Positions 1 to 64,000 of a stretch of 64,000 nt of DNA are shown here, piece after piece. The notes below the pieces were generated by a model, which made no database searches, was not told the origin of the DNA, and saw only the letters and a program-made list of their open reading frames with translations. The DNA comes from Candidatus Jettenia sp. AMX2. GTDB lineage: Bacteria; Planctomycetota; Brocadiia; Brocadiales; Brocadiaceae. The position numbers were made by a program, and so were the translations under genes. The stretch's first letter is position 1. Every line of letters starts with the position of its first letter. Location of the stretch: the NCBI GenBank assembly GCA_030583665.1, contig CP129469.1, positions 2,037,043 through 2,101,042 on the forward strand. The letters are read 5' to 3'.

Positions 1-100
1 CTTTTTGGTTGTGGCTTTGCCACGCTGTGTAAATCTGTGGTTTCAGTTTTTTTTGGCGGGCAATGCCCACCCTACATTAAAATAGGTATCTATTTGGGGT

Positions 101-1441
101 TCACTTTTGTAAATCTTCTCTTTTTATTATCCCCTCGGACCAATTAATGGCCGTATCAATATCTGCAAGTTCTCCGCCTATAGACATCTTATACTGCCGC
201 CCCTCCAATAACTTCTTCTCTTCGTATTCAATGAACAACGTCGCATCATCTTTCACAGCAGTTACGACAGTATGATAATCTGTTGCACGAATGTTTACTG
301 TGCCATGCTTCATCCGTATTTGCCCGTTAACAGTATCAATTTCCAGTATCACATTTGAAACCTTGCTGGAAACGATGATTTGACCGGCCCTCAGCAGGAT
401 TTTCCGGCTCCCTGCAACATGCATATCGGTATTCACATCCAGCCCCACATCAACCCCTTTTTTTATGGACACGGCCGCTTTCCCATCACCGCCTGTCTTC
501 AAACAAACGTCATTCAGAAAATTCATGCGGCCCGATACCTTCTCCCACTCACCGCCGGGATACCTGTACTGAACATCCCCGGAGTGTTTCAAAAGAACAA
601 TTTCTCCCTCCTTGTATGCCATCAGGAAATAAACACCGGCTAAAACAAGTATTCCTGCCCCTGCAACAGAGCCAAGGAAAATAAACCCTTTTTTTGTGGG
701 CCGCGCGATCAGTATTCCCAATTCGTAAAGAATAAACATAGGCCCGGCTGTCATGGTTTGGGTAAACGGATCGGGTGGGGTAACAATCGCGGCAATGATA
801 AATATCATCAAAATAGCATATTTTCTCCATGTCATAAATTTATCCGGAGAAACAAAACCGATCTTTGACAGGAGCAGCATCACAAGAGGCAATTGAAACA
901 CCAATCCCAGAGCCACCGTCAGCATAAAAACAAATGATATATACTGCTGCATGGTAATAATTGGCTGTATACCCGGCCCAAGGATGCCGATCAGAAATTG
1001 CAGGCCAAACGGGATTAATAAAAAATACCCGAAAAACCCTCCAGCCACAAATGCCAGGTATGATACCGGAAGAAATCTGAGGATGTAGCTCTTCTCTTTT
1101 TGATAAAGCCCTGCACTGACAAACTGCCATATCTGGTAAACAATAAAGGGATATGTTGCAAGAATCGAGGTAATAAAGCATAATTTCATGTAGGCATAAA
1201 AACCCTCCTGGTAACTCAAAACCTGTAATTCTGTTGGAAGACCCGCTTTACTCATGGCAATTTTATGGGGTCTTTTGGCAACTTCCAGAATCTGTTCCTT
1301 GAAAAACCAGCACACGATAAAGAGCAGGACAAGAGCAATGATGGAATACAGAATCCTGCTTCGTAATTCCTCAAGGTGCGCACCCAACGTCATTTTTATT
1401 TTTTCAATTTCATTCCTGTCTTCTGCAGTCTTCTCTTCCAC
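101..1441 (-). CDS. tatC: Twin-arginine translocase subunit TatC with C-terminal FecR-like extension
   Basis: This is the polytopic core receptor of the Tat system, which exports folded proteins bearing twin-arginine signals across the inner membrane. Residues about 14-245 carry TatC hallmarks: the HLEELRSR N-terminal motif (about 22-29), six hydrophobic segments, and the late TPPDP motif. TatC is normally about 250 residues, but this protein has 446. After a further membrane segment (about 252-275) comes a soluble tail of about 165 residues. The tail is rich in short beta strands with repeated glycine turns, in the pattern of FecR-type domains (a run ending in GDVQYRYPGGEW, then LKTGGDGKAAVSI, then LLRAGQIIV). 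The fusion is continuous in one frame. No tatA or tatB is adjacent. It is divergent from ribH. TatC identity is near certain; the FecR-like reading of the tail is by pattern only. Confidence 0.93.
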   Translation of the reverse strand: MEEKTAEDRNEIEKIKMTLGAHLEELRSRILYSIIALVLLFIVCWFFKEQILEVAKRPHKIAMSKAGLPTELQVLSYQEGFYAYMKLCFITSILATYPFIVYQIWQFVSAGLYQKEKSYILRFLPVSYLAFVAGGFFGYFLLIPFGLQFLIGILGPGIQPIITMQQYISFVFMLTVALGLVFQLPLVMLLLSKIGFVSPDKFMTWRKYAILMIFIIAAIVTPPDPFTQTMTAGPMFILYELGILIARPTKKGFIFLGSVAGAGILVLAGVYFLMAYKEGEIVLLKHSGDVQYRYPGGEWEKVSGRMNFLNDVCLKTGGDGKAAVSIKKGVDVGLDVNTDMHVAGSRKILLRAGQIIVSSKVSNVILEIDTVNGQIRMKHGTVNIRATDYHTVVTAVKDDATLFIEYEEKKLLEGRQYKMSIGGELADIDTAINWSEGIIKREDLQK

Positions 1442-1589
1442 AACCCGACCTCTGTATATTTATATTTTCCGGGAATTACCGGTCATCCCCATAAACCGGG
1501 CATGACAGAAAACCCCGTATTTTAAAAACCTGCTGTGTAATATACAACAAAAACACGTTAAAAGAGTCATTTTATCAGAAGGATATTCT

Positions 1590-1739
1590 GTGAAAACAGA
1601 TAAAACGGTAAAATTGGGATTGTATGATACAAACATACTCCGGAAATTACAAGGAAACATTTCATCCGGAGAACAGGAGAAAAGCCTTGAAAGATTTGTG
1701 AGTATATGCTACTATTTTTACATCTTAATTTCTGTTTAA
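1590..1739 (+). CDS. Possible 49-residue small ORF of unknown function
   Basis: The 345-base gap between tatC and ribH contains a GTG-initiated frame of 49 codons. An AAGGA-like site lies six bases upstream of the GTG. The first half is charged and hydrophilic and the last dozen residues are hydrophobic and aromatic (ICYYFYILISV). I do not recognise it. It may be a small membrane peptide or chance. The rest of the gap shows no riboswitch; the conserved FMN (RFN) element sequence is absent ahead of ribH. Confidence 0.2.
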   Translation: MKTDKTVKLGLYDTNILRKLQGNISSGEQEKSLERFVSICYYFYILISV

Positions 1740-1786
1740 CTTCAGGTGATATCGGCTATCGGGGAAAATAGGAGATCCGGAAATAT

Positions 1787-2281
1787 ATGGGTGCTGAATT
1801 CCAGGGAAGCCTGCTCGGCGCAGGAAAAAGTTTTGGAATTATTGTTAGCCGGTTTAATAATTTTATAACAAAGCGCTTATTAGAAGGGGCAATAGATTGC
1901 CTGGTAAGACACGGCGTAAAAGACGAGCATATTGATGTTTTCTGGGTACCGGGTTCTTACGAGATACCCTATGCAGCCCTTAAGGTTGCGCAGAATAATA
2001 GCTATGATGCAATAATCTGCTTAGGTGCGATAATACGGGGCGAAACTGCCCACTTCGATTATATTGCAAGTGAATCCGCAAAGGGTATTGCCCATGCAGG
2101 GCTATCTACCGGTATTCCAGCCATTTATGGTGTTATTACTACAGAAACATTGGAACAAGCCATAGACCGGGCAGGTGCAAAGGCAGGAAATAAAGGAGCA
2201 GAAGCTGCTTTGTCAGCCATAGAAATGGCAAACCTTTTTGATCAAATACACGCCGGTATAAAATCCATAAAAAAAGGATAA
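1787..2281 (+). CDS. ribH: 6,7-dimethyl-8-ribityllumazine synthase
   Basis: The enzyme condenses 5-amino-6-ribitylaminouracil with 3,4-dihydroxybutanone phosphate, the penultimate step of riboflavin synthesis, in the cytoplasm and usually as an icosahedral or pentameric shell. The 164 residues match the family length. Family motifs run in order: SRFN near residue 22, WVPGSYEIP near 54, [14 protein letters not shown] near 82, [11 protein letters not shown] near 114 and the GNKGAEAA segment near 135. A GGAG site lies 11 bases before the ATG. It is followed 111 bases on by the NusB-PHP gene on the same strand; ribH-nusB order is common in bacteria, which supports a shared transcript. No other riboflavin gene is in the window. 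Confidence 0.97.
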
Positions 2282-2392
2282 AAGCGCTTTGGCTCTTTCC
2301 ATCTCCTGTACACCCGGTAAAAAATCGTAATAAAAACAGACTTTTTTTCTTTTGAGTTATTTTTGAACCGCTCTCATTAAAAATCAGAACCC

Positions 2393-3673
2393 ATGCGTAA
2401 CCGAACAATTGCCCGCGAACTGGCCCTTCAAGCCCTCTATCAACTTGACCTGCGTGGTAACGAAATTTTCGATGAAATCAAGACGTTCTGCAGAAACAGT
2501 ACAGAAAAACAGGATATCTGTGAATTCGCCCTCTTGCTTATCGATGGCTGCCGGTCACATCTCCGGGAAATCGATGAAAAAATATCAAGCGTTACCGAAC
2601 ACTGGGAACTGAACCGTATGGCAGTTATTGATAAAAACATCCTGCGTCTGGGTGTCTACGAACTGTTATACAGGGAAGACATTCCGCCAAAAGTTTCCAT
2701 TAACGAAGCCATTGAACTTGCAAAAAAATTCAGTACAAAAAATTCAGGAATTTTTGTAAATGGAATTTTAGACAGGATCTATACTCAGTTTGGAAATGGA
2801 AAGTTAAGAGAAAAAAAATACGGTTCCCTCCTTTACGATGTACCACAAATACAATACGGTAATTCTGACCTTCATATCCACTCAACGTATTCAGACGGCA
2901 CCTATACGCCAGAAGAAATTGTTGACGAGGCAATTCGTCTCGGCGTTTCTACCATATCAATTACCGATCATGATACAACAAAAGGTGTTGATCTTGCAAT
3001 CCGCTACGGAGAGAAGAAAAATCTTATTATTATCCCGGGTATAGAAATCTCTTCGTACCAGTCCCCTTCCGAGATTCATATTCTTGGATATTTTATTGAC
3101 ACCCGCAACGCTTCCTTGCAAAAAATATTAAAACAGGCTCATGAAGACAGGAGAAAACGTATTCACCTTATTGCAGAAAAATTACGCAGCCTGAATATCA
3201 ACATTGATCCGGATGAAATTTTAGCATTGGCAGGCCTGGGATCCCCGGGGAGGATGCATGTTGCGGAAGCATTGTGGAAGCATAATTATTGCAGCACCAT
3301 CCTGGAGGCGTTTGCAAAATATATAAGCGACAGCGGCCCCGCATACGTTCCGAAAAAAACACTGACCCCCCGGCAGGCAATAGAAATAATCAGAGAAGCA
3401 AAAGGGGTAGCGGTTCTTGCACATCCGGGATTAACACAGAAAGACCATCTTATTGAAGAGTTGGTAAAATATGGTTTGCAGGGAATAGAAATATACTATC
3501 CATCACACTCATCACAGGATATAAAGAAATACAGCAAACTTGCAGAAAAATATAATCTGGCTGCAACAGGAGGGTCAGACTTCCATGGAGAAAGAAAAAT
3601 AGATACCCCTATCGCAAAAGTCACTATACCAGGCGACCTGGTTAAAAAACTGAGACAAAAATGTCCGCCCTGA
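2393..3673 (+). CDS. NusB antitermination factor fused to a PHP-domain phosphoesterase
   Basis: Residues 1 to about 130 are a complete NusB, the RNA-binding antitermination factor that acts with NusE/S10 on boxA during rRNA transcription (N-terminal RxxARELALQALYQ, C-terminal PPKVSINEAIELAKKF and FVNGILD). After a short linker, residues about 153-426 form a PHP phosphoesterase of the TrpH/YciV (RNase AM) type. All metal-binding motifs are visible: DLHIHSTYSDG, ITDHDT, GIEIS, LAHPG and GSDFHG. One uninterrupted frame encodes both, with no internal stop. Normal NusB is about 140 residues. RNase AM in E. coli trims 5' ends of rRNAs, so joining it to an rRNA antitermination factor makes functional sense, but that is inference. 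A nusB symbol alone would understate the protein. Confidence 0.93.
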   Translation: MRNRTIARELALQALYQLDLRGNEIFDEIKTFCRNSTEKQDICEFALLLIDGCRSHLREIDEKISSVTEHWELNRMAVIDKNILRLGVYELLYREDIPPKVSINEAIELAKKFSTKNSGIFVNGILDRIYTQFGNGKLREKKYGSLLYDVPQIQYGNSDLHIHSTYSDGTYTPEEIVDEAIRLGVSTISITDHDTTKGVDLAIRYGEKKNLIIIPGIEISSYQSPSEIHILGYFIDTRNASLQKILKQAHEDRRKRIHLIAEKLRSLNINIDPDEILALAGLGSPGRMHVAEALWKHNYCSTILEAFAKYISDSGPAYVPKKTLTPRQAIEIIREAKGVAVLAHPGLTQKDHLIEELVKYGLQGIEIYYPSHSSQDIKKYSKLAEKYNLAATGGSDFHGERKIDTPIAKVTIPGDLVKKLRQKCPP

Positions 3674-3840
3674 CGGGTATCCAGGTCTTTCTTACCTATA
3701 ATTTCTTAGGCAAGCGGCTTTCATGTGGACACAAAAGCATGGAATTACCATCATGACAAACAGGGACAACTGTCAGGTATTTTGAAACACACAAGGCCTG
3801 ATTTATTTTCTTAAAAATACACGAATCGATGAAAATTATT

Positions 3841-5277
3841 ATGTCTGACAAGAAAAAAGAATTACCACAATTAAAAAAAATAAAGAAAATTGTAAAGAAA
3901 AAACGCCGGAATATTTTATACCGGTTCTGGCACGGTTCGATAGAACCACGGAAAACGGTTGTTTACGAAGGTGATACCATAAAATTAGTCCCTTTGCCAC
4001 CGGAAACTATCTATGAAGAATACTTTGAAGAGCAGATAGTAATCATAGAAGAAACTCTTGCTGCTGAAGTCATCCCGGAAGAAAAGACACTCCCTGTTTC
4101 ACCGGAAGTGGCGGATAGTCCGGATGCGCCAGACAAACAACCTCCGGAGATAAGGAAAGCCGCAAGTGAATGCATTACGGAAAAGACTTCAGCTCCATCC
4201 GATACTGCCGTAATAGAAACGGAAAACGGTATTCTTGCCATCCCGGAAGCAACCCTTGGCGAAGACAGGGAGAGCCAGTACTCAACACCTTTAACAACTG
4301 CTACCATAGAGGAAAAGGTGAAAAAGCCGGCTCCGCCTTTTAAAAAACCCCCGGTCACAAAAGAGAAGGCATCTGAAAAACTTAAAAAAGGGCTGGAAAA
4401 AACCCGCAGCCGCTTCTGGTCACGGTTAAAAAATATCTTTACGTTCAAAAGAAAGATTGATGAATCTGTGCTGGAGGAACTGGAAGATGTCCTCATTGGC
4501 GCAGATATCGGTGTAAGACCGGTTCAAATACTCATACAAAAACTTCAGAAAGCGTGGAAATCCAAAACCATAACCGAAACTTCGGAAATACATGATTTTA
4601 TCAAACAAATATTGATAGAGGATTTGCGTTCCTGGAATATTACTATCAACTACGCAGCAACACCTCCTACGGTCATTATGGTTGTTGGAGTAAACGGGGT
4701 AGGGAAAACAACATCCATAGCAAAGCTTGCGAACCTTCTTATCAGGAATGGTAAAAAGGTTATGGTTGCAGCAAGCGATACCTTTCGGGCTGCTGCTGTT
4801 GATCAGCTCGAAATATGGAGTAAGCGCATCGGAGCTGATATCGTAAAGCACCAGACAGGTTCGGATCCTGCCGCCGTTGCCTACGATGCACTGGAAGCCA
4901 GCCTGTCGAGAGGTATTGATGTACTTATCGTAGATACTGCCGGGCGTTTACATACTCATGAAAACCTTATGAATGAACTGGGTAAGATTAAGCGGGTTAT
5001 TTCCAGGAAGATTCCCGATGCGCCTCACGAAGTGCTGCTTGTTCTCGATGCAACAACCGGGCAAAACGCCGTTTCACAGGCAAAGATGTTTAAAAAGGTA
5101 GTGGACGTCACAGGAATATTCCTTGCCAAAATTGATGGTACGGCAAAGGGCGGTGTTATCCTGGGCATGCGTAACGAAATAAATATCCCGGTAAAGTTTA
5201 TCGGATTGGGAGAAAAAGCAGACGACATTGAACAATTTGACGCTGACGCATTTGTAAATGCACTGTTTGAACAATAG
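3841..5277 (+). CDS. ftsY: Signal recognition particle receptor FtsY
   Basis: FtsY is the membrane-associated SRP receptor GTPase that pairs with Ffh to deliver nascent membrane proteins to SecYEG. The NG domain fills the C-terminal 300 residues: GVNGVGKTTS (P-loop), DTFRAAAVDQL, DTAGRLHTHENL, TAKGG, and the closing GLGEKADDIEQFD. A long charged N-terminal region (about 180 residues, Lys-rich then Glu/Pro-rich) precedes it, as in enterobacterial FtsY A-domains. The frame also contains an ATG four codons upstream (3829); I prefer 3841 (MSDKKKELP), but neither has a strong ribosome site. The next gene starts eight bases downstream, which suggests co-transcription. Confidence 0.96.
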   Translation: MSDKKKELPQLKKIKKIVKKKRRNILYRFWHGSIEPRKTVVYEGDTIKLVPLPPETIYEEYFEEQIVIIEETLAAEVIPEEKTLPVSPEVADSPDAPDKQPPEIRKAASECITEKTSAPSDTAVIETENGILAIPEATLGEDRESQYSTPLTTATIEEKVKKPAPPFKKPPVTKEKASEKLKKGLEKTRSRFWSRLKNIFTFKRKIDESVLEELEDVLIGADIGVRPVQILIQKLQKAWKSKTITETSEIHDFIKQILIEDLRSWNITINYAATPPTVIMVVGVNGVGKTTSIAKLANLLIRNGKKVMVAASDTFRAAAVDQLEIWSKRIGADIVKHQTGSDPAAVAYDALEASLSRGIDVLIVDTAGRLHTHENLMNELGKIKRVISRKIPDAPHEVLLVLDATTGQNAVSQAKMFKKVVDVTGIFLAKIDGTAKGGVILGMRNEINIPVKFIGLGEKADDIEQFDADAFVNALFEQ

Positions 5278-5285
5278 AATTACCT

Positions 5286-6005
5286 ATGATAGAAAAAGAT
5301 ACCATTCTCTTCCGTATATTTCGTTTCGATCCGGTACATGATAAAGAGCATTCCTTCCGGGAATACAGGGTGCCCTTTACACGGAAAGATCAGACGGTGC
5401 TGGAAGCGCTCTTTTATATTCAGCAAAGACTGGACGATTCACTGGCTTTCCGGTCCTCCTGCATGGCCGGAATCTGTGGCTCCTGTGCTATGCATATTAA
5501 TGGAAAATATCGTCTGGCATGTAATACATTGGTTTCAGGACTTAAATCAAAAACCGTTACCATCCGTCCCCTGGCACGCATGCCCGTCCATAAAGACCTT
5601 TTTGTGGATATGAAACCCTTCTGGGAAAAATACGAGTATATTAAACCTTATATAATTCCCGGTAAACCCTTATCAGCGCCCGGTGAACAGCTACAAACAA
5701 CCGGTGAGCGTTCAAAAATTGATGCCTTAATTGACTGTATCCTGTGTGCATGCTGCCATTCATCATGTCCCGTTACCGCATCACATGAGAAATATCCGGG
5801 ACCAATGGCCCTTCTCCAGACAGACCGGTTCCTGTCTGATACGAGGGACCGTGCTGGAAACGAACGGCTGGCAATGGTAAATGATGAACATGGGGTATGG
5901 CGTTGCCACACGGTCTTTAATTGCCAGGAAGTTTGCCCCAAGAGGTTAGATCCATCCGGTTCTATCGCAAAGATAAAGACGGAAATTATTAAAAATAACG
6001 TGTAA
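5286..6005 (+). CDS. Succinate dehydrogenase/fumarate reductase-type iron-sulfur subunit
   Basis: This is an SdhB/FrdB-like electron-transfer subunit of 239 residues. The N-terminal half is a [2Fe-2S] ferredoxin fold with CMAGICGSCAM and a distal LAC ligand. The C-terminal half has the CILCACCHSSCP cluster and a second group ending in CQEVCP, which are the ligands of the [4Fe-4S] and [3Fe-4S] centres. The expected partners, the flavoprotein SdhA and the membrane anchor, are not adjacent; upstream is ftsY (eight bases away) and downstream a LOG-family gene. It may serve a complex encoded elsewhere, or a related heterodisulfide or fumarate reductase-like enzyme. The family call is firm; the specific complex is not known. 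Confidence 0.88.
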   Translation: MIEKDTILFRIFRFDPVHDKEHSFREYRVPFTRKDQTVLEALFYIQQRLDDSLAFRSSCMAGICGSCAMHINGKYRLACNTLVSGLKSKTVTIRPLARMPVHKDLFVDMKPFWEKYEYIKPYIIPGKPLSAPGEQLQTTGERSKIDALIDCILCACCHSSCPVTASHEKYPGPMALLQTDRFLSDTRDRAGNERLAMVNDEHGVWRCHTVFNCQEVCPKRLDPSGSIAKIKTEIIKNNV

Positions 6006-6072
6006 CGATAACTATTCACCAAAGTGCAGAATCCTTCGTTTAACCCTGAATGACGGCAAGAGGTATTGTAAG

Positions 6073-6642
6073 GTGAAAAATAACAATTCCATAAAACGTA
6101 TTTGTGTGTTTTGCGGTTCCAGGCCAGGAACACGCCGTGCATATGCCGATATGGCTCGAAAATTAGGCAAAACCATTGTCTCACAGGGAATGGGACTTGT
6201 TTACGGCGGAGGAAGTGTCGGTTTAATGGGGATTATCGCGAATGCTGTCCTGAAAGAACATGGTGAAGTTATTGGAGTAATCCCCCGGTCTCTCTCTGCC
6301 AGAGAAATTGTCCATCCAGCTCTGACAGAACTCCGGTTTGTATCCGGCATGCACGAACGAAAAGCCATTATGGCAGAACTATCTGATGCATTTATTGCAA
6401 TGCCTGGCGGTTTTGGAACCTTTGATGAGTTTTTTGAAATCGTCACCTGGGCACAACTGGACTTGCATACAAAGCCAATAGGTTTGTTAAATGTCGAACA
6501 ATATTTTAATCTGTTATTGGCATTCTTTAATCATGTACAGGAAGAATGTTTTATACAGGCAAAACACCGGGAACTCATCATAACATCCGATGACCCGGAG
6601 GAATTGTTAAATGAACTGATGCTCTGTAAAAACAAACAATAA
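6073..6642 (+). CDS. LOG family protein (nucleotide 5'-monophosphate phosphoribohydrolase type)
   Basis: This protein of 189 residues belongs to the LOG (lysine decarboxylase-like, TIGR00730) family, whose studied members release bases from nucleoside 5'-monophosphates, including cytokinin riboside phosphates. The diagnostic PGGFGTFDEF motif near residue 113 is intact, as are the N-terminal VFCGSRPG and the VYGGGSVGLMG loop. The start is a GTG at 6073, preceded by the AAGAGG run about a dozen bases upstream. It lies 67 bases after the iron-sulfur subunit on the same strand and could be the last gene of that transcript. True substrate in this organism is unknown. Confidence 0.92.
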   Translation: MKNNNSIKRICVFCGSRPGTRRAYADMARKLGKTIVSQGMGLVYGGGSVGLMGIIANAVLKEHGEVIGVIPRSLSAREIVHPALTELRFVSGMHERKAIMAELSDAFIAMPGGFGTFDEFFEIVTWAQLDLHTKPIGLLNVEQYFNLLLAFFNHVQEECFIQAKHRELIITSDDPEELLNELMLCKNKQ

Positions 6643-6748
6643 GAAATCTTATCTTTTTTTCCGGTTTCTCCCGAAAAAACCAAAGGCGCAATCCAGCTAT
6701 GAAGCAATCTCAATACTATCCGGAACAGGGAATGTTTCGCAAAATTCA

Positions 6749-6915
6749 ACAAAAACGTAACAATTTGATTTTTTGAAAAATGCTAATAATAGCGATGTTT
6801 ACCGCACAGTGTAGGGGCGAAGCATTTGCTATAAATTGGCATCCATGCGTTCATAACCAAACCGACGAATGCTTCGCCCCTGCTTTTTCAAAAAGCCAAA
6901 TTGTTACACAAAAAC
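6749..6915. mobile_element. IS66-type MITE with 8-bp target-site duplication
   Basis: A 151-bp non-coding element (6757-6907) begins GTAACAATTTG and ends with its near-perfect inverted complement; terminal repeats are about 26 bp with few mismatches. It is flanked on both sides by the same octamer, ACAAAAAC (6749-6756 and 6908-6915). Termini starting GTAA and 8-bp duplications are typical of the IS66 family, so this is most simply a miniature derivative mobilised by an IS66-like transposase encoded elsewhere. Its core contains an inner palindrome around GCGAAGCATT. It sits nine bases beyond the end of the DUF3786 gene. Confidence 0.8.
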
Positions 6916-6923
6916 GGTATCCA

Positions 6924-7736
6924 TCATCCTGTATTCTTCTCCCCTGACGTTCCATAGCCTTTCTGAACGACTATCTCAATAAATCTTTCTACAAGGTAAG
7001 CAAGATATTCTATATCAATATAAGCATCTGCACTACTATCCAGAAATAGTTTGCAGCTTGCCGGAAACTCCTCATCGGACTCCCAGAAACATACATAAAA
7101 AGGAATATGTGGCAAAAGGTCAAAACGGCAAATAAAGTCACACTTCATCCTGCCCGGGACTTCTCTTCCACCAAGCTCCTTGCACCGTGTCTTTAGGTCT
7201 TTTATCCGGTCATGAAACGCTATTGCCACCTTTTCCTCTGCGCTTCGCTGGAATGCCTTTACATGAGAGGCTGTATTGGGAAAATGCCCGAGGGTAACCC
7301 AATCGCCCGTTAAGGATTTATTTCCTTTCCTGCGGATATAATCATACACAATAATCTTTGACCATGAGTCATTACAATAGGTACCATTATCCTCAAACAA
7401 ACCCTCCTTGCGCATTTCGTACTGTTTATTCATCATGGTAAATTTAATAACCCCGGTTCCGTTTTCAACCAAATAATGTCCCCCGATGGCAAAAGCAGCC
7501 TCTTGAAAATCAGTACAAATTGCCTCTTTCTCTAACTCGTTGCTCACCCGTTCGTAATTATCCTCTCTTGCAGCGGGAGTTTTCGGGGAAAATACGGTCC
7601 CGTTTTTTCCCTTTCTGTACGGACAATCAGACAACTTACGTTGAGCATTTTTAACCTTGACAGCAAAGGCAATACAGGCAGGCACTCCGCATTCTCCGCA
7701 ATTTGTTCCGGGCAATTCCTTATAGATGTCGAGCAT
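6924..7736 (-). CDS. DUF3786 protein with N-terminal 4Fe-4S domain
   Basis: The protein has 270 residues. The first 45 form a small iron-sulfur domain of the type found in corrinoid/CO-dehydrogenase-associated and Rnf-like proteins: GTNCGECGVPACIAFA followed by a distal CP. The remainder matches the DUF3786 family by its layout, a soluble alpha/beta domain with the GDWVTLGHFPN and FYVCFWESDEEFPA segments. Function is unknown; homologues occur in strict anaerobes and are suspected redox or corrinoid-related proteins. It is transcribed alone, convergent with the LOG gene, with a MITE between them. Upstream is a repeat-rich gap of about one kilobase. Confidence 0.8.
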   Translation of the reverse strand: MLDIYKELPGTNCGECGVPACIAFAVKVKNAQRKLSDCPYRKGKNGTVFSPKTPAAREDNYERVSNELEKEAICTDFQEAAFAIGGHYLVENGTGVIKFTMMNKQYEMRKEGLFEDNGTYCNDSWSKIIVYDYIRRKGNKSLTGDWVTLGHFPNTASHVKAFQRSAEEKVAIAFHDRIKDLKTRCKELGGREVPGRMKCDFICRFDLLPHIPFYVCFWESDEEFPASCKLFLDSSADAYIDIEYLAYLVERFIEIVVQKGYGTSGEKNTG

Positions 7737-7789
7737 AAAATGTGCTTCTCAAAATAAAAAAGTGTGTTTTAACACCATGAAGTACAAGA

Positions 7790-8620
7790 AGGATGGAAAC
7801 CACAGATTACACAGATTAAAAGGAAAAACGGAAACCACGGATTAATTAAAAAATCTTATTTGACTATAATTTAAATGTAGGGTGGGCATCGCCCACCAAA
7901 AAAGACCGTTTCTGTCATTGCGAGGAGCGAAAGCGACGAAGCAAACTCGGAGACTGCTTCGCTAACGCTCGCAGCAGGCTCCGCAATCTCTGCCTTTGGA
8001 ATTGCTTCGGAAAAGACCCTCGCAATGACGTGCGCGTGTCTTTTTTACCACGAAGACCATAGCGTGGCGAAGCCACAACCAAATTCGAATTTCGGATTGC
8101 GGATTTCAAAACAGTTTCAAATGCGTTCTTTGCACCTTTGCGATGAACTATTACGATCTATTTTTTTCTAATCCCGAAGGGATGTCATGATTATAGCAAA
8201 AGTCATACAAAAGATTTCTAACCCCGAAGGGGTAACATAGGAAACCCATGATCATCTTACAATCATGCCACCCCTTCGGGGTTGTTGGTTTTTTGGTTGT
8301 TCATTTACTATAATCATGTCAGCCCTTCAGGCTTGGCACAGCCTTTGGCGCAACCAAATTCGAATTTCGAAACAATTTCAAATGACGAAAAACTCAATGC
8401 CCAAAACTTTACGTAAGCCTTATCTGGTCATTGCCTTACGGTTATGTATTTTGAAAAACGAGCACAAAAAACAAGAAGTTGATGGTTAGTAGTACGAAGT
8501 TTAAGAAGATCACGAAGAAAATATTTTTAAAACAAATCTTTTGACTCTATCCTTCTTCGTGCCCTTCGTGTTCATTTTTCGCTTCGTATGCTTCGTGTTC
8601 CTTTTGGCAGGAAGTGCCTG
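7790..8620. repeat. Intergenic repeat cluster (CACAGATT, CATTGCGAGG, CCCCGAAGGGG and ACGAAG families)
   Basis: This gap between DUF3786 and PPDK holds no credible gene. In order it contains: CACAGATTACACAGAT-type repeats (about 7800-7830); a GTAGGGTGGGC palindrome (about 7878); the CATTGCGAGGAGCGAAAGCG repeat and its inverted partner (7915-8030); a full copy of the large palindromic element with four hairpins built on CCCGAAGGG or CCCTTCGGG (about 8085-8490, core 8168-8336); and degenerate ACGAAG/TTCGTG repeats (to 8620). The same families recur through the window. Confidence 0.85.
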
Positions 8621-8771
8621 CCCTACACACCCTGAACCTTGATTTTCTGCAGGGAAGCGAACCTAAAGATTTGCCCTGCATGCCCCGTTGTTCAAAATAA
8701 CTCCGGGAAGATACTGCCGATCAAAGGACAACTTCGCCTCTGTTTCCTCCTGCAACCTCATTTCTCATACA

Positions 8772-11540
8772 TCAAACAGTTGCCTGAGATACCGGCTGTT
8801 GGAACGATGCCTGTGCAGCAGCAAGCCTTGCAATTGGTATTCTGAATGGTGAGCAACTTACATAGTCCATGCCTGCCTTATGGCAGAAGGCAATAGATTG
8901 GGGATTTCCGCCATGCTCGCCACAGATGCCTATTTTTAAATCAGGTCTCGCACTTCGTCCGTTCTTGATCCCTATTTCTACCAATTGCCCGGTGCCCTCC
9001 TGGTCTAACACCTGAAAGGGGTCTTTTTCAAGAATGCCTCTTTCGATATAATCCGGCACGAAAGAACCAACATCATCACGGCTAAAACCGAAGGTCATTT
9101 GGGTAAGGTCATTGGTTCCAAACGAAAAGAACTCTGCATGTGCCGCAATCTTGTCCGCTATCAGTGCCGCCCGCGGCAATTCAATCATCGTACCAACCGC
9201 GTATTTAATCTGTACGCCTTTTTTCTTCATGATATTTTCTGCAATGTTATGTACATTTTCCTTCAATATGCTGAATTCCCCTTCGGCGCTCACGATAGGT
9301 ATCATAATCTCGGGAAACACGGCAATACCCTTTTTCTTCATGTTGCATGCAGCTTCAATAATGGCTTGTACCTGCATATCATATATCTCGGGATAGGTAA
9401 CACCAATACGGCACCCACGGTGCCCCAGCATGGGATTCAATTCATGAAGCATGGCAACCTTCTGCTGAACCTCTTTCAGACTGATTCCCATCTTTTTTGC
9501 AATATCTTTCTGGTTATACTCTTCCTGTGGCAAAAATTCATGAAGGGGCGGGTCAAGAAGCCGTATGGTAACCGGGAAACCATCCATAGCTTTAAATATC
9601 TTTTCAAAATCACCGCGCTGCATGGGAAGTAATTTCTTCAGGGCATCCGTGTATAACGTTAAGGGTTCTTTGATCTCTGTTTTTGCCAATGCTATTTCTT
9701 TCTTCAGGATATCAATTTTATTGTTTGCAGCCTTTATCAGTTCCCTTTCCAGGAAGCTGGTTTTACCCTTTAAATTCTTAACATCCGGCGCTGAGAGAAT
9801 CATCTGACGAACAAAATCAATCCTGTTTTCCCCAAAGAACATATGTTCTGTCCTGCAGAGTCCGATACCTTCCGCGCCCAGCTCGCGGGCCCTTTTGGCA
9901 TCATCCGGCGTATCTGCATTCGTCCGTACTTTCAGTTTCCTGACCTCGTCTGCCCATTCCATAAGCGTGGCAAAATCCCCGCTGAGCCTGGGTTTAATCG
10001 TAGCAATTTGCCCCAGCATTACCTCTCCGCTGCTCCCATCTATGGAAATGTAATCCCCTTTCTTCACAACTTTCCCGTTCACTTTAAAATTCTGTTTTTT
10101 ATAATCAACAGTCAGAGAACCACATCCCGCCACGCAGCATTTACCCATGCCTCTTGCCACTACAGCGGCATGTGAAGTCATACCGCCCCGCGTTGTCAGG
10201 ATACCCTGGGAAACATGCATTCCACCGATGTCTTCAGGCGAGGTCTCCTGCCGCACAAGAATTACCTTTTCGTGCTTTTCTGCCAGTTTCTCTGCATCCT
10301 CTGCACTAAAAACAACCCTTCCCATCGCTGCTCCCGGAGAGGCAGGAAGCCCTACAGCAACAACTTCCCTTTTGGCTCTTGGATCAAAGGTCGGATGTAA
10401 CAACTGGTCCAGTTGGGCCGGATCGATGCGGGAAATAGCCGTCTTCTTATCAATAAGCCCTTCTTTCACCATGTCAACGGCAATTTTTATCGCTGCCCGT
10501 GCAGTACGCTTCCCGGACCGTGTCTGTAAGATAAACAACCGGCCTTCCTGTATCGTAAATTCAATGTCCTGAACATCCTTAAAATGATGCTCCAGGATAT
10601 CCTTGTATTTAACCAGCTCCTGGTAAACTTCCGGCATCTCTTTCCTGAGGTCTTCAATTGTCTCGGGTGTGCGGATACCTGCAACAACATCTTCACCCTG
10701 TGCATTGATGAGGAACTCCCCGTAAAACTTATTTTCACCGGTAGAAGGATTTCTTGTAAAACATACCCCTGTGGCAGAATGATTCCCCATATTACCGAAA
10801 ACCATAGACTGAACATTGACTGCCGTCCCCAGAAGACCTTTCACGTCATACAATTGCCGGTATTTTACGGCACGGGGATTATTCCACGATGCAAAGACAG
10901 CCTTAATTGCCTTATCCATCTGTATCTTCGGGTCGTTTGGAAACGACTCGCGCGTCTTTTTCCGGTAAATAGTTTTGTACTCTTCAACAATACGTTTCAG
11001 GTGCTCCGCGGTCAACTCCGTATCTGTTTTCACCCTGGCCTTTTTTTTGTATTTCTCAAGAATTTCTTCAAAATCGTGACGTTCCACCCCCATGACCACA
11101 TTGGCAAACATTGCAATAAACCGCCGGTATGCATCCCATGCAAACCGTTCGTTATTCGTTTTCTTAATAATACCACTGACTGCATCCGGATTTAACCCTA
11201 AATTCAAAACGGTATCCATCATCCCTGGCATAGATGCTGCTGCACCACTGCGGACGGAAACAAGCAATGGGTTTTCAGCGTCACCTAATTTTGCCCCCAT
11301 TAATTTCTCTAACTGTAAGAGATTGCGTTCTATTTCCTCCGCAAGGCCTTCCGGATAGCGCTGTTTATTTTTAAAATACAGATCGCAAACCTCTGTTGTT
11401 ATGGTAAATCCTGGAGGAACTGGTATACCAAGATTGGTCATTTCAGCAATATTTGCCCCCTTACCACCCAGCAATGATCTCATATCCGCACGTCCCTCCG
11501 CAGATCCATTGCCAAAAAAATAAACATACTTAGGTGACAT
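8772..11540 (-). CDS. ppdK: Pyruvate, phosphate dikinase
   Basis: PPDK interconverts pyruvate, ATP and phosphate with phosphoenolpyruvate, AMP and pyrophosphate, serving gluconeogenesis or PPi-dependent glycolysis in the cytoplasm. The 922 residues match full-length bacterial PPDK. The N-terminal nucleotide-binding part (GGKGANIAEM, SVRSGAAASMPGMMDT) is followed by the swivelling phosphohistidine domain (GGMTSHAAVVARG, His near 457) and the C-terminal PEP/pyruvate barrel with the catalytic Cys in GICGEHGGNP near 870. An AGGAG site eight bases before the ATG at 11540 fixes the start; the frame itself stays open six codons further to a TTG without support. It is monocistronic, flanked by repeat and near-empty gaps. 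Confidence 0.97.
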   Translation of the reverse strand: MSPKYVYFFGNGSAEGRADMRSLLGGKGANIAEMTNLGIPVPPGFTITTEVCDLYFKNKQRYPEGLAEEIERNLLQLEKLMGAKLGDAENPLLVSVRSGAAASMPGMMDTVLNLGLNPDAVSGIIKKTNNERFAWDAYRRFIAMFANVVMGVERHDFEEILEKYKKKARVKTDTELTAEHLKRIVEEYKTIYRKKTRESFPNDPKIQMDKAIKAVFASWNNPRAVKYRQLYDVKGLLGTAVNVQSMVFGNMGNHSATGVCFTRNPSTGENKFYGEFLINAQGEDVVAGIRTPETIEDLRKEMPEVYQELVKYKDILEHHFKDVQDIEFTIQEGRLFILQTRSGKRTARAAIKIAVDMVKEGLIDKKTAISRIDPAQLDQLLHPTFDPRAKREVVAVGLPASPGAAMGRVVFSAEDAEKLAEKHEKVILVRQETSPEDIGGMHVSQGILTTRGGMTSHAAVVARGMGKCCVAGCGSLTVDYKKQNFKVNGKVVKKGDYISIDGSSGEVMLGQIATIKPRLSGDFATLMEWADEVRKLKVRTNADTPDDAKRARELGAEGIGLCRTEHMFFGENRIDFVRQMILSAPDVKNLKGKTSFLERELIKAANNKIDILKKEIALAKTEIKEPLTLYTDALKKLLPMQRGDFEKIFKAMDGFPVTIRLLDPPLHEFLPQEEYNQKDIAKKMGISLKEVQQKVAMLHELNPMLGHRGCRIGVTYPEIYDMQVQAIIEAACNMKKKGIAVFPEIMIPIVSAEGEFSILKENVHNIAENIMKKKGVQIKYAVGTMIELPRAALIADKIAAHAEFFSFGTNDLTQMTFGFSRDDVGSFVPDYIERGILEKDPFQVLDQEGTGQLVEIGIKNGRSARPDLKIGICGEHGGNPQSIAFCHKAGMDYVSCSPFRIPIARLAAAQASFQQPVSQATV

Positions 11541-11858
11541 CCGAACAACTCCTTTCAATAATCAATATCGTGATAAAAGACATAATATTTACGTTATCCT
11601 TATACTTTTCTGAGCGCTTTTTCAATAACTATATTTTCCCGAAAATCCGGCCTGATGATATAAACAGTATATAACTTTTTATCCTGGTTACTTTATATTT
11701 AATTCTTACCACGCAGTATGCCATACAAGACAGAAACAGAACAGGTTTTTTTGCTTATAGTAAGTCATATGAGCGTAGCATAAACATAGTTATATATCAA
11801 GGAAAATCAGTGGAAACCTGCCGTCAGCAAACCTGAATACCATAGTATTTTGCAAGGC

Positions 11859-12026
11859 TCAGAATCTTTGGAAAAATTTCCGGCAATGACAATATGCTAC
11901 CTGCCCCGTATCATACATTATCGGTAAATTTGCCTTTATTTTCTCTGCTGTTTCTTTTAAAATTTCAGTTTGCGATTCACGATCCCCTGTAAACAGCACG
12001 ATTATGATCCGGTAAATCTTTCAAAA
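11859..12026 (-). pseudogene. Possible remnant of a redoxin-like gene
   Basis: The 485-base gap between ppdK and the acyltransferase holds a minus-strand open stretch of about 53 codons without a start. It reads IIIVLFTGDRESQTEIL and then ANLPIMYDTGQVA, a pattern reminiscent of the central part of AhpC/TSA redoxins. It ends in a stop at 11859-11861. I infer a decayed fragment; it could be chance. Nothing else is evident in the gap. Confidence 0.25.
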
Positions 12027-12745
12027 TGAAAGTGGAACAATCTGAAAAGTACAACATAGTATCTTTTATAAAAAATACATCGTCAGGTATGTTTTCCTGT
12101 GCTTGCAGATACTGTTATATTGTGCTGGGGATACTGAATAATTGCTGCTTCTTTGTTCTCAAAATAACGGGTATTATCCTGTTAAAAATAATCTTTCGTA
12201 TCAAAGCAGAGAATAAAGACAAAATACCCCGCACGGGACCTCTTATTGTAGCCCCAAATCATTTTAGCTATCTGGACCCCATCGCACTCCAGGCAGTATT
12301 TCCAAGACGCATTTCTTTCATGATGACCGAGCAGTTTTATGAAGGACGCATGAAATGGCTCTTCAAACTGCTCCACTGTATTTGTGTAAGGGAAAAGGAA
12401 AACGGTATCAATATCACCGCGCTGAGAGAAGGTCTCGAAGTACTTAAAAAAAACGGCGTTCTCGGTATCTTCCCTGAAGGAGAGGTCAGCCGGGTGGGCT
12501 GCCTTCAGGAAGGTATCCAGGGGGTCGGTTTTCTTGCTAAAAAAAGCGGTGCACCAGTTATTCCGGTCTTCATCTCCGGCACCTATGAAGCATTGCCAAA
12601 AGGGAAGATACTGCCAAAACCTCACAGAATTGAGGTTATTTTTGGCAATCCGGTATCGTTTGATCAGACAAAAAAAACTACGAAAGAAGAAATCGGGTAC
12701 ATCACAAGGAAAATAATGGAAGAGATTAAAAAATTATCCGCCTAG
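12026..12745 (+). CDS. plsC: 1-acyl-sn-glycerol-3-phosphate acyltransferase family protein
   Basis: A membrane-anchored acyltransferase of the PlsC/LPLAT family, which esterifies the sn-2 position of lysophosphatidic acid on the inner face of the cytoplasmic membrane. The 239 residues include an N-terminal hydrophobic segment (about 28-58), the catalytic NHFSYLDP box near residue 77, the glycerol-phosphate-binding FPEGEVSR box near 154, and the VIPVFISGTYEALPKG block near 182. The N-terminus is somewhat long and Cys-rich, and no clear ribosome site precedes the ATG, so the true start could be further downstream. Another lysophospholipid or ornithine-lipid substrate is possible. Confidence 0.88.
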   Translation: MKVEQSEKYNIVSFIKNTSSGMFSCACRYCYIVLGILNNCCFFVLKITGIILLKIIFRIKAENKDKIPRTGPLIVAPNHFSYLDPIALQAVFPRRISFMMTEQFYEGRMKWLFKLLHCICVREKENGINITALREGLEVLKKNGVLGIFPEGEVSRVGCLQEGIQGVGFLAKKSGAPVIPVFISGTYEALPKGKILPKPHRIEVIFGNPVSFDQTKKTTKEEIGYITRKIMEEIKKLSA

Positions 12746-12883
12746 AAGATATGCCTGTTTTTTCCCGGACGTCAGGAAAGGTTTGACAAATATATAATTT
12801 TTCTTATGATAGGAAGCAATATCAGAACAGGAGAAAATATATCCCTGAAGGTACTTATCTTATAAATTCAAAAGGAGTGGTTA

Positions 12884-13618
12884 ATGACCCAATCCATAAC
12901 CAGGTATCATGGCCCGGCTAAAATTATTGAACGTATCTTTCTCCGGAAGCCTTTTCTCTTTATAATTTTCAGGTTTGTAATGTATACCGTTATTATGATA
13001 GCATGCCTTACTTTATTACCATTTATCGTTAAATATGACAGAGCCGCTTTTGTGGCGGAAGGAGGCCCTGTTGAATTGGCTCAACTGGCGCTGATACTAC
13101 TGTCGGCTGGAATACTTGCCGCTGGCGCCTGGCGGATACCGGCATGGCGCGGCTTGTTATGTCTCCTTGCCCTCTTTGCAATCATCGCTGCGGTAAGAGA
13201 ACTGGATTATCTCATAGACAGGCTTATCCCTGTCCCGGGACGGAAAGCGCCAGCATTTATCCTCATACTTTTTGCTGCCTTTTGTGCCTGGTACTACCGG
13301 AGCGGTCTGATCCGTCAGATACAAGGATTCATCACAAGCTATCCTTGTTACATCCTTTGGGCCGGTATGCTCACCGTCACGGTGTATGCCCAATTACTGG
13401 GAAACGGAAGACTGCTGGAAACCCTTATGCTTTCCGATTATGTGCATGATTATAAACGCACGGTTGAAGAACTTGTTGAACTCTGCGGATATTTTTTTAT
13501 CACCGTGGGTTCGATAGAAACGGTGTTCTTTGCGCTGGGCAGTTTACCGCAATCTGAAGATTACCCGGGAGAATCGTATTCATTTCATAAGGTCAGGAGG
13601 GAAACATCATGGAATTGA
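12884..13618 (+). CDS. Six-segment membrane protein of unknown function
   Basis: This protein of 244 residues has about six predicted membrane helices (around residues 25-50, 65-88, 90-108, 122-138, 150-166 and 192-214). A GGAG site is well placed before the ATG. I do not recognise the family. The final bases overlap the next gene by 10 bp (ATG at 13609 inside the last codons), a layout typical of translational coupling, so the two membrane proteins probably act together. No catalytic motif stands out. Confidence 0.75.
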   Translation: MTQSITRYHGPAKIIERIFLRKPFLFIIFRFVMYTVIMIACLTLLPFIVKYDRAAFVAEGGPVELAQLALILLSAGILAAGAWRIPAWRGLLCLLALFAIIAAVRELDYLIDRLIPVPGRKAPAFILILFAAFCAWYYRSGLIRQIQGFITSYPCYILWAGMLTVTVYAQLLGNGRLLETLMLSDYVHDYKRTVEELVELCGYFFITVGSIETVFFALGSLPQSEDYPGESYSFHKVRRETSWN

Positions 13619-13962
13619 TTTTTGAATTATTTGCATTCACAGCCGCCTTTGTCGCTCTTATATTACTTGGGAAGGCAAGGAGCGGCTATCCCGTCGCCCC
13701 AGCCATTATAGCCCTGGGTGTCAGCCTGGGTTTTGACCTGCTGGAGGTACTGGCCAGGTGGCGCGTAAAGGTCAAGGGTACCGTTGAATCCGCTACCGTT
13801 GAAACATTTTCAGCGATTCTCCTTATTGTCGCCATGATTTACGCATTTCGCTTTGGGGAAGAAAAAGATAAAAGGCTGCTGGGGTATGCTATCCTGTGTA
13901 CCATTCTGGTAACAACCCTTTTTGGGCTTGAACTTCTTTTCTCTCTCCTTATCATTGAATAA
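13609..13962 (+). CDS. Four-segment small membrane protein of unknown function
   Basis: This protein of 117 residues is almost entirely membrane helices (about residues 3-24, 30-48, 62-80 and 88-115). It overlaps the preceding membrane protein gene by 10 bp, and an AGGAGG ribosome site lies inside that gene. An esterase gene starts 10 bases after its stop. I see no motif that gives a function. The tight three-gene layout suggests one transcriptional unit. Confidence 0.72.
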   Translation: MELIFELFAFTAAFVALILLGKARSGYPVAPAIIALGVSLGFDLLEVLARWRVKVKGTVESATVETFSAILLIVAMIYAFRFGEEKDKRLLGYAILCTILVTTLFGLELLFSLLIIE

Positions 13963-13972
13963 AATAAGAACC

Positions 13973-14764
13973 ATGATTGATACAATACTTACCGACCTAT
14001 CCCTCTACGGATCTGAGTTTACCTTCGAAGGGGGCAATCCGGCATGCCTGCTCATTCACGGATTGGGCAGCGGTCCTGTCTTAATGAGAGAAATCGGGGA
14101 ATATCTCTGCAAACACGGCTATACAGCAAGAGGAATACTCTTGCCAGGACACTGCATGGACACAGGTGGACTTTCACTGAAACCGTATCATAGCTGGGAC
14201 CAAAAGGTAGAAGCCGAATATCTGCACCTGAAAAGTCAGTATCATGAAGTTGCTGTTATTGGTTTCTCTCTTGGTGCATTGCTAACCCTGCAATTAGCAA
14301 TGAAATATCCAATTAAAAAAATTATCCTCATGAGTACCCCTCTGTTTCTCGTCCGAAAATACCTACCGGTGCACAGCCTGATCCGTATATGCAGGAATTT
14401 TAGCTGGAAGATCAGGACGTGGAGAAAAAAATATTATATGGAATCCGAGATATACTCCGGTTACCTCTATCACCCAATAAACACCTATTTTTCATTTGAA
14501 GCACTTTATGAAATTGTAATGATCATCGAAACTGTCAAATCAGGTTTAAAGAATGTACAATCACCAGCACTTATTCTTCATTCCAAAAATGATGGAGTTG
14601 CTGCCCCGGCAAGCGCAGAATACGTAAGAGAATATCTCGGTTCTTCTGAAAAATACCTGGTATGGCTTGAACGAAGCCATCACTATATCCTCTGTAATAA
14701 CGGGAAGCATGTCGTCTTCAATACAATAAGGAATTTCCTGTACAATCCCTGTACAACTACTTAA
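13973..14764 (+). CDS. Alpha/beta hydrolase, Est30-like carboxylesterase
   Basis: A soluble serine hydrolase of 263 residues resembling short-chain carboxylesterases and monoacylglycerol lipases. The oxyanion region LLIHGLGSGP lies near residue 25. The nucleophile elbow GFSLGA is near residue 98, an acid in the segment HSKNDGVAAP near 205, and the catalytic His in RSHHYI near 236. A TTG further upstream keeps the frame open, but the ATG at 13973, 10 bases after the preceding gene, avoids overlap and starts at the usual family position. Native substrate is unknown; with the two membrane proteins it may handle a lipid or acyl compound, which is speculation. Confidence 0.87.
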   Translation: MIDTILTDLSLYGSEFTFEGGNPACLLIHGLGSGPVLMREIGEYLCKHGYTARGILLPGHCMDTGGLSLKPYHSWDQKVEAEYLHLKSQYHEVAVIGFSLGALLTLQLAMKYPIKKIILMSTPLFLVRKYLPVHSLIRICRNFSWKIRTWRKKYYMESEIYSGYLYHPINTYFSFEALYEIVMIIETVKSGLKNVQSPALILHSKNDGVAAPASAEYVREYLGSSEKYLVWLERSHHYILCNNGKHVVFNTIRNFLYNPCTTT

Positions 14765-14919
14765 TAATCAGAATGATAAAATAACATGGAAACGGAAATC
14801 AGGGAAAATACCGGATTCCGGCTCCGGACAGGAATATCAGGCAATCGTTAAATTGTGCCGTTATGCATAACCAACAGTCTGTTCAGGTATGACGCTAAAT
14901 TCTGATCCTGAAAAACACC

Positions 14920-15738
14920 TTAAGTAAAAAAACTGATTAATATCTTGATAAAAGCGGTGAATAAGAAAATTATAAAAATAACCCTCAACGTATCTCTGTT
15001 TATTTTATACGCAAGCGAGGTGCCTATCCATGCGGATATCATAGAAAACGGTGCAATGGATAAAACAGCAGGCCAGTAAACATATCCCGTAGAAAAAGGA
15101 ATAAATTCATGATGATTTCTTCCGGTATAAATAAAACAAAGAGAACCGACTATTCCAATGACCAGAGTAAATAATGAAGATGTCCCTGTAGCTTTCTTAA
15201 TAGGAACCTTATAATTGACCATGTAAGGTACGCTTATGGTACCACCGCCTATTCCGAGTAATCCTGATTTCATCCCGATAACGGACCCTAAGAGAGCGGA
15301 TACATATTTAGGGATGTTTTTTTGTTGATATTCGTTTTTCTGATCTTCTTCCCTGTGAGCAAAAAACTGTAAAAGCATTCTTACAGCCATGACGAATATC
15401 AATATGGCAAAAAATATCTTTAAAACAGTTGATGACAACATTCCAGCCACAAAAGAACTGACAATAACTCCGGTTAATACCCACGGAACTGTTTGCTTAA
15501 AGATATCCCAATCTATTCTTTTCTGTCTCTGATTTTTTAAAGAAGATGATGTTGCTGTAAATATCATTGTTGCCAATGACGTACCGGCCGCAAAATGCAT
15601 AAATTCATATTGAACTCCAAGGTAATACTTAAAAATCATAGCAAGGAACGGGACAAGTATAACTCCTCCGCCAATGCCAAGAATCCCTGCAAAAAGTCCT
15701 ATTACAAAGCCTGCCAATACAAAAACCGGGTAAATCAC
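14920..15738 (-). CDS. TauE/SafE family sulfite or organosulfonate exporter
   Basis: An integral membrane protein of 272 residues with the two-fold internal repeat of the TauE/SafE family: GILGIGGGVILVPFL near residue 18 and GLLGIGGGTISVPYM near 168, each opening a bundle of about four helices. Family members export sulfite, sulfoacetate or related anions; the substrate here cannot be told from sequence. It is convergent with the esterase and lies 158 bases downstream of the formate dehydrogenase gene on the same strand, separated by a gap with no clear terminator. It may be expressed independently. Confidence 0.88.
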   Translation of the reverse strand: MIYPVFVLAGFVIGLFAGILGIGGGVILVPFLAMIFKYYLGVQYEFMHFAAGTSLATMIFTATSSSLKNQRQKRIDWDIFKQTVPWVLTGVIVSSFVAGMLSSTVLKIFFAILIFVMAVRMLLQFFAHREEDQKNEYQQKNIPKYVSALLGSVIGMKSGLLGIGGGTISVPYMVNYKVPIKKATGTSSLFTLVIGIVGSLCFIYTGRNHHEFIPFSTGYVYWPAVLSIAPFSMISAWIGTSLAYKINRDTLRVIFIIFLFTAFIKILISFFT

Positions 15739-15896
15739 AGAAGTGTCCCTTTCAGCGAAAGGCCACTATCCTTATCAAAAAAGAACTTCATATTCAGCAA
15801 AAATATTAACAACATTAACCCTGGCAGGGTTTCCTTACGAATTTCTCGTTTCGGATGTGTCCTTTCCGGCTTGTTCGGATTAGGTAGGGCCAATTT

Positions 15897-18596
15897 TTAT
15901 GATATCTTCTCAATTTTTGCCCCACAAACCTTATATTCCGCTGTTTGGGTAATATTGTCGTAGGCATCATTTGTCAGCTTATTCACAGCTGCTTCTGCAA
16001 AATGCAGTGGCATCCAGATAACACCTTGTTTTACTTTTCCGGAAACCTCTGCACGGGCAGTAACATGACCGCGGCGCGTGGCAATCGTAACCATCTCACC
16101 ATCAAATATACCCAGCGCCCCGGCATCTGCCTGATTTACTTCAACAAAACAATCGTTCGTCTTGCTGGTAATGCCATCGGACCTGCGCGTCATCGTACCT
16201 ACATTATAGTGATAAAGAGTACGTCCTGTTGTAAGCAGCAACGGATATTCCTCATCGGGACTTTCCGCAGGCGGTCGATACGTCGCTACAAAAAACTGCC
16301 CAAGCCCTCTCGGAAATTTTCCTTCGTGTAAAAACTTCGTGCCGGGATGGTTTGTATCCGGACACGGCCACTGAATACCGTTTTTTTCAATCCTTACATA
16401 GTTAATCCCTGCCATTAATGGCGTGAGACTGGCGATTTCATCAAAAATTTCCCCGGGTGACGGATATTCCATCCGATAGCCCATGCGTTGCGACAATTCA
16501 CAAAAAATCTGCCAGTCCGGCTTCGAATTCCCGACAGGGTTAACCGCCTTTCTTACCCGTTGAACGCGGCGTTCTGTGTTGGTAAAGGTACCATCCTTTT
16601 CAGCACAACTTGCGGCGGGAAGAATAACGTCCGCATATTTTGCCGTCTCCGACATAAAAATATCCTGTACAACAAGGAATTCAAGATTCTCTAATCCGCG
16701 TACCGTATAATCCTGATTTGGCTCGCACATAACAGGGTCTTCCCCTATTACGTATGCCGCTTTAAACTGCCCCTTATTCATGCGTTCAATCATGGTCGGC
16801 ATAGTAGCTCCTGGCGTTCGCGGCAACTTTACCTTCCATGCCTTCTCAAATTTTTCAATAACCGCAGGGTCGGAGACATCCTGATATCCGGGCATCTTAT
16901 TGGGCAGGCACATATCCGTTGCACCCTGTACATTATTTTGTCCCCGGATCGGATTAACACCGGTACTCGGTTTTCCGATATGGCCCGTCAGGAGCGCGAG
17001 ATTTGCTATAGTCCGCACATTCTCCGTACCACAGACATGTTCGGTAATACCCAGGGTATAATAAATGGCAGATTTCTCCGATGTGGCATACATCCTGGCT
17101 GCCTTGCGGATATCTTCGGGAGGAATACCGGTATATTCCGAAGCTTTTTCCGGAGTGATATCTTTTAAAAATTCTTTTAATCCTTCAAAACCTTCGGTCC
17201 TCGTCTTTATAAATTCTCTGTTTTCAAGACCTTCTGTAATAATGACATGCGCCATTGCATTCAACAGCCAATTATCCGAACCCGGCTTCACCGGCATATA
17301 TAATTTGGCATGTTGTGCAAACCAGATACGGCGGGGATCTGCAACAATAAAGGTACACCCGTTTTTCAACGCCTTCTTCATTTCCAGACCAACGATAGGA
17401 TGCGCTTCTGTCGGATTGGCACCCGTAAGGAAAATAAGCTCACAGTCCTTGATTTCAGCTATAGAATTCGTCATTGAACCACTACCGAATGACATCGCCA
17501 GACCGGCGACGGAAGGTGCGTGTCAGGTCCGGGCACACTGGTCAACATTGTTTGTACCAATCACAGCCCGCGCGAATTTTTGCGCAAGGAAGTTTTCCTC
17601 GTTCGTACACCGGGCCGAACTTAATATCCCTATATCATCCGGTCCGTATTTGGCTTTTATTTCCTTTAACTTTTGCGCAACAAGTCCAAGGGCTTCGTCC
17701 CATGTCGCCTCCTCAAATCTCCCGTTTCTCTTGATAAGCGGATTCTTCAGCCTGTCCTTGTGATGCACAAAATCATATCCATACCGCCCCTTTACACACA
17801 AATTCCCATCATTGGGAACTGACCCTGTCTTTGAAGTTACTTTGATAAGCTGGTTGCCTTTCACATTTAAGTAAAGAGTACAGCCTACACCACAATAACC
17901 GCAGGTGCTTTTAATCTCTTTCAGTTCCCATTCCCGTGCCTTACCAACAGCCTTTTTATCAACAAGTGATCCTACGGGACACGTCGAAACACACTGGCCG
18001 CACAAAACACACGTCGAATCCAGTAACGATTTCCCAAACGGCGTACCGGTCTCCGTTTTAAACCCCCTGTTCCTGAAATCAATGGCATAATCCTGCTGCA
18101 CTTCGGCGCAGATACGGACACAACGTCCGCAAAGAATACACTTGCTTGTGTCTTTCTGGATAACCGGATTCCTGTCCTCTTCTATACCGCCATCCGGCTC
18201 TTTAAAAAACTGGCTTTCCCTTACTCCGTATTCATAGGCAAGGTCCTGTAATTTGCAGGCACCGCATTTCCCGCAGGTCATACAATCCTTAGGATGGTCT
18301 GAAAGGATCAAATCCAATACCATCCTGCGCCTTTCCAGCACCTTTTCCGAATCCGTTTTAATAACCATACCATCAGTAACTTCTGTATTACAGGAAGTGA
18401 TAAGTGCTGATGATTTGCCGTTTTCTACCTCTACCATACAAACACGGCATGCCGCAAAGGGTTCCAGGCGCGGGTCATGACACAGGGTCGGAATGCGTAT
18501 ACCAATTGAATTGGCAGCCTGTAATATTGTTTTACCCTGGCTGACCTCCAGTGTTTTATTATCAATAGTTACTTTGATCTTTGGAATCATTATCAT
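15897..18596 (-). CDS. fdhA: Formate dehydrogenase alpha subunit, selenocysteine-containing
   Basis: A molybdopterin formate dehydrogenase catalytic subunit of about 899 residues, read through an in-frame TGA at 17525-17523. Order: N-terminal [2Fe-2S] domain (PTLCHDPRLEPFAACRVCMV), His/Cys cluster domain (MTCGKCGACKL), two ferredoxin clusters (CILCGRCVRIC, CVLCGQCVSTCP), then the molybdopterin domain starting CGYCGVGC. The codons around the TGA read CARTUHAPSVAGLAMSFG, exactly the active-site context in which Sec or Cys binds molybdenum, so U358 is catalytic. A SECIS-like hairpin follows. Downstream motifs TGHIGKPSTGVNPIRGQNN and AEKDGTFTN are typical. An AGGAG precedes the start. The MEMO-family gene ends 28 bases upstream, suggesting co-transcription. 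No beta/gamma subunit, selA, selB or selC is in the window. Confidence 0.95.
17484..17525 (-). promoter_or_regulatory. Bacterial SECIS element for selenocysteine insertion in fdhA
   Basis: Immediately after the TGA codon the minus strand folds into a hairpin with stem CGCC/GGCG and apical loop GGTCT (17496-17508). The E. coli fdhF SECIS has the same GGUCU-type apical loop at a similar distance from its UGA and is the SelB binding site. The element lies wholly inside coding sequence. This supports reading the TGA as selenocysteine rather than as a stop. Confidence 0.85.
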
Positions 18597-18624
18597 AAAA
18601 TATAGTTTCTCCTGTTTTTTATGG

Positions 18625-19428
18625 TTAGCTTATCATAATACCTGCATAACCTACAACATGTTCATAATCACCGCTTACATCACCACTCGTCCCGTATCGT
18701 AGTAGTTCGGCTTTTTCTGCCCCGCGCTCCCGGGAACATACCATCATGGCAATAACCGGATAAATGCCACACATGGTAATAGACATACCGGTAACTTTTT
18801 TATATAAATTATCTTCGTTCAGAGCAAGGATTTCATCAATAGCTATCGTATCCTTCCTTTTCACGGAAACCTGCGATTCGTAATGGGTCATATCAGAAGA
18901 GGCTACCACCAGCGCATCAGGGCATGATTTCTGCAGTACCGATGACAGGCTTTTACCGATAGCCCTGATATCTGCAATATTTCTGCAGGATAAAACCATC
19001 ACAACAATCCTGACACGGGGATTGAAATATTGAAGAAAAGGCAACTGTACCTCAGCAGCATGCTCATCGAGATGCGCATCCTGATCCTTTTCTATAAGGC
19101 CGCAATCCTGTACCAATCCATACACCACATCCTCATTCACTTTAACCTCTCCCAGCGGGGTAATCCATGAACCACCGGGCCAGATTGAATAAGCACTCCC
19201 CATTCCGGTATGATTGGGAGACAGGATAACAACGGTATCCGGTATGACAATTTTTGAATAAAGACACCCTGCAACCCTTCCGGAATAAACATATCCGGCA
19301 TGGGGGGCAACTACGCCTAAAGCGGCCCGTCTTTCACAATCCTTACTTACCAGGCCTTCTATATCGTTCCTTAATTGCAGCGCATCACTACGGTAAAAGC
19401 TGCCGGCAGCAACAGGTTTTCTTATCAT
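18625..19428 (-). CDS. amrB: MEMO1 family protein (AmmeMemoRadiSam system protein B)
   Basis: This protein of 267 residues belongs to the MEMO family, structurally related to extradiol dioxygenases. Family signatures: VAAGSFYR at the N-terminus, VVAPHAGYVYSG near 44, ILSPNHTGMG near 73, the WITPLGEVKVN strand, DEHAAEVQLPFL near 120 and DMTHYES near 188. In many bacteria it accompanies AmmeCR1 and a radical SAM protein, but neither is adjacent here. The frame opens 21 codons upstream with a hydrophobic stretch, but the family begins at MIRKPVAAG, so I place the start at 19428. The gene ends 28 bases before fdhA. Biochemical role in bacteria is unsettled. Confidence 0.88.
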   Translation of the reverse strand: MIRKPVAAGSFYRSDALQLRNDIEGLVSKDCERRAALGVVAPHAGYVYSGRVAGCLYSKIVIPDTVVILSPNHTGMGSAYSIWPGGSWITPLGEVKVNEDVVYGLVQDCGLIEKDQDAHLDEHAAEVQLPFLQYFNPRVRIVVMVLSCRNIADIRAIGKSLSSVLQKSCPDALVVASSDMTHYESQVSVKRKDTIAIDEILALNEDNLYKKVTGMSITMCGIYPVIAMMVCSRERGAEKAELLRYGTSGDVSGDYEHVVGYAGIMIS

Positions 19429-19623
19429 GCTTCTTTTCAAATAACTATGAACAGAAATGGTAACCAATACCAATATCAGATAGTTTACCATTATGCAGTA
19501 AAACAGTCAAATCTCTTTTAAATTCATTTTTCATTTGAAGACGCCTTTGTTATGGTTTACAATTGCAAGCTTAGAACAGTTTCAATAAGGACAGAAGCAT
19601 CATACATAAAAGGAGTTTTACCC

Positions 19624-20643
19624 GTGGCAAAGGCGTTGGCACTCTTATCAGGCGGTTTGGACAGCACCCTGGCTATACGCGTAATTCAGGAACAGGGAAT
19701 CGAAGTAACTGCCCTTAATTTTGTGACAATATTCTGCCGGTGCACCTCTAACGGAAATTGCAAACTCGAGGCAGTCAGGGTTTCGGAACAGCTCGGTGTG
19801 CCAATAAAACTCATCAATACCACAGAGCGGTTCCTGGATCTTGTAAAAAAACCCAAGTTCGGGTACGGAAAGAATATGAATCCCTGTATCGATTGCCGTA
19901 TTAACATCTTTCGTATTGCAGGAGAGTATATGAGGGAAATCGGCGCTGATTTTATTATTACCGGCGAGGTACTCGGACAAAGGCCCATGTCGCAGCGGAA
20001 AGAGGCCATGAAGATTATTGACAGGGAGGCAAACCTTACCGGTCTTGTCCTCAGACCCTTATGTGCAAAACACCTGGAACCGACGATCCCCGAAAAAACA
20101 GGAATCGTTGACAGGGAGAAGTTGCTGGAGATACGTGGCAGATCCAGAAAGGATCAGATACAGCTTGCAGACATATTCCGGATCAGGGACTATCCCTGTT
20201 CTTCAGGCGGATGCCTGCTCACCGACCCGGAATTCGCACACCGTATGCGTGACCTGATCAGCACCCCGGATGCGAACGTGAACGACGTTAACTTGCTCAA
20301 GACCGGCAGGCACTTCAGGATCGATCAGAAGACAAAGCTCATCGTCGGCAGGAATGAAGAAGACAATCTCAGGATCGAAAAACTCTCCATGGAAGACGAC
20401 TTCCTGCTCTCGCTGATAGATACGCCCGGCCCCCTTGCCCTCCTGAGAGGAGAACCTGCCGGGAACAACATTGAGCTTGCAGCACGCATTACCGCAAGAT
20501 ACGGAAAACAGCAGTCACTCACCTCCGTAAAGGTTTCTGTAAGGCAGGCAAAAGAAGGTGCTCCGCAAAAGATTCTGCAGGTCACCCCCCTTGATCAGGA
20601 AAATATCGACAGGCTTATGATAAGAAAAATACCGAATCATTAA
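19624..20643 (+). CDS. PP-loop ATPase, tRNA-thiolation-like, with C-terminal DUF814-type domain
   Basis: The N-terminal half is an ATP pyrophosphatase of the MnmA/ThiI fold: LLSGGLDST near residue 7, then paired Cys motifs FCRCTSNGNC and NPCIDCRINIF typical of tRNA-thiolating enzymes. The C-terminal part (CSSGGCLLTDPEF, then LLKTGRHF and KLIVGRNEEDN) corresponds to the DUF814/NFACT-R-like domain that is fused to such PP-loop proteins in several bacterial phyla. Likely role: sulfur modification of tRNA; exact position unknown. An AGGAG eight bases before the GTG at 19624 fixes the start, although the frame extends 24 codons upstream to an ATG. It lies 17 bases before a TPR gene on the same strand. 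Confidence 0.8.
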   Translation: MAKALALLSGGLDSTLAIRVIQEQGIEVTALNFVTIFCRCTSNGNCKLEAVRVSEQLGVPIKLINTTERFLDLVKKPKFGYGKNMNPCIDCRINIFRIAGEYMREIGADFIITGEVLGQRPMSQRKEAMKIIDREANLTGLVLRPLCAKHLEPTIPEKTGIVDREKLLEIRGRSRKDQIQLADIFRIRDYPCSSGGCLLTDPEFAHRMRDLISTPDANVNDVNLLKTGRHFRIDQKTKLIVGRNEEDNLRIEKLSMEDDFLLSLIDTPGPLALLRGEPAGNNIELAARITARYGKQQSLTSVKVSVRQAKEGAPQKILQVTPLDQENIDRLMIRKIPNH

Positions 20644-20659
20644 AAGGCAATTTCCTTCA

Positions 20660-21832
20660 ATGGTACCATTGAAAGAGTTCACAGACACGTCCGGCAACAC
20701 TGAAAAAACCTCAGGTGAAGGGAGTCCTTCCTTTCTTTCTAAAAGCATCTTTAAAAAACGTAGCAGGCAGTTTCTTATCATATCCGGGATCGTATTTACC
20801 ATCCTGGCACTTGCATTCTTTTCTTTTTGGATCCTCCGGGAAAGGGCATACTATCAGGAACTCCTGACCGGAAAAGATGAATTAATCCGGACATTAAAAC
20901 TCACCCGCGACAAGCAGAAAGCGATGTATGAGAATGCCGTAGACTCTTATGAAACAAAACTGGCGACGGAATACATCCCCCGGTCCGTTTATGATGACAG
21001 GATTGATCGGTATGAGCAGGAACTGGACAATTACCGGGATCACTATGTTCCCCGGGACTATCATGTAAACCAGATAGAACAGTTAAAGCAACAATTGGAA
21101 GAGGTTACCGGCAAAAAAACCACTTCGCAGGAAGAAGCGGAAGAAAAACTCGCGGCCCTTATGCAGCGGATTGGCATCCTGGAAGATAAAAACCTTGCTG
21201 CGGAAACGACCCTCAATAAATTACGGGCACTCCTGAAGGAAGAAAAGGAGCGTTGGGAAGATGCTCTCATGCAGGAAAGAAGAAAGGCGTTCATTCCTTC
21301 CCTGATCCTCCCCGAAACCCGAAAGAACAATCTTGACAGACAGGTATTGGAAAGGCTCACCGCCCTCAAAGAAAAGTTGAAAAGCCTTGAAAGTGTATCT
21401 GTTACCCTGCAGCCGTCTACCTATTTTGAGATGGGACTTGTCTCCTTTTATAACGGACACTATGCAGAAGCCATCGAACTATGGGAAAGGTCACGCTCCT
21501 TAGACAGAAACAATCTCCGGACATACATCTGCCTTGCCCTTGTATATCACGAAACAGACATGTCAGAAAAAGCAATCAGAATATTGCAGCGTGCCGCAGA
21601 AACCTTCCCCCCCTATGCTACCCTGCATCTTACCTCTGCACGTATTTATGAGCAAAAGGGCGACCTTGATAGTGCCGTTCATGAGTATCTCAGGGTACTG
21701 GAAATCAATCCTCAACTCGCAGATATCCATCACACACTAGGCGTCCTCTATGACAAAAAGGGTCTGAAGGAAGAGGCCATGAAATCCTTCGCCAGGTATG
21801 AGAAATTAAACAAGGAAATCCGGCAGGAATAG
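20660..21832 (+). CDS. Membrane-anchored coiled-coil and TPR protein
   Basis: The protein has 390 residues: a short cytoplasmic N-terminus, a single membrane helix (about residues 39-60), a long charged coiled coil (about 65-215), and a C-terminal set of three to four tetratricopeptide repeats (about 250-385). TPR units follow the usual 34-residue spacing, for example the blocks beginning YFEMGLVSFYNGHYAEAIEL and LHLTSARIYEQKGDLDSAV. It is probably a periplasmic scaffold, or cytoplasmic if the topology is reversed. It starts 17 bases after the PP-loop gene and may be co-transcribed. No specific function can be assigned. Confidence 0.75.
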   Translation: MVPLKEFTDTSGNTEKTSGEGSPSFLSKSIFKKRSRQFLIISGIVFTILALAFFSFWILRERAYYQELLTGKDELIRTLKLTRDKQKAMYENAVDSYETKLATEYIPRSVYDDRIDRYEQELDNYRDHYVPRDYHVNQIEQLKQQLEEVTGKKTTSQEEAEEKLAALMQRIGILEDKNLAAETTLNKLRALLKEEKERWEDALMQERRKAFIPSLILPETRKNNLDRQVLERLTALKEKLKSLESVSVTLQPSTYFEMGLVSFYNGHYAEAIELWERSRSLDRNNLRTYICLALVYHETDMSEKAIRILQRAAETFPPYATLHLTSARIYEQKGDLDSAVHEYLRVLEINPQLADIHHTLGVLYDKKGLKEEAMKSFARYEKLNKEIRQE

Positions 21833-21844
21833 TACCGTGCTGGC

Positions 21845-23105
21845 AGGAACCACAGATTGCACAGATAAAAAAACAAAACCACAGATTGCACAGATGGAAA
21901 AACAAAACCACGGATTACCTGGCGCGGCCTTTGGCCGCAACCAAATTCGAATTTCTGATTGCGGATTTCGAAATAATTTCAAATGACAAAAAACTCAATG
22001 CCCAAAACTTTACGTAATCCTTATCTGGTCATTGCCTTACGGTTATGTATTTTGAAAAACACGCATAAAAAACAAGAAGTTGATGGATAGTAGTACAGAT
22101 TGCACAGATGAAAATGAGTTGGTAGCATGTGGGGTGGGCACCGCCCACCAAATAAGACCGTTTCTGTCATTGCGAGGAGCGAAAGCGGTTGCGAGGAGCG
22201 AAAGCGACGAAGCAAACCCGGAGACTGCTTCGCTAACGCTCGCAGCAGGCTCCGCAATCTCTGCCTTGGGGATTGCTTCGGAAAAGACCCTCGCAATGAC
22301 GTGCGCGTGCTTTTTTTACCACGAAGAACCTGACGCGGCCCTTGGCGCAACCAAATTCGAATTTCTGATTGCGGATTTCGGATTTCGAAACAGTTTCAAA
22401 TGCGTTCTTTGCACCTTTGCGATGAACTATTACGATTTATTTTTTGTTTTCTAATCCCGAAGGGATGTCATGATTATAGCAAAAGTCATACAAAAGATTT
22501 CTAACCCCGAAGGGGTGACATAGAAAACCCACGATTATCTTACAATCATGCCACCCCTTCGGGGTTGCTGGTTTTTGGTTGTTCATTTACTATAATCATG
22601 TCAGCCCTTCGGGCTTGGTGCGGCCTTTGGCCGCAACCAAATTCGAAATACTAAAATTTCCTCCCCCCTGTCTGCGTGCGGTGACGCACAGGCAGGGAGG
22701 CCAGGTGGGGGTGAATAAGAATTGAAAAAGAACTACGGCATAGAGCAAAAATTCTCAGAAAAAGACTTACCGATGCAGAAAAAAGTCACAAGAAAAGCAT
22801 TGGTTGATTGATTGACCCACCCTCCCCTAACCCCTCCCATCGAGGGAGGGGAATTTGTCAAGCTTATGCATCTTGAAAAACGAGCACAAAAAACAAGATG
22901 TTGATGGATTGTAGTACTAAGTTTACGAAGATCACGAAGAAAATACTTTTAAAACAAATCTTTTGCCTCTATCCTTCTTCGTGCCCTTCGTGCTTTTTTT
23001 GCTTCGTGTGCTTCGTGTCTTTTTTTATCTGTGCAATCTGTGAAATCTGTGGTTTCCATCTTTTTTCTATCTGTGCAATCTGTGGTTTCCATTCCTTCAA
23101 TCTGC
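21845..23105. repeat. Intergenic repeat cluster with a full large palindromic element
   Basis: No credible protein-coding gene is seen in this 1.28-kb gap apart from an ORF relic. It holds CACAGATTGCACAGAT-type repeats (about 21850-21915 and again near 22095 and 23030-23100), a partial copy of the large element (21920-22090), a GTAGGGTGGGC-type palindrome with the CATTGCGAGG repeat (22130-22305), a full copy of the large element (22345-22900, core hairpins 22450-22620), and ACGAAG/TTCGTG repeats (22905-23020). Confidence 0.85.
22715..22807 (+). pseudogene. Relic of a DUF559 endonuclease-like gene inside a repeat
   Basis: In one frame this stretch reads RIEKELRHRAKILRKRLTDA followed by EKSHKKSIG and a stop. 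ARxLRKxLTDAEK is the start of DUF559 (Vsr-like/REase-fold) proteins. Related copies within the repeats near 37131, 50367 and 52637 carry an extra A that breaks the frame. It is a fossil captured and copied with the repeat, not a functional gene. Confidence 0.5.
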
Positions 23106-23113
23106 GGTCTCAG

Positions 23114-23629
23114 TTATGCCTTACCAAGCGTCTTCTTGCCCGGTTTCCATTCAGCAGGGCAGAGTTCCCCTGTCTGCAACGCCCTGAGAACCCTGAGTAC
23201 CTCCTCAACACTGCGCCCGACACCTAAATCATGAACAAGCTGGTACCGTAACTTTCCTTCGGGGTCAATAATAAAAGTACCCCGCAAGGCAATGCCCTTG
23301 TCCTCAAGAAGCACATCATAGTTTCGTGAAACCTCTTTTGTAATATCGCTCAGCAACGGATATGCAAGTTCTCCAAGTTCTTTCAACCATGCCTGATGAG
23401 AATAAACACTGTCAACACTCACCCCCAAAACCTGCGCATTCAGTTCCTTAAAGTCACGGTCACGTTTTGAAAACTCGGTAATTTCCGTAGGGCACACAAA
23501 GGTAAAATCGAGCGGGTAAAAAAACAGCACAACCCACTTTCCCTTGTAATCATCCAGACTTACCTCGTTGAATTTATCCCCAACAACCGCCTGCAAAGTA
23601 AACCCCGGTGCATCTTGTCCAACCTTCAT
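23114..23629 (-). CDS. Typical 2-Cys peroxiredoxin (AhpC/Prx1 type)
   Basis: A thiol peroxidase of 171 residues that reduces hydrogen peroxide and organic or nitrogen-centred peroxides in the cytoplasm. The peroxidatic Cys lies in [14 protein letters not shown] near residue 49, and the resolving Cys in [11 protein letters not shown] near the C-terminus. The chain ends shortly after that, without the long tail of eukaryotic Prx. An AAGGAGGG site six bases before the ATG at 23629 fixes the start; a TTG two codons upstream is not needed. No partner reductase is next to it. It is transcribed alone and ends close to a repeat cluster. Confidence 0.95.
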
Positions 23630-23732
23630 ATCCAACCCTCCTTAATAAATTAAATAATAACAATTACTAGTTAAATATTGTTACACATTATAGTTTCAAA
23701 TAAATCAATGTCAATATCTTTCTTTACACAAT

Positions 23733-24110
23733 TTATTTTTTTATGACAAAAAAGGTAAGCGCCATAACTTGTAACACAAGGGAGAGTAATAAATATGCAT
23801 GTACATCACCATGGCGGTTCAGGTAAGCAAAGATAAGTGAACCGAAAACAAAACATTGGACAACAGAAGCAACAATATTTAGCCACGAGACAGGCTCATA
23901 CGTTAATGCCCTGTTAATGCTCTTTAGTTCATTAAGCAGTGATTCGAGGATAAAATCTTTTTCCTCATATCCTTTTTCCCTGCGTGTTTTCATCATAAGG
24001 CATTCCCTGCATAACAGTATTCCGCTTTCCTGAAATTCCGCTTGCCCGGAATCTACATCTGCCTTTGATAAGCTCCTTTTGCAATTAGTACAGAGTTTAA
24101 TCTCTAACAT
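23733..24110 (-). CDS. Zinc-ribbon protein with two C-terminal membrane helices
   Basis: The protein has 125 residues. The N-terminal half carries two Cys pairs, CTNCKRSLSK and LCREC about 30 residues later, typical of a small zinc ribbon. The C-terminal half has two hydrophobic helices (about residues 72-94 and 100-122), so the ribbon probably sits at the cytoplasmic face of the membrane. The start at 24110 (MLEIKLC) has a GGAG upstream; the frame extends 13 codons further without support. No family is recognised. It lies just upstream of the peroxiredoxin gene on the same strand, 103 bases apart. Confidence 0.65.
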   Translation of the reverse strand: MLEIKLCTNCKRSLSKADVDSGQAEFQESGILLCRECLMMKTRREKGYEEKDFILESLLNELKSINRALTYEPVSWLNIVASVVQCFVFGSLIFAYLNRHGDVHAYLLLSLVLQVMALTFFVIKK

Positions 24111-24134
24111 ATGGTAAATGCTCCATATTTCTGA

Positions 24135-24557
24135 TGAATGAGAAACCACAGATTATACTACTTTAAAGAAAAAAACAGGAACCACAGATTGCACAGATTT
24201 AAAAATTATAAAATGTTGGGTGGACACCGCTCACCAAATAAGACCGTTTCTGTCATTGCTTCGTCGCTTTCGCTCCTCGCAATGACGTGCGCGTGTCTTT
24301 TTTTACCACAAAGACCACGAAGTTTACGAAGCACACGAAGAAAATATTTTTAAACAAAATAAGGATTACGTAAAGTTTTGGGCATTGAGTTTTTTGTCAT
24401 TTGAAATTATTTCGAAATCCGAAATCCGCAATCAGAAATTCGAATTTGGTTGCGGCCAAAGGCTGCGCCAAGCCCGAAGGGCTGACATGATTATAGTAAA
24501 TGAACAAACAAAAACCAACAACCCCGAAGGGGTGGCATGATGGTAAGATGGTCGTGG
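24135..24557. repeat. Intergenic repeats ahead of the tandem duplication
   Basis: CACAGATTGCACAGAT repeats (about 24148-24200), a partial CATTGC/GAGG palindrome (24245-24290), ACGAAG repeats (24305-24350) and the first part of a minus-oriented copy of the large palindromic element (from about 24360, core from 24460). No gene is seen. Confidence 0.8.
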
Positions 24558-25629
24558 GTTTCCTATGTCACCCCTTCGGGGTTAGAAATCTTTTGTATGA
24601 CTTTTGCTATAATCATGACATCCCTTCGGGATTAGAAAACAAAAAATAAATCGTAATAGTTCATCGAAAAGGTGCAAAGAACGCATTTGAAATTGTTTCG
24701 AAATCCGCAATCAGAAATTCGTATTTGGTTGCAGCCAAAGGCCGCGCCAGGTCCTTCGTGTCTTTTTTTATCTGTGAAATCTGTGGTTCGTGTCTTTCAC
24801 TTAAGACCGTACCGGTCAATCTTCCGGTACAGGGTACGCTCACCGATTCCAAGCAACCTCGAAGCCTCTTCCCTGTTTCCGCCTACAGAAGCCAGGGTAT
24901 TTCTGATCAGTTCCTTCTCTGCTTCTTCAACGGTCATCCCCGCCACCAGACAAGCCGGTGCGTGTTCTCTGCTGCTGCGCTGCAGGATATGTTCGGGGAT
25001 CGAATCTATATCCAGAACATCCTTCGTACTGACAACAATCATACTTTCTATGCAATTCCTCAGTTCCCGCACATTCCCCGGCCATGAGCCATGAGTTTCC
25101 TATGTCACCCCTTCGGGGTTAGAAATCTTTTGTATGACTTTTGCTATAATCATGACATCCCTTCGGGATTAGAAAACAAAAAATAAATCGTAATAGTTTA
25201 TCGCAAAGGTGCAAAGAACGCATTTGAAATTGTTTCGAAATCCGAAATCCGAATTTGGTTGCGGACAAAGGCCGCGCCAGGTCCTTCGTGTCTTTTTTTA
25301 TCTGTGAAATCTGTGGTTCGTGTCTTTCACTTAAGACCGTACCGGTCAATCTTCCGGTACAGGGTACGCTCACCGATTCCAAGCAACCTCGAAGCCTCTT
25401 CCCTGTTTCCGCCTACAGAAGCCAGGGTATTTCTGATCAGTTCCTTCTCTGCTTCTTCAACGGTCATCCCCGCCACCAGACAAGCCGGTGCGTGTTCTCT
25501 GCTGCTGCGATGCAGGATATGTTCGGGGATCGAATCTATATCCAGAACATCCTTCGTACTGACAACAATCATACTTTCTATGCAATTCCTCAGTTCCCGA
25601 ACATTCCCCGGCCATGAGTATTTGTAAAG
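24558..25629. repeat. Tandem duplication (unit about 530-536 bp) spanning a repeat and a gene tail
   Basis: The stretch 24558-25093 is repeated directly at 25094-25629. Each unit comprises the end of the large palindromic element, a short CTGTGGTTCGTG-type spacer and the last 90-odd codons of the sigma-54 response regulator gene. The coding parts differ at only a few bases (for example a Gln/His difference in the EHIL[Q/H]RSS segment). Duplication therefore appears recent and probably arose through recombination between the flanking repeats. Confidence 0.9.
24797..25093 (-). pseudogene. Truncated duplicate of the sigma-54 response regulator C-terminus
   Basis: An open frame without an N-terminus encodes the final part of the adjacent response regulator: the end of the AAA+ domain (MRELRNCIESMI) and the Fis-type helix-turn-helix (GNREEASRLLGIGERTLYRK). 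It is the left copy of the tandem duplication. Upstream it runs into repeat sequence at 25094, so no promoter or start is expected. It is almost certainly non-functional. Confidence 0.85.
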
Positions 25630-26688
25630 AATCTTTTTTGCTTCGGGAGACAGCCAGGAAACCTGTTTCTTGTGTACCTGCGAAAGCTCACGGATAAAGG
25701 CATCGGTGAGGAGAGGAATATCCTCTGCCCTCTCCCGCAGGGGGGGCAATTTAAGAGAAACGACATTGAGCCTGAAATAGAGGTCTTCCCTGAACTTCCC
25801 CTCCTTAATAAGCTTCTCGAGATCCTGGTTCGTTGCGGCAACCAGGCGGACATCCACCTTGATAGGTTCGTTACTGCCGATGCGGGTAATAATGCCGTCT
25901 TCGATCACCCGTAACAATTTTACCTGTGTGGAAAGAGGCATATCACCAACCTCATCCAGGAACAGCGTCCCCCGGTGCGCATGCTCAAATTTCCCTTTCC
26001 GCTGGTATAAAGCCCCGGTAAAAGCGCCCTTTTCGTGCCCGAACAGTTCGCTTTCCAGAAGGTTTTCCGGGATGGCCGCCGAATTGAGAACAACCAGTGA
26101 GTTATTCTTTCTGGGACTATTGTTATGAATCGTTTTTGCAATGAGCTCCTTGCCGGTACCGCTCTCTCCGGTTATCAGCACCGTTGCCGTAGTCCCTGAT
26201 ATCTGCTTCACGATGGTGAGCACCCTCTGCATCTTCGGGCTATTTCCGATAATCCCTGACAACCCGAACCTCTCGTCCAGTTGCCTGTGAAGTTCCCTGT
26301 TGCTTCTGATCAAAAACTGCTTCTCGACGATCTTGTGAACCTCTGCGCGCAAATGATTAATATTAATCGGCTTCAAAAGGTAGGTAGCTGCACCCTTTTG
26401 CATTGCATCCACAGCGGTTTCAACAGTACCGTAGCCGGTAATCAAAATAACCTCGGCCTCAGGCAACAGCTCTTTTGTTGATTTCAGTATCTGCAAGCCA
26501 TCGACATCATGCATAACCAGATCGGTTATGACAATATCAAATCCGCCTGATTCCAGCATCTTCAATCCTTCCCTGCCGCTGGTGGCTATGTGGCAGGTGT
26601 ATCCTACCTTCTCCAGTGCTTCTGCCGTAGCGCTCGCATGTTCTTCCTTATCATCAATCACAAAAATACGGGTATCGTTGTTCATCAT
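25327..26688 (-). CDS. NtrC-family sigma-54-dependent response regulator
   Basis: The protein of 453 residues has the classic three-part layout. Receiver domain, residues about 5-120, with the acidic VIDDKEE, the phospho-accepting Asp in IVITDLVM near 57 and the conserved LLKPI Lys near 108. AAA+ domain about 145-380, with Walker A GESGTGKE, the sigma-54-contacting GAFTGA loop, and Walker B TLFLDEVGD. C-terminal Fis-type helix-turn-helix about 415-453. It activates RpoN promoters on phosphorylation by its partner kinase, which starts upstream and ends four bases before this ATG. The promoter targets are unknown. The final third is duplicated just downstream. Confidence 0.96.
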   Translation of the reverse strand: MMNNDTRIFVIDDKEEHASATAEALEKVGYTCHIATSGREGLKMLESGGFDIVITDLVMHDVDGLQILKSTKELLPEAEVILITGYGTVETAVDAMQKGAATYLLKPININHLRAEVHKIVEKQFLIRSNRELHRQLDERFGLSGIIGNSPKMQRVLTIVKQISGTTATVLITGESGTGKELIAKTIHNNSPRKNNSLVVLNSAAIPENLLESELFGHEKGAFTGALYQRKGKFEHAHRGTLFLDEVGDMPLSTQVKLLRVIEDGIITRIGSNEPIKVDVRLVAATNQDLEKLIKEGKFREDLYFRLNVVSLKLPPLRERAEDIPLLTDAFIRELSQVHKKQVSWLSPEAKKILYKYSWPGNVRELRNCIESMIVVSTKDVLDIDSIPEHILHRSSREHAPACLVAGMTVEEAEKELIRNTLASVGGNREEASRLLGIGERTLYRKIDRYGLK

Positions 26689-26691
26689 AAC

Positions 26692-27507
26692 TTAATCTGT
26701 CATTCTGAGAGGAAGCCGGAGAGAAAATTTTGTTCCCTTCCCCTCTTCACTATAACAGGAAATTGTTCCTTTATGTTCTTCTATAATACGCTTTGTTGTC
26801 GGAAGCCCAAGGCCGGTTCCTGCCTTTTTCGTGGAATAATAGACCTGAAATATCTTGTCAAGAACAGCCTCTGGCATACCGGAACCCGTGTCTGTTATAT
26901 CTATCAGCAGGTTTTTTTTTTCTTTCCGGGTATGAATCATGAGTTCCCCCCCATTCTCCATTGCCTGCTCTGCATTCAGAATAATGTTCAGAATCGCCTG
27001 CTTTATGAGATTCTTGTCTATACAGCAGAAAGGAATACGGGTATCATAATCTTTCAATATGGCAATATTTTTTTGCTTTAGTTTGGGGCTAACAAAATCA
27101 ATAACCTCGTCCAGCACCTCATGGATATTGTGGTCTCCCGGTTCAAGCTTTTTCCCTCTGGCAAACCTCAGAAAATCATTCAATATCTCCTCCAGGCGCT
27201 GCACCTCCTTCTGCAGTATCTGTACTTTCCGGTATACCCTTTCATCTTCCTTCCCCAGGGTATTCTGAATATCTTCTTTCAGAAGCTGCAGGTTAATATT
27301 AAGGGTACTTAAAGGATTTTTAATCTCATGGACCAACCCTCCTGCAAGCGTACCGACAAATGCCAGCCTTTCAGAGTTCATCGCCCTTTTCTCAAGTTCC
27401 CTCGTCTTTGTAATAGCCCTCCGGATAGAAAAAAGGATAGCAGGAATACTGATAAGAAAAAATACCGCTGCACCGGTTAAATATTGAATCACATTCCTTC
27501 TGTTCAC
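26692..27507 (-). CDS. Sensor histidine kinase, partner of the NtrC-type regulator
   Basis: The protein has about 271 residues: one membrane helix near the N-terminus (about 10-30), a DHp domain with the phospho-accepting His in GGLVHEIKNPLS, and a full ATPase domain (N box NIILNAEQAM, G1 DTGSGMP, G2 GTGLGLPTTKRI). It is unusually short: no periplasmic sensor, HAMP or PAS domain. The frame is open to a TTG at 27567, but that stretch contains the terminator of the cold-shock gene, so I place the start at a GTG at 27507; no good ribosome site is visible. Its signal may be internal or supplied by a partner. It is nearly contiguous with the response regulator. Confidence 0.88.
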   Translation of the reverse strand: MNRRNVIQYLTGAAVFFLISIPAILFSIRRAITKTRELEKRAMNSERLAFVGTLAGGLVHEIKNPLSTLNINLQLLKEDIQNTLGKEDERVYRKVQILQKEVQRLEEILNDFLRFARGKKLEPGDHNIHEVLDEVIDFVSPKLKQKNIAILKDYDTRIPFCCIDKNLIKQAILNIILNAEQAMENGGELMIHTRKEKKNLLIDITDTGSGMPEAVLDKIFQVYYSTKKAGTGLGLPTTKRIIEEHKGTISCYSEEGKGTKFSLRLPLRMTD

Positions 27508-27517
27508 AGAAACGGTT

Positions 27518-27565
27518 AAAAAAAAAGAGCCAGGGAAAAAGATTTGATTGTTCTCCTCCTGGCTC
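27518..27565 (-). terminator. Rho-independent terminator after the cold-shock gene
   Basis: On the minus strand GAGCCAGG and CCTGGCTC pair across a loop of about 23 bases and are followed by a run of nine T. It lies 28 bases beyond the stop of the cold-shock gene and just before the kinase gene, so kinase transcription must begin after it or rely on read-through. Confidence 0.8.
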
Positions 27566-27593
27566 AACTAGGTGGTATTTGTATCTCTTTTTG

Positions 27594-27800
27594 TTAGGAA
27601 GCCATACGTGTCACTTTTTGGGCCTGCAGACCTTTTGCTCCTTCAACAATATCGAATTCTACCTGTTCCCCGTCTTCAAGGGTCTTAAATCCATCTCCGA
27701 TAATATTTGAGTAATGAACAAAAACATCTCCGCCGCCCTCTTTTTCAATAAAGCCAAAACCCTTTTTCGCATCAAACCACTTTACTTTACCGATTGCCAT
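27594..27800 (-). CDS. Cold-shock protein, CspA family
   Basis: A single cold-shock domain of 68 residues, the usual length. It binds single-stranded RNA and DNA and acts as an RNA chaperone. RNP1 (KGFGFI) and RNP2 (VFVHY) are intact, as is the [10 protein letters not shown] strand. A GGAGAG site lies before the ATG. About 190 bases of apparently untranslated leader separate it from pnp, and long structured leaders are common in this family. A clear terminator follows. Confidence 0.96.
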
Positions 27801-27994
27801 TATAATGCTCTCCTAATTTGAATAAATACAACTTTTAAAACTATACAACAACATATAACTCCTTTTTTTCTTTGTTTCCTTCCCCACCTCCTATAAACCG
27901 AATGTCAGAAATAATAAAATACGAGCTTTTCCTCCTGTCTTACCGGTAATATCTCAACTCTGCCCTTTGATATTCCGTAAGCGGCCCAGGAGTG

Positions 27995-30130
27995 TTATAC
28001 ACTCGAAGGTTGGGATAGCCCCTTTTCTTTTTCGTTTTCTTTTTCCTTTTCTTTGAGAGCGGCTTTTCTGCTCAATTTAACCCTTTTCTGGTCATCAATC
28101 CCGATAACCTTTATCTCAACTTCCTGTCCTACCTGTACAACATCTTCAACCCTTTCAACATAGCTGTCCGACAACTCGGATATATGAAGAAGCCCGTCAT
28201 GGCCGGGAATTATTTCCACAAAGGCGCCGTATTCTTTCAGGGAAAGCACCTTTCCCGTATAGATTTTGCCGACCTGCACCTCCTCCGTCATCCGCTCAAT
28301 CCATGTTTTTGCTTTTTGTACCAATTCTGCAACCGTACCGGAAATAATAACGGTACCGTCATCCTCTATCTCTATTTTTGCGCCCGTTTCTTCCTGTATC
28401 TTTTTAATCATCTTGCCACCAGGGCCAATCACCATACCGATTTTATCCGGATTAATCTTTATATGAACAAGTTTTGGCGCATAAACGGAGATCGCCTCCC
28501 TTGGCTTTTCGATCGCTTTTTTCAGTTCCTGAATAATGGCAAGCATTCCTTCTCTTGCCTGAGCAAGGGCGTCTCTCATGATCTTTTCGTTTATTCCGGA
28601 AATTTTAATATCCATCTGCAGCGCGGTAATACCTTTTTCTGTTCCTGCAACCTTAAAATCCATATCTCCCAGGTGATCTTCCGTCCCCAGAATATCCGAC
28701 AGGATGCACACCTCATGCCCTTCCTTAATCAGCCCCATGGCAATACCTGCAACCGGCGCAGTTATGGGAACACCGGCATCCATAAGGGAAAGCACACCAC
28801 CACAGACCGTTGCCATCGAGGACGACCCGTTGGATTCCATAATATCAGAAACAACCCGGATCGTGTACGGGAATTCATTTTCCGGTGGCAGCACCGACTC
28901 CAGAGCCCGCTCTGCCAGCGCCCCGTGACCGATTTCCCTCCTGCCCGGCCCTCGCAGCGGTTTTACTTCACCCACACAAAACGGCGGGAAATTATAATCA
29001 AGCATAAACTTCTTCGAATATTCATCCTCAAGGGTATCCACCCTTTGCACATCCATCGGAGTACCAAGGGTCGTCACCACCAGTGCCTGTGTTTCACCCC
29101 TCGTAAACAGGGCAGAACCGTGCGTTCTCGGCAGTATGCCTACCTCACAGGAAACGGGACGTATATCCCGTAACCCCCTCCCGTCAGGCCTTTTGTTCTC
29201 TTTGATAATCTGTTCGCGGACAACAAGCATCTCCGCATGATCAAAAACCTTCTTTACCTCTTTTTCTTCAGGTGCGCCTTCCTCACCGGTACAATATTCA
29301 TTTATGATCTGATCCAGCAGTTCATTTAACGCCTGCTTCCGTTCTTTCTTGCCCGGTGTAAGATTCCTTTCCGCAATCTGGCCAAAATACTTGTTCCTGA
29401 TCTCTTCAAGAAGGACTGTATCTAACTTCGGGGCGGGAACAGGCTGTTTTTCCTTTTCGCAGTTTGCCAGGAGCTCCTTCTGGAGTTCTACGATCTCCTT
29501 AATAAAGATATGACCGAACATGATAGCTTCAATCATAACTTCTTCGGGAACCTCCTTACTGGCCGCTTCGACCATCATAACGGCATCCTCTGTACCGGAA
29601 ACCACGAGGTCCAGACTGCTTACCTCCAATTCGGAATGGGTAGGATTAACGACAAAATTCCCGTCTACAAGACCAACCCGCACCGACCCGGTAGGCCCCC
29701 CAAAGGGGATGCACGAAACGGATAAGGCGGCTGATGCTGCAACCATGGCGAAGACATCAGGATCATTCTCCTTGTCTGCTGAAAGCACCATAGACATGAT
29801 TTGGACTTCATTCAGATATGTTTCAGGAAAGAGCGGCCTGATAGGACGGTCTATTAACCGCATGGTCAGTATTTCCTTATGGGTAGGCCTTCCCTCTCTT
29901 TTAAAGAAACCACCGGGAAACTTCCCCGCTGCGTATACCTTTTCCCGGTAATCTACGGTAAGAGGGAAAAAATCTAAACCTTCATTCACTGCCGCCGATA
30001 CAGCCGTACACAATACTACCGTATCACCATATTGGACTATCACTGCACCGTCAGCCTGCTTTGCAACCTTACCTGTTTCCAAACTCAGCATTCTCTTGCC
30101 GATCATTCTTTCAACTTTACACTGTGGCAT
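27995..30130 (-). CDS. pnp: Polyribonucleotide nucleotidyltransferase (PNPase)
   Basis: PNPase degrades RNA from the 3' end by phosphorolysis, producing nucleoside diphosphates, and can add tails in reverse; it works as a trimer, often within an RNA degradosome. The 711 residues match the family: first RNase PH domain (about 1-215), an all-helical linker, second RNase PH domain (about 310-540) with the ILPRTHGSALFTRGETQ segment, a KH domain (about 550-610, IGPGGKMIKKIQ) and an S1 domain (about 620-690). A GGAGG site precedes the ATG at 30130. rpsO lies upstream on the same strand, the widespread rpsO-pnp order, but a MITE now separates them. Confidence 0.98.
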   Translation of the reverse strand: MPQCKVERMIGKRMLSLETGKVAKQADGAVIVQYGDTVVLCTAVSAAVNEGLDFFPLTVDYREKVYAAGKFPGGFFKREGRPTHKEILTMRLIDRPIRPLFPETYLNEVQIMSMVLSADKENDPDVFAMVAASAALSVSCIPFGGPTGSVRVGLVDGNFVVNPTHSELEVSSLDLVVSGTEDAVMMVEAASKEVPEEVMIEAIMFGHIFIKEIVELQKELLANCEKEKQPVPAPKLDTVLLEEIRNKYFGQIAERNLTPGKKERKQALNELLDQIINEYCTGEEGAPEEKEVKKVFDHAEMLVVREQIIKENKRPDGRGLRDIRPVSCEVGILPRTHGSALFTRGETQALVVTTLGTPMDVQRVDTLEDEYSKKFMLDYNFPPFCVGEVKPLRGPGRREIGHGALAERALESVLPPENEFPYTIRVVSDIMESNGSSSMATVCGGVLSLMDAGVPITAPVAGIAMGLIKEGHEVCILSDILGTEDHLGDMDFKVAGTEKGITALQMDIKISGINEKIMRDALAQAREGMLAIIQELKKAIEKPREAISVYAPKLVHIKINPDKIGMVIGPGGKMIKKIQEETGAKIEIEDDGTVIISGTVAELVQKAKTWIERMTEEVQVGKIYTGKVLSLKEYGAFVEIIPGHDGLLHISELSDSYVERVEDVVQVGQEVEIKVIGIDDQKRVKLSRKAALKEKEKENEKEKGLSQPSSV

Positions 30131-30284
30131 TCACGACCTCCAACCTTGTACCTTTTTCCTTTGACCAGCAAAAGAAACGAATACTATACACTTTTTTCAT
30201 TGTAAATAGGGCTATAAAATCTCCTGTAATATTAAATTGTATCTTTCTTTGTGTCCTGCAGCTAAAAATGGCAAAATACTGTCA

Positions 30285-30380
30285 GATGATTTGTAACTAT
30301 TCAACTCAATGATCTTCAGCAAGCCCCCCTTTCATAAAGGGGAAAATATGGTAAATGTTGCTGAATAGTTACGATTATTT
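30285..30380. mobile_element. Short IS66-type MITE between rpsO and pnp
   Basis: An 80-bp element (30293-30372) starts GTAACTATTCA and ends TGAATAGTTAC, with a CCCCC...GGGG inner hairpin. It is flanked by octamers GATGATTT and GATTATTT, which match at seven of eight positions. GTAA termini and 8-bp duplications suggest the IS66 family, as for the element at 6757. Its right flank overlaps the rpsO stop codon. The transcribed hairpin may affect rpsO-pnp read-through or mRNA processing. Confidence 0.65.
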
Positions 30381-30641
30381 CCTGATACCGAGTTTCGCAA
30401 TAAGGTTCTTATACCTCTCATTGCTGTTTCTTGACAGATATTTCAATAATGCGGACCTGCGCCCAACCATTTTCAGCAGACCCCTCCGCGAGGTATGATC
30501 CTTCCTGTGTTCCTTAAGATGATTACTTAAATGATTAATATGCTGGGTGAGCAATGCTATCTGAACCTCCGGAGAACCCGTATCACTCTCGTGAGTTTTG
30601 AGGTCATTGATGATCTGCTGTTTCGTTTCTTTGCTTATCAT
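30375..30641 (-). CDS. rpsO: 30S ribosomal protein S15
   Basis: S15 binds 16S rRNA in the central domain and helps form the platform of the small subunit. The 88 residues match the family. Conserved features are [38 protein letters not shown] and the terminal LIAKLGIRK. The frame is open seven codons upstream to another ATG, but the family starts at MISKETK; an AAGGA site lies about ten bases before it. The gene is the upstream member of the rpsO-pnp pair. A MITE is inserted right at its stop codon. Confidence 0.97.
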
Positions 30642-30839
30642 GAATACTGATTCCTTATACAAAATACCATCATATCTGCCTTACAAACTTATATAGTGAA
30701 CTTTTTACCGTTTCCGATTTTTCGCTAATACGGTAACACTATAGCAAATAGTATCTATCCTTTGCAACAAAAAATTCAGAGTTTTTCTGTAACGGGATGA
30801 AGCAACGTTTCTGTATCATTTGCAGATTACCCGGATGAA

Positions 30840-31045
30840 AAGAAAACAGAAACCACAGATTACACAGATGAAATGAAAAACCAAAATCACAGATTGCACA
30901 GCAACATGTAGGGTAAGCACCGCCCACCAAATAAGACCTGTGCAATCCGTGGTTCCTGCCTTTCCGTCTATGCAATCTGTGGTTTCCATTCCTTCAATCT
31001 GCGGTCTCAGTCTTTTTTCGCTTCGTGTCCTTCGTGTTAAATACA
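30840..31045. repeat. CACAGATT and TTCGTG repeats upstream of the riboswitch
   Basis: Short degenerate repeats of the CACAGATTACACAGAT family (about 30850-30900 and 30940-31010), a GTAGGGTAAGC/CGCCCACC palindrome (30907-30935) and a terminal CTTCGTGT run. No gene is seen. The stretch from 30642 to 30840 between rpsO and these repeats shows nothing recognisable beyond the probable rpsO promoter. Confidence 0.75.
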
Positions 31046-31125
31046 TGTTTTGTCTGAAAAAGGAGACAAATATTATTTTCTTGATTTTCAGATAAACTTC
31101 ATTTATATACGAGTATGAAAATATT

Positions 31126-31262
31126 CCGATAAAGGCAAACCCTGAGTGATCGGGGGACGCAATGGAAAGGGTCTTCGTAGACCGGTCGAACGGTTTACGG
31201 AAAAGATAGCCTTACTGCCGAAGATGTTTCTTCATTACCATCTTTGCAGTAAGGCTTTTTTT
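31126..31262 (+). promoter_or_regulatory. Cyclic-di-GMP class I riboswitch (GEMM) with terminator platform
   Basis: The hallmark GGCAAACC (31134-31141) is followed by a hairpin capped by a GTGA (GNRA) tetraloop and then GGGACGCAA. A second hairpin (GGTC/GACC) follows, then the ATAGCC and TGCC closing strand, which pairs with the opening GGCA. The G before CAAACC favours c-di-GMP over cGAMP. The 3' strand of the aptamer (31208-31226) is also the 5' arm of an intrinsic terminator whose other arm is 31239-31256, followed by a T run. Aptamer closure and terminator are therefore mutually exclusive, which predicts that c-di-GMP relieves termination. The controlled gene starts at 31375. Confidence 0.85.
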
Positions 31263-31374
31263 ATTTCATGCACATTTTAACAAGGAGGATACTAGCGGCA
31301 CGATAAAAAATGTATTTTTATGCGTACTGGAAGGATTAACAACAGAATAATTTATAAAGAAAAGGAGAAGAATT

Positions 31375-32473
31375 ATGAAGAAATGGATGAGTCTGAAATT
31401 CATGCTCGTACTGGCCCTGTTCCTGAATGCAGGAATAGCCTTCGCCAATGACTACCCCCCCCCTTTGTCCTGACCAAGGTAGCGGAATTGGTGGTGTTGA
31501 AGTTTGGGCAGCAGAAAATTGTACAGAAGGTGATTGTGAAAATCCGGCAACAACATGCAACGGCGATTTTACCATCGAACTGATAGAGAGAAGCGAAGAT
31601 GGCGACCTAATTACCTTCGAGTACAAGGTCTGCAAGATTACACAGAGCGCCGATTTAAGCCACTGGTCAATTTCCGATGCGGGGATTACCTGCCTTGGCG
31701 AAGATGAAAATGGTATTCCTTATGAACTGAAAGATTTGATTGTGGGAGCCACGCTCAATGGCGTTGAAATTGATATCAATTCAAAAGATGAGTTTGATAT
31801 CGGTCTTGACCCCACAACCCAGGTCACAGGGATCAAATTCAATGTAGGTTTTGATGCAGATGAGGAAGAGGATGGCTGTGCCACCTACACCATCACCTTT
31901 GACAAAAGCAAACTTGAAGAAGGCATGACGCTGGGAGAGGGCTGTGTCCTCGCAGCAACAAAGGCGGGGAACCAGGACATCGAAAGAAGCGATAGGAACT
32001 CACCCGGCTACGTTTGCATTATCGGGCCAGTCTGTGTAGAAGATGCAGGTGAAGAAGAAGAGGTTTGCTGGAAAAAAGAAACGGCCTGGGCGGCTGGCAC
32101 ACGCTACGTAGAGCGTGGCAACTGGGCAACCTATATTACCTATGTTGCTGATAGTACTGTAACCTTGTATGCTGGCCAGACAATGGAGGCAGGAACGGTT
32201 CATTTCTCAGCACCTAGCAATGGCATGATAACCATCACCATTACCCTCAATCCTGGCTGGCGCTTCTATCAGGATGAGGAAAATCCGGATGAGGAAAACG
32301 TACATATCCAGGATTATGGAACCGCACCAGGCGGTAACCCCAGCCCCGGTGGTTTCGCTCATAAGGCCCGTGCAACAGAAAGTCCGTTTAGCATTGATGT
32401 ATCGTTGAATGTTTACTATGGAGTGCATGTGGTTGTGGAACGGGAAGTCGAGTGTGAAGAAGATGAAGCATAG
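31375..32473 (+). CDS. Secreted Cys-rich acidic protein, interrupted at a run of nine C
   Basis: A GGAG site precedes ATG 31375, which opens a classic Sec signal peptide (MKKWMSLKF then a hydrophobic core ending AGIAFA). The frame breaks after residue 33 at a TGA. In the +1 frame a 341-residue open frame (from 31448) continues to 32473. The two frames meet in a homopolymer of nine C (31455-31463); with eight C they would join into one protein of about 365 residues. The mature part is acidic, has scattered Cys, and contains a DLSHW-type segment seen in bacterial surface proteins, then Gly/Pro-rich and Glu-rich ends. Function unknown. It is controlled by the upstream c-di-GMP riboswitch. The break is either phase variation or a sequencing indel. 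Confidence 0.7.
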
Positions 32474-32585
32474 GGCAATTAGAAGAACACCCTGCTATAC
32501 GCGTTGGACGATCTTTTTATCCACATCATGGCCATGAGCCAGTTATGAAAAGTCCATTGCACAGGGGGTGTGCAGGTAATTTATG

Positions 32586-32680
32586 AAGTCAGACAGGGGC
32601 CGGCTCCTGAAAGTGAAAGGCATGTCATTGAATCATGTCTTTCAATTTGCCTCAGGTTCGGCTCCTGTCTGTACTTTTTT
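32586..32680. repeat. REP-like palindromic element between convergent genes
   Basis: Outer arms AGACAGGGGCCGG (32592 on) and CCGGCTCCTGTCT-like sequence (to about 32677) pair, and inside them GAAAGGCATG pairs with CATGTCTTTC. The far side continues into a run of seven T on the plus strand. It lies between the secreted protein gene and the subtilase gene, which converge here, and could serve as a bidirectional terminator. Confidence 0.55.
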
Positions 32681-32684
32681 TGTC

Positions 32685-34442
32685 TTATTTGTAAACCGTC
32701 ACCGAATCCATCCCCACGTTGCCTGCTGCATCGTATCCCTTTGCCGTAATAACATGTGCACCACCCGATTCCTTTCGGGTGTTCCAGTTGTACGTCAGGC
32801 TGTTTTGGCCGTATACCGCCCTCTTCAGGTCGTTATCAATATACAGCTCAATTACCTCAACACCAATATTATCCGAGGCCGTAATGTGTATCTTCTGTGG
32901 ATGCCTGACATACGCACCGCTCCCTGGCTCGTTTATAGAAACCGTTGGCGGGACCGTATCCGACGGATTGCTCACAGAGACAAAAATGGTGTTTGATTGC
33001 CCCATATTGCCTGACGGGTCATATGCCTTTGCCTCCAGAGAATACATTCCGTCAGGGTATTGAGTTGTATCCCAATGAAAATTATAGGGAGCAGTCGTAC
33101 CGGTTGCATAAAGCGAACCGTTCAGATACAGCTCCACCTTTACAATTCCTGCATTATCGGTGGCTGAAACCATTACCGTGACACTGCCATGAATCACAGC
33201 GCCGTCTGCAGGGGCTGTTATTGCTACATCGGGAGGTGTGGTGTCCGGTTCCTGCCAGGTATTGGTTGCGGCAAGAAGGCTTTTATAGACGTTTATCCTT
33301 CCATGGCCATAATAGGGGTCGAACCCGGGGGCGCCGAGGTCGTCCGCATTTTGTGTTATGAAATCAACCACCATGGCATTGCTCAGTCCGGGATTTACAG
33401 AGAAAAGAAGGGCGGCGAGGCCGGCGGCAATGGGAGAGGAAAACGACGTACCGGATGCAGACCGGTACCCGCCGTCCTTGCCGGTGGTATAGATTGAAGA
33501 ACCAGGGGCAGCGATATCGATCCAGTCACCGTAGTTTGAAAAACTGGCTATGGCATCGCTGGAGGTCGTCGCGGAGACGGCAACTGCGTTATCACAAGCC
33601 GCCGGATAAACAGGTGTGCTTGAACCGGCATTCCCTGCACTGGCAAAGAACACAGCCCCCTTGTTCCATGCATAATTTACCGCATTCTGCAGGGTGGAGG
33701 AAGAAGACGTGCCCGAAAAGCTCATATTAATAACCCTTACGCCATGGTCGGCAGCATAGATAATTGCCTTGGCCATGTTTGAATAGGTAGCCCGGCCGGT
33801 TGAAGGGTCGGAGATCACCAAAGGCATTATGGGGTTCTCCCAGGCAACGCCGGCAACCCCTTTTGCATTATTCGTCATGGCAGCCGCAGCGCCTGCTACC
33901 GATGTACCATGACCCCGAAGATCATTGGTATCCGTATTATTGGAGAAAAAATTGTAGCCGTCCAGGATCTTGCCGGAGAGGTCCGGGTGGGTTAAATCTA
34001 CCCCGCTATCCGCAATTGCAATCGGTATATCATACGAACCGGTGCTGATATACCATCCGCCCGGGGCGTGTATCTTCGGATGGTGCCACTGGCTGGAATA
34101 CCAGGGGTCATTCGGGATAACCGTCTCATCGGCCAGATGGTTATATTCAACAAAATCAATATGCGGGTTTCTGGAAAGGGCGAGTCTGACCTTTTCCAGT
34201 GCATGCGCAGGAACCTTAATGTGTTTGACCCTGATTTGGGGGATCTCTCCGATAACGGTGGCATTGCTCCCCTTCAGGATCTTGTCCATCTGTTCACCGG
34301 TAACCCCTGCCTTGGGCTGTACCAGGAGTTCGTCCGGTACAAAGGCAATGCTCTTTGCCGCATAAGCGTTTGCAAGACAAAGCACTGCAACAAAAACAAT
34401 CCCCAGAAAACACCTTAATCCGGAACGTACTGCGTTTTCCAT
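32685..34442 (-). CDS. Secreted subtilisin-like (S8) serine protease with two Ig-like domains
   Basis: A pre-pro-protease of 585 residues. Signal peptide about 1-28 (hydrophobic core ending ANAYA); an inhibitor-type prosegment about 35-105; a peptidase S8 domain with Asp in ADSGVDLTHP near 145, His in RGHGTSVAG near 178 and Ser in SGTSFSSPIAAG near 334. The C-terminus carries two tandem Big_9-type Ig-like domains (about 395-485 and 490-585), each starting DTxPPxVxI, typical of surface display or substrate binding. An AGGAGG eight bases before the ATG at 34442 fixes the start; the frame extends 33 codons upstream into the riboswitch and is not used. The gene is under a c-di-GMP riboswitch. Confidence 0.93.
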   Translation of the reverse strand: MENAVRSGLRCFLGIVFVAVLCLANAYAAKSIAFVPDELLVQPKAGVTGEQMDKILKGSNATVIGEIPQIRVKHIKVPAHALEKVRLALSRNPHIDFVEYNHLADETVIPNDPWYSSQWHHPKIHAPGGWYISTGSYDIPIAIADSGVDLTHPDLSGKILDGYNFFSNNTDTNDLRGHGTSVAGAAAAMTNNAKGVAGVAWENPIMPLVISDPSTGRATYSNMAKAIIYAADHGVRVINMSFSGTSSSSTLQNAVNYAWNKGAVFFASAGNAGSSTPVYPAACDNAVAVSATTSSDAIASFSNYGDWIDIAAPGSSIYTTGKDGGYRSASGTSFSSPIAAGLAALLFSVNPGLSNAMVVDFITQNADDLGAPGFDPYYGHGRINVYKSLLAATNTWQEPDTTPPDVAITAPADGAVIHGSVTVMVSATDNAGIVKVELYLNGSLYATGTTAPYNFHWDTTQYPDGMYSLEAKAYDPSGNMGQSNTIFVSVSNPSDTVPPTVSINEPGSGAYVRHPQKIHITASDNIGVEVIELYIDNDLKRAVYGQNSLTYNWNTRKESGGAHVITAKGYDAAGNVGMDSVTVYK

Positions 34443-34443
34443 T

Positions 34444-34504
34444 GTCCACCTCCTGTTAAAAATTGTTTCTTTCTGCCTGGAAACAACAGGCCCATGAGGT
34501 GGAC
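34444..34504 (-). promoter_or_regulatory. Shine-Dalgarno-sequestering hairpin of the subtilase leader
   Basis: In the mRNA the ribosome site region AACAGG-AGGTGGAC (34457-34444) is perfectly complementary to an upstream GTCCACCT (34504-34497) and CCTGTT (34490-34485), with a six-base bulge on the 5' arm. This 14-bp hairpin buries the AGGAGG. It begins just after the c-di-GMP aptamer, so it is the natural expression platform for translational control. Confidence 0.8.
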
Positions 34505-34509
34505 CAGCG

Positions 34510-34600
34510 TTTCTTCGGCAACCCGGCCATCCTGAATGCACATTCAGGACCCGCGGCTTTGCGTCCCCCGGTCACCCGGGGTTTGCCCTTTTCGGAAACG
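34510..34600 (-). promoter_or_regulatory. Cyclic-di-GMP class I riboswitch (GEMM), near-canonical
   Basis: The minus strand shows the full GEMM-I pattern: GGGCAAACC, a six-base-pair hairpin with GTGA tetraloop, GGGACGCAAAGCC, a second hairpin (CCTGAATG/CATTCAGG), and the closing GGCCGGGTTGCCG. The G preceding CAAACC is the base that selects c-di-GMP over cGAMP. It lies about 70 bases upstream of the subtilase ATG, with the sequestering hairpin between. This is the second such riboswitch within 3.5 kb. Confidence 0.93.
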
Positions 34601-34833
34601 AAAATACCATGGTTTTTTCATCTGATACATAATTATCGGTCTAATATGATAAATGTTTACCGGATTTACCATATTTACAATTTGCTATTCTCATGTATAA
34701 TACCCGTAAAAGGGCACGGCAGAAAAAACAGCGCGGATGAATGCCATACCTAAGCGTTTAATTTCAAAGTCTGAAAAACCCGGCCAGCTTACATTGTTTG
34801 AACCATTTTACTATCAGTACCTGCTGCATAGTA

Positions 34834-34857
34834 ACCCGTTAATAGGTTTTGACGGGT
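34834..34857 (+). promoter_or_regulatory. Conserved leader hairpin ahead of the first Flp pilin gene
   Basis: A seven-base-pair stem (ACCCGTT with GACGGGT, one G-U pair) closes a ten-base loop and is framed by GTA on the left and CCGGCTTTAT on the right. The same structure with compensatory changes precedes the second Flp gene (37564-37587). It ends 49 bases before the ATG. It may be an RNA control element or a protein-binding site. Confidence 0.5.
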
Positions 34858-34906
34858 CCGGCTTTATTTATTCTTAATAATTTCAGAATAAAGGAGAAGA
34901 GAAACA

Positions 34907-35062
34907 ATGAAGGGAAAATTGTTACAATTCCGGGAAAAGGAAGAAGGGGTTACCGTAATCGAGTATGCCATATTAGCGGGTTCGATTGCTTTAGCATGTG
35001 TAGCAATCATTGGCCTGGTTGGAGAAAAAGTAAAAGGTTTATTTCAATCAATCATATTTTGA
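34907..35062 (+). CDS. flp: Flp/Fap-type pilin (first copy)
   Basis: A 51-residue pilin precursor of the Tad/Flp type IVb pilus. A short charged leader is followed by the processing region EEGVTVIEYAILAG: cleavage is expected at the Gly, before the Glu-Tyr pair that marks Flp pilins, and the rest is one hydrophobic helix ending in a short charged tail. An AAAGGAGAAG site precedes the ATG. It would be cleaved by the prepilin peptidase at 38056. It stands apart from the rest of the Tad locus, separated by about 2.5 kb of repeats, and lies divergent from the subtilase. Confidence 0.88.
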   Translation: MKGKLLQFREKEEGVTVIEYAILAGSIALACVAIIGLVGEKVKGLFQSIIF

Positions 35063-35269
35063 GCGGGGAATTGAGAATAAAGACAACATCGCCCTTGTTT
35101 TCCGCGGTAACCCTGCTTCCTGCTATTCCAGCCAGCATGTCTCTTTGCATATGGTTCATAGTGTACACTTATGTTCACATTTTATACACATTGTCGATTG
35201 TTTCTGCACTTTATGGTACAACCATGTCACCCATCCGGGATGAAAATAATTTTTTTCAATATTTTTTAT

Positions 35270-35990
35270 TATGGTATATCTTTGGAATTGCTTCGGAAAA
35301 GACCCTCGCAATGACGTGCTTCGTGTCTTTTTTCAACACGAAGATCACGAAGGTTACGAAGACTACGAAGCATGTAGGGTGGGCACCGCCCACCAAATAA
35401 GACCGTTTCCGTCATTGCGGGGAGTGAAGCGACGAAGTAATCTCTGCCTTTGGGATTGCTTCGTGTCTTTTTTTAACACGAAGATCCTGGCGCGGCCTTT
35501 GGCCGCAACCAAATTCGGATTTCGAATTTCGAAACAACTTCAAATGCGTTCTTTGCACCTTTTCGATAAACTATTACGATTTATTTTTTGTTTTCTAATC
35601 CCGAAGGGATGTCATGATTATAGCAAAAGTTATACAAAAGATTTCTAACCCCGAAGGGGTGACATAGAAAACCCACGATTATCTTACAATCATGCCACCC
35701 CTTCGGGGTTGTTGGTTTTTGGTTGTTCATTACTATAATCATGTCAGCCCTTCGGGCTTGGTGCAGCCTTTGGCGCAACCGAATTCGAAATACTAAACAA
35801 TTTCAAATGACAAATAACTCAATGCCCAAAACTTTACGTAATCCTTATCTGGTCATTGCCTTACGGTTATGCATCTTGAAAAACAAGCACAAAAAACAAG
35901 AAGTTGATGGATAGTAGTACGAAGTTTACGAAGTGCACGAAGAAAAATATTAAAAATACTCTTTTGCCTCTATCCTCCTTCGTGTCCTTC
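35270..35990. repeat. Intergenic repeat cluster
   Basis: Between the two Flp genes, no gene is seen. This part contains CATTGCGAGG-family half repeats (35283-35320 and 35405-35470), a GTAGGGTGGGC palindrome (35371-35400), a full plus-oriented copy of the large palindromic element (35500-35925, core 35597-35763), and ACGAAG/TTCGTG repeats (35920-36000). The bases 35063-35270 and 36000-36180 show nothing recognisable. Confidence 0.85.
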
Positions 35991-36235
35991 GTGTTCCTTT
36001 TGGCTACATAGTAAAAACAATTTCTCTGTTTTTACTATCCCCTATCCCCTATCCCCCATCATCATATACCTCGCACTCTTTGTGTTATTCATAATACTAC
36101 GCGGTAAAAAACCATAAGAATCACAGGCCGGACGTACCCTTCGTTCGCTTTTATCTGGCATAAGGATTGCTATTTTTAGTAAGCCAGAAAATAAATGTTA
36201 AACTTTCTAGCCATTCTGTCGATAATATCCACACA

Positions 36236-36305
36236 GGGATGAAGCATTTGCTACCCGGATAACAAGACTGCCCTCATACCGGTTCACGGCAAATGCTTCG
36301 CCCTT
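36236..36305. repeat. Palindrome with GCGAAGCATTTGC arms
   Basis: Arms GGGATGAAGCATTTGC and GCAAATGCTTCGCCC face each other across about 38 bases. The same arm sequence forms the inner palindrome of the MITE at 6757-6907, so the two are related, but the GTAA termini and target duplication are not seen here. Confidence 0.55.
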
Positions 36306-36334
36306 ACCTTTTATTTCGAAACACACCATAACAT

Positions 36335-37435
36335 ATAAGGGTGGGCACCGCCCACCAAATAAGACCGTTTCCGTCATTGCTTCGTCGCTTCGCTCCTCGC
36401 AATGACGTGCGCGTGTTTTTTACCACGAAGGACCTGGCGCGGCCTTTGGCCGCAACCAATTTCGGATTTCGAATTTCGGATTTCGAAATAATTTCAAATA
36501 ACAAAAAACTCAATGCTCCAAACTTTACGTAAGATATATCTCTTATATGTCTTACGGTTATGCATCTTGAAAAACGAGCACAAAAAACAAGAAATTGATG
36601 GATTGTAGTACGAAGCGAAAAAAACACGAAGGGCACGAATATAGTATAGAATCAAAAGATTTGTTTCATAATTCATTTTTCTTCGTGCGCTTCATAAACT
36701 TCGTGTGCTTCGTGTCTGTGCCTTTACCACGAAGGACCTGACGCGGCCTGTGGCTGCAACCAAATTCGAAATACGAAACAGTTTCAAATGCGTTCTTTGC
36801 ACCTTTGCGGTGAACTATTACGATTTATTTTTTGTTTTCTAATCCCGAAGGGATGTCATGATTATAGCAAAAGTCATACAAAAGATTTCTAACCCCGAAG
36901 GGGTGACATAGGAAACCCAAGATCATCTTGCAATCATGCCACCCCTTCGGGGTTGTTGGTTTTTGTTTGTTCATTTACTATAATCATGTCAGCCCTTCGG
37001 GCTTAGCGCGGCCTTTGGCCGCAACCAAATTAGAAATACTAAAATTTCCTCCCCCCTGTCTGCGTGCGGTGACCTGCCTGCCGCGCTGCGGCGCAGGCAC
37101 GGCGCACAGGCAGGGAGGCCAGGTGGGGGTGAATAAGAATTGAAAAAAGAACTACGGCATAGAGCAAAAATGCTCAGAAAACGCCCCACCAATGCAGAAA
37201 AAAGTCATAAGAAAAGCATTGGTTGATTGACCCACCCTCCCCTAACCCCTCCCATCGAGGGAGGGGGATTTATCAGGCTTATGCATCTTGAAAAACGAGC
37301 ACAAAAAACAAGAAATTGATGGATTGTAGTACGAAGCGAGAAAAACACGAAGGACACGAAGAAGGATACAGGCAAAAGATTTTTTTAAGATTTTCCTTCG
37401 TGTGCTTCGTAAACTTCGTGTGCTTCGTGTAACTC
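36335..37435. repeat. Intergenic repeat cluster with partial and full large elements
   Basis: Order: GGGTGGGC palindrome and CATTGC/CGAAGC repeat (36340-36415), a partial large element (36430-36605), ACGAAG repeats (36608-36725), a full plus-oriented large element (36740-37330, core 36838-37005) that includes the frame-broken DUF559 relic (37131-37225), then ACGAAG/TTCGTG repeats to 37435. No functional gene is seen. Confidence 0.85.
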
Positions 37436-37454
37436 AAAAAAAGATTATGATGCC

Positions 37455-37508
37455 GGATTTAACGGCTTAAGCGGTTTGAACTGCTTAAACTGCTTGAACC
37501 GTTTGAAC
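37455..37508. repeat. Nine-base minisatellite upstream of the second Flp gene
   Basis: About six degenerate nine-base units of the type GGTTTGAAC or TGCTTAAAC in tandem. A related array lies downstream of the same gene at 37978-38040. Confidence 0.65.
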
Positions 37509-37563
37509 TCTTTGTATCAGCGTCCGGTTCTTTTATCCGCTCATTCAGCACATGTGCGTAGTA

Positions 37564-37587
37564 ACCTGTCAAACGTGGTTGGCAGGT
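37564..37587 (+). promoter_or_regulatory. Conserved leader hairpin ahead of the second Flp pilin gene
   Basis: Stem ACCTGTC with GGCAGGT, a ten-base loop, framed by GTA and CCGGGTTTAT. Compared with the copy at 34834, the third pair changes from C-G to T-A and the seventh from T-G to C-G, so pairing is kept while sequence changes. It ends 41 bases before the ATG. Confidence 0.5.
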
Positions 37588-37628
37588 CCGGGTTTATCCA
37601 TTTTCATGAGAAAAGGAGGTGAAAAGTG

Positions 37629-37793
37629 ATGAAAAAGAAATTGTTGCAGTTCCTGAAGGAGGAGGAGGGTGTTACGATGATCGAGTACGCCTTGATCGCG
37701 GCCCTGATCGCTGTAGTGTCAATATTGATCCTTACAACCCTTGGTGGAAAAGTTAAAGGTACATTTGAGAAAGTCGAGAAAGCTATGCCATAA
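37629..37793 (+). CDS. flp: Flp/Fap-type pilin (second copy)
   Basis: A 54-residue pilin precursor. MKKKLLQFLKEEEG is the leader, with processing expected after the Gly; VTMIEYALIAALIAV begins the mature helix with the Glu-Tyr pair of Flp pilins; the C-terminal tail is charged (KVKGTFEKVEKAMP). An AAAGGAGGTG site precedes the ATG. It resembles the first Flp protein in leader and tail (LLQF, EEGVT, IEYA, GKVKG), so the two are paralogues. It is the nearest gene upstream of the prepilin peptidase and is probably the main pilin of the Tad locus. Confidence 0.9.
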   Translation: MKKKLLQFLKEEEGVTMIEYALIAALIAVVSILILTTLGGKVKGTFEKVEKAMP

Positions 37794-37877
37794 TCAAATA
37801 GATATCATAAATTCTTGAAAGGATACACTATCCATTCCTAGACTATTCGTTCATTAAACCGTTGTTTTTTTATTTTA

Positions 37878-37929
37878 AAATCTGTGCAATCTGTGGTTCC
37901 TGTGCATTTCATCACAGATTGCACAGATG
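37878..37929. repeat. Perfect inverted pair of the CACAGATT repeat
   Basis: ATCTGTGCAATCTGTG and its exact complement CACAGATTGCACAGAT lie 20 bases apart and can form a 16-bp hairpin in the transcript downstream of the second Flp gene. No T run follows. It could act as an mRNA stabiliser or attenuator before the prepilin peptidase. Confidence 0.65.
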
Positions 37930-37977
37930 ATAATTAAAAAGAAACAGGAACTGGATAGTGTATTACCTTTAAATAAC

Positions 37978-38040
37978 GGTTCAAACGGTTTAAACGGTTT
38001 AAACGGCTTGAACGGCTTGAACGGCTTGAACAGTTTAAAG
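37978..38040. repeat. Nine-base minisatellite in the prepilin peptidase leader
   Basis: Seven tandem nine-base units: GGTTCAAAC, GGTTTAAAC twice, GGCTTGAAC three times, then AGTTTAAAG. The array ends 15 bases before the ATG of the prepilin peptidase, so it is in the untranslated leader and close to the ribosome site. Confidence 0.8.
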
Positions 38041-38055
38041 GTAAGGTAAAAACAT

Positions 38056-38601
38056 ATGCCAACGACGAACATAACAAACATAATAGAAATAACCCCTATC
38101 CTGCTCCTGGCTGCTACCCTGTTTATCGCTGTGGTCTATGACCTCCGTTTCCAGAAGATACCCAACTGGATCACCTTTCCCGTTATGGCAGCAGGCGTTG
38201 CGTTCCATACCGTTACCACCGGAGTTCAGGGGCTTGCCTTCAGCGCCGGGGGGGTGTTCACCGGCATTGCCGTCTTTATGCCTTTTTACCTCTTTTCTGG
38301 TATGGGGGCTGGCGATGTAAAGCTGATGGGCGCCATCGGGGGGCTACTGGGGATGAAAGGAGTACTCACTGCCGCAATTGGCACCTCCCTTGCTGGTGGT
38401 GTATATGCCGTGATACTCCTTGCATTCCACGGACAGCTCGTGGAAACGGTCAAACGGTACGGTCAGATGCTGAAGGAGTTTCTCTTTACCCGCAGGTTTG
38501 TCTATTATCCACCGGAAAAGAAGGAAAGGATGCCCATGCTCTGTTACGGGGTGGCGATTGCCTGTGGCACCACGCTTTCCCTCGTTATCAATATTGTATA
38601 A
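38056..38601 (+). CDS. tadV: Type IV prepilin peptidase TadV/CpaA
   Basis: An A24-family aspartyl peptidase of 181 residues with about five membrane helices; it cleaves the leaders of Flp and TadE-type pseudopilins at the inner face of the membrane. The two catalytic Asp motifs are present: YDLRFQKIPN near residue 31 and GAGDVKLMG near 83. The N-terminal methyltransferase domain of PilD-type enzymes is absent, as usual for TadV. A weak AAGG site precedes the ATG. A minisatellite occupies its leader. It opens the assembly part of the Tad locus. Confidence 0.93.
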   Translation: MPTTNITNIIEITPILLLAATLFIAVVYDLRFQKIPNWITFPVMAAGVAFHTVTTGVQGLAFSAGGVFTGIAVFMPFYLFSGMGAGDVKLMGAIGGLLGMKGVLTAAIGTSLAGGVYAVILLAFHGQLVETVKRYGQMLKEFLFTRRFVYYPPEKKERMPMLCYGVAIACGTTLSLVINIV

Positions 38602-38652
38602 ATAAACCGCCTGGATGAGAAAGTATATTGAAGGAATGAAAACCACAGATTG

Positions 38653-38738
38653 CACAGAGCGGCCTTTGGCCGCAACCAAATTCGAAATTCGAATTTCGAA
38701 ATTCGAATTTGGTTGCGGCCAAAGGCCGCGCTGTGTCC
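38653..38738. repeat. Long near-perfect palindrome between tadV and cpaB
   Basis: Two head-to-head copies of the GCGGCCTTTGGCCGCAACC repeat edge, joined through TTCGAAATTCGAA units, make arms of roughly 35 bases with almost no loop. It would extrude as a strong hairpin in DNA or RNA. It lies in the 227-base gap within the Tad locus. Confidence 0.8.
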
Positions 38739-38828
38739 TTCGTGTTTAGTAGCGCTTATTGAAATTTTCATCTAATTGGGTTCATCAGCAACCCTGAACC
38801 AGAAAAAGTCTTAAAAAGGAGAGTTACT

Positions 38829-39671
38829 GTGAATGGTAAAGTACTACTGCTCTTTGGTGCGGCGATACTCATTGCCCTCTTCGCCGCCCTCTACAGCTAC
38901 AAGCACCTGCAAAAGGGAACCACGGTGGTAGAAAAATCACCGGTCTCCGATACCAGGTCCGTAGCCGTGGCATTAACTGACCTGTCGTGGGGTACAACAC
39001 TGGACAGAACGATGGTAAAGATGGTACCTTACCTGAAAGAAAGCCTGCCGCCGGGATCTTTCTCCGACCCTGCCGCCCTTGCGGGAAGGGTGCTTCTTTC
39101 TCCGGTAAAGGCAAATGAACCGGTCCTTGAATCAAGGCTTGCCCCGACCACGATAAGAAGCGGCGGGATAGCCGCGGTGGTAACCCCGAACAACCGTGCC
39201 ATGTCGGTAAAGGTGGACCGGATAAGCGGTATAGCCGGCTTTATCCATCCGGGCAACCGGGTGGACGTCCTGGTAACCCTGCAGGATCAGGAAAGGGACC
39301 GCGCACCGGTAACAAAGACGGTACTGGAAAATATCCTCGTCCTTGCCGCGGGCCCTCAGGTGGAAGCAGACGGAAAGAGGGAGCGGCCTGCCCAGGTGGA
39401 TGTCATCACCCTGGAGGTAACCCCGGGGGAGGCAGAAAGGCTTGCCCTTGCAGCCTCTGAAGGGAAGATCCAGTTAGCCCTGAGAAATTATACCGACAGC
39501 AAAGGTGTCGTAACAAGGGGTATCACCATCCCAACGTTACTTGCCCGTTCGGAAAGAAGGCCGCCAAAGAGTGCCCCGCAACAGGCAGTAACAACACCAT
39601 CCTTCGTATCCGTGCAGCTCATTAAAGGAAGCAGTATCAGTGAACTGAATTTCGAAAAGGGAGGAGAATAA
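38829..39671 (+). CDS. cpaB: Flp pilus assembly protein CpaB/RcpC
   Basis: A periplasmic protein of 280 residues anchored by an N-terminal helix (about 3-22). It contains a SAF domain (about 45-105) followed by the RcpC domain (about 110-225, including SVKVDRISGIAGFIHPGNRVDVL), which is thought to bind peptidoglycan and help place the secretin. The start is a GTG at 38829, with AAAGGAG nine bases upstream. It ends five bases before the secretin gene, so the two are co-transcribed and probably coupled. A long palindrome lies just upstream. Confidence 0.94.
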   Translation: MNGKVLLLFGAAILIALFAALYSYKHLQKGTTVVEKSPVSDTRSVAVALTDLSWGTTLDRTMVKMVPYLKESLPPGSFSDPAALAGRVLLSPVKANEPVLESRLAPTTIRSGGIAAVVTPNNRAMSVKVDRISGIAGFIHPGNRVDVLVTLQDQERDRAPVTKTVLENILVLAAGPQVEADGKRERPAQVDVITLEVTPGEAERLALAASEGKIQLALRNYTDSKGVVTRGITIPTLLARSERRPPKSAPQQAVTTPSFVSVQLIKGSSISELNFEKGGE

Positions 39672-39676
39672 ATTCC

Positions 39677-41143
39677 ATGGTAAACCGCAGGATAGCTTCG
39701 TGTCGCAACGGTGTGTCTCTTCTGTTAATCCTTGCCTTCTGTCTCTCGGTTTCTTTTCCATGCCGCGCAAAGGACACGCAGGGGTCCAATGCACGGCAGG
39801 CGCAAAAGCTGCAGGTAACCGCAGGCAAGTCCGCCATTCTTGAAAGCCGGAAGCCCATAAAGCGGGTATCACTGGCCGAAGCGGAGGCAGCGGATATCAT
39901 GGTGCTAACCCCGCAGCAAATATACATCACCGGGAAGAAGCCCGGAGTAACAAGCCTTATCCTGTGGGACGAGGCGGACAAGCCTTCAGAAGTCTATGAT
40001 CTTGAAGTACTGCCGGACATCAACCGCCTGAAAGAGAAAATCCACCGGATGTTCCCCGGTGAAGACCATATCCAGGTAGCGGCAACCCACAACAGCATTA
40101 CCCTGTCCGGAACGGTTTCCAGCACGGCAAACCTTTCTATGATCATGGACCTTGCACGGACGTATGCACCCGTTAAGGACGGCGAACCGCAGGTGAACAA
40201 CTTCCTTCAGGCAGGCGGCGTACACCAGGTCATGCTTGAGGTCAGGGTGTCCGAGATGTCCCGTACCCTCATGCGGAGGTTAGGGGTCAATTTCAACTTC
40301 ATTACAGACAGTGGAAAATTCGGCATTTCTGTGCTCGACAATCTGGTTACTGCCAGCACTTTTGGGGCAACCGAACGGATTAACATGATCTTCCGTTTCC
40401 TGTCAGGCGGGGCTACCTGGACGATGTTTGTTGATGCGTTAAAGGAACAGGGGTTATTAAAGATCCTGGCAGAGCCAACGCTCATTACCCTCAGCGGAAA
40501 AACGGCACACTTCCTTGCCGGCGGTGAGTTCCCTGTACCCATCCCCCAGTCAGGGGCAGGTATTGCTACGGCACCGACTATTACGATTGAGTATAAGCCG
40601 TTCGGGGTAGGGCTAAACTTTACCCCCACCGTACTGAGCAACGGGAAGATCAATATGCGCGTGTCGCCGGAGGTATCCGAACTCGACTTCGCCAATGCAA
40701 TTTCCCTCCAGGGATTCACAATACCCGCCCTGACCACAAGACGAGTATCAACCGAGATCGAACTGGCGGAGGGACAGAGCTTTGCGATTGCGGGCCTGCT
40801 TAACGAACAAGTCAGGCAAACAGTTGCAAAGTATCCCGTCCTCGGAGACATCCCCATTCTGGGTGTCCTTTTCAGGAGCAGTCAGTTTAGAAAGAGTGAA
40901 ACGGAACTGATTGTTATCGTTACCCCCCACCTTGTAAGACCTGTTGATATGGCAAAACAGACGTTGCCTACAGACCGGTATATCGAGCCGGATGATATGG
41001 AATTCTATTTGCTGGGATTACTGGAAGGAGGAAGGCATGAAAAAGGAGGAAGAGGGCCGTTGAGCACAAGACCCTCACCGGCAGCATCGGTATTGAACAG
41101 GGATAGAGGGCTGGAGGGGGAGTTTGGCTATATCGTACCCTAA
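39677..41143 (+). CDS. cpaC: Flp pilus secretin CpaC/RcpA
   Basis: The outer-membrane secretin channel for Tad pilus extrusion, 488 residues. An N-terminal signal region (about 10-32) is followed by the pilus/secretin N-terminal domain (about 42-112), a BON-like domain (about 120-178), and the secretin domain (about 225-425) with VMLEVRVSEMSR, the AEPTLITLSGKTAHFLAGGE segment and the closing GDIPILGVLFRS and VIVTPHLV. The C-terminal tail (about 60 residues) is Gly/Arg-rich. A GGGAGGAG site sits just before the ATG, inside the end of cpaB. A repeat element follows. Confidence 0.95.
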   Translation: MVNRRIASCRNGVSLLLILAFCLSVSFPCRAKDTQGSNARQAQKLQVTAGKSAILESRKPIKRVSLAEAEAADIMVLTPQQIYITGKKPGVTSLILWDEADKPSEVYDLEVLPDINRLKEKIHRMFPGEDHIQVAATHNSITLSGTVSSTANLSMIMDLARTYAPVKDGEPQVNNFLQAGGVHQVMLEVRVSEMSRTLMRRLGVNFNFITDSGKFGISVLDNLVTASTFGATERINMIFRFLSGGATWTMFVDALKEQGLLKILAEPTLITLSGKTAHFLAGGEFPVPIPQSGAGIATAPTITIEYKPFGVGLNFTPTVLSNGKINMRVSPEVSELDFANAISLQGFTIPALTTRRVSTEIELAEGQSFAIAGLLNEQVRQTVAKYPVLGDIPILGVLFRSSQFRKSETELIVIVTPHLVRPVDMAKQTLPTDRYIEPDDMEFYLLGLLEGGRHEKGGRGPLSTRPSPAASVLNRDRGLEGEFGYIVP

Positions 41144-41154
41144 CCTGACAAATA

Positions 41155-41420
41155 TCATTTCGAAATTCGAAATTCGAAATTGGTTGCGCCAAGCCCGAAG
41201 GGGTGGCATGATTGTAAGATAATCGTGGGTTTTCTATATCACCCCTTCGGGGTTGGAAATCTTTTGTATAACTTTTGCTATAATCATGACATCCCTTCGG
41301 GATTAGAAAACAAAAAATAAATCGTAATAGTTTATCGAAAAGGTGCAAAGAACGCATTTGAAGTTATTTCGAAATCCGAAATCCGAAATTGGTTGCGGCC
41401 GAAGGCTGCGCCAAGAGCTT
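41155..41420 (-). repeat. Large palindromic element, internally shortened copy
   Basis: A minus-oriented copy of the large element lacking about 40 bases of its first hairpin region: GCCCGAAGGGGTGGCATGAT joins two hairpin parts directly. The remaining core (41190-41310), the AAATCGTAATAG spacer and the TTTCGAAATCCGAAATCC edge are intact. It fills the gap between the secretin and the lipoprotein gene. Confidence 0.8.
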
Positions 41421-41479
41421 CGTGTATTATATTTCATGGTTTTTGGTTGTTGCTACACTACTCGTCTCTGCAGGAGAAA

Positions 41480-41767
41480 ATGATGATACAAAAATCTCTT
41501 ATTTTATCAGTCTTACTCGGTATGGCCCTTTTCACAACTGGCTGTAAGGCAACCCGGCTGGAACGGGACTATGGGAACTCTTTCCGGCTTGCAAAATCCA
41601 ACCAGATACTGAACCCGGAGGCAACGGAGAATCTGGAACCGGTTTACGGGCTGGACGGCCAGGCTGCCGAGGCCGTTACCGGGAGATACCGAGAGGGTTT
41701 TGAAAAGCCACCGGAAAAACCCGATTACCCGCTGGGTACTACCCTTAGCGGGATAAGCAGCAAATAA
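41480..41767 (+). CDS. Small Tad-locus lipoprotein
   Basis: The protein has 95 residues with a lipoprotein signal: a hydrophobic segment ending in the lipobox LFTTGC (Cys near residue 19). The mature part has the pattern of a small family seen in Tad loci of other bacteria: DYGNSFRLAKSNQILNPEA, then GLDGQAAEAVTGRYREGFEK. An AGGAG site precedes ATG 41480; the open frame extends upstream into the repeat and is not used. It is probably an outer- or inner-membrane accessory factor of the secretin, by position between cpaC and tadE. The precise role is unknown. Confidence 0.8.
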   Translation: MMIQKSLILSVLLGMALFTTGCKATRLERDYGNSFRLAKSNQILNPEATENLEPVYGLDGQAAEAVTGRYREGFEKPPEKPDYPLGTTLSGISSK

Positions 41768-41786
41768 AAAAGCTTAAGGTAATGCC

Positions 41787-42203
41787 ATGAAGAAATTAAT
41801 ACGCCAAAAAGGGGTGGCAACCATAGAGTTTGCCATTATTCTCCCATTACTTATTATACTGGTATTCGGGATCATTGAGTTCAGCCTGCTCCTGTATGAC
41901 AAACAGGTCATTACGAATGCAAGCAGGGAAGGGGCGCGTAAGGGGATTGTATTCCGGCATCCTGCCAGAGTAACGAATGCAGAGATAACGGAGGTAGTGA
42001 ATGCGTATTGTTCAAACTACCTGATCACCTTCGGCTCCCCTGCCGCACCTGTTACTACTATTACGAGAACCGGGATGAACAGCGGGGATGAGCTTACGGT
42101 TGCCGTGTCATATACCTATAATTTTCTGATAATCCCTAAATTTATTACGAGCCTTACCGGAACAAAAACAATCAACGCTGTGACGGTAATGAGGATGGAA
42201 TAA
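41787..42203 (+). CDS. tadE: TadE-family pseudopilin
   Basis: The protein has 138 residues with a short positive leader and the TadE motif GVATIEFAIILPLLIILVFG; cleavage by TadV is expected near the Gly before VATIEF. One hydrophobic helix is followed by a soluble C-terminal domain (about 100 residues) that includes TNASREGARKG. TadE-type minor pilins are needed for Flp pilus assembly. It begins 19 bases after the lipoprotein gene. The TadF partner expected in many loci is not seen; TadG lies 757 bases downstream, beyond a repeat cluster. Confidence 0.9.
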   Translation: MKKLIRQKGVATIEFAIILPLLIILVFGIIEFSLLLYDKQVITNASREGARKGIVFRHPARVTNAEITEVVNAYCSNYLITFGSPAAPVTTITRTGMNSGDELTVAVSYTYNFLIIPKFITSLTGTKTINAVTVMRME

Positions 42204-42284
42204 GGATAAAAATGGGGATTTCGGATTGCGGATTGCGGATTGCAGAGAAAACAAATTTATCAGCTTTTTTGAATCTGTGTAATC

Positions 42285-42890
42285 TGTACTACTATCCATA
42301 AATTTCTTGTTTTTTGTGCTTGTTTTTCAAAATACACAACCTTAAGGCATTGATTATATACAGCGACATTAATCAGATACGAATATGTCATTCCCGCGGA
42401 AGCGGGAATCCAGAAAAATACTGGATTCCGGGTCAAGCCCGGAATGACAAACATTTGTAGACTTATGTCGCTCTGTATAGATAAGGCTTACGTAAAGTTT
42501 TGGGCATTGCGTTTTTTGTCATTTGAAATTGTTTCGAAATCCGAAATCCGCAATCAGAAATTCGAATTTGGTTGCACCAAGCCCGAAGGGCTGACATGAT
42601 TATAGTAAATGAACAAACAAAAACCAACAACCCCGAAGGGGTGGCATGATGGTAAGATGATCGTGGGTTTCCTATGTCACCCCTTCGGGGTTAGAAATCT
42701 TTTGTATGGCTTTTGCTATAATCATGACATCCCTTCGGGATTAGAAAACAAAAAATAAATCGTAATAGTTCACCGTAAAGGTGTAAAGAACGCATTTGAA
42801 ATTGTTCCGAATTCCGAATTCCGAATTTCGAAATCCGAAATCCGAAATTGGCCGCGCCAGGCAATCTGTGGTTTCAGGTATTATTTGATG
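42285..42890 (-). repeat. Large palindromic element with a nested MITE
   Basis: A minus-oriented copy of the large element (core hairpins 42580-42745) between tadE and tadG. Its distal part, which in intact copies reads straight through from AAGGCAATGA to GATAAGGCTTACG, is interrupted by the small element at 42357-42479. Flanks have CTGTGTAATCTGTA (42280) and CAATCTGTGGTTTC (42865) repeats. No gene is seen in this 757-base gap. Confidence 0.82.
42357..42479. mobile_element. Small MITE with TATACAG/CTGTATA ends, nested in a larger repeat
   Basis: A 123-bp element starts TATACAGCGACATTAA and ends TTATGTCGCTCTGTATA. Between lies GTCATTCCCGC...GCGGGAATCC and GGATTCCGGGTCAAGCCCGGAATGAC, the widespread bacterial palindrome. 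It splits the large repeat in which it lies; a second copy with the same host flanks is at 46694-46838. Confidence 0.7.
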
Positions 42891-42960
42891 GGCAGGGCCC
42901 ACCCTGCATTGAAATTGTCAATGGTTTTATTATGGTACATATTGTAAGGAAGGAAACCGT

Positions 42961-44178
42961 ATGAGAACACGCATTCGGCTAATCGCAGGATTACAGGATG
43001 AGCGGGGCGTTGTGCTTATTATCATTAGCCTGACGATGGTAATCTTTATCGGGCTTGCCGCCTTCGCTATTGATATTGGCCATATTGCCGTGGTCCGGAA
43101 TGAACTACGGAATGCCGCAGACGCAGGCGCCCTTGCCGGGGCAAGGGTTCTCTATACATCGGATTCTGTGAATACACTTGCAAATGGAATAGCAGAAGAC
43201 GCAGCAGTCGCAAATATCGCGGAAGGTTCACCCGTTGAAGTCTTGTCAGTAGAGAGGGGACACTGGAGCTTTACCCTGAATACCTTTTGGCCCAATGAAG
43301 ACGTATTAGACCTTCCTGAACTTGTGGGGGTAACAACCGAACAACTGGACCTCGACCCGAATTTCATTAATGCCGTACGGGTACAGACGGGAAGGATAGA
43401 TACACCTGCATCCTCTTTCTTCTCAAAGATATTTGGATACGACGGCTTTGCCCTGCAGGCAGAGGCTGTGGCCTATATCGGATTTGCAGGAACAATAATG
43501 CCTGAAGAACTTGATCAGCCAATTGGCATTTGTGCGGAAAGCATTCTGCTCGATGGCACCTATCAGTGTAATATCGGAAGAATGATCAACAGCGGTCAAA
43601 ACGTAGCGAGCTCCGAGACCGGCGGGTGGACCGATTTTAACCAGGATGGTAACCCATGCCAGGGTGGTACCAATTCCAATGCAGTTAATAACCTGGTGTG
43701 CGGTAACGGAAATCCAAATCCGATCTATTACGGAGACGTTGTGGCAACAAGCGGCGGGCAGATACAGAATGCCTTCACCAGCCTGATGACGTGCTGGGAA
43801 AATGCAACCAATAAGCAATCCCCGTGGGAACTTAAGCTTCTGGTAATAAACTGTCCGGGTAACAATGTAGGCACTTGTGAACAGGTGGTAGGCGCCGTAA
43901 CCGTCAATATCGTCTGGATAACCGGTGCGGGTAACGACCCCCATTACAATGAAGCTCCAACAGTTATGAGTAACTGGTCATCTGATGATCCCGACGGAGT
44001 GGTACGGTGGAATAGTTTTGTTAATCATTTTAATTTAAAAAATGTCGATGGAAGCCCTGCCCCATATGATAAAAAAGGTATCTATTTTTTGCCAAGCTGT
44101 GAACCCCACATAGTTGATAGCACAAGCGGCGGGGAGAATTTTGGTGTGCTGGCTACAATACCGGTACTGGTAAAATAG
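42961..44178 (+). CDS. tadG: TadG-like pilus assembly protein
   Basis: The protein has 405 residues. The N-terminal Tad domain (PF13400 type) reads ERGVVLIIISLTMVIFIGLA followed by AIDIGHIAVVRNELRNAADAG, typical of TadG. One membrane helix anchors a large extracytoplasmic domain (about 350 residues) that includes several Cys and Asn/Gly-rich segments. TadG-type proteins belong to the pilus assembly apparatus at the cell surface. The start is at 42961 with AAGGAAGG upstream. It ends 11 bases before the CpaE-like gene, so those two are co-transcribed. Confidence 0.87.
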   Translation: MRTRIRLIAGLQDERGVVLIIISLTMVIFIGLAAFAIDIGHIAVVRNELRNAADAGALAGARVLYTSDSVNTLANGIAEDAAVANIAEGSPVEVLSVERGHWSFTLNTFWPNEDVLDLPELVGVTTEQLDLDPNFINAVRVQTGRIDTPASSFFSKIFGYDGFALQAEAVAYIGFAGTIMPEELDQPIGICAESILLDGTYQCNIGRMINSGQNVASSETGGWTDFNQDGNPCQGGTNSNAVNNLVCGNGNPNPIYYGDVVATSGGQIQNAFTSLMTCWENATNKQSPWELKLLVINCPGNNVGTCEQVVGAVTVNIVWITGAGNDPHYNEAPTVMSNWSSDDPDGVVRWNSFVNHFNLKNVDGSPAPYDKKGIYFLPSCEPHIVDSTSGGENFGVLATIPVLVK

Positions 44179-44189
44179 AGGAAATCGCT

Positions 44190-45434
44190 ATGTATGATAA
44201 AAACATTTCTGTGAAACTGGAAATAAAGAACCAGAAGGTGCGGGAAGAGATAGAAGAGATACTCATTTCGCTGAAGGGATTTCAGATCTCTCACAAACCA
44301 CTGCTGCCCCCGGATAACGAATCACGCAATCTCCTGCTTCAGAAGCTCGTCAAAAAATCACCTATGACACAGGAAAACGGATATTGTGACCTGCTGATCA
44401 GTGAGATAGGGGAAGATAACCCGAAGGAGGAGTTGCATATGGTAAGCACCCTTCATACATACGGCATTGTCCGGGAGGTTTTCCTGACATCATCAATCAC
44501 AAGCCAGGAGATCCTGATCGAGATATTAAAGATCGGGGTCAGGGGGTTTTTCCCACAACCCATTAACCGGGATGAGATAGTGGCCGCCCTTATGAAGATA
44601 AAAGGGATAAAGGGACAAGAAAAGACCGAAACGGCGCCGGTAAAAAAGGGAAAGATTCTTTGTGTATTCGGTTGTAAGGGCGGGGTGGGGACGACCACGG
44701 TTGCGGTGAATCTCGCTGCAAGCCTTGCCGGGCAGGAAAACGCCCCTTCTGTGGTACTGGTAGATATGAATCGGTTTTTAGGGGAGATGCCGCTCATGCT
44801 GAATATAGAACCTCTCTTCGACTGGGTGCGGGTCGCCAGGAATATCTCAAGGCTGGATGAGTTGTATCTGCTGAGTGTCCTTATAAAACACCCTTCTGGT
44901 ATATCTGTGCTTCCGGCGCCTGCCGATTTAACCGAGGACCATCCGGTATCCTCCCAATCCGTGGAAACGCTTTTTAAATTCATGCAGACGATGTTTGACT
45001 ACATTGTCATTGACTGTGGAAGGAACCTGGTCGATACGAGGGCGCTTCTGAAGATATCCGACACCGTGCTGCTCGTCAGTGAGTTAGACCTCCTCTGTAC
45101 CGTTAACCTCAGGAAGCTGCTGGAAGGTTTCCGGAAATACGGTTATCCGCTCAATACGGAAATCGTGGTAAACCGGTTCCAGAAATACCAGGACATCTCT
45201 TTGACAGAGTTTGAAGAGAGTGTAAAGAAAAAGGCGCTCTGCTGTATCCCTAACGCTTACAGGGTGTCGATGAATGCTATTAATCAGGGAAAACCCTTTC
45301 CCATGATGGCACAGGGGACCCCTATCCATAAAAAATTCGAGGAACTGGCGTCCTTCTTCCCGGAAAAGAAGGCAGAGAAAAAAGAGAAAGGTTCCTTTTT
45401 TCTGTCGTCTCTGTTCAGTCAGAAAAAGACGTAA
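44190..45434 (+). CDS. cpaE: CpaE/TadZ-family ATPase
   Basis: This protein of 414 residues positions the Flp pilus machinery at the pole or assembly site. The N-terminal part (about 1-130) is a degenerate receiver-like domain; the C-terminal ParA/MinD-type ATPase starts with the deviant Walker A FGCKGGVGTTT near residue 155, followed by VLVDMNRFLG and DYIVIDCGR. It lies 11 bases after tadG. A repeat cluster follows. The product is cytoplasmic or membrane-associated. As in other CpaE proteins the phosphoacceptor pocket of the receiver does not look intact. Confidence 0.92.
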   Translation: MYDKNISVKLEIKNQKVREEIEEILISLKGFQISHKPLLPPDNESRNLLLQKLVKKSPMTQENGYCDLLISEIGEDNPKEELHMVSTLHTYGIVREVFLTSSITSQEILIEILKIGVRGFFPQPINRDEIVAALMKIKGIKGQEKTETAPVKKGKILCVFGCKGGVGTTTVAVNLAASLAGQENAPSVVLVDMNRFLGEMPLMLNIEPLFDWVRVARNISRLDELYLLSVLIKHPSGISVLPAPADLTEDHPVSSQSVETLFKFMQTMFDYIVIDCGRNLVDTRALLKISDTVLLVSELDLLCTVNLRKLLEGFRKYGYPLNTEIVVNRFQKYQDISLTEFEESVKKKALCCIPNAYRVSMNAINQGKPFPMMAQGTPIHKKFEELASFFPEKKAEKKEKGSFFLSSLFSQKKT

Positions 45435-45449
45435 CGGGACAGAAGATAA

Positions 45450-45838
45450 AAAACCACAGATTTCACAGATTACACAGATAAAAAAATATAGTATAAATGA
45501 TATCTCGCGAAAAAACCATAAAACTCTTAAACTCTCTCATTTTTTATCAATACAATCTGTGGTTATTGTTCTTTTCCGTGAAATCTGTGAAATCTGTGGT
45601 TTCGTGTCTTATTTTGGTGGGCGGTGCCCACCCTACTCATCTGTTCCACCGGTCATTGCGAGGGTCTTTTCCGAAGCAATCCCAAAGGAAAGGCAGAGAT
45701 TGCGGAGCCTGCTGCGAGCGTTAGCGAAGCAGTCTCCGAGTTTGCTTCGTCGCTTTCGCTCCTCGCAACCGCTTCGCTTCTCGCAATGACAGAAACGTTC
45801 TTATTTGGTGGGCGGTGCACACCCTTATATAATTGTAA
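45450..45838. repeat. Intergenic repeat cluster
   Basis: CACAGATTTCACAGAT repeats (45454-45480 and 45555-45605), a GGTGGGCGGTGCCCACC palindrome (45612-45632), and the CATTGCGAGG repeat with its inverted partner (45650-45790), then a second GGTGGGCGG copy (45806-45822). No gene is seen. Confidence 0.82.
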
Positions 45839-45852
45839 AAAGGAGATCTATT

Positions 45853-46506
45853 ATGCACAAGAAGATGTTCAACCTGTTTCTGATGGCAATCATACTATCA
45901 CTCGTGTTCTCTTCTCATGCAGTGACTTCAGCATCAGCGTATCCGCTGGCTGCTGCATCCGGAGATGCCCCTATTGAGACACGTGGGAAAAGACCATCCA
46001 CAGACGCAAAGATATTGGATGTGCTGTTTGTGCGGCCTGTGAGCATGGCAGCAGCAGCGGTTTCCACCGGTATTTGTGTCGCCACATTACCTTTCACTTT
46101 TTTTACGGGAGTATCGCAAGAATCGGTAAGGGTCTTAATTGAAGCCCCTTGGCGTTTCACAGCAGGCAGATGCCTGGGTGACATGCATTATAAGGACGAA
46201 CTACCCATTACTGTTATAGAAGAGTGCGCCCACTATGATAACAATGCCATTATGAAAGATATTAGCATGCCGGACACCCCAGAACAGGTGACCTTTCATG
46301 GCTACGATGATGAAAACAATACAATGCCGCAAGACATTTATTTATGGAGGGAATTGAACAATCCGGTGGCTGGCGTTAGCGCCATAGTCAGACGAGGAGA
46401 ACAAGCCATAATGATTCAACAAGAGGGAGAAACGGTATTTGTTGAGGCGTCAAGAGGAAGAAGAGGTTGGATAAAAAAGACATTGATCAGGGAATTAAGG
46501 GATTAG
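45853..46506 (+). CDS. Secreted or membrane protein of unknown function in the Tad locus
   Basis: The protein has 217 residues with a signal peptide (about 1-28, hydrophobic core MAIILSLVF). The middle (about 52-105) carries a conserved-looking block, DVLFVRPVSMAAAAVSTG and FTAGRCLGD, which I associate with a small uncharacterised family of bacterial envelope proteins. The C-terminal part is basic and beta-rich (RGEQAIMIQQEGETVFVEA), possibly an SH3-like fold. An AAAGGAG site precedes ATG 45853; the open frame extends 16 codons upstream into repeat. Its place between cpaE and tadA hints at a pilus accessory role, which is inference. Confidence 0.65.
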   Translation: MHKKMFNLFLMAIILSLVFSSHAVTSASAYPLAAASGDAPIETRGKRPSTDAKILDVLFVRPVSMAAAAVSTGICVATLPFTFFTGVSQESVRVLIEAPWRFTAGRCLGDMHYKDELPITVIEECAHYDNNAIMKDISMPDTPEQVTFHGYDDENNTMPQDIYLWRELNNPVAGVSAIVRRGEQAIMIQQEGETVFVEASRGRRGWIKKTLIRELRD

Positions 46507-46514
46507 CATGTAGG

Positions 46515-47480
46515 GCAGGCATTGCCTGCCAAATTAACACGAAGCACACGAAGTATAAGAATAACACGAAGGACACGAAGAAGGACAGAATTATATAGAC
46601 TTGTTTTCTTATTTTGCTCTTCGTACTACAATCCATCAACTTCTTGTTTTTTGTGCTTGTTTTTAAAAATACACAACCTTAAGGCATTGATTATATACAG
46701 CGACATTAATCAGATACGAATATGTCATTCCCGCCCCCGCTTTCGCGAGGATAAACTCCAGCGGGAATCCGGAAAAATACTGGATTCCGGGTCAAGCCCG
46801 GAATGACAAACATTTGTAGACTTATGTCGCTCGGTATAGATAAGGCTTACGTAAAGTTTTGGGCATTGCGTTTTTTGTCATTTGAAATTGTTTCGAAATC
46901 CGAAATCCGCAATCAGAAATTCGAATTTGGCTGCACCAAGCCCGAAGGGCTGACATGATTATAGTAAATGAACAAACAAAAACCAACAACCCCGAAGGGG
47001 TGGCATGATGGTAAGATGATCGTGGGTTTCCTATGTCACCCCTTCGGGGTTAGAAATCTTTTGTATGACTTTTGCTATAATTATGACATCCCTTCGGGAT
47101 TAGAAAACAAAAAATAAATCGTAATAGTTCGTCGAAAAGGTGCAAAGAACGCATTTGAAATTATTTCGAAATTCGAAATTCGAATTTGGTTGCGGCCAAA
47201 GACCGCGTCAGGATCTTCGTGATGTTAAAGCACGTTTTTTGTGCAGGGCAAGCATTCAAGCAGAGAAAACAAATGTATCAGTTTTTTTAAATCTGTGTAA
47301 TCTGTGCAATCTGTGCAATCTGTTGTTTCGTGTCTTATTTGGTGGGCGATGCCCACCCTACATTGTTTTTAACACGAAGAAGGATACAGGCAAAAGATTT
47401 ATTTTAAAAATGTTTTCTTCGTGAGCTTCGTAAACTTCGTGATCTTCGTGGTAAAAAAAGACACGAAGCACACGAAGTTT
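46515..47480. repeat. Intergenic repeat cluster with nested MITE
   Basis: Between the 217-residue gene and tadA. GTAGGGCAGGCATTGCCTGCC palindrome (46510), ACGAAG repeats (46540-46600), a minus-oriented large element (46625-47200, core 46938-47105) interrupted by the nested MITE, then CTGTGTAATCTGTGCAATC repeats (47292-47325), a GGTGGGCGATGCCCACC palindrome (47340) and more ACGAAG repeats (to 47510). No gene is seen in this 1.15-kb gap. Confidence 0.83.
46694..46838. mobile_element. Second copy of the TATACAG/CTGTATA MITE
   Basis: A 145-bp element with the same ends and the same host flanks as at 42357. The interior carries an extra segment (CCCCCGCTTTCGCGAGG) within the CATTCCCGC palindrome. 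Because host flanks are the same, the composite of host repeat plus MITE was duplicated as a whole. Confidence 0.7.
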
Positions 47481-47653
47481 GTAAAGAACACAAAGAAGGA
47501 CAGAGCCAAAAGATTTTTTTCTGATACTTACACACCTCTAAATCCCCTCTGTTAAAAGGGGCCGTGGTGTGTTCCATCAAATAAATTTATTGTTTCAAAA
47601 AGCACAACTGAACCATTATCGTATCAGAAAGTTTTATAAAGAAAGGGGTACTC

Positions 47654-48973
47654 ATGCCATTGTTAAAAGAAGGAAATGGCTCATTACTGGTAGAAAATGA
47701 ATTTCAGGAACTGAAGGCTAAGGTACATGACCGTCTGGTAGAAGTACTGGATCTCTCGCTCGTTCATTCTGTTGATCAGGACGTATTGAAATACGAAATA
47801 AAAAGGGTAATAGAGCGGATATTATCAGAAGAGAGGCGCATCCCCTTCAACGCCGAAGAGAAGGAACAGTTCTGCCGGGAGGTACAGGATGAGGTGCTTG
47901 GCCTTGGCCCCCTTGAGCCACTCATGCATGACCCTACGGTTACCGACGTCCTCGTAAACACCTATCAGCAGATATACGTTGAACGGCACGGGAGGCTTGA
48001 GCTTACCGGGGCAAGGTTCAGGGATGATACCCATTTAAAAAATGTAATCGACAGGATTGTATCTGCAGTGGGACGCAGGATTGATGAATCCTGCCCGATG
48101 GTGGATGCAAGGCTGCCGGACGGTTCGCGTGTCAACGCTGTCGTCCCCCCCCTTGCCATAGACGGGCCGATGCTGTCGATCAGGCGTTTTGCTGTCACCC
48201 CCCTGGAACTGGAAGACCTGATTACCCTGCAAACGTTAAACCAGGAGGTAGGTGAGCTTTTAAAAGGACTTGTTGCCGCAAAGCTGAACATCCTGATATC
48301 CGGAGGTACCGGCACCGGTAAAACAACGATGCTAAACGTGCTTTCGCGGTTCATCCCTTCGCATGAGAGGATCATCACCATTGAGGACTCTGCCGAACTC
48401 CAGTTAAAACAGGAACACGTGGTACGGCTGGAAACCAGACCGCCAAATGTCGAAGGCAAGGGTGAGGTTACCCAGCGCGATCTGGTAAAGAACAGCCTGA
48501 GAATGCGGCCTGACCGCATTATCCTGGGTGAAATAAGGAGCGTTGAGGTTATTGACATGCTTCAGGCGCTGAATACCGGACACGAGGGGTCTATCACAAC
48601 GATCCATGCCAATACTCCACGCGATGCCCTGCTGAGGCTGGAGACCCTGGTTGCCATGGCCGGGCTCAATATACCCAACGAAGCCATCAGAAAGTACATC
48701 AGTTCCGCCCTGCAGATTATTATCCAGGTTTCCCGCCTTGTTGACGGGAGCAGAAAGATCATGAGCATCCAGGAGGTTATCGGGATGGAAGGCAATATCA
48801 TACTCCTCCAGGAGATATTTTCCTTTAAACAACAGGGGCTTGATGAAAAAGGCAAGGTGAAAGGACATTTTGAGGTTACCCGCATCATGCCAAAGTTTCT
48901 TGAGAAATTCCATGCGCTGGGTGTACCTGTCCCCCGCGCTCTTTTTGATCCTGCAAAAGCTGTTAGCTATTAA
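47654..48973 (+). CDS. cpaF: Flp pilus assembly ATPase TadA/CpaF
   Basis: The secretion ATPase of 439 residues that powers pilus extension and, in Tad systems, retraction. The GspE/CpaF core has SVLV-type N-terminal strands ([18 protein letters not shown]), the Walker [12 protein letters not shown] near residue 217, the Asp box [14 protein letters not shown], Walker [11 protein letters not shown] and the His box [15 protein letters not shown]. The N-terminal extension (about 90 residues) is short. A GAAAGGGG site precedes the ATG. tadB starts 15 bases downstream. The gene is separated from upstream Tad genes by a repeat cluster, so it probably has its own promoter. Confidence 0.96.
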
Positions 48974-48988
48974 TAAGAGGAAATCACT

Positions 48989-49954
48989 ATGGAACTGATT
49001 ATCAGCATTGCGGTATTTGTTACTACCATCCTTATTGCCTGCGCGGTATTTTTGGTAATCAGGGAGAAGCAGAGGGGATCAGGCCGGATCCGGAAGCAGC
49101 TCAGGGAACTGACGGGAGAATCAGGAAAAGACCTGCCGGTGGACATCTTGAGGAAAAGGCGTTCGCAGAGCAGTATCCCGTGGCTCGACCGGTTGTTCCG
49201 GAGCATCCCGTTTTTGCAAAGGATCGACCGCCTTCTCCTCCAGTCAAACCTCCAGTATCCCCTTGGTGTCTTTATCATGGCCTCATTTGTCATGGCATTT
49301 GTCGGGTATTTTGCTGTATCACAGTTATTAAATATCCATCTGCTGTCATTGCTGGCGGCAGGATTCCTCGGCATGACCCCTTTTTTCTATATGTCCCTTA
49401 AAAAGAAACAGAGGATGCAGAAATTTGAACGGCAGTTTCCCGATGCCCTTGACCTTATTGCGCGGTCGCTGAAGGCAGGGCATTCCCTTTCGGGCGGGTT
49501 GCAGATGGTGGGCCAGGAGTTTGAGGACCCTATCAAAACCGAATTTTCCAGGATGCACGATGAGATCAATTTTGGAATCGGCATCAGGGAGGCGCTCATG
49601 AACCTGACCAGGCGGGTCGATTGTAAAAACCTCAGCTACTTTGCCGTGGCCCTCAGTATCCAGAGGGAAACCGGTGGAGACCTTTGTGAAATACTGGAGA
49701 AGATCAGCCGTCTTACCCGTGAACGGTTCAAGCTGCAGGGCCGTATCCGTGCCCTGTCTGCGGAGGGGAAACTCTCCGGTATTGTGTTAATTGCCATACC
49801 ACTACTCGTTGCATTTGCTTTATCGATTATAAATCCCGATTATATAAAGGTTCTGATAAGTGACCCTCTTGGGAAAAGACTCATAACGGGAGCCATCGTT
49901 ATGTTGGTTATCGGGGTTATTGCCATAAGAAAACTTGTCGCAATCAAAGTTTAG
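48989..49954 (+). CDS. tadB: Flp pilus inner-membrane platform protein TadB
   Basis: A GspF-type inner-membrane protein of 321 residues. The N-terminal helix (about 5-22), a central pair of helices (about 88-130) and a C-terminal pair (about 263-318) surround a T2SSF domain (about 148-260) with FPDALDLIARSLKAGHSLSGGL and the SIQRETGGDLCEILEKIS segment. Together with TadC it forms the platform driven by the CpaF ATPase. It begins 15 bases after cpaF with an AAGAGG site. A repeat cluster of more than 1 kb follows and separates it from tadC, which in most genomes is immediately downstream. Confidence 0.94.
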   Translation: MELIISIAVFVTTILIACAVFLVIREKQRGSGRIRKQLRELTGESGKDLPVDILRKRRSQSSIPWLDRLFRSIPFLQRIDRLLLQSNLQYPLGVFIMASFVMAFVGYFAVSQLLNIHLLSLLAAGFLGMTPFFYMSLKKKQRMQKFERQFPDALDLIARSLKAGHSLSGGLQMVGQEFEDPIKTEFSRMHDEINFGIGIREALMNLTRRVDCKNLSYFAVALSIQRETGGDLCEILEKISRLTRERFKLQGRIRALSAEGKLSGIVLIAIPLLVAFALSIINPDYIKVLISDPLGKRLITGAIVMLVIGVIAIRKLVAIKV

Positions 49955-49964
49955 GTTTATTGGC

Positions 49965-51080
49965 GGGCAGTGCCTGCCAGATTTACCACGAAGGACCTGG
50001 TGCAGCCTTTGGCGCAACCAAATTCGAATTTCTGATTGCGGATTTCGGATTTCGAAACAATTTCAAATGCGTTCTTTGCACCTTTTCGATAAACTATTAC
50101 GATTTATTTTTTGTTTTCTAATCCCGAAGGGATGTCATGATTATAGCAAAAGTTATACAAAAAATTTCTAACCCCGAAGGGGTGACATAGAAAACCCACG
50201 ATTATCTTACCATCATGCCACCCCTTCGGGGTTGTTGGTTTTTGTTTGTTCATTTACTATAATCATGTCAGCCCTTCGGGCTTGACGCAGCCTTTGGCCG
50301 CAACCAAATTAGAAATACTAAAATTTCCTCCCCCTTGATGGGGGAGGCCAGGTGGGGGGTGAATAAGAATTGAAAAAAGAACTACAACATAGAGCAAAAA
50401 TTCTCAGAAAACGACCCACCGATGCAGAAAAAAGTCATAAGAAAAGCATTGATTGACCCACCCTCCCCTAACCCCTCCCATCGAGGGAGGGGTATTTATC
50501 AAGCTTATGCATTTTGAAAAACGAGCACAAAAAACAAGAAGTTGGTGGATAGTAGAACGAAGTTTATTAACACGAAGTATAAGAATAACACGAAGCGCAC
50601 GAAGTTTACGAAGAGCACGAAGAAGGGCAAGATTTAGATTTGCTTTGTAATTTCTCAGTAATTACCCTGTCAGGGTTTTCGGATTCGAAGTTTATGAAGA
50701 ACATAAAGAAAGACAGGATTTTATCGATTCAGCTTCTTATTTCTCTCATCGTGTCCTTCGTGGTGTTAAAACACGTTTTTGGTGTAGGGCAAGCATTCAA
50801 GCAGAAAAAGCAAATGTATCAGTTTTTTTAAATCTGTGTAATCTGTGTAATCTGTGGTTTCGTGTCTTATTTGGCGGGCAATGCCCACCCTACATTGTTT
50901 TTACCACGAAGCGCACGAAGTATATAAAAAACCGGAATGCAATATCTTATCGCAAAATTAGGATATCTTATCAAAAAAGCCTTTATATTTTACGAAACCA
51001 TATTTTAGTTTTTTCTTACCTGTGAAATCTGTGTAATCTGTGGTTGTCTTTTCTTTGTATAATCCGTGAAACTGTGATTT
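49965..51080. repeat. Intergenic repeat cluster splitting tadB from tadC
   Basis: GGCGGGCAGTGCCTGCC palindrome (49962), a full plus-oriented large element (49990-50550, core 50119-50282) with a frame-broken DUF559 relic (50367-50440), ACGAAG repeats (50555-50640), CTGTGTAATCTGTGTAATC repeats (50831-50865), a GGCGGGCAATGCCCACC palindrome (50874) and further CTGTGAAATCTGTG repeats (51020-51065). No functional gene is seen. Confidence 0.83.
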
Positions 51081-51118
51081 CTATCTTTTGACCCGTTCGT
51101 GTAAGGAGTCCTCATACT

Positions 51119-52081
51119 ATGGATATTACCCTTTTACTGCCAGGAATCATCTTTATCGGCGTACTGCTTTCGGTACTGGTTATTTCCCTCCGCATCAGAT
51201 CACTCATGGAACGCCGCAAGCTACTCCGGAAGGTTGAAATGAAAGGGTACACCCAGGCACAGGCAGGGTCGTCACTCTCAATCACAACGATCATTAAACT
51301 GTATCAGGAACGTATAAAGCAATCCATTGCCCGGATTGCCGGCACGTTCGGAAGCGCTGCAAAGCCCAAAAAGGAAGAAGAGGTTTCCCATATCGGGAAG
51401 ATGCTGTCAGCCATCGGGTACCGCGGCAGGAATGTTGTGTTGGTTTTCTTCGGCATTAAGTTCCTTTGCATCATATTATTACCCGCTGGTCTTTTCTTCC
51501 TCAGGTTCCTGATCAAAAGGCCTGTCCCCCCCGTGCTATTTTTCCTGCTTCTCATCATATTTGCGCTGCTGGGATCGTATATACCGAATATCTGGCTCCG
51601 GATAAAGGTTGCCCGCAGGAAAGAGAAGATCATGGAAGGGTTTCCCGATGCGCTTGATTTGCTGGTTGTATGTGTCGAGTCGGGTATGGGACTCGATGCG
51701 GCAATTGACCGGGTCGGAGAAGAGATGAAACTCAGCAATGCGCCGCTCAGTGAAGAACTAAGGCTTTATAACATGGAAATGCGGGTGGGAAAGTCACGGG
51801 TGGATGCGCTGAAGAGCCTCGCAGGCAGGACAGACCTGGAGGATATGAAGAGCCTGGTAACACTCCTGATCCAGACTGACAAGTTCGGCACGAGCATGGC
51901 GCAGGCATTGAGGATCCATTCTGACACCATGCGGGGGCAAAGACATCAAAGGGCTGAGGAAAAGGCTGCAAAATTACCGGTAAAGCTACTGATCCCTTTG
52001 GTTTTTTGTATCTTCCCTGCACTTTTTGTCGTCATCCTTGGACCGGCCATTATCCAAACAATCCGTGTCTTTAACCGTTGA
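51119..52081 (+). CDS. tadC: Flp pilus inner-membrane platform protein TadC
   Basis: The second GspF-type platform protein, 320 residues. An N-terminal helix (about 4-24), a central hydrophobic pair (about 105-160), the T2SSF domain (about 175-295) with FPDALDLLVVCVESGMGLDAA and QTDKFGTSMAQALRIHSD, and a terminal helix (about 288-312). An AAGGAG site precedes the ATG. It partners TadB. It stands alone between two repeat clusters, 1.16 kb from tadB and 1.04 kb from the TPR gene, so it must rely on long transcripts or its own promoter. Confidence 0.94.
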   Translation: MDITLLLPGIIFIGVLLSVLVISLRIRSLMERRKLLRKVEMKGYTQAQAGSSLSITTIIKLYQERIKQSIARIAGTFGSAAKPKKEEEVSHIGKMLSAIGYRGRNVVLVFFGIKFLCIILLPAGLFFLRFLIKRPVPPVLFFLLLIIFALLGSYIPNIWLRIKVARRKEKIMEGFPDALDLLVVCVESGMGLDAAIDRVGEEMKLSNAPLSEELRLYNMEMRVGKSRVDALKSLAGRTDLEDMKSLVTLLIQTDKFGTSMAQALRIHSDTMRGQRHQRAEEKAAKLPVKLLIPLVFCIFPALFVVILGPAIIQTIRVFNR

Positions 52082-52089
52082 CGGACCGC

Positions 52090-53060
52090 CGGGAGAAAAC
52101 CACAGATTGCACAGAAAAATAACACAACTAAAGTTTAACCAATGGGAACCACAGATTTTACAGATTACACAGATAAGGGCTACAGATTTCACAGTCTGGT
52201 TAAGCCACAACAAAAAGATTTTCACCACGAAGAACCTGGCGCGGCCTTTGGCCGCAACTAAATTCGAAATTTGAATTTCGAAATTCGAAACAATTTCAAA
52301 TGCGTTCTTTGCACCTTTTCGATAAACTATTACGATTTATTTTTTGTTTTCTAATCCCGAAGGGATGTCATGATTATAGCAAAAGTCATACAAAAGATTT
52401 CTAACCCCGAAGGGGTGACATAGAAAACCCACGATTATCTTACAATCATGCCACCCCTTCGGGGTTGTTGGTTTTTGTTTGTTCATTTACTATAATCATG
52501 TCAGCCCTTCGGGCTTGGCGCAGCCTTTGGCCGCAACCAAATTCGAAATTTGAATTTCGAAATACTAAAATTTCCTCCCCCCTGTCTGCGTGCGGTGACG
52601 CACAGGCAGGCTTGATGGGGGAGGCCAGGTGGGGGTGAATAAGAATTGAAAAAAGAACTACGGCATAGAGCAAAAATTCTCAGAAAACGACCCACCAATG
52701 CAGAAAAAAGTCATAAGAAAAGCATTGATTGATTGACCCGCCCTCCCCTAACCCCTCCCATCGAGGGAAGGGAATTTATCAAGCTTATGCATCTTGAAAA
52801 ACAAGCACAAAAAACAAGAAGTTGATGGATAGTAGTACGAAGAAAGACAAAACAATGGTTTCATGAATGAGGAATAGGTAACAGGGGAGCATGTCATTGA
52901 AAGAATATAGGTGAGAGGGCCATCAGGTGAAAGTCATTTACCTTATCCTTCTTTCTTTTTTTTCTTTCGTTTTTTTCCCAATCCGTGTATTCTGTGGTAC
53001 TTCTCTGTTCAATCTGTAGTTTTTTTCTGTGAAATCTGTGAAATCTGTGGTTCCTATTGG
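52090..53060. repeat. Intergenic repeat cluster between tadC and tadD
   Basis: CACAGATT repeats (52100-52195), a full plus-oriented large element (52240-52840, core 52351-52520) with the frame-broken DUF559 relic (52637-52730), then CTGTG-type repeats (52985-53060). The intervening 52860-52960 shows nothing recognisable. No functional gene is seen. Confidence 0.82.
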
Positions 53061-53123
53061 TGTAATCCGTAGTTACTATTTATGAAGACTGTGATTTTAA
53101 AATTCATAAGGAGAGAAAGGAAA

Positions 53124-54140
53124 ATGATTCGGGATAAAAATGCCGGAAAGAGGAGTACAGGAATTGTTGCCGTGAGGTTTATGCGTTCGCATCTCTTTTT
53201 CTGCATCCTGCTGCTCACTGTGTTCATTACAACAACAGGATGCGCCACACAGAATGAGCAGCGGAGGTTCATGAAACAACGGAATGAGCAGATGAGACTC
53301 CTGGAGATACAGAAAAATGCGGCGGATATCGATGAAAAAGGATTAAGGAATATGCCCGATATGACTGCGGGCGAATATGTACAATCGGGAAACAATTACC
53401 TGAGGCAGGGCAACGAGGTCATGGCTTTCATACAATATGATAATGCGCTTCGTTTAGATCCGGAACAAACAGAAATACGGTTAAAGAAAGGACACCTCCT
53501 TTTAAAAAGAGGCCTGGCGGAAGATGCCATGAAAGAGTTTGAGCAGGTTCTGGAAACAGATCCCCGTAATGCGCAGGCTTATGAAGGTAAAGGCATGGTA
53601 TTTCTGACAGAAGGAAAACCGGACAAGGCACTGGAAAATTTCAGATATGCCATACACCTGAATCCAAAACTATGGCAGGCACACGCCTTTATGGGAATTA
53701 TCTATGCCCGCCAGAGGCAATTTGATGATGCAGTCGGCGCATATCTTACTGCAACCGGCATTGACCCGCATTCAAGTTCCCTGTTCAATAATCTGGGGAT
53801 GTCTTATTATCTGAGCGGAGAATATGAAAAATCGGTAGAGGCATACAGCAAGGCGTTGAGGAAGGATCCTGAAAACAAAATACTTTATAACAATCTGGGT
53901 CTGGCACTTTGCATGCTGGAACGATACGAAGAGGCATTCAGGGCCTTTAAAAAAGGCGGGAACGAGGCAAGCGCATATAATAATATCGGGTATATCTATC
54001 TGAGAAAAAAGAAATACCGGGAGGCACTCAGTGCATTTGAAAAGGCTATAGAAACGAAGCCACGTTTTTATGTGAAGGCTCACGAAAACAGAAAAATGGC
54101 CGAGGCAGCTATGCAGGAGACATCAGAAATGAAGCAGTAA
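53124..54140 (+). CDS. tadD: TPR lipoprotein, TadD-like
   Basis: The protein has 338 residues. A lipoprotein signal with lipobox ITTTGC (Cys about residue 40) is followed by a short charged helix and about six to seven tetratricopeptide repeats (about 85-325) such as YVQSGNNYLRQGNEVMAFIQ and AQAYEGKGMVFLTEGKPDKA. In Tad loci TadD is a TPR lipoprotein needed for secretin (pilotin-like) function; position and form fit that role. An AAAGGAAA site precedes ATG 53124; the open frame extends 14 codons upstream without good support. It closes the Tad locus. Confidence 0.82.
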   Translation: MIRDKNAGKRSTGIVAVRFMRSHLFFCILLLTVFITTTGCATQNEQRRFMKQRNEQMRLLEIQKNAADIDEKGLRNMPDMTAGEYVQSGNNYLRQGNEVMAFIQYDNALRLDPEQTEIRLKKGHLLLKRGLAEDAMKEFEQVLETDPRNAQAYEGKGMVFLTEGKPDKALENFRYAIHLNPKLWQAHAFMGIIYARQRQFDDAVGAYLTATGIDPHSSSLFNNLGMSYYLSGEYEKSVEAYSKALRKDPENKILYNNLGLALCMLERYEEAFRAFKKGGNEASAYNNIGYIYLRKKKYREALSAFEKAIETKPRFYVKAHENRKMAEAAMQETSEMKQ

Positions 54141-54149
54141 AAGATGTCT

Positions 54150-54530
54150 TTTCACACCACAAAGGGCCAAGCGCGGCCTTTGGCCGCAACCAAAGGCTGC
54201 GCCAAGCCCAAAGGGCTGACATGATTATAGTAAATGAACAAACAAAAACCAACAACCCCGAAGGGGTGGTATGATGGTAAGATGATCGTGGGTTTTCTAT
54301 GTCACCCCTTCGGGGTTAGAAATCTTTTGTATGACTTTTGCTATAATCATGGCATCCCTTAGGGATTAGAAAACAAAAAATAAGTCTTAATAGTTCACCG
54401 CAAAGGCGCAAAGAACGCATTTGAAATTGTTTCGTATTTCGAAATTCAAATTTCGAATTTGGTTGCGGCCAAAGGCCGCGCCAGGCTTTTCGTGTTCATT
54501 TTGGCAGGCAGTGTCTGCCCTACATGTCGT
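54150..54530 (-). repeat. Large palindromic element, minus-oriented
   Basis: A copy of the large element (core 54208-54370) flanked by GCGGCCTTTGGCCGCAACC edges (54173 and 54461) and a GGCAGGCAGTGTCTGCC palindrome (54505). It fills the gap between tadD and the coiled-coil gene, which converge here. Confidence 0.82.
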
Positions 54531-54605
54531 GATCTACACAATTATGAGAAATATGCTCTACAGTTTTTCCATAATCGTTTTATTTGTTAAGATTTTTTTG
54601 CTTTC

Positions 54606-55169
54606 TTATCTCACAAGGATAGAAATTATCACACCGACCAATGAGCCAAAAGCGCTTACCAGGGTAGCGATGATAAAATAAAACAGCTTGTCAATTCTTT
54701 TATTTGTTTCATCTATCCTTGACGATAACGTGTCTTTTGCCTCGTTAATACTTTTATTTGTTTCGTCAATCCTTGACGATAACGTATCTTTTGCCTCGTC
54801 AATCCTTTTATTCGTTTCATCAATCCTTGACGATAACGTATCTTTTACCTCGTCAATCCTTTCGTTCGTTTCATCAATCCTTGACGATAACGTATCTTTT
54901 ACCTCGTCAATCCTTTTGTTTGTTTCATCTATCCTTGACGATAACGTGTCTTTTGCCCCGTCAATCCTTTCGTTCGTTTCATCAATCCTTGATGATAGCG
55001 CGTCTTTTATCTCGTCAATCCTTTTATTTGTTTCAAACATTCTCTGATCAAGAAGCACAAACTTACCCTCAATGTGAATAAACATATCTTTCACATCACG
55101 CAACCCTGTCGTATGCTCCTCTACCTTGCCCTCAAGGTATGCAACCCTTTCTTCAATTGAAGCAGGCAT
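54606..55169 (-). CDS. Repetitive coiled-coil protein with C-terminal membrane anchor
   Basis: The protein has 187 residues. After a short N-terminal segment (MPASIEERVAYLEGKVEEHT), six to seven near-identical 18-residue repeats (DETNKRIDEVKDTLSSRI) form a long, strongly charged helix; the chain ends in one hydrophobic helix (about 162-185). The DNA shows the matching 54-bp tandem repeats (54710-55020). An ATG with GGAG seven bases upstream fixes the start at 55169. It probably forms a membrane-tethered rod. Repeat number may vary between strains. No function can be assigned. Confidence 0.78.
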   Translation of the reverse strand: MPASIEERVAYLEGKVEEHTTGLRDVKDMFIHIEGKFVLLDQRMFETNKRIDEIKDALSSRIDETNERIDGAKDTLSSRIDETNKRIDEVKDTLSSRIDETNERIDEVKDTLSSRIDETNKRIDEAKDTLSSRIDETNKSINEAKDTLSSRIDETNKRIDKLFYFIIATLVSAFGSLVGVIISILVR

Positions 55170-55304
55170 TTTAATCTCCATAAATTACTATCCGCAACAG
55201 AGAAACAAGCATCAAATCACAAGATCCGGTCCCAATGAACAAAACCCAAATTCCCAACAATATTATCCAACCGAACATATTCTCAATTGATAAAGACTAC
55301 CTAT

Positions 55305-55610
55305 TGCTCATTGCGAGGGTCTTTTCCGAGGCAATCCCCCCCTACCGCGCCCGTCATTGCAAAGGCGAAGCCTGAAGCAATCCCTCCACCATAACCATGA
55401 GATTGCTTCGCTTACGCTCGCAATGACCGTGTATGCTTGCATTACCCCCACACGCCATTGCGAGGGGTTCGTAACGAAGTACAGAACCCTGAAGCAATCC
55501 CAGAGGCTGAGATTGCGGAGCCTGCTGCGAGCGTTAGCGAAGCAGTCTCCGAGTTTGCTTCGTCGCTTTCGCTCCTCGCAACCGCTTCGCTCCTCGCAAT
55601 GACATTTTTT
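55305..55610. repeat. CATTGCGAGG repeat copies
   Basis: Several head-to-head pieces of the CATTGCGAGG/GAAGCAATCCC family (55310-55345, 55355-55425, 55455-55605), nearly filling the 590-base gap between the coiled-coil and BON genes. The rest (55170-55300 and 55610-55760) shows nothing recognisable. Confidence 0.82.
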
Positions 55611-55760
55611 TCAGGATTCACTCTGTCCCATATACCTGCGTATAAGCAAAAAATCTACTTTCACCATATTCTGTCCGGTTTCATCTGGTAGATACTATAA
55701 GCTTTCATACTACCGCTAAAAATAACGCTTTGTCAATATCTTTCCCATAGATTATCCCGC

Positions 55761-56549
55761 TTATTTTGGAGGAGGGCCTATGATAATAATATCATTACGG
55801 ACTGATTTCACCCCTTTCACGCCTGTTACGGTCTCCTCTGCCTTTTGGGCTTCCTGCCGGAAATTGACAAAACCGCTTAGTTGCACCACACCTTTAAAGG
55901 TCGTTACCTTGATATCCAGAAGACGGATGGTACGGTCAAGGATAAAAGCGCCCTTTATCTTTGCAGTAATAGCAGAATCGTCAATGAATTCTCCCACACT
56001 TTCTCCTTCCTCTCCTTCCGGTTTTACGATAATGTTGTTTCTTACTAACCTGACACCTTTTGTACCGGCTGCTATTTCCTCAGCCTTGCTGGCTTCTTCC
56101 GCAGAATCTGCAAAGCCACTGAGCTGCACCAGCCCGTTGAGTGCGTTTACCTTGATATTTAAAGCGCTAACAGACGGTTCTACGACGAAGGAACTCATTA
56201 TTCTCCCGATAATTACTGAATCATCAATATATTCCCCAAGACTCTCCTGGACGGAAATGAGAGTGTTCCTGACCGATTTGACACCTTCAACCCCGGCTGC
56301 AATTTCACCAGCCTTGTCAATCTGCCCCGGTGTACCAACAAAACCATCCAGGTGCACCACACCATCTCTTGTCTCTACGGTAATACTCAGCTGATTGAAA
56401 TCCGGGTCTGCAGCAAGCGCATCCTCTACTTTTTGGGTAATAATGGCATCATTTTCTGCCACTTGCGCTTCATCAGCCCGAATACCGGTATTGTGCATGG
56501 CCAACGTGAGTATTACAAGAATAATCACATTCTTAAAAAGATTCACCAT
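55761..56549 (-). CDS. Periplasmic protein with three BON domains
   Basis: The protein has 262 residues: a signal peptide (about 1-25, ending in TGIRA), then three tandem BON domains (about 30-100, 107-178 and 190-258). Each has the pattern of a helix, a VxLxGF strand (VVHLDGFVG, LVQLSGFAD, VVQLSGFVN) and a GVKSVRN-type end. BON domains bind phospholipid and occur in OsmY-like stress proteins and in secretins. Three domains is one more than in OsmY. A GGGGGA site precedes ATG 56549; the open frame extends a few codons upstream. It is transcribed alone. Exact role unknown. Confidence 0.88.
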   Translation of the reverse strand: MVNLFKNVIILVILTLAMHNTGIRADEAQVAENDAIITQKVEDALAADPDFNQLSITVETRDGVVHLDGFVGTPGQIDKAGEIAAGVEGVKSVRNTLISVQESLGEYIDDSVIIGRIMSSFVVEPSVSALNIKVNALNGLVQLSGFADSAEEASKAEEIAAGTKGVRLVRNNIIVKPEGEEGESVGEFIDDSAITAKIKGAFILDRTIRLLDIKVTTFKGVVQLSGFVNFRQEAQKAEETVTGVKGVKSVRNDIIIIGPPPK

Positions 56550-56769
56550 GATATGTTCCCCCTTCACTAAAAAATCATCCTGAATTACAGAAATCCGGAA
56601 AAAAGTTTATTACGCTCATTCCATGCCTGAAGAAAATGATAATTCCATCACTACGAACTTATAGGAATTGTACGGGTATGTCCAGAAAAAAAATAATTCT
56701 CTTTACCTGGTATATGAAACACACCTGCATTTAGTAAAAAAGCATAAGTTCCCCCTGTCCCTTATGTAA

Positions 56770-56960
56770 ATAACCTGGCGCGGCCTTTGGCCGCAACCAA
56801 ATTCGAATTTCTGATTGCGGATTTCGGATTTCGAAACAATTTTAAATGACAAATATTCAATGCCCAAAACTTTACGTAAGCCTTATCTGGTCATTGCCTT
56901 ACGGTTATGTATTTTGAAAAACAAGCAAAAAAACAAGAAATTGATGGATTGTAGTATGAA
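56770..56960 (+). repeat. Partial large palindromic element
   Basis: One edge (GCGGCCTTTGGCCGCAACC, then TTCGAATTTCTGATTGCGG) and the distal part (ACTTTACGTAAGCC to TTGATGGATTGTAG) of the large element without the hairpin core. The remaining gap 56550-56770 shows nothing beyond a probable promoter for the BON gene. Confidence 0.72.
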
Positions 56961-57067
56961 GGAACAGATACCGTTCAGACAACAGCAAAAGGTTTATGAG
57001 GCAGTTTCGTGCAAAGGATATCCCAAGTTAATGGCGGGCATCGATCGTGTGCGTTTTGAGCATGGAA

Positions 57068-58036
57068 TCAGGGCAGGGCAGCTTCTTTCATTTTCGCTGC
57101 TTCTTCAAGGGCAATCCGTACCGCTTCGGAAAATGTTGTTTTCCTGATATGAACATAGCGGTCGATACTGCTCTCATGGCAAATAACTTCATTCTTCAAA
57201 CCCTCAATCAGCGGATGCGCAATACCCGAAGGCACAGGAGTTACAAGATCAACCCAATATGCAGCCAAACGGGGTGTTAACACAGGAACGCTGAAAATCA
57301 GCCTCCGGTAAAGCCCTTTCACCTCGGCATAGCGCTGCATCATCTCGCGGTACGTCATAATATCGGGTCCGCCTATATCGAATGTTTTGCCGGCAGTTTC
57401 GGGATTCAAAAGGCATCCGGTAAGATATGCAATAACATCCCCAACTGCAATAGGCTGAATTTTTGTGTTTATCCATTTGGGACACACCATCACGGGGAGG
57501 CGTTCGACAAGATACCGCAGCATTTCATAGGAGGCACCGCCTGCACCAATAATAACTGCCGCTCGCAAGACCGTTGCCTGCATGTTACCGGAAGACAGTA
57601 TTTCTGCAATTTCGGCACGGCTTTGCAGATGCTCAGAGAGATTTTTACCCGTCTCACCAAGCCCGCCAAGATAAATAACCCTTTTCACGCCCGCTGCGTC
57701 TGCTGCAGCAACAAAGTTCCTTGCAGCAAGTTTATCCATTTTTGCAAATTCTTTGTTGGAAAAAATACTCTTCCCGCCCATCGAGTGTACCAGGTAAAAC
57801 GCCGAATGAACTGCCTGAACGGCCTCATGCAGTCCTTCATTTTTCAGGATGTCCCCTTTTACCACTTCAATGAGTTCGTGTTTTAAAAGAGCGGGAGACA
57901 GTTTTGACGGGTTACGGACAAGGAGCTTCAGCTTCATATTTTTTTTAATCAGTTCAGAAACCAGCCTGCCTCCGATAAAACCAGTAGCCCCGATAACCAA
58001 TATCCTGTTGTCCGGTTTATCCTCTGTATTCTTCAT
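57068..58036 (-). CDS. NAD(P)-binding epimerase/NmrA-like protein
   Basis: The protein has 322 residues with an N-terminal Rossmann motif ILVIGATGFIGGRL near residue 13 and the atypical SDR layout: VKGDILKN, a VHSAFYLVHSMGG segment where the active Tyr would be, and GVKRVIYLGGLGE. Such proteins resemble the complex I NDUFA9-like and DUF2867-linked reductases; the canonical YxxxK is not clear, so catalysis cannot be assumed. The ATG at 58036 has an AGGTG eight bases upstream; a GTG four codons earlier is less well placed. It is transcribed alone, downstream of the cas2 gene, and is probably not part of the CRISPR locus. Confidence 0.8.
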   Translation of the reverse strand: MKNTEDKPDNRILVIGATGFIGGRLVSELIKKNMKLKLLVRNPSKLSPALLKHELIEVVKGDILKNEGLHEAVQAVHSAFYLVHSMGGKSIFSNKEFAKMDKLAARNFVAAADAAGVKRVIYLGGLGETGKNLSEHLQSRAEIAEILSSGNMQATVLRAAVIIGAGGASYEMLRYLVERLPVMVCPKWINTKIQPIAVGDVIAYLTGCLLNPETAGKTFDIGGPDIMTYREMMQRYAEVKGLYRRLIFSVPVLTPRLAAYWVDLVTPVPSGIAHPLIEGLKNEVICHESSIDRYVHIRKTTFSEAVRIALEEAAKMKEAALP

Positions 58037-58213
58037 AAAAGAATTCACCTAAAAAATTTTGTAAAACACCGGTACTTTTGCACGCTATGTACACACCATT
58101 ATCCTGTAAACACCAATAGGGTATTCCCGCTTCTTTGTATGGTTGCGGCTTGTCACGACAATCAATCTATCATGCAGGCACACAAATAGCAAGAGGAAAG
58201 ACCCGCCTCTGTT

Positions 58214-58489
58214 TCACAAAAACAACTCCACACCCTCCGGAAGCCGGTCACCCTGACCAAGCACTACGCACCTGACATTTGATGGCAGCGAATAGATCCG
58301 TATATCATCCTTTTTACTATCAACAATACCCTCAAGCCTTTCCTTCAACCCTGTCAGTTCCTGCCAGGTAAGTTTACAAAAAAATACCGAATACTGGATA
58401 TGCGTGCCTATCCCCTTGAGCGTTTTGAACACCTGTCTGAGTCTTTTTTCATCGGAAATGTCGTAACAGACAATATAGTTGCTCTTCAT
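58214..58489 (-). CDS. cas2: CRISPR-associated endonuclease Cas2 (second copy)
   Basis: The protein has 91 residues. Cas2 dimers bridge two Cas1 dimers in the spacer-integration complex. The ferredoxin-fold pattern is complete: YIVCYDISDEKRLRQVF with the conserved Asp at residue 10, GTHIQYSVFFCKLT, and DDIRIYSLP. Its start lies three bases after the second cas1 gene, and it ends the cas block. It is clearly different from the other Cas2 (60272-60553), so it is a distinct lineage rather than a recent duplicate. Confidence 0.95.
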   Translation of the reverse strand: MKSNYIVCYDISDEKRLRQVFKTLKGIGTHIQYSVFFCKLTWQELTGLKERLEGIVDSKKDDIRIYSLPSNVRCVVLGQGDRLPEGVELFL

Positions 58490-58492
58490 TTT

Positions 58493-59326
58493 TTATAGAA
58501 ACCGGCTTGATTCTCCGCTTATCCTCAGTTCTCTGATAAGCTCAAATATACCATCAATAATGTGATCTGTCATAAGAACCAGGGTCTCTTTCCTGTTCTC
58601 AAACCGCACGGCAATATCCTTCATATCCACGGATGACATCTCTTTTGCATAATGACCGGTTCTCTTTCTCCCCTTCAAGTACTGAATGGACTGTATATCT
58701 ATCTCAGAGCCGAATATATGGCAAATATCCAGGACAAGTCCAAAATCACGCCTCCGGTGCATCACCCCCATATGAGGGTCGAGTTCTGACGCTATGAGTT
58801 TGCCAACGACCATTTCTGTAAAGACTGCTGCAACGGCGTTCCGTACCTGCTGAAATTTTTGCCCATACGGCGCTATGGCGACATCTATCACCTGCCGGTA
58901 ATCTTCCTCTTTGAGTCCAACCGTAACGAACTTTTCCGGTACCTGCCTTTTCAAAAGCCGTTTCAAAACGTCAATCTGAACCCTCTGGCGATAAGCCCTC
59001 AGGAAGATCATATATCTTCTACGGCTATAATCCGACTCAAAAAATGTCTTCTGCGCCTTATACTGTCCCGGCAGATAGTCCTTGTATGGCAGTGTTACGG
59101 CAACCCGGTCACCCTTCTTATCAAGAAACGTCACCGGAACGTTGTTTTGTGTAAAAAGTGTTATCAAACCGGTTTCCAGTTTGATATTTCCGGTAATTAC
59201 TACCCGTTGAATGACCCGGGCAGGCACGCGCCTGCCGGACTTTCCTTCTTCTTTTACTACTATGGAAGGCCCGTCAAGAGTAACGCTGAGCGTTGAATTC
59301 TCATTCAGGTAAAGTGTCTTTTCCAT
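58493..59326 (-). CDS. cas1: CRISPR-associated endonuclease Cas1 (second, divergent copy)
   Basis: The spacer-integrase of 277 residues, shorter than usual (about 300-340). The N-terminal beta domain and helical catalytic domain are both present. Catalytic Glu in VFTEMVVGKL near residue 170 and His in GVMHRRRD near 189 are intact, and Asp in VLDICHIF near 199 is present. In typical Cas1 an acidic residue lies three positions after that Asp; here it is His, and the following ExFR-like block is missing. The start overlaps the end of the first cas1 gene by 26 bases in another frame. Paired with the Cas2 downstream. Confidence 0.93.
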   Translation of the reverse strand: MEKTLYLNENSTLSVTLDGPSIVVKEEGKSGRRVPARVIQRVVITGNIKLETGLITLFTQNNVPVTFLDKKGDRVAVTLPYKDYLPGQYKAQKTFFESDYSRRRYMIFLRAYRQRVQIDVLKRLLKRQVPEKFVTVGLKEEDYRQVIDVAIAPYGQKFQQVRNAVAAVFTEMVVGKLIASELDPHMGVMHRRRDFGLVLDICHIFGSEIDIQSIQYLKGRKRTGHYAKEMSSVDMKDIAVRFENRKETLVLMTDHIIDGIFELIRELRISGESSRFL

Positions 59327-60263
59327 CCATAACCCTCATACAAACATTTCTTACCTTTCCGGCAATATCCCTTCTTACCGTTTCTACCCATCCCTCATAA
59401 ACCGGATAAAATTCCTTTCTGGCATCCTTTTTTAAATAAACACCTTCATTATCCTGTACAAAATCCCCTGAAGTGTATTTTCTGTCCTTAAACATTTCCC
59501 AGACAAAACGGTCTGCAACAGGCCTGATTGTTTCAATGAGATCGCAGGCAAGGGATTCTCTTCCGTAGTCAAAACAGTGATAAAAACCAATGGTTGGGTC
59601 AAGTCCCGCAACCTGTATCTCCCTTACCGCTTCATAATGTACGAGGGTATAACAGAGTGAAAGCATCGCATTTACGGGGTCTTTGGGCGGCCTCCTGGTA
59701 CGGATTTTAAATCCCAGTGATTCAGGGAACAGTGCGGTAAATGCAGAGAAATATGCATTTGAAGCTGCCCCCTCGTACCCTCTCAGATTCTCAAGAGCGC
59801 TGCACCGCGAAGTAATGCCATCCGCAATGTTCTCAAACGCAGCAAAGACATTAAAAAATGCCAGCTTCTGGCTTTTGCTTCCCACAATCTTTATCGCCTC
59901 GCCAAGAAATTCACCCTGACATTTGATTTTCTCAAGGATAATTTCTTTCGAAATTGTCAGGGTAAAATTCCCGTTCAGAGACTTTTCATATTGTTTCACC
60001 CTCAGGATACCATTGTTGTGAATACGGCCGAAGAGGGTGCCTCTGTACTGAAGCCCCCTGCCTGACAGGAAGAGAACGCAGCACCCGTTATCTGCAAGTT
60101 TGTTCAATACACTTGTTTCTATTGTATTGTTTCCGGCAATTACTACCCGGTCGAGCGGCCTTACCGGGACAATACCTTCACGTTTTCCGTCAAGGTAAAA
60201 TGCAATTGATTCACCGTCAAGCTTCAGATGATAACCTTTTCTGTCAATATAGAGGGTACCCAT
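59301..60263 (-). CDS. cas1: CRISPR-associated endonuclease Cas1 (first copy)
   Basis: The protein has 320 residues, a normal Cas1 length. The N-terminal beta domain (RVVIAGNNTIETSVLNKLAD) and helical domain are complete. Catalytic residues: Glu in NAMLSLCYTLVHYEAV near 208, His in GFYHCFDYG near 228, and Asp plus Glu in ACDLIETIRP near 238-241. This matches ordinary Cas1. It starts eight bases after the first cas2 and overlaps the second cas1 by 26 bases. The two Cas1 proteins share only the fold and motifs, so the tandem is not a recent duplication. Confidence 0.96.
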   Translation of the reverse strand: MGTLYIDRKGYHLKLDGESIAFYLDGKREGIVPVRPLDRVVIAGNNTIETSVLNKLADNGCCVLFLSGRGLQYRGTLFGRIHNNGILRVKQYEKSLNGNFTLTISKEIILEKIKCQGEFLGEAIKIVGSKSQKLAFFNVFAAFENIADGITSRCSALENLRGYEGAASNAYFSAFTALFPESLGFKIRTRRPPKDPVNAMLSLCYTLVHYEAVREIQVAGLDPTIGFYHCFDYGRESLACDLIETIRPVADRFVWEMFKDRKYTSGDFVQDNEGVYLKKDARKEFYPVYEGWVETVRRDIAGKVRNVCMRVMDGKDTLPE

Positions 60264-60271
60264 AGCCGTAG

Positions 60272-60553
60272 TTATCCGAAATAAAAAAACTCAGGGTCTT
60301 TTGGAGGTACTGCTATGCCAAGGGTATGGGGACGGCTTCTCCCATCGAGTGAGAAGATATGAATCCGGTCTGTACTTTCATCAATAATATGTGACACACC
60401 GGAAATTACCTCCCTCAGTTCTCCTTGCGTAAGGAAACACTCGAAGACGGACTTCTGGCCTCCCGTACTGAATCCCTTCAGAAAATACCGCACACGGTTA
60501 AGACGCTTTGGCGTGCAGACATCGTATGCCACAATATAGAGATCTCTTTGCAT
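60272..60553 (-). CDS. cas2: CRISPR-associated endonuclease Cas2 (first copy)
   Basis: The protein has 93 residues with Cas2 pattern: MQRDLYIVAYDVCTPKRLNR with the Asp at residue 11, GGQKSVFECFLT, and DRIHIFSLD. The frame stays open 27 codons upstream, but family alignment places the start at 60553, with AAGG upstream. It precedes cas1 by eight bases, the reverse of the usual cas1-cas2 order, so that with the second pair the block reads cas2-cas1-cas1-cas2. Confidence 0.94.
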   Translation of the reverse strand: MQRDLYIVAYDVCTPKRLNRVRYFLKGFSTGGQKSVFECFLTQGELREVISGVSHIIDESTDRIHIFSLDGRSRPHTLGIAVPPKDPEFFYFG

Positions 60554-61275
60554 AACACAATACCTTATATTTAAATTTACCGGAATGACTAACAAGTGCA
60601 CTTCATCCCCGTTTTTATGAGAATTAAAGTACATTTATTTACAAAAGTTAAAATGCTACAGTAATTCAATACATACCCTTATTATGTAACAGTCATCGGC
60701 AGGATGCAAAAAAAGAAATATTTCAGAAACATTTCAGGAAGAAACCTTATAAGGTAAAATTATCATGTCAACCGGGGACGGTTGACCTACCATGCACATT
60801 ATTTTTATGGCAGACGGGGACAATCACCCCACGATAGTTATTTTGCAACCGTGATGCATCCCCTATAACGCATTTTTTTTGGTAGGACAAGCGTCCCCGT
60901 TTGTTCATTTACGGTGTTTATTTTTGGTGGGCAGTGCCCATCCTACATTTAAATTGTTTTTATTAACACGAAGCACACGAAGTTTACGAAGAATATGAAA
61001 AAGGGCAAGGTTTGAATTTGCTTTGTAATTTCTCAGTTAACCCTGTCAGGGTTTTCGGTATTTTTCTCTTCGTGGCCTTCGTGGTGTTAAGACGTATTTT
61101 TTTCTGTGGGAGGCAGGCACTATCTGCCACTGTTTGTTCAACCGGTCATTGCGAGGGTCTTTCCCTAAGCAATCCCCTCCTGCCACAACAACAATAAAAC
61201 TATGGCTTTATGACTTATAGATTGAAAATAATCCAAAATCTGAAACTGTAATGTAGGGTGCGTCCCACACACCGG
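60554..61275. repeat. Gap inside the cas locus with palindromes and repeats
   Basis: A 722-base gap between cas2 and cad1 holds no gene and no CRISPR repeats. It contains a GTCAACCGGGGACGGTTGAC palindrome (60767-60786), GGGGAC and GTCCCC pieces up to 60900, a GGTGGGCAGTGCCCATCC palindrome (60926), ACGAAG repeats (60965-61000), CTTCGTGGCC-type repeats (61070-61085) and a CATTGCGAGG fragment (61145-61180). The cas2 promoter is probably near 60560-60700. Confidence 0.7.
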
Positions 61276-63362
61276 TCAATGCTTCTCAAGATATTCATGT
61301 ATCAGGATTGAGAGAATATCCCGCTCAGCCTGATGCAATAACAGATTTTTCTGCTGAAGCGGAAGAAAGCCGGATAGAAACCCCTGACGAATTATCCTTA
61401 AGATATCCCATTTACTTAAGCCACCTTCCGTCAGATGACATGCCTTCAAAAACTCACCTGTTAACGTCGTCCTTGAAATACCACGATTATCCGTATTTAT
61501 TGTTACCCCCACCCCTTCATTTAGATAGTGCCGCAACGGATATATTTCAGCATCTTCATTCCTTAAAATATCGGATTGCCTATTGCTAAAATTGCGATAT
61601 CTGCATGTTGTCAGGTTGGAAGCCGGACACATCTCAAGTGAAATATGCATATCCCTCAAATATTCCATCATTTTCTTATCCTGATACAATTTTAATCCGT
61701 GTCCAATCCTCCTTGCATGGAGGTGATACAATGCCTCCCAGATATTCTGACTGCTTTCTGTCTCCCCTGCGTGAATTGTAATCTTAATAAAATGGTAATG
61801 AAGAGGTGAAACATGTCTACGAATTGCACGGGGCTAAAATCCTTTTCTTTACCCGCCAGATCCACCCCGCAAACACGAGGAATGAAGTCATTATCCCTAT
61901 GGTAATTCTTGCCGCTGCTATAACTCTTCCCCGGCGCATATTCTGAAAAAACAACTGCCGTAGATATATTCTTGATAACAGATGCCATATCCTTGTGCCT
62001 TGTTGCAATAATAATGAAATTCACTGTAATTGAAGGATGTTCTTTTATAAACTGTTCTGATGTCTCCAAGAGTATTTTCACCACATCAAAGGTATTCAGA
62101 CCGGCATCACAATAGTTCATGGGTGAGATGCGAACTTCGATATAACGAATATTGTCCTTCAAACACGCCATCAACAGGCAATTAATAGCAGCCACCATGG
62201 CGCTTTTTGTCTGAAATAACAATGTCCCCCCAAAGTTTCCGGTGTCCATATACATATCGAGTCCTTCGGTACCAGGTTCACCATCACCCATACGTCGCTG
62301 TGCAGGTTCAGGCCACATCAGCCTGGATATTTCATCGGACGATAAGATATCAAGCTGTACAGCGTTCATTAAGAAAACCGGCAATCGGTCGTCTATTCCC
62401 CGGTAATATTCTTTTAAATAATACAAAGGATGGTTTTTAGCCGTGCCTTTTCTCTTATACAACCACTCTTCCAACGAACGATCACGAAGCTTTTTCCTGA
62501 TAAACGGTATTTCTTCCTTCCATCGCACATACACAAGGTTGTCCGAAAAAATGGCTTCTGCTATTGCTTTGAGTTCATATGGCCCGGCAGTACCACCGAA
62601 ATGGCAGTGAAGATCGGTCTTGGGAAGGGCAGACAGCCACTGATAGTCAGCGCTTTCCCGTCCCAGGTCAGTACCGATTTTTTCAGACTTGAGGTGGTAA
62701 ATAAGTGCAAGCGGTAAGGAATAAAGGGCAGGGAAACTTTGTATCAGCTCCTGTTCTGTTTGAAGCGGTACTGTGCAAATCACCTGTTGTCCATCTGCCG
62801 ACGTCTTTTCAGGCAAATGATACTTTCTCCGCAAGAGGGTTGATAACGGATACCAGTTTACGCTCAGACATTCCGGATGTTTCCTGATGATCTGATAATC
62901 CTTCAATCCTGCAATATTTTTCTTGTAACGTTGAAACTCTGCAGAAAAGGTAACAGAAAGGTATCCATAGAATCCGTAAATATATCCTCCCTCGATAATT
63001 CTCTGCGTAATATCTTTTCGTCCGGCGGAGGATAAGATCAACTTCTCACCCAGATACTGTTCCAATACATCAAAAACAATTCTCCGTGTTTTTTCATCAT
63101 CAATCACACTGGTAATATCCTCAATCCCAAGATTCACTTTTTTTAGCTGAATATCCGGATATTCCAGGATGAGGATTTTTTTAAGTTCCTGAAATACGGG
63201 GATGGTTTTTATCGTGCAAAACAGAACAATCTCATCCAACGGTTCGGCAAATGATTCCTTTGTGTTTCTCGTAATCTCAGTGTATGGGAAATCACCGTTC
63301 AAGAAATCTATCATTTCCATAATTATGTCATAATTTTCTCCCAATGCACTGATAAGTTTCAT
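61276..63362 (-). CDS. cad1: CARF-adenosine deaminase effector Cad1 (one-base frameshift)
   Basis: Type III CRISPR ancillary effector. Residues 1 to about 150 are a CARF cyclic-oligoadenylate sensor (LFCTIKTIPVFQELKK, then the ligand-loop SSAGRKDI near 113). The rest is an adenosine/ATP deaminase barrel: zinc-binding LHCHFGG near 251, then, after the frame break, IHAGE, HARRIGHG, MCPASN and NTDNRGIS. The open frame from 63362 ends at 61692; the C-terminal half is in the -1 frame from about 61800 to 61276. One missing G in the GG at 61805-61806 explains it: with GGG the two join seamlessly as FHPLHYHFIKITIHAGE, a protein of about 695 residues. Cad1 enzymes convert ATP to ITP when cyclic oligoadenylate binds. 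Cas6 lies 53 bases upstream. Confidence 0.9.
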
Positions 63363-63415
63363 ATTTTGTTATCCGTAAAAAAACAAGAAAAAGTCAAATT
63401 AATTTTGGGAAGATA

Positions 63416-64000
63416 CTACCTTGCCAATTCATGGTATGTTCCAATCACATATTTTCCCAATCCAAAACTTGTCCCCTTGCCAATATGAAGTATTTCACCT
63501 GCTTTGAGAAAAGGATAAAAAGGAGCAAGAGCGCCTTTGTAGACAATATCTCCCTGGAATCCGCCGAGTTTCATCCTCGTATCCTGCCTGCGTGAGTACC
63601 GTTCCCAGTCGTGCCATTTGAAATTCGATTCCTTTATCTTAACTGTGCGTGCCTCCTCGATAAGCATACGGTGATACCCCTCAGTAGCTGAGGTATCGTC
63701 ACCCTGACTATCTTTACAATAGTAATGTCTGAGCAAAAACAACCGTCTCAGAAGCTGTCTGATGAAGATATGGAATTCCGGATCAGTCGCAAGCTTACCT
63801 TCGTACTTAAGGCGGGTAGGTGTCAGAAACCTCAGGGTAATCTCACCTGGAACAGTATACGCACCGTTTGAAACATCTTCCTGTAGTACCTGCATGGCAG
63901 GCTGACTTAACTCTATGCACTCCCGGTGAAAGGATTCAATCTTTCCGGTTCCGGAACAGTAAATTAATTTTATTTCGCCCTGAGGACCGTCAGCATGCAC
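63416..64000 (-). CDS. cas6: Cas6 pre-crRNA endoribonuclease, C-terminal part (cut by window edge)
   Basis: The visible 194 residues are the C-terminal part of a Cas6 of the PF10040 type, which cleaves pre-crRNA within the repeat. Visible features: the FLTPTRLKYEGK strand and following FHIFIRQLLRRL helix, and the Gly-rich closing loop GFQGDIVYKGALAPF with HIGKGTSFGLGKYVI. The N-terminus lies outside the window, so the active His cannot be checked. It precedes cad1 by 53 bases on the same strand. Upstream genes, perhaps Cas10 and the Csm or Cmr subunits, may continue beyond 64000. Confidence 0.88.
   Translation of the reverse strand: MHADGPQGEIKLIYCSGTGKIESFHRECIELSQPAMQVLQEDVSNGAYTVPGEITLRFLTPTRLKYEGKLATDPEFHIFIRQLLRRLFLLRHYYCKDSQGDDTSATEGYHRMLIEEARTVKIKESNFKWHDWERYSRRQDTRMKLGGFQGDIVYKGALAPFYPFLKAGEILHIGKGTSFGLGKYVIGTYHELAR

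Follow-up and report, generated by a model that had tools for sequence, protein, structure and literature searches.

A class I c-di-GMP riboswitch of Candidatus Jettenia predicted to mask the Shine-Dalgarno sequence of a secreted subtilase gene, with related leaders in other bacteria

The class I c-di-GMP riboswitches Vc1 and Vc2 of Vibrio cholerae (RF01051) have the same aptamer and the same contact residues, G20, A47 and C92, as the RNA described here. In the class I RNA these three residues contact c-di-GMP, and no terminator or anti-Shine-Dalgarno (anti-SD) sequence is reported to be apparent between Vc1 and gbpA (PMC4744006). In the case of Bacillus thuringiensis Bc1, SHAPE-MaP indicated that c-di-GMP pulls the ribosome-binding site (RBS) and the start codon into structure, and that study describes sequestor/antisequestor control, with masking of the Shine-Dalgarno (SD) sequence, as a general mode for class I c-di-GMP riboswitches (PMC11218506). 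According to the same study, Bc1 has two terminators, and its effects on the transcription and the translation of mcpE are opposite.

Secreted proteases have also been connected with this second messenger. According to two papers (PMC6366702, PMC6447587), c-di-GMP in Clostridioides difficile lowers ZmpI (PPEP-1) through a class I OFF riboswitch and raises the ZmpI substrates CD2831 and CD3246 through class II ON riboswitches; ZmpI is a metalloprotease with known substrates, and its control is by termination, the class I switches being transcriptional there. The LapD/LapG control of Pseudomonas LapA also makes adhesin display dependent on c-di-GMP and a protease, but through a protein receptor and at the post-translational level, not through RNA (PMC3032545).

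The leader described here lies in a 64,000-nucleotide stretch of the Candidatus Jettenia sp. AMX2 genome, referred to as the window. In contrast to what is reported for Vc1, it has an explicit, recurring sequestor/antisequestor pair ahead of a protease gene. It would resemble Bc1 in that the RBS is predicted to be drawn into structure by c-di-GMP, but it has no conserved terminator and its gene encodes an S8 protease. With the C. difficile system it would share a riboswitch-mediated drop in a secreted protease and rise in surface proteins, both predicted in the window; here, however, the protease is an S8 subtilase, the control would be by SD masking, and both switches are of class I. The features of the leader and its gene are as follows.

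34632-34659, minus strand: weak sigma-70-like promoter match (9/12) 5' of the leader, a consensus match only
34595-34600, minus strand: P1 5' strand CGUUUC, partner of GAAACG at 34513-34508
34513-34596, minus strand: class I c-di-GMP (GEMM-I) aptamer, an Rfam covariance-model match with G20, A47 and C92 all canonical
34508-34513, minus strand: P1 3' strand GAAACG, doubling as the 5' strand of the predicted antisequestor, and thus the shared, switching strand
34497-34504, minus strand: anti-SD GUCCACCU, from SD pairing and folding
34489-34494, minus strand: UGGGCC, predicted antisequestor partner of GGUCCA (34505-34500), thereby covering part of the anti-SD
34480-34485, minus strand: UGUUUC strand, partner of either the P1 3' strand (antisequestor) or GAAACAA (sequestor)
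34463-34469, minus strand: GAAACAA, upper arm of the sequestor hairpin
34444-34457, minus strand: SD strand of the sequestor, AACAGGAGGUGGAC
32685-34442, minus strand: 585-aa secreted S8 subtilase, comprising a fervidolysin-like propeptide, an S8 domain and two Ig-like domains

The protease gene starts at ATG 34442, with the SD AGGAGG 6 nt ahead of it. Its product matched peptidase family S8 (PF00082) with 178.8 bits (cut-off 21.8) and its N-terminus resembles a signal peptide by eye, in agreement with the secreted S8 protease that the first-pass annotation had placed downstream of the aptamer. A longer frame starting with GTG at 34541 was rejected, as this start lies inside the aptamer, and it is at ATG 34442 that an SD and an N-terminus resembling a signal peptide are present. 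A scan with the protease found no relatives in viral contigs.

We propose that this leader is a translational OFF riboswitch of the sequestor/antisequestor type for the secreted protease, and assign to this reading, based on sequence comparison and folding models, a probability of roughly 0.77. Without c-di-GMP, the P1 3' strand (GAAAC...) would pair with the downstream (U)GUUUC to form the antisequestor, which would also cover part of the anti-SD; the SD would then be open and the protease made. The binding of c-di-GMP would close P1 and withdraw the GAAAC strand from the antisequestor, and the released anti-SD would pair with the SD, halting translation. That the protease is controlled at translation, by masking of the SD, had been predicted earlier, and as a prediction this is supported by the sequence, by folding and by 15 related leaders; the present analysis adds the probable OFF direction upon ligand binding and the competing antisequestor, which would couple the aptamer to the SD.

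The complementarity behind the aptamer on which the first-pass annotation had built its proposal is exact: GUCCACCU (34504-34497) and CCUGUU (34490-34485) form 14 bp with AACAGG-AGGUGGAC (34457-34444), and six unpaired nucleotides, CAUGGG, bulge out of the anti-SD strand. The energy of this duplex, -21.7 kcal/mol, was matched by 1/2000 and 0/1000 dinucleotide-preserving shuffles of the spacer, and the folding z-score of the sequestor segment was -3.0 (1/200 shuffles equally good). The SD hairpin by itself is not a switch, and the aptamer is not needed for its formation. What would connect the two is the antisequestor, composed in the window RNA of GAAACG/UGUUUC and of an inner helix that takes up part of the anti-SD, GGUCCA/UGGGCC (-14.2 kcal/mol). 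In the ViennaRNA folding model, which omits the tertiary contacts of the aptamer and the ligand, a window transcript ending before the SD had an antisequestor probability of 0.93-0.99 and a P1 probability of 0.00, and forcing P1 in it cost 6.5 kcal/mol and abolished the antisequestor. The outer helix alone was at the chance level (383/1000 shuffles as good), and a competing helix sharing the P1 strand stood out in the window only with the inner helix included. In the full-length RNA, the unpaired probability of the SD was 0.54 with the antisequestor forced, 0.20 with P1 forced and 0.20 without constraints. Because the full-length RNA at equilibrium masks the SD even without the ligand, regulation in the window would require kinetic control or an antisequestor of greater stability than the model gives it.

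To compare leaders, orthologs of the subtilase were sought in one-genome-per-species collections, and their loci were scanned with Rfam. Besides that of the window, 15 distinct leaders had a GEMM-I aptamer ahead of a subtilase ortholog (46-57% identical where aligned), with one aptamer and one subtilase each. Two of them, G016 and G032, are from the window's own family, the latter identical in sequence to the leader L059, which belongs to a MAG named Ca. Brocadia; this shared membership points to the Ca. Brocadia family (anammox) for the window's organism. The others include L056, from a MAG named Deltaproteobacteria, and L058, from a Desulfobacterales MAG; ten of the 15 come from genomes that share the class or phylum of the L058 genome, and L183 is from the phylum of a Thermodesulfovibrionia MAG (L057). 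Loci met twice were counted once (L059 = L100, L056 = L162, L058 = L164, L057 = L182), the contig-edge fragments L177 and L179 were dropped, the second matches L113, L115 and L117 were left out of the Rfam scan, and L118, which has in-frame stops, was left out of the trees.

The aptamer with its canonical contacts and the two competing pairings are present in the window RNA and recur in most of the 16 leaders. The SD pairing was equalled by at most 50/1000 shuffles in 7/16 leaders, was borderline in L058, L169 and L175 (56-69/1000), and was at the chance level in G016, L165, L166, L167, L170 and L180. For the outer helix of the antisequestor, that is, the P1 3' strand with its downstream partner, at most 50/1000 shuffles were as good in 12/16 leaders; the early test with five leaders had been weak, only G016 passing it (3/2000), and the result became strong only with the leaders added later. 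When partners were swapped between leaders, the leader's own partner gave a mean of -14.4 kcal/mol for the SD pairing, compared with -11.5 kcal/mol for those of other leaders (0/20,000 permutations as low), and -10.4 versus -8.2 kcal/mol for the antisequestor (3/20,000), a significance that is inflated by the relatedness of the leaders; with four near-duplicates removed (12 leaders), the counts were 5/20,000 and 18/20,000, respectively. By eye, the antisequestor strands pair as GAAACAAG/CUUGUUUC in L165-L167 and L169, as GAAACAGG/CCUGUUUC in L170 and as GAAACGGGAA/UUCCCGUUUC in L174 and L175, and the anti-SD and SD as CCCUUCGG/CCGGAGGG in L171 and UCCUUCGG/CCGGAGGA in L172. The TGTTT core of the UGUUUC strand is invariant in the five-leader alignment, and aptamer positions 22 and 45 covary (C-G in seven and U-A in nine of the 16 leaders). 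When one or the other state was forced in folding, the antisequestor gave the more accessible SD in 12/16 leaders (mean unpaired probability 0.50, versus 0.19 with P1). The exceptions were G032, which has no stable antisequestor, L166 and L167, which have an insertion of about 165 nt between the anti-SD and the SD, and L174, in which both forced states gave equal SD openness. We infer both the binding of the ligand and the direction of the regulation.

It is unlikely, given these pairings, that the leader is a translational ON switch or no switch at all, with a constitutive SD hairpin and an aptamer that acts otherwise or is a relic. The masking of the SD in the full-length fold of the window, equal with and without P1, would fit such a leader, as would the missing antisequestor of G032 and the retention of only half an aptamer in L057. 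However, in most leaders it is precisely the 3' strand of P1 that enters the antisequestor, and the partner of that strand covaries; the residues that contact the ligand are conserved; and in G016 and L171 the SD is open in the free RNA at equilibrium (unpaired probability 0.57 and 0.76) and shut when P1 is forced (0.01 and 0.00).

The window contains another riboswitch, on the opposite strand.

31124-31222, plus strand: second GEMM-I aptamer, terminator type
31209-31262, plus strand: intrinsic terminator (-23.8 kcal/mol, U7 tail), the 5' arm of which is the P3 3' strand of the 31124 aptamer

Because the 5' arm of this terminator is a strand of the aptamer itself, the ligand should block termination, and the 31124 switch is predicted to be ON with the ligand. 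By eye, the P3 strand is directly used in a terminator by 8 of the 14 GEMM-I riboswitches of the genome, and in three more (L005-L007) an additional copy of the strand intervenes. Against this background, the protease leader could be thought to contain a hairpin that terminates transcription too, and one terminator-like match is indeed found in it at 34505-34489 (stem GGUCCA../..GGGCC, tail UGUUGUUUCC), as is a U5 run directly after UUGUUUC/GAAACAA. We consider transcriptional control decidedly improbable, as the match does not exceed chance (0.8 expected against 1 found), its tail falls short of a clean U run, and the stem before U5 is A/U-rich. Moreover, a hairpin followed by a U run does not recur by eye in L056, L058, L165-L172, L174, L175 and L183, whereas the SD pairing recurs in most leaders. 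This supports the earlier claim that the mechanism differs from that of the 31124 riboswitch, the protease leader being predicted to act by SD masking and the other by termination.

The near-canonical class I aptamer of the first-pass annotation was borne out. The RF01051 search, suggested there as a check, gave 72.1 bits on the minus strand (gathering score 35), the top of the 14 GEMM-I matches in the genome, and RF03167 (c-di-GMP-I-GGC) gave 69.6 bits (gathering score 59). The contact positions were mapped onto the window RNA through the structure line of the model; G20 and A47 are present in 14/14 of the aptamers of the genome, and C92 in 13/14, L010 having U. To our knowledge, no ligand has been established for the c-di-GMP-I-GGC variant, the name of which presumably originates from a G at position 47. 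Hypr cGAMP synthases carry a characteristic Ser, and cGAMP-type (GEMM-Ib) riboswitches have A at position 20. In each of the 11 GGDEF matches in the genome the Asp of the GHxxGD-type motif is retained, and none has a Hypr-like Ser. As the contact residues are canonical and this Ser is absent from the GGDEF domains, c-di-GMP is the expected ligand. That the aptamer would sense the ligand of the GGC variant or cGAMP instead is very improbable: cmscan retained RF03167 as the best of the clan at this aptamer, yet with fewer bits than RF01051, and the GGC label was rejected on these scores and on A47, for which the RF03167 consensus has G in the cmscan alignment, as was cGAMP specificity on G20, which is not A. 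cGAMP riboswitches are stated to be marked by one pocket nucleotide (PMC9481103).

All 16 leaders have A47; G20 is replaced only in L056 (by A) and C92 only in L058 (by U), so that each of these two is present in 15. L056 (2793-2890), with A at position 20, the cGAMP-type change, is otherwise alike, and its genome has three GGDEF matches, none with a Hypr-like Ser. Position 92, which contacts the ligand directly, is U rather than C in L058 (2857-2935) and L010. In the L057 ortholog (about 2910-3000), the 5' half of the aptamer alone is followed directly by the RBS, a riboswitch truncated either naturally or in assembly. One genome (G518) has a pair of subtilase genes separated by about 10 kb, L169 with a riboswitch and L163 without, and both loci have group II intron matches.

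At the gathering score, no aptamer was found in other homologs, among them L060, L163, L168, L173, L176, L178 and L181. In the first tree, the riboswitch bearers found by then fell in one set of eight rows (100/95), together with two non-bearers and the truncated L057. In the second tree, the presence and absence of the riboswitch needs eight changes (shuffled mean 10.5; as low in 40/500). As this tree is poorly resolved near the window and eight changes are needed, a single origin of the riboswitch is not shown. The neighbouring genes are unlike among the five distinct loci compared, which indicates that the riboswitch and the protease behave as a unit.

Other c-di-GMP elements were noted in the same genome and family. 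A GEMM-I aptamer of the same genome (L001, 1501-1577) lies ahead of a GGDEF gene, a possible feedback on c-di-GMP synthesis, and four genomes of the window's family (G020, G022, G024 and G031) have 42-48 GEMM-I matches each, very large numbers for one riboswitch class. In L111 (746-849; G030), a terminator-type GEMM-I riboswitch precedes a different S8 subtilase; c-di-GMP may thus act on two kinds of subtilase in the family, perhaps in opposite directions.

The gene at 31375, behind the 31124 switch, and the protease gene are convergent, and since the former is predicted to be ON and the latter OFF with the ligand, their responses to c-di-GMP would be opposite. The signal-peptide start at 31375 stops after 32 codons, and the main frame resumes in another register: a C9 tract at 31455-31463, longer than any other run of C or G in the window, divides this secreted protein, through either phase variation or an assembly error. 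The 31448-32470 protein matched no Pfam family, and a search of the 32 other genomes among the family's 33 turned up no relative. By analogy with C. difficile, one can imagine that c-di-GMP turns the secreted protein ON and the convergent protease OFF, so that attached cells display an uncut surface protein, the class I RNAs on both genes being an independent invention of the CD2831/ZmpI logic, and that the switch was kept across the wider protease family while its contacts drifted (A20 in L056, U92 in L058), one lineage perhaps turning to another dinucleotide. As a whole, we regard this scenario as doubtful.

The aptamer and the SD-masking mode are already known; as far as our searches go, a recurring unit with this protease and this antisequestor is undescribed, and no description of a c-di-GMP riboswitch-subtilase unit or of an anammox c-di-GMP riboswitch was found in the open literature, subscription papers lying mostly outside that search. 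With this leader, class I c-di-GMP riboswitches would have a recurring case of OFF control at the level of translation that is easy to test. Cells with high c-di-GMP, that is, sessile ones, would stop producing the protease, and the recurrence of the RNA and protease unit in distant bacteria suggests that surface-attached cells shut it off. In anammox-type bacteria, whose growth in granules and biofilms matters for wastewater treatment, a secreted protease would thereby be linked to c-di-GMP, and if the substrate of the protease is a surface protein, the adhesin/protease logic of C. difficile would have arisen here separately.

Follow-up and report, generated by a model that had tools for sequence, protein, structure and literature searches.

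Known CRISPR integrases are built from copies of one Cas1, half of which stay idle during the chemistry. In the canonical Cas1-Cas2 complexes, solved for E. coli and for types I-C, I-F and II, one Cas1 gene and one Cas2 gene fill both roles, that of the catalytic and that of the idle protomer. Cas1 dimers, in Cas1-Cas2 and casposase complexes alike, comprise a catalytic and a noncatalytic protomer joined by their N-terminal beta domains (PMC6977970), and the repeat channel is walled by inactive Cas1 subunits (PMC12259127). The module described here, a four-gene unit in the order cas2B-cas1B-cas1A-cas2A on the (-) strand, resembles the canonical systems in that Cas1B looks like a typical catalytic Cas1 and in the Cas2 folds, but differs in possessing two divergent genes each of Cas1 and Cas2, with one of the Cas1 proteins degenerate.

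Several other systems share some of these features. The casposase, a Cas1-family transposase, likewise forms dimers of catalytic and noncatalytic protomers (PMC6977970), and casposase 6opm is the top match of the Cas1A structural model by E-value (TM 0.66); unlike the module, however, it is one gene product, has no Cas2 and functions in a mobile element. Two adjacent cas2 genes lie by a cas1 in the primase-polymerase-associated cas1-cas2-cas2 loci (G551, G453 and G489), which have type III-like surroundings, but this tandem cas2 pair comes without a second cas1: the loci encode a single, canonical Cas1 and no Cas1A, and the row includes a TPR-primase protein. A protein with TPR and archaeo-eukaryotic primase-like regions is encoded at the cas1 loci L115 (5207-8472), L116, L117, L112 and L114, with the archaeo-eukaryotic primase-like Pfam match in G551 only. 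A precedent is the PADLOC profile PDLC01185, 'Cas1, diverged variant, second in the loci', which matches all 17 of the Cas1A proteins scanned and whose name implies that such second Cas1s had already been noticed by the PADLOC authors. The name fits the position of cas1A, which follows the canonical cas1B in 19 of 19 loci, and says nothing of a four-gene module. In the members inspected, the match covers approximately the first 110-130 of the 246 profile positions, and PDLC01185 is the best profile for the Cas1A of G643, with other Cas1 profiles outscoring it for most of the others. Within the open-access literature searched, we found neither the four-gene module nor its degenerate Cas1 described.

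The module and its type III surroundings

The window, the whole 64,000-nt stretch that was analyzed, spans positions 2037043-2101042 of the 3.46-Mb single-contig genome of an anammox planctomycete of the same genus as G001. On its (-) strand, a cas6 gene and a CARF-adenosine deaminase gene precede the module (Table 1), in which a Pfam scan of the locus detects two Cas1 and two Cas2 domains. The single strand, the gaps of 8 nt between cas2B and cas1B and of 3 nt between cas1A and cas2A, and the overlap between the two cas1 genes, all given in the first-pass annotation, proved exact when the coordinates were rechecked.

Table 1. Positions of the module genes, their neighbors and other features; coordinates are those of the window unless a locus is named
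Feature	Position	Strand	Match or remark
cas6, truncated by window end (336 aa in L027)	63416..64000	(-)	PF10040; PDLC01477 1.1e-108
CARF-adenosine deaminase (Cad1-like), two frames	61276..63362	(-)	PDLC01908 CARF_ADA, both pieces
cas2B, 93 aa	60272..60553	(-)	PF09827 4.3e-15; start set by homology, ORF extendable to in-frame ATG at 60634
cas1B, 320 aa, predicted canonical catalytic Cas1	59301..60263	(-)	PF01867 8.8e-76
Overlap, 26 nt, of the 3' end of cas1B with the 5' end of cas1A	59301..59326	(-)	same length in 9/19 loci, two phyla
cas1A, 277 aa, divergent Cas1	58493..59326	(-)	PF01867 1.8e-16, N-terminal half
cas2A, 91 aa	58214..58489	(-)	PF09827 1.7e-21
ORF of 191 aa	54606-55181		at least six 54-nt tandem repeats (18 residues each)
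Duplicated stretches of 113-290 nt	50027-52842		~2.2 kb apart, 94-95% identity
Short ~126-aa proteins	L027:7027-7410; L031:4237-4617; L032:14413-14793; L034:7564-7944		...AIEVH..LGPGL...

Past the window lie a CARF-HEPN (Csx1) gene, an array of ~100 36-nt repeats and csm5-csm4-csm3-csm2-cas10. All of Cas10/Csm1, Csm2, Csm3, Csm4 and Csm5 have PADLOC matches, so that, together with the array, the locus is classified as type III-A. Most relatives, too, have a cas6 homologue close to the module. The CARF-adenosine deaminase gene is a neighbor within the type III locus and lies outside the four-gene module; its split frame is either a genuine break or a sequencing error, and an open frame of 605 aa that starts similarly is present in the G005 locus (L034:5098-6915). 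Short similar proteins occur between the cas genes in several anammox loci (Table 1), the one in this genome having no match in PADLOC. The same genome contains two more cas1 loci (L035 and L036), each with a separate repeat family (27 and 103 repeats).

The arrays found near the module belong to one repeat family, the families having been grouped by eye. A conserved leader-like region of ~100 nt extends from the cas2A stop codon to the first repeat in five anammox genomes; in G015, a copy of the leader lies ~400 nt further on, and in the genome analyzed here the same leader is located at the far end of the array, ~17.7 kb from cas2A. There is thus one leader class for the module across the anammox bacteria, and no second array or leader type was detected near the module, nor for the module repeat in the 19 anammox-family genomes covered. 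The division of labor by array that had been proposed at the outset therefore finds no support, the module having a single repeat family and, in the anammox bacteria, a single leader class. The module does not have this repeat to itself, since relatives that lack Cas1A (G008, G030 and G031) share it. The spacers of the array in the genome analyzed here showed no match to phage records. Among loci L027 and L029-L034, a compact module goes with long arrays (~100 repeats in G000, ~61 in G001) and a module with inserts between its genes with short ones (5-6 in G020, 10 in G012, 4-5 in G005), a comparison of small numbers in which some arrays are cut by contig ends.

Conservation and descent of the four genes

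The four-gene order was sought in relatives and is present there in every locus that could be assessed. Six further anammox-family genomes carry Cas1A orthologues with 64-73% identity, and in a 392-genome sample of the host phylum these seven genomes are the only ones with full-length Cas1A matches. Outside this phylum, a scan of named genome contigs revealed a Cas1A with 37% identity in a 'Deltaproteobacteria bacterium' MAG, which carries the four genes in identical order beside cas6 and csm genes, and a second sample comprised 395 genomes from the phylum of this MAG. Surroundings were fetched and all four genes mapped for 19 assessable loci, 7 anammox and 12 in the second phylum; a twentieth, in G654, is truncated where its contig ends and stands outside this set. 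The order is kept in 19 of 19 loci from independent assemblies in the two phyla, which rules out a chance or assembly join. The spacing is more variable: the outer gaps are larger in several loci, and in G436 and G638 3.4-3.7 kb separate cas1B from cas1A, with each cas1-cas2 pair still tight.

In a tree of 58 Cas1 proteins, Cas1A forms one clade (100/100) and Cas1B another (98/89), both apart from the 21 other Cas1s included. This tree bears out the earlier view that the pairs are old, distinct lineages and rules out a recent duplication of a cas1-cas2 pair. In the Cas2 tree, the Cas2B clade is well supported (99/99) and Cas2A is weakly resolved (82/42). Each Cas2 has signatures that are kept in all or nearly all of the 19 loci, namely GGQKS...ECFL and a DPxFFYxG-like end in Cas2B, and QYS[VI]F and DD[IV]R in Cas2A. 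A gene of the Cas1B clade is present in 13 genomes of the 395-genome sample, and the same 13 carry Cas1A; the scores of the clade, 304-524 bits (the lowest from a gene cut by a contig end), stand apart from the 233 bits of the next Cas1. Furthermore, the pairwise distances of the four protein families correlate at 0.91-0.97. Together with the co-occurrence, this implies that the module has been inherited or transferred as a unit, although such co-inheritance would be equally expected if its products made no contact. Searches for copies on plasmids and on viral contigs returned none. In G415, the module is the sole source of cas1 genes found, and Cas1B is therefore the only plausible integrase there.

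Cas1B and Cas1A compared

Judging by its sequence, Cas1B is a typical catalytic Cas1, with a full-length domain (255 bits against PF01867, 281 of 283 profile positions) and the Glu, His and acidic metal ligands E164, H229, D241 and E244, which are invariant in all 19 loci. Cas1A scores below the TIGR00287 cut-off and lacks the conserved set of Glu, His and acidic metal ligands that marks a catalytic Cas1. The profile alignment places G137-L138-K139 of Cas1A opposite G162-Y163-E164 of Cas1B, and across the Cas1A family this stretch is mostly G-[LF]-[KR]. An outright loss of the Glu segment, as suggested by a MAFFT alignment, was abandoned in favor of the profile alignment with K139 opposite E164; this alignment is short at the Glu position, and a shift of three residues brings D or E there in most rows, so that D142 of Cas1A might possibly occupy it. 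Of the 19 rows, 11 have H at the His position and the other 8 have N, K or D. D or E serves as the third ligand, and the position of E244 is taken by H, Y, F, R, Q or S, never by an acidic residue. The active site of Cas1A is thus degenerate in every lineage, and the 'two complete Cas1-Cas2 pairs' of the first-pass annotation do not hold. Activity is likely to have been lost in the lineages without the His. For the anammox bacteria such a loss is less certain: all seven of their copies keep the His and the third-ligand Asp, so that residual activity is possible.

Notwithstanding this degeneration, the AlphaFold2 model of Cas1A (pLDDT 87) has a Cas1 fold (TM 0.74 to 4xtk_D), and the structures that it matches best are those of Cas1 proteins and the casposase; the models indicate that Cas1A is without the helix 130-153 and the hairpin 268-277 of Cas1B. 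In 18 of the 19 loci, Cas1A and Cas1B share a clearly higher identity over the N-terminal 80 residues than over the rest, the margin being about nil in G643. When six anammox copies are compared, dN/dS amounts to 0.10-0.18 in cas1A and, where computable, to 0.09-0.16 in cas1B, rough values given that some comparisons are near synonymous saturation. Selection on cas1A is nonetheless purifying, much like that on cas1B, and the gene is not drifting. The gene is frameshifted in G005 (anammox) and has an internal stop in G584 (MAG).

What could the second Cas1 do?

So what kind of complex could accommodate all these findings? The possibility that we favor, at a little better than even confidence, is that the products of all four genes form one heteromeric integrase, with the chemistry supplied by Cas1B and with Cas1A as a non-catalytic partner dedicated to it. 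Under this scenario, Cas1B would perform the integration reactions, and Cas1A would pair with it through the conserved N-terminal beta domain, permanently occupying the place of the idle protomer of an ordinary Cas1 homodimer. Cas2B and Cas2A would bridge the Cas1 dimers, possibly as a heterodimer, and the unit would serve arrays of a single family alongside a type III effector (III-A in the locus analyzed here). Given the N-terminal likeness of the two proteins and the known roles of the protomers, a fixed noncatalytic partner of Cas1B is the simplest reading of Cas1A. We infer the physical assembly and its stoichiometry, the lack of activity in Cas1A and the part played by each Cas2, and likewise which Cas2 would bridge which dimer and the Cas2 heterodimer itself. 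Of the initial proposal, the mixed integrase thus fits best, with its assembly inferred, and the notion of two complete catalytic pairs has to be abandoned.

The alternatives differ mostly in what they leave unexplained. Capturing, measuring or handing over prespacers is a role of Cas4 in other systems, and Cas1A-Cas2A might be a separate sub-complex that captures, measures or passes prespacers to a Cas1B-Cas2B integrase, with no mixed dimers. This possibility, which we consider unlikely but worth keeping in view, is compatible with the placement of each Cas1 next to one Cas2, with the distinct Cas2 signatures and with the tight pairs that lie ~3.5 kb apart in G436 and G638; against it, in most loci the 26-nt overlap links the two cas1 genes and not the pairs, and the conserved N-terminal domain is the known dimerization part. 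Two independent integrases that differ in PAM, prespacer source or array would account for the different lineages of the Cas1 and Cas2 proteins and for the His and Asp kept by the anammox Cas1A, but appear improbable in view of the degenerate active site, whose His is gone in 8 of the 19 rows, and of the single repeat family at the module and the one anammox leader class.

Still more doubtful is a Cas1A-Cas2A that regulates or limits Cas1B, for instance as an inhibitory or target-recognition partner: retention of the fold under purifying selection despite the degenerate active site would be in line with such a role, but regulation alone leaves two distinct, conserved Cas2 proteins unexplained. 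Finally, the frameshift in G005 and the internal stop in G584 are what a decaying duplicate or an assembly artefact would produce, an explanation that hardly seems credible against dN/dS values this low and the same gene order in independent assemblies of two phyla.

The heteromeric integrase with Cas1A as the non-catalytic partner admits a bolder version, to which we give only modest credence. It is conceivable that the complex is obligately heteromeric and asymmetric, so that Cas1B, a non-catalytic Cas1A and a Cas2A-Cas2B heterodimer together break the two-fold symmetry, and the ends of the prespacer, or the leader and spacer sides, are distinguished by protein identity. Type III systems read RNA and work without relying on a PAM; if the conjecture is true, an asymmetric integrase could give them a fixed spacer polarity. 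If the idle role indeed has a gene of its own and Cas2 has diversified along with it, it would become possible to test separately what the idle protomer does and what Cas2 symmetry contributes, including how spacers gain direction in systems without a PAM.
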